A stretch of DNA of 10,901 bases, taken from contig PBOW01000027.1 in assembly GCA_002725365.1 (NCBI GenBank), positions 1 through 10,901 of the forward strand. The letters run 5' to 3'. Of this stretch, positions 1 through 10,901 are shown in pieces. A model generated the notes under the pieces. The model saw only the letters and a list, made by a program, of their open reading frames with translations, was not told the DNA's origin and did not search any database. Position 1 is the first letter of the stretch. Each line of letters opens with the position of its first letter. Source of the DNA: Chloroflexota bacterium. GTDB lineage: Bacteria > Chloroflexota > Dehalococcoidia > UBA2979. Made by a program: the position numbers and the translations under genes.

Positions 1-1
1 T

Positions 2-1579
2 ATCAAGCTGTTTTTTCTCGCATTGGCCAGTCTTTGCCTTGTCCTAGCATTTGCCAAACCGACTTGGGGTATGTCAGAAGTGGATAAGATTGAAGGCGAG
101 TCAAGGATAGTTGTGTTACTAGATGTCTCATACTCGATGTTAGCTAGCGACGGTGATACCCAACGAGCCGAGAGAGCATATTCAGGTGTGAACAGCCTTT
201 TGAGATTGATTCGCGATCATGAAGTAGCAATAATTATTTTCGCTGGTGAATCATTTGAGAGATCTCCCTTTACGACAGATATGAATGCGCTAAAACGGAT
301 TATGGCCAACGCTCAGGATGAATCATTTCTTGTCGTAGACGGCTCTGAGCCTGGCCCTGGCATAGGGGATGCACTTGATCTTTTAGATGAAGGACAGAAA
401 GGCGGAGTCGATTATATTTTGTGGGTGACTGATGGTGATTTTCCCGCATTTGATTATGAAGCAATTAGAAGGAGCGCAATCAGCAAGAATGTAAGTATCC
501 ATGGATATTATGTAGGTAGCGAGTCTGGCGGCATCATGCCTGATGGTCGCATATCGTTCGGTAATATCGATAGGCTGAGTGACTTGGCTCATGGAAGTGA
601 GGGGCGCGTTTGGGATCAGCAAAACCTAGCTGGTCTGGCGGTCCTGCTACAAGAAAACAAGCTCCGAGCGGAGATGGAATCAGCGGAGAAGCAACCAACC
701 GAGAGATATTTTATTTTCGTGTTGGTAGGTACGATCATGCTATTGGGTACAATGATTCTCGATCTTAGACTGGCGTACGGTAATCCTGGACTAATACTGT
801 TAGTTTTGTTGCTGAGCTTTGCGATTCTGGGCTGCTCAAGCAACACAGCCTCTGGCTATCTCACTTCGGCAGAAGAACTGTTTTCAGACGGTGATCACGC
901 TAAATCACTAGCACAATATCAGACAGCTCGCGAGGTTCTTTATGATGAGAATCAGGAAATACCGGCTGAATTACAATTCAATATAGCTAATAACCTTTAT
1001 TTATTGGGAAGATTTGATGAATCGAGTTCGATTGCCCGGGCAATGTTAGTCTCAGATGCGCCCAACGCTATTCTGCAGTCGAAATTTCATTATTTGCTGG
1101 GACTAAATCAGTTTGCGACAGGGGACTTGTCCGGAGCATGGGGCTCTTTTGCCGCCGTGGTCCAATTCGATGAGGATAATATCGATGCGAAAATTAATCT
1201 CGAAGTTATTCATGGACTGCAACAAGTGGCCGAAGCACAGACTGGGTCGACCGAGCTGGATGAAGTTAAAAAAACTAATGGATCTGAAATATCAGACGCA
1301 TCTGATCGAGAAGATAGTTCAGAGGAGACGAATATATCTCCTTCAAATGACCCAGATTCAGACTTTAGTGCCACAAGTCCAGTGGGTGCAGATATGCGTG
1401 CAGATGGTTATTTGGATAACCCTATACCTACGCTTGCCATGCTTGATCAATACCTTAATGAAATCGGACCCTATCTGTCAGAACGTCGAGCTCAGGAAAT
1501 ACTCGAATTCCTTTTGATCGAAAAAGATAATTTGATGTTGAGAGAGCGAATAGTACCAGGGCGGGAGGTATTGCATTAA
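2..1579 (+). CDS. BatB-like vWA domain protein with C-terminal TPR region (5' end outside window)
   Basis: Membrane-anchored vWA protein of the BatA/BatB (aerotolerance-operon) type, 5'-truncated by the window. The first in-frame start-like codon is the TTG at 23, but the frame is open back to base 2 and reads a hydrophobic helix (about 8-55) ending in AKPTWG, like the helix before the vWA domain in Bat proteins. The true start is therefore upstream. The metal-ion-dependent adhesion site looks intact: DVSYS (122-136), the Thr pair before Asp (272-280) and TDGD (428-439). Two hydrophobic segments follow (about 707-760 and 788-835). The second ends in ILGC, resembling a lipobox. Then come about three TPR-like repeats (about 845-1215), a Ser/Asp/Glu-rich linker (about 1240-1400) and a charged C-terminal helix. 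Bat proteins usually work with a MoxR AAA+ ATPase, which would lie upstream. The partner and substrate are unknown. The layout suggests a BatB-BatC fusion. The vWA call is firm; the Bat assignment is likely. Confidence 0.82.
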   Translation: MKLFFLALASLCLVLAFAKPTWGMSEVDKIEGESRIVVLLDVSYSMLASDGDTQRAERAYSGVNSLLRLIRDHEVAIIIFAGESFERSPFTTDMNALKRIMANAQDESFLVVDGSEPGPGIGDALDLLDEGQKGGVDYILWVTDGDFPAFDYEAIRRSAISKNVSIHGYYVGSESGGIMPDGRISFGNIDRLSDLAHGSEGRVWDQQNLAGLAVLLQENKLRAEMESAEKQPTERYFIFVLVGTIMLLGTMILDLRLAYGNPGLILLVLLLSFAILGCSSNTASGYLTSAEELFSDGDHAKSLAQYQTAREVLYDENQEIPAELQFNIANNLYLLGRFDESSSIARAMLVSDAPNAILQSKFHYLLGLNQFATGDLSGAWGSFAAVVQFDEDNIDAKINLEVIHGLQQVAEAQTGSTELDEVKKTNGSEISDASDREDSSEETNISPSNDPDSDFSATSPVGADMRADGYLDNPIPTLAMLDQYLNEIGPYLSERRAQEILEFLLIEKDNLMLRERIVPGREVLH

Positions 1580-1581
1580 TC

Positions 1582-2253
1582 CTAGCTGAGCTTTGACTGG
1601 AGATAATGGATTTGCAGGCTGATGTCCGGTCCAACATCTTTACCCGCTATGGTGAGACTATCAACAGGATCTGATACTGAGCTACCGAAAGCCCCCACAA
1701 ATGCGGTCAGGTTTTCATCTTCTTCACTATCGTAACCGTAAGGGATAACAACCGATGGATTGATCTCACGAACGGTCTTAACCATTATTTCTTGAGGTAT
1801 TGCTTCCGCTAGTCCGATTGGGCAAAGGATGACATCGGCGTTGGCGAAGAGCCCTTTACCTGTGGTAGGTAGAGCGTGTTTGAGACCACTTAAAATTCCT
1901 ATCGATATGCCTTCCAATTTAATGAGCCAAGAGGTACCACCGGCCACGGCCTGAATTGGCTCTGAATCGGCCTCAGTTTTAACGGTGGATTCAGAAGTCT
2001 TATAGCCCTCAACTTGCACTCCAGAGATTTCGTATTCTCCCGGCCGATCAAAAATAATAGGTGTTTGATTACCTGCTGGAGCTACTTGATCGTTCCCCGA
2101 TGAAAGTGGATCACCAGATCTGGAGTTCAATATGAGGTGTGCTTTGGGTCGACTCATTGTCCCGAAAGTTTTTTTGTCCCAAGGATCGATAATTACGGTC
2201 GCTTCCCGTCCACGAATTCTTACGGAACTATGACCAATCCAACTAATTTCCAC
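1582..2253 (-). CDS. MBL-fold protein lacking metal ligands (Lactamase_B_3-like, probable pseudoenzyme)
   Basis: A 223-residue protein of the small metallo-beta-lactamase-fold family related to UPF0173/Lactamase_B_3. It opens with the typical ISWIGHSSVRI and VIIDPWDK (residues 3-27), has PGEYEISGV (71-79), and a VVIPYGY near 168-174 where active relatives have VIPMHY. The metal-binding motif is gone: where relatives show SHxHxxH, this protein reads NSRSGDPL (43-50). The GDLGH motif has become SGLKH (122-126), keeping only the His. The His of IPMHY is Gly173. I infer it cannot bind the usual dinuclear metal centre, so its role may be structural or regulatory. It starts with GTG. A GAGGTG ribosome-binding site 4 nt upstream (2258-2263) supports this start. 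It is the last gene of the minus-strand cluster, 42 bp after the ketosynthase-like gene, and ends 2 bp from the convergent vWA gene. The fold family is fairly sure; the molecular role is unknown. Confidence 0.8.
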   Translation of the reverse strand: MEISWIGHSSVRIRGREATVIIDPWDKKTFGTMSRPKAHLILNSRSGDPLSSGNDQVAPAGNQTPIIFDRPGEYEISGVQVEGYKTSESTVKTEADSEPIQAVAGGTSWLIKLEGISIGILSGLKHALPTTGKGLFANADVILCPIGLAEAIPQEIMVKTVREINPSVVIPYGYDSEEDENLTAFVGAFGSSVSDPVDSLTIAGKDVGPDISLQIHYLQSKLS

Positions 2254-2295
2254 GTGACACCTCGTTTTTTAGTCTTTTCCCATCATAGTCAAGAA

Positions 2296-3585
2296 CTATA
2301 TATCTAGTTCTGGTATTGTTGCTTCGTCAGGGATATTGAAGTTTTCTGGAATCTGTCTCATCGCTGTCGGATCACAAATCGCGATTGTGGCATTTTGACT
2401 TCTATGGATCGAATTTATCATTACTACGCGCAGTGCGTCCGATCGTATTCCATTTGGATTAGCGTCCAAGTCAATATCTTCATCCTCGGTCTCCAAATTT
2501 CTAGTACTAGGGATCATTTGCTTGTTCATGGCCTCGAGTGTGATTGCCATGCTCAGAGGGCCTGAGGCGGCACCTAGATCACCAAAATGTGATTTCAAAG
2601 CAGGTGTATACATGTGATGCCTCGCCGCACTGCCGAACACTCGGTGGATTGCCTTCGCTTCATGAGCGTCATCTAATACACTCCCGTTCGCATCTAACAT
2701 GACAGCATCAACTTCCGATTGGATTCTCCCTGAGGCAATCAATGCTCCCTGAATTGCTCTTCCGATATAGATCGGGTCTGTGTCAGGAGAACCCTCTTTG
2801 CCAGGCGAGAAAGTGAGTGCGGATCCTTCAATTTCAGCTAGGATTTTGGCTCCTCGAGTCACAGCGACTTCGAGAGCTTCAAGCACAAATACTACGCTTC
2901 CTTCTGCCATAATGAAGCCGTCGCGGTCGTTTTCCAGAGGCCTGCTGGCAGATTCTGGGTTGTCATTGTGCTTCGTGGAAAGTAACCCCATCGACTCATT
3001 GATCTCAAAATTTCTGCGATCTATGCGAGCGTCGGTTGCGCCTGCAATTGCAACGAAGGCCCTCTTCCGTTTGATTAGTTCTGTCGCTTCAACGATGGCC
3101 TCGATACCACTCAAATGATCGCTGCTTAAAGGTATCACTGGTCCAGAGACACCCATCAACGCGGCAACCGAATGAGCTGAATGTATATTACTTTCGTCTG
3201 GAAGCTGAGATTCCGACTCAGTAAAAGGAGTGTTCGAGGTAATGACGCAAGCCACTTGACCACTGTTTTCCGGTGTAATGACCAAGCCGGCACTTTGTAC
3301 AGCGGACAGCGCGGCCGACACACTGTACCTTTGTGGTCTCTTAAGTTGATCATAGTATTCAGGCTTGAAGCGAGTATCTACTTGGTTCGATTCTGAAATT
3401 TCGCCTGCTACTCTACTTTTCAGGGTGCCAGTATCAAATCGGGTGATCGGCCTCAGACCACTCACATTATTTTCTAATGCCTGCCAAATTTCACCCAATG
3501 ATTTACCAAGGGGCGAAAGGATTCCAATTCCAGTTACAACAACCCTTGGTTCGTCTTGGAGTTCATATTGATTCTCTGTGACCAT
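2296..3585 (-). CDS. FabF-like beta-ketoacyl synthase without catalytic triad
   Basis: A 429-residue thiolase-fold protein of the KAS I/II family, slightly longer than typical FabF (about 410). Framework motifs are clear: RVVVTGIGILSPLG (14-27), SRPLENDRDGFIMAEGS (214-230), and ALKSHFGD (329-336). By spacing against E. coli FabF (C163, H303, K335, H340), the equivalent positions are His157, Asn300, Lys331 and Asp336. Only the Lys remains. The C-terminal gatekeeper loop SFGFGGTN is replaced by SIHRSQN (392-398). The protein should therefore not load or condense acyl chains by the normal Cys mechanism. Chain-length factors (KS-beta) of type II polyketide synthases are a known precedent for a ketosynthase-fold subunit without the active Cys, but no KS-alpha partner is visible here. 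The start is fixed: an in-frame stop at 3595-3597 precedes the ATG and no other start lies before the first motif. The ribosome-binding site is weak. It lies 33 bp downstream of fabH, so the two are probably co-transcribed. Confidence 0.88.
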   Translation of the reverse strand: MVTENQYELQDEPRVVVTGIGILSPLGKSLGEIWQALENNVSGLRPITRFDTGTLKSRVAGEISESNQVDTRFKPEYYDQLKRPQRYSVSAALSAVQSAGLVITPENSGQVACVITSNTPFTESESQLPDESNIHSAHSVAALMGVSGPVIPLSSDHLSGIEAIVEATELIKRKRAFVAIAGATDARIDRRNFEINESMGLLSTKHNDNPESASRPLENDRDGFIMAEGSVVFVLEALEVAVTRGAKILAEIEGSALTFSPGKEGSPDTDPIYIGRAIQGALIASGRIQSEVDAVMLDANGSVLDDAHEAKAIHRVFGSAARHHMYTPALKSHFGDLGAASGPLSMAITLEAMNKQMIPSTRNLETEDEDIDLDANPNGIRSDALRVVMINSIHRSQNATIAICDPTAMRQIPENFNIPDEATIPELDI

Positions 3586-3618
3586 GGTTACAGTTTACGG
3601 GACCCAGCGGTAATGTGT

Positions 3619-4596
3619 TTATCCCCATTCGGTTAGTACCGCACCCCAATTCAATCCACCACCGAAGGCTACAAACAGGACTAAATCTCCTGGTTTGATC
3701 CTTCCATCACTGTTCGCCTCTGACAATGCGATTGGAATAGATGCTGATGAGGTGTTTCCGTAGCTTTGTACATTAGTGAAAGCTTTCTCCATTGGCAGCC
3801 CAAGTCTTTCCATGAGCGCCCGTATTATTCGTTCATTAGCTTGGTGCGGCACACATATTGTGATGTCAGAAGGTGATTTGTCAGCATTTTTCAAAGCCGA
3901 CTCAACAGCATCAGCCATTGCTCCGACCGCATATTTGAAAACAGCGGGGCCATCCATAATGATTTTGGCGTCCTCGGTAATGCCCTCAGAAGGAGAGGCA
4001 CATGGTCCCCATGCATACAGTAGATTTCCAGCTCCTCCGTCTGATCCGAGAAATGGCGGGAATACTTTCCCAGGTCCATCATCGCTGCCAGCCTCTAGCA
4101 CCACGGCTCCAGCGCCGTCACCAAAAAGTATGCAAGTGCCTCGGTCAGACCAATCGACAATTCGACTAAGTACCTCAGTACCAACGACTAACACTTTATT
4201 TGCTGTTCTTGCATGGATGAATTGTGCTGCGGAAGAGAACGCTGTGATGAAACCATTGCAGGCTGCGTTGATATCAAAAGCCCCACATTCGGCCCCAATT
4301 TGATGCTGAATTCTACTAGCCGTGGAGGGAAACATTCCATCTGGAGTACACGTGGCCGCGATAACCAAGTCGATCTCACTTGGATCTATATTAGCCACCC
4401 TCAGAGCATTCATAGCCGCAGCTGCTCCTAAAGAGCTTGAAGAATCTGCATCTCCCGCGATATGCCTGGACCTTATTCCTGTTCGCTCAACTATCCAGTC
4501 ATCACTGGTATCAACTAATTCCGAGAGCTCTTCGTTGGTTAGGATACGTTCTGGTAAAGAATGTCCGTATCCGGCTACTCGACAAGAGAAGGACAT
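3619..4596 (-). CDS. fabH: Beta-ketoacyl-ACP synthase III (KAS III)
   Basis: FabH starts type II fatty acid synthesis by condensing an acyl-CoA primer with malonyl-ACP. At 325 residues the protein has normal family length. The catalytic triad is complete: Cys113 in NAACNGF, His251 in PHQAN and Asn281 in YGNTSSAS. The N-terminal DDWIVERTGI (32-41), the central LFGDGAGAVVLE (157-168) and the C-terminal FGGGLNWGA (311-319) are typical. A strong ribosome-binding site (AAGGAG) sits 7 nt before the ATG, which supports the start. It lies 29 bp after the sigma factor gene and 33 bp before the FabF-like gene. No acpP, fabD or fabG is nearby, so this is not a standard fab cluster. A close KAS III relative with another primer or product (such as 3-oxoacyl-ACP synthase III of a specialised pathway) cannot be excluded from sequence alone. 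Confidence 0.93.
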   Translation of the reverse strand: MSFSCRVAGYGHSLPERILTNEELSELVDTSDDWIVERTGIRSRHIAGDADSSSSLGAAAAMNALRVANIDPSEIDLVIAATCTPDGMFPSTASRIQHQIGAECGAFDINAACNGFITAFSSAAQFIHARTANKVLVVGTEVLSRIVDWSDRGTCILFGDGAGAVVLEAGSDDGPGKVFPPFLGSDGGAGNLLYAWGPCASPSEGITEDAKIIMDGPAVFKYAVGAMADAVESALKNADKSPSDITICVPHQANERIIRALMERLGLPMEKAFTNVQSYGNTSSASIPIALSEANSDGRIKPGDLVLFVAFGGGLNWGAVLTEWG

Positions 4597-4625
4597 GAGA
4601 CAGCTCCTTTGACTGATTTATAAAT

Positions 4626-5162
4626 CTATTGAATGTCCGATTCAAGTATAGCTTCAAGCGCTTTGAGTGTACGACGGTTGAGCTGCTTAATGGCACCCTC
4701 TGTTTTATTTAGATGCTTGCCTATCTGGGCATTTGTTAATCCCTGCGTATATTTCATGGTTATAAGGGATTGTTGACTTCCAGATAAAGACGATACTGCA
4801 GCCCGCAACTCGTTTAATTGTTCATGTTTTTCTGCCAAAGTTTCGGCACTAGGTGTGGTGATCGCGAGCGACTCCTGGTCTTCCAGCGATCCTAGGATTG
4901 GTTTCCGCCCTGTATCTCGATACCAATTTGCTAGCTGATTGTGTGCAATTGTCATTACCCAACCTTGAAAAGCTGTCTGTCCGCTTCCATTGAAAGTTGA
5001 TAGGGCTGAGAAGGCTCGCAGAAAAATTGTTGAAACTAATTCCTCTGCGATATCGGCTGTAGGAGTTCTCGAGAGCAAATACCGGTATACCCGAGGGGCT
5101 AGTGTTTCATAAAGAACAGAGAAAGCATCTTCAGATTCTGCGAGATCGAGATTATTCGTCAT
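4626..5162 (-). CDS. ECF-type RNA polymerase sigma factor
   Basis: Small sigma-70 family factor with only regions 2 and 4, which direct RNA polymerase to a specific promoter set. Region 2 covers AFSVLYETLAPRVYRYLLSR through WVMTIAHNQLANWYRDTGR; region 4 is the helix-turn-helix around YTQGLTNAQIGKHLNKTEGAIKQ near the C-terminus. I chose the ATG at 5162 (178 residues). The frame is open further to a TTG at 5213, which would add 17 residues that do not look like the domain. Neither start has a good ribosome-binding site. A TATACT box 7 nt before the ATG would allow a leaderless mRNA. It is divergent from hrcA and is the first gene of the cluster with fabH, the FabF-like gene and the MBL-fold gene. 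No anti-sigma factor gene is visible beside it. Family is sure; target promoters are unknown. Confidence 0.88.
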   Translation of the reverse strand: MTNNLDLAESEDAFSVLYETLAPRVYRYLLSRTPTADIAEELVSTIFLRAFSALSTFNGSGQTAFQGWVMTIAHNQLANWYRDTGRKPILGSLEDQESLAITTPSAETLAEKHEQLNELRAAVSSLSGSQQSLITMKYTQGLTNAQIGKHLNKTEGAIKQLNRRTLKALEAILESDIQ

Positions 5163-5169
5163 ATCAGCA

Positions 5170-5175
5170 AGTATA
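5170..5175 (-). promoter_or_regulatory. Possible -10 box for leaderless sigma factor transcript
   Basis: TATACT on the minus strand ends 7 nt before the ATG at 5162, so the expected transcription start falls on or next to the first codon. No convincing -35 hexamer lies 16-18 bp upstream. The call rests on one hexamer plus the missing ribosome-binding site, and is tentative. Confidence 0.3.
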
Positions 5176-5223
5176 AAGTTAAATAATTTCCCGGAAGGTA
5201 TTTCGGATGTCAAATTTGAGCAA

Positions 5224-5253
5224 TTGACCGGAGCGAGTGAGCTGTTTTACACT
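5224..5253 (+). promoter_or_regulatory. Probable sigma-A promoter of the hrcA operon
   Basis: A -35 like TTGACC (5224-5229) and a -10 like TACACT (5248-5253) are separated by 18 bp. The expected transcription start, about 5260, falls inside the CIRCE operator, the usual arrangement for HrcA repression. The -10 matches the consensus in four of six positions, so the promoter is plausible but not perfect. Confidence 0.6.
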
Positions 5254-5256
5254 GAA

Positions 5257-5283
5257 TTAGCACTCTCCAGCTGAGAGTGCTAA
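5257..5283. promoter_or_regulatory. CIRCE operator (HrcA binding site)
   Basis: Perfect match to the CIRCE consensus: TTAGCACTC (5257-5265), 9-nt spacer, GAGTGCTAA (5275-5283). Complementarity continues two bases outward (AA/TT) and two bases inward (TC/GA), giving 13-bp arms at 5255-5267 and 5273-5285 around a 5-nt centre. HrcA dimers bind this site and block transcription until heat shock. It sits 57 bp before hrcA and overlaps the predicted transcription start. It is also 94 bp from the divergent sigma factor ATG, so effects on that gene are possible but unproven. Confidence 0.97.
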
Positions 5284-5284
5284 T

Positions 5285-5303
5285 TTAAGGTCCGATACCT
5301 TAA
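5285..5303 (+). repeat. Inverted repeat in the hrcA leader (7-bp stem)
   Basis: TTAAGGT (5285-5291) and ACCTTAA (5297-5303) are perfect inverted repeats around the 5-nt loop CCGAT. The element begins where the extended CIRCE arm ends. In RNA it would form an AT-rich hairpin in the hrcA 5' leader. It has no U-tract, so it is not an intrinsic terminator. Function unknown. Confidence 0.55.
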
Positions 5304-5315
5304 TTAGCAAGCTAA
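5304..5315. repeat. Short palindrome resembling the outer CIRCE half-sites
   Basis: TTAGC (5304-5308), AA, GCTAA (5311-5315). The pentamers equal the outer ends of the CIRCE arms, joined with only 2 nt between. It directly follows the preceding inverted repeat. It could be a decayed CIRCE copy, an auxiliary contact for HrcA, or chance in an AT-rich leader. Confidence 0.4.
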
Positions 5316-5340
5316 AGCGGGGGTTAGGCGGGGGAAATAG

Positions 5341-6378
5341 GTGCCAACTTTAACTGAGCGCCGGGCGGAAATTCTGGCTCTAGCAGTCAGTGAGTATATT
5401 CGGACAGCAGAACCAGTATCTTCTAAGCATCTGGCAGATCGATCAGAGCTTGGGGTGTCACCTGCGACCGTTCGAAATGAATTTGCACTTCTGGAGAATA
5501 ATGGGCTATTGATGCACCCATATACCTCGGGAGGGCGAGTACCAACTGAGCTAGGTTATCGGACATATGTCGAGCAACTAATGCTTGAGGAACCAGTTAT
5601 TGATACAGAGCGTATTACGGTTGAACATCAACTTCACCAGGTAGCTGCGAGTCTCGAAGAATGGCTTCCGCTTACCACTTCGATATTGGCAAGTTGGGTT
5701 GGAAATGTTGCCGTCGTTTTGCATCGGCCTATAGCGTCACAGAAATTATTGCAGACTCAACTGGTTGATCTAAATGGTGAATCCGTTCTTATGGTGTGTG
5801 TCTTAGATGATGGAACAGTAAGGAAGCGGACCCTCTCGATAATGTCACCTTTAGATCAGGTAGCACTAAATTATCACGCGTCGTGGCTTAATGAACTATT
5901 AGCGGGATCAGATGCTGCGAAGATATTAGAGTTAGCTCAGGGAATCACAGATCCCTTACGTGTGGAGTTTGTCAGACATGTAGCAACGTTAATGCGTGAG
6001 CATGGCCCGGAGAGTAGTGGATTTATAGATGGACTTGAGGTTGCTCTTCAGCAGCCCGAATTTAACGATCAAGAGAGCATGCTTGAGGCAATGGGGTACC
6101 TGAGTCTTCACAGGCTGGGAAATGTAATCAATGGAGTTATGGGTAAGTCGACTAGTACCTCAACACGGATAGTGATTGGACCTGGAAATCGCAGTAACAA
6201 TAAGAATGGCTGGAGTATTGTTGCGTCTTCATTTGAAATGCCGGCCGAAGCCGGAGTGATTGCAGTAGTAGGCCCTACGCGCATGGCCTATGCACACGTT
6301 TTGCCGCGTGTTCGATACCTGGCAAATCTTATTTCGAGTTTCAATCAGGTAGGGCCAAGTCGAAGTGTTGAGGACTAG
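5341..6378 (+). CDS. hrcA: Heat-inducible transcription repressor HrcA
   Basis: HrcA represses class I heat-shock genes by binding CIRCE, and its activity is aided by GroEL in known systems. The 345-residue length is normal. The N-terminal winged helix is clear, with GVSPATVRNEFALLENNGLL (38-57) followed by the typical HPYTSGGRVPTELGYRTYV (59-77). The C-terminal part has the conserved VIAVVGPTRMAYAHVLPRV-like ending. The start is GTG, preceded by a G-rich stretch (two GCGGGGG copies at 5317-5323 and 5328-5334), the second ending 6 nt before the codon and probably acting as the ribosome-binding site. With the CIRCE upstream the gene is autoregulated. It is first in the operon, 6 bp before grpE. 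Confidence 0.97.
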   Translation: MPTLTERRAEILALAVSEYIRTAEPVSSKHLADRSELGVSPATVRNEFALLENNGLLMHPYTSGGRVPTELGYRTYVEQLMLEEPVIDTERITVEHQLHQVAASLEEWLPLTTSILASWVGNVAVVLHRPIASQKLLQTQLVDLNGESVLMVCVLDDGTVRKRTLSIMSPLDQVALNYHASWLNELLAGSDAAKILELAQGITDPLRVEFVRHVATLMREHGPESSGFIDGLEVALQQPEFNDQESMLEAMGYLSLHRLGNVINGVMGKSTSTSTRIVIGPGNRSNNKNGWSIVASSFEMPAEAGVIAVVGPTRMAYAHVLPRVRYLANLISSFNQVGPSRSVED

Positions 6379-6384
6379 ATTAGT

Positions 6385-6936
6385 ATGACTGAAGAACATG
6401 AAGAATCTAACTTAGACGTTTCAAGCGACTCGGAGTCAGGTATTGAGGTCGATGAGCTTGAGGAAGTCAAGTCACAACTTCTCAGAGCCCTGGCGGATTA
6501 TCAAAATTTGCAGAGGCGCATGGTGGATGATATTTCCAGCGCTCGCACAAACTCGATAAAACCATTTTTGTCAGTGCTGGATGATTTGCAGAGGGTGAAA
6601 AATTCAGTTGCTGATGAAGAATTGGAATCTCCTTGGGTGCAGGGACTGATTTTGGGAGTCCAGAAATTTGAGCACACTTTGGATTCTCTCGGAATCAGAA
6701 CGTTCGGTGAGGTAGGAGATATTTTTGATCCTAAGGCCCACGAAGCGATTTCACTCGTTCCAGGCCCAGACGGCAAAATTCTTGAATTGATTGCCGTTGG
6801 CTATACGAGTCAAGGGAAACTCATTCGTCCGGCGATAGTGGTCGTTGGAGAAGGTGAAATAGAAGACCAGGATGATGCGAGTGAAAATAATAGCGACCGA
6901 ATAACAAATGAGTCTCCAAATTGGAACGAAGTTTGA
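6385..6936 (+). CDS. grpE: Nucleotide exchange factor GrpE
   Basis: GrpE releases ADP from DnaK and so resets the Hsp70 cycle in the cytoplasm. The 183-residue protein has an acidic, Ser-rich N-terminus (1-25), a long coiled-coil helix (about 24-60, including LLRALADYQNLQRRM), and the C-terminal beta domain with GDIFDPKAHEAI and the closing GYTSQGKLIRPAIVVVGEG-type strands. A GAGGA ribosome-binding site inside the end of hrcA (6370-6374) sits 10 nt before the ATG, which points to translational coupling. It lies between hrcA and dnaK in the standard order, 41 bp before dnaK, with no terminator in the gap. Confidence 0.96.
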   Translation: MTEEHEESNLDVSSDSESGIEVDELEEVKSQLLRALADYQNLQRRMVDDISSARTNSIKPFLSVLDDLQRVKNSVADEELESPWVQGLILGVQKFEHTLDSLGIRTFGEVGDIFDPKAHEAISLVPGPDGKILELIAVGYTSQGKLIRPAIVVVGEGEIEDQDDASENNSDRITNESPNWNEV

Positions 6937-6977
6937 ACTGCTATAGAAGTTAGATCAACTGAAAGGAAATAGAGAGT

Positions 6978-8873
6978 ATGGCGCGTGTCATTGGAATTGA
7001 CTTAGGAACTACGAACTCATGTGTTGCAGTAATGGAAGCCGGTGAGGCACGAGTGATCGAAAACTCTGAAGGTGGTAGGACTACCCCTTCGGTTGTGGCG
7101 GAGGCTAAAGACGGTGAACGACTGGTAGGTACGGTTGCAAAGAGGCAGGCAGTGACCAATTCAGACAACACTCTTTATTCCGTGAAAAGATTGATGGGAA
7201 GAAAATTCGAAGATGAGGAGACTAGTCGTTTGATGTCGGTTGCCTCGTTTGAGGTGACTAATCGCGATAATGGTGATGCAGGTGTGGAGATGGGTGACAA
7301 AAACTACAGTCCGCCGGAAATCAGCGCGATGATACTTGGCAAACTCAAAGCGGATGCAGAATCGTATTTGGGTGAAGATGTTTCCGAAGCTGTAATAACG
7401 GTCCCCGCCTACTTTAATGATGCCCAGAGGCAGGCTACTAGAGATGCTGGGAGAATCGCTGGTCTTGAAGTGTTGAGGATAATTAACGAACCGACCGCAG
7501 CCTCCCTCGCCTATGGTCTGGGTGAGGATGCCTCCGATCAAACTATCGCGGTGTACGATTTAGGAGGGGGCACCTTCGATATCTCAGTATTAGAGATAGG
7601 TGATGGTGCTTTTGAAGTTAAAGCGACAAACGGTGACACGTTTTTAGGCGGTGATGATTTCGACAATGTGCTGATTATGGATTTGACGGCTGAATTCAAA
7701 AAGGAACAGGGTATAGATCTTTCGGAAGACCGAGCAGCGTTGCAGAGATTAAAAGAAGCCGCCGAGAAGGCAAAGATAGAACTCTCGTCTGCTCAGCAGA
7801 CCGAGGTCAACCTTCCATTTATTACTGCTGATGCTTCAGGTCCAAAACATTTGGTTAGAAGTATTTCTCGTAGTTATTTCGAGAAATTAACTGACGAATT
7901 AGTCGCTCAATCACTCGTGCCTGTGAAACAGGCACTAGATGACGCGGGTCTTCAGCCATCTCAGATTGACGAGGTTGTACTCGTTGGTGGCCAGACGAGG
8001 ATGCCGTTGGTTCAGAAGCGCATTGAGGAATTTTTTGGAAAAGAACCGCACCGTGGCGTTAATCCTGACGAAGTCGTGGCTATGGGAGCGGCGATTCAGG
8101 CCGGAGTGCTTAAGGGGGACGTCAAAGATATGTTGCTCCTTGATGTAACCCCCCTGACCTTAGGGATAGAAACTCTAGGTGGGGTAATGACACCGTTGAT
8201 TCAACGGAACACTACTATTCCAACGAGCAAGAGTGAAACATTTTCCACTGCGGCTGACAATCAGCCTCAGGTTGATGTGCATGTGCTTCAAGGTGAACGA
8301 CCAATGGCCACAGACAATAAAACTATGGGGAGATTTGCACTGGATGGCATCCTGCCCGCTCCACGAGGAGTTCCGCAGATTGAGGTCACTTTTGATATCG
8401 ATGCAAACGGCATAGTTAAAGTTTCGGCTAAGGATAAGGCAACCAGCAAGGAGCAGCACATCACTATTGAATCGTCCTCCGGCTTAACTGATGAGGAAGT
8501 GGAGAGACTTACGAAAGAAGCCGAGGAATATGCCGAGGAGGACGCAAAGAAGAAAGCGGTGATTGAAACAAGAAATAAGGCAGACACGTTAACGTACTCT
8601 GCTGAGAAATTGATAGAAGACAATAAAGAGATCGTCACTCAAGATCAGCGGGAACAAGTTGAAAGTTCGGTCAGTGAAGTCAGGGATGCTCTTGAGTCCG
8701 AAAATGACGAGAAAATAATTGCGACTACCAATGCTTTAGAGGCACTGTTGCAGGAAATTGGTCAGGCAGTTTACACAGCACAGGCAGCGCAAAATGCCCC
8801 GGGAGAGACAACAGAAGCTGATACTTCTCCGGATAATGATGATACGATCGAGGGCGAGTTTCGTGAAGTTTAA
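6978..8873 (+). CDS. dnaK: Molecular chaperone DnaK (Hsp70)
   Basis: ATP-driven Hsp70 chaperone. The 631-residue length is normal for bacterial DnaK. The nucleotide-binding domain shows GIDLGTTNS (6-14), Lys70 in VKRLMGR, NEPTAA (170-175), and DLGGGTFD with Thr199; Lys70, Glu171 and Thr199 keep the same numbers as in E. coli. [10 protein letters not shown] (334-343) follows. The interdomain linker is LLLDVTPL (386-393), and the substrate-binding domain contains the ERPMATDNK stretch and the strand [14 protein letters not shown] (473-486). The lid is helical and the tail ends in IEGEFREV, the usual acidic ending. AAGGA (6963-6967) is 10 nt before the ATG. No key residue is missing. It works with GrpE (upstream) and DnaJ (32 bp downstream) and should be controlled by HrcA/CIRCE. 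Confidence 0.98.
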
Positions 8874-8905
8874 ATCAGCTTGTTAGTTGGCTCGAGGTGA
8901 GATAA

Positions 8906-10024
8906 ATGTCGAGTGCTCCGGACCTATACGAAACACTTGGGGTGGACCGTGGCGCCTCATCTTCGGACATCAAGAAAGCTTATAGACAGCTTGCAAAAGA
9001 ATTTCATCCGGATGTTAATCAATCTTCCGGCGCTGAAGTAAGATTCAAAGAAGTATCGGCCGCCTACGAAGTATTATCGGACCCGGAAAAACGACAACAG
9101 TATGATCGATTTGGGCACGCAGGAGTGGGAAATTCGGGTGCTCAAGGATTCGATGGTGCTGGGTTCGGTGGATTTGGTGATATTTTTGATTCATTCTTTA
9201 GATCTACCGGTGCACGTCGGAGTGGTCCTCAGCAGGGTGCAGACTTACGAACTGTTATTGAAATCGATCTTGAAGATGTGTTGGATGGAGTTGAGCACGA
9301 GCTGAAATTTTCGCGAGTAATCCGATGTCAGCCTTGTAAGGGGTACGGTGAAGCCGATGGTGCAAATCGTCCTAGTTGTGGTGATTGCAGTGGGACCGGA
9401 GAAATCAGACAAGTTCAGAGATCCTTATTTGGACAATTTGTGAATGTAACTGTTTGCGGGGCTTGTCGAGGAGAAGGAACTCGAGTTGTCAGTCCCTGCA
9501 CTGACTGTGATGGAACAGGACTGGTCGAGTCAGATGTAGAGCGAATCGTATCAATTCCAGCTGGCATTGACACTGGTGAAACTTTGCGAATTCGTGGAGA
9601 AGGTGATCAAGGTCCGCGGGGTGCCGAACCAGGGAATCTGTATGCTGAAATCAAAGTGCGTGAGCATTCCAAGTTCATGAGGTATGGAAGAGATTTGGTT
9701 ACGGAGTGCGAGCTGAATATGGTCGAGGCGAGTCTGGGCGCGAAGCTTGATGTCATTACTTTGAGCGGTGAATCAGTTGCGTTGGATTTGGATCCAGGGG
9801 TGCAATCAGGAGCCCGACAGGTATTAAAAGGCCACGGTGTCCCGGACCTCCGAGGCAGAGCCAGGGGTGATCTTTATTTGCAGGTGCGTGTTGTGACACC
9901 TACAAGTTTGACCGCGCGTCAGCAAGATCTGATAAGAGAATTGGGAGAATCACTCACCGATGCACATCGCCCAGACGATGCAGGTTCAATGTTCGATCGT
10001 ATAAGGTCCGTTTTCGGATCTTGA
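8906..10024 (+). CDS. dnaJ: Co-chaperone DnaJ (type I Hsp40)
   Basis: DnaJ delivers unfolded substrates to DnaK and stimulates its ATPase. The 372 residues show the complete type I layout: J domain (6-70) with HPD at 34-36, a Gly/Phe-rich linker (about 70-100), four CxxCxGxG zinc motifs with cysteines at 141/144, 158/161, 184/187 and 198/201, and the two C-terminal beta domains including GDLYLQVRV (321-329). A good ribosome-binding site, GAGGTGA (8894-8900), sits 5 nt before the ATG. It is the fourth gene of the operon and ends 11 bp before prmA. Nothing is unusual in the sequence. Confidence 0.97.
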   Translation: MSSAPDLYETLGVDRGASSSDIKKAYRQLAKEFHPDVNQSSGAEVRFKEVSAAYEVLSDPEKRQQYDRFGHAGVGNSGAQGFDGAGFGGFGDIFDSFFRSTGARRSGPQQGADLRTVIEIDLEDVLDGVEHELKFSRVIRCQPCKGYGEADGANRPSCGDCSGTGEIRQVQRSLFGQFVNVTVCGACRGEGTRVVSPCTDCDGTGLVESDVERIVSIPAGIDTGETLRIRGEGDQGPRGAEPGNLYAEIKVREHSKFMRYGRDLVTECELNMVEASLGAKLDVITLSGESVALDLDPGVQSGARQVLKGHGVPDLRGRARGDLYLQVRVVTPTSLTARQQDLIRELGESLTDAHRPDDAGSMFDRIRSVFGS

Positions 10025-10035
10025 CGAATCTATAG

Positions 10036-10901
10036 ATGTATTCCGCCAAAATATCGGTTTCAGGAGAAACGCAGGAATCTCTCATAGCTTGTTTGGCTCT
10101 GGAAGGATTTTTTGGATTTGTTGTAGATGTGCCCTTCCAAGAGCTGAATTTATCGATCGGGACGTTTAGTGAAGATTTAGCCCAACCACGTACAATTACA
10201 TTTTTTTCCAACCGTTGGTACAGCAGTCAGGATCTATCTCTGTTGGAGGGGAGGCTTAGGGATTTATCGGTTTTAGATGAAAATTCCTCTATAAGGTGTT
10301 TCCAAATTTCGGGAGGAGCCAACGAGGTAGCCCGTTTCACGGATTTTCCAGTGACTAGGTATGGGAGACTAGTACATAGAGTTAGCTGGATACCAACAGA
10401 TCTTCGTCAAGGTGAAGCTGAATTAGTTCTCGACCCGGGTCTCGCATTTGGGAGCGGGTTACATGAAACGACTAAACTTTGCTTGTCGCTTTTGTCGGAG
10501 CTAACGACCTCTGAAATGAATCCTAGATGCGTGTTAGACGTCGGGACCGGATCAGGGATCATCGCTATAGCGTCCGTGATTCTTGGGGCTGGTCGGGCGG
10601 TGGCCCTCGATGTGGATGAGGAAGCCCTGGAAGTGGCCAAACTCAATGCGGCGAAAAATGGAATGTTGGCAAAAATGCAATTCGTACAGCATGATATTTT
10701 ATTGCCACCACCTGCGGAATTCCCTGTGAATCCGAATTCGGCAGATATGACTTTTGCGAATCTGTCTCGCGAGGTATTTGCTGCTGGTATCTTGCATATT
10801 GCTGAGTTAACTCAACATGGCGGATTTATTGTGGCGACTGGCTTCCTCGAGTCAGATTCGAGCGAGCTTATGAAATTCATCGATGAACGAGAAAATAGTT
10901 T
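10036..10901 (+). CDS. prmA: Ribosomal protein L11 methyltransferase PrmA (3' end outside window)
   Basis: An ATG at 10036 opens a frame that stays open for 288 codons to the window edge. PrmA methylates ribosomal protein L11 using S-adenosylmethionine. The N-terminal substrate-recognition domain (about 1-120) is weakly conserved, as usual. Then come ELVLDPGLAFGSGLHETT (129-146), the family signature LDPGxAFGxGxHxTT, SAM-binding motif I LDVGTGSGIIAIA (167-179), and the acidic LDVDEEAL (191-198). The catalytic-region NxxxxV appears as FANLSREVF (240-248), where many members have ANI. A few C-terminal residues are missing. The gap from dnaJ is 11 bp with no clear ribosome-binding site and no terminator, so it is probably the fifth gene of the operon. 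The dnaJ-prmA order is common in Firmicutes and other phyla. Confidence 0.92.
   Translation, partial: MYSAKISVSGETQESLIACLALEGFFGFVVDVPFQELNLSIGTFSEDLAQPRTITFFSNRWYSSQDLSLLEGRLRDLSVLDENSSIRCFQISGGANEVARFTDFPVTRYGRLVHRVSWIPTDLRQGEAELVLDPGLAFGSGLHETTKLCLSLLSELTTSEMNPRCVLDVGTGSGIIAIASVILGAGRAVALDVDEEALEVAKLNAAKNGMLAKMQFVQHDILLPPPAEFPVNPNSADMTFANLSREVFAAGILHIAELTQHGGFIVATGFLESDSSELMKFIDERENS

Follow-up and report, generated by a model that had tools for sequence, protein, structure and literature searches.

A FabF-like protein without the nucleophilic cysteine, usually encoded beside fabH, in one family of Dehalococcoidia

Described ketosynthase-fold proteins and the KSx gene

The chain length factor (CLF, or KS-beta) of type II PKS is a protein of the FabF fold without the catalytic cysteine, with glutamine usual at that position, and in the KSQ decarboxylases glutamine likewise takes the place of the cysteine, both histidines being kept. 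According to the excerpts of the respective papers, PqsB (in PqsBC of Pseudomonas) possesses a ketosynthase fold in which all three catalytic residues are absent and pairs, as a heterodimer, with a subunit that is catalytic (PMC4807248), and KS-CLF pairs, including ApeO-ApeC, are ketosynthase-fold heterodimers as well (PMC8358021, PMC6638757).

The window, i.e., the whole stretch of DNA analysed here (10,901 nucleotides, without any N), is situated on contig C77 of a Chloroflexota assembly of 1.49 Mb (97 contigs, 76.5% complete); loci related to it are titled Dehalococcoidia or Chloroflexi MAGs, and one Dehalococcoides mccartyi. It contains a FabF-fold protein, here called KSx, within the following arrangement:

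1582..2253, (-) strand: metallo-beta-lactamase-fold protein (MBL) that has lost the metal motifs; follows KSx downstream after a gap of 42 bp
2296..3585, (-) strand: KSx, FabF-fold protein of 429 aa without the nucleophile (open reading frame, Pfam, fold model, alignment)
3619..4596, (-) strand: FabH (KAS III), its catalytic triad intact; precedes KSx upstream with 33 bp between them
4626..5213, (-) strand: sigma-70-family (ECF-type) factor, with which the apparent operon begins; a gap of 29 bp separates it from fabH
5257..5283, no strand: perfect match to the CIRCE inverted repeat, between divergent operons (motif match)

The reading frame of KSx, described as complete in an earlier sequence-only reading, indeed starts with ATG and contains no internal stop. 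Both FabF-type Pfam domains (PF00109 and PF02801) are matched, whereas a search for the FabH-type domains PF08541 and PF08545 in KSx gave no match; against the fabF NCBIfam model TIGR03150 the protein scores 226.9 bits, below the equivalog cut-off of 493.75. The confident structure model exhibits a FabF-like thiolase fold over the whole length, with residues 122-129 as a low-confidence loop.

With FabF (KAS II, TIGR03150) KSx thus shares the fold over its whole length and the best sequence and structure matches, whereas FabF possesses the nucleophile, both histidines (replaced in the window), the full gate loop and the ACP patch. Like the CLF, KSx combines the FabF fold with the lack of the nucleophilic cysteine, and a subunit role is proposed for it, too. 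It differs from the CLF in its neighbour, which is the KAS III enzyme FabH and not a KS-alpha of the FabF subfamily, and in the cysteine column, where glutamine is found in none of 67 KSx rows. The KSx profile reaches 154.7 bits against 1tqy_B, the single CLF identified, and 284.3 bits against FabF. These scores, which refer to that one CLF, tentatively speak against descent of KSx from the CLF. The sequence-only reading had suggested a chain-length-factor-like or scaffold subunit; its description of a conserved protein, non-catalytic by its residues and encoded beside FabH, holds, whereas the likeness to the CLF is to be taken as functional analogy only, because the best-matching structures are canonical FabF and the ketosynthase encoded next to KSx is of the KAS III type.

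Concerning PqsB, this subunit is FabH-like, whereas KSx is FabF-like; any pairing of KSx would be with a FabF or, across subfamilies, with FabH. With the KSQ decarboxylases KSx has in common the replaced cysteine and, in most rows, the two retained histidines, but it lacks the glutamine, has mostly lost the ACP patch and, in the window, has lost the histidine pair. KSx may work like the CLF or PqsB, and membership in either group is not supported by the tests. Among the papers listed by the literature searches, as judged by title and abstract opening, none describes a Cys-less FabF of the KSx type, including for Chloroflexota. KSx is probably a FabF-family pseudoenzyme which acts by protein contact, as the non-catalytic subunit of a condensing enzyme.

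Distribution, gene order and neighbouring genes

Of the 393 genomes of the class, 15 contain KSx at E <= 1e-60, the window's own genome among them, and all 15 belong to the family of the window. Among the first 24 genomes of this family (G000-G023), seven possess KSx, own genome included, and eight possess FabH without KSx, so FabH does not need KSx. In a scan of the phylum with the less divergent member P0026, the threshold of 1e-60 was not discriminating (149 of 400 genomes passed); a family-level score was reached in the window's genome only (2.5e-119, next best 4.7e-73), and L145 and L146, which score best after it, both have the cysteine. A single scan of the viral contigs yielded no relative.

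Gene order was compared in 15 of 25 fetched loci, namely those with KSx members, leaving out ten loci of 26-33% identity (L051-L060). MBL follows directly downstream of KSx in all 15, and FabH is situated directly upstream in 12 of the 13 with upstream sequence. The synteny with fabH, a check proposed in the sequence-only reading, is thus present at all of these 13 except L050. In the genome of that locus (G739, with KSx and MBL) four FabF matches exist, whereas fabH is missing from its usual place beside KSx and no FabH match was found at E <= 1e-40, an absence that may be a gap; this counts against FabH as the sole partner of KSx. The sigma factor gene was not detected by tblastn at L043, L044, L045 and L050; fabH, KSx and MBL persist in the first three of these, and KSx and MBL in L050.

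As had been read from the sequence, the adjacent FabH is intact, with a complete Cys-His-Asn triad, and so are all 34 FabH rows besides E. coli, some genomes being counted twice. In family genomes without KSx, fabH and MBL lie side by side (L120, L121, L126) or with MBL inverted (L125). At L122-L124, from three other families, a bioY-like gene (named from reading) occupies the KSx slot between fabH and MBL. On the FabH tree the presence of KSx requires five changes, whereas KSx itself forms one side of a branch; one origin followed by several losses is therefore the simplest reading. Elsewhere in the window's genome, two FabFs with Cys-His-His are encoded on other contigs and an ACP and an acyltransferase domain on contig C47, such that ordinary elongation seems not to need KSx.

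Divergent from the sigma factor-fabH-KSx-MBL genes runs a series named from the sequence as hrcA-grpE-dnaK-dnaJ-prmA. The inverted repeat at 5257-5283 matches CIRCE perfectly; of the 143 loci fetched, 39 likewise contain an exact CIRCE, loci that overlap being included in the count. Scans for promoters and terminators remained at chance level.

The model of the window's MBL is MBL-like (pLDDT 83, best match 1vjn). An alignment of 17 MBL proteins comprised three from other families, 11 situated beside KSx and three from KSx-less genomes of the window's family. The motifs SHDHPxHN, GDLGH and IPMHY are present in all three rows from other families, whereas GDLGH and the histidine of IPMHY are lost in the other 14, with HxH left in two. 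In a wider alignment, L116 from another family is intact, L112 from a further family has partly lost the motifs, and L115, from the window's family without KSx, retains a histidine at the last motif. The MBL is thus degenerate with or without KSx alongside, and that of the window is, by its sequence, likely a second pseudoenzyme in the operon.

These neighbours bear on another explanation, by which KSx would be a CoA- or ligand-binding sensor, alone or with the MBL, unrelated to FabH catalysis and beside fabH for historical reasons. The constant presence of the MBL downstream, as opposed to the missing FabH at L050 and in its genome, agrees with it, as do the loss of the MBL metal motifs in the same bacterial family and the CIRCE-type repeat upstream. 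The MBL is, however, degenerate regardless of KSx and occurs in many KSx-less genomes, and no ligand site was identified, so we regard a sensor as unlikely, if the best surviving of the alternatives to a subunit role.

Residue losses, the sister family KSy and selection

Residues are numbered as in E. coli FabF without its first residue (sequence from NC_000913). The relevant positions in the window, by alignment and with coordinates obtained by arithmetic, are:

3115..3117, (-) strand: codon of His157, aligned with FabF Cys163
2692..2694, (-) strand: codon of Asp298, aligned with FabF His303 (several alignments)
2593..2595, (-) strand: codon of Lys331, aligned with FabF Lys335 and unchanged from it
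2578..2580, (-) strand: codon of Asp336, aligned with FabF His340
2398..2409, (-) strand: residues 393-396 (IHRS), at the FabF GFGG gate loop, one residue shorter

The MAFFT alignment agrees with the sequence-only reading in pairing Cys163 with His157, His340 with Asp336 and the retained structural Lys335 with Lys331. Equally, the reported loss of the GFGG gatekeeper is found, Gly399-Phe400 being changed to His-Arg and column 401 deleted. That all three catalytic residues are replaced is likewise correct, but the substitute of His303 had been misplaced: it is not Asn300 but Asp298, two positions off, according to MAFFT and to HMMER alignments to the FabFs of B. subtilis and Synechocystis, which are ungapped in that stretch, and the column holding Asp298 has histidine in 48 of 66 family rows with a letter. 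The FabF references exhibit C/H/K/H at the catalytic columns in 91 of 91 rows, so the replacements in the window are not due to chance. Concerning ACP docking, the basic contact residues of FabF, as given in the excerpt of PMC7138838, are Lys65, Arg68, Lys69, Arg127, Lys128 and Arg206, and the window has Glu, Asp, Gln, a gap, a gap and Gly instead; since columns 127-132 are poorly aligned, fall in the low-confidence loop and contain gaps in 13-15 rows, the loss of the patch rests on positions 65, 68, 69 and 206.

The protein search scored 7998 candidates and revealed, among the best 120 of 632 matches, 66 KSx relatives (E <= 5.8e-66, 42-97% identity), followed after a gap by FabF-type proteins at E >= 6.0e-50. 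With the window's KSx these relatives form an alignment of 67 rows (A1), compared with 91 reference rows (E. coli FabF, 36 open reading frames from loci of the class and 54 proteins, P0068-P0121). At the nucleophile column, cysteine is present in all 91 references and in none of the 67 KSx rows, which possess Ser (39), Ala (17), Tyr (5), His (2), Gly (2) or Thr (2). Both histidines are kept in 47 of 65 rows tested, both are lost in 14, and His303 alone is lost in four. As to the search for homologues with the same substitutions, proposed in the sequence-only reading, the loss of the cysteine hence extends throughout the clade, whereas the triple loss (Cys, His303, His340) is confined to 14 of 65 rows, the window's genus among them. 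On a quick family tree at least five changes are required at His303 and at least three at His340, which indicates repeated losses of the histidines.

Further changes concern Asp265, replaced by Ser in all 67 rows, column 401 of the gate loop, empty in all 67 (two of them truncated there), and Ile108, replaced by Arg in 48 of 67. Among the ACP contacts, Lys65 is left in six of 66 rows, Asp is commonest at position 68 (33 rows) and Arg206 is changed to Gly in 55 of 67. Lys335 is retained in 62 of 65 rows with a letter, and about half of the framework conserved in the references is preserved (56 of 107 positions). Judged by the alignment, the hallmarks of KSx are the loss of the cysteine, of the acyl gate and of the ACP patch, rather than the triple loss.

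The retained histidines and Lys335, together with the usual position beside the initiating enzyme FabH, would suit a decarboxylase of the KSQ kind, i.e., one that provides acetyl starters from malonyl thioesters by means of two histidines and a lysine, the cysteine being substituted by Ser, Ala or some other residue. Such an activity appears quite improbable, given that both histidines are gone in 14 of 65 rows, including the window, under purifying selection, and that the ACP-docking residues are mostly lost or reversed in charge, the gate loop is shortened by deletion and glutamine never occurs.

By way of a distant match, L013, a second family of FabF-like proteins without the cysteine was found; it is here called KSy and comprises at least 117 proteins (P0122-P0238) among the best 120 of 1357 matches. 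Of 115 KSy rows with a letter at the nucleophile column, 114 have Ala; His303 is replaced and column 401 is empty in 117 of 117, as are columns 127, 128, 131 and 132, and His340 is kept in 113 of 117. At E <= 1e-60, six of the 393 genomes of the class possess KSy, and these six belong to one other family; FabH abuts it in G072 and G212 and is situated on another contig in the remaining four. One such gene occupies the following position:

L139, 8527-9687: KSy gene

In L119 (5500-12000, genome G038), KSy lies not beside fabH but among genes named, from reading only, P450, enoyl-CoA hydratase and NDP-forming acyl-CoA synthetase. The tree groups KSx with KSy at 98/94, and the alternative grouping of KSx with canonical FabF is not rejected (p-AU 0.38); a common origin of KSx and KSy is supported by these sequences, but not decisively. 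A third Cys-less group is represented by P0239-P0241, with Gly at the cysteine position, Tyr at His303 and GFGG kept.

As Ser occupies the nucleophile column more often than any other residue (39 of 67 rows), KSx might be thought to be catalytic with Ser or another nucleophile, e.g., as an acyltransferase. This is very unlikely in view of the 17 rows with Ala, two with Gly and nine with Tyr, His or Thr, of the nearly constant Ala in the sister family KSy, and of the deletion in the gate loop by the active site.

Selection on KSx, for which a dN/dS analysis had been proposed, was estimated by pairwise Nei-Gojobori values in 13 loci (L005, L036-L047), and omega was set against that of four other genes in the 14 most similar pairs. 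In the ten closest pairs omega of KSx amounts to 0.076-0.132, which reveals purifying selection and falls among the values for HrcA and MBL, a little higher than those for FabH (0.042-0.070); in the other four (75-76% identity, dS 0.70-1.03) it reaches 0.173-0.247. In the pair L036-L037, both members of which come from the window's genus and lack all three catalytic residues, omega is 0.083 at dS 0.87, and the earlier opinion that KSx is not a decaying pseudogene is thereby confirmed. With values far below 1, KSx is a working gene, and a pseudogene is ruled out by dN/dS. That KSx is the decaying remnant of a fabF duplicate, as progressive catalytic loss (at least five changes at His303, three at His340) and its absence from several genomes retaining the flanking genes might suggest, is therefore scarcely conceivable, the low omega of the closest pairs being accompanied by long open frames in the loci listed, a single persisting clade and a confident FabF-like fold model.

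Proposed role of KSx and its meaning

KSx retains the thiolase fold without a cysteine for an acyl-enzyme and with a rebuilt acyl gate, and very probably does not dock ACP in the manner of FabF. We infer a scaffold or regulatory subunit that contacts a real condensing enzyme, for which gene order points in the first place to FabH and kinship in the second to a housekeeping FabF. That FabH is the main partner can be put forward only tentatively; a main partnership with FabF, in a CLF-like heterodimer, is rather less likely still. Covariation of branch rates between KSx and FabH is weak (Pearson 0.35, Spearman 0.14; 21 branches, 12 taxa), and the partial correlation of pairwise distances is 0.71 for KSx-FabH versus 0.39 for KSx-MBL (13 taxa, non-independent pairs). 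Where both histidines are kept, a bound thioester or a purely structural role would be possible; if the pocket is idle, these 47 rows and the Lys335 of 62 in 65 are unexplained. It is a doubtful extension of the subunit reading that sigma factor, FabH, KSx and MBL might constitute a fatty-acid initiation complex, in which FabH would be held or gated by two pseudoenzymes under stress control linked to HrcA/CIRCE. If true, FabH and the two pseudoenzymes would represent a regulated KAS complex of a new kind, in which the FabF and FabH subfamilies come together.

Some sources name members of KSx "3-oxoacyl-[acyl-carrier-protein] synthase II", which would mislead pathway reconstruction. KSx separates the functions that were lost (nucleophile, gate, ACP docking) from the one that was selected (fold), and constitutes a direct test of the role of the ketosynthase fold without catalysis. 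The known non-catalytic ketosynthase subunits, CLF and PqsB, belong to specialised pathways; a dead FabF found across a clade under strong selection, and usually sharing an operon with fabH, whose product initiates ordinary fatty-acid synthesis, would extend the principle to the primary metabolism of uncultured Chloroflexota.
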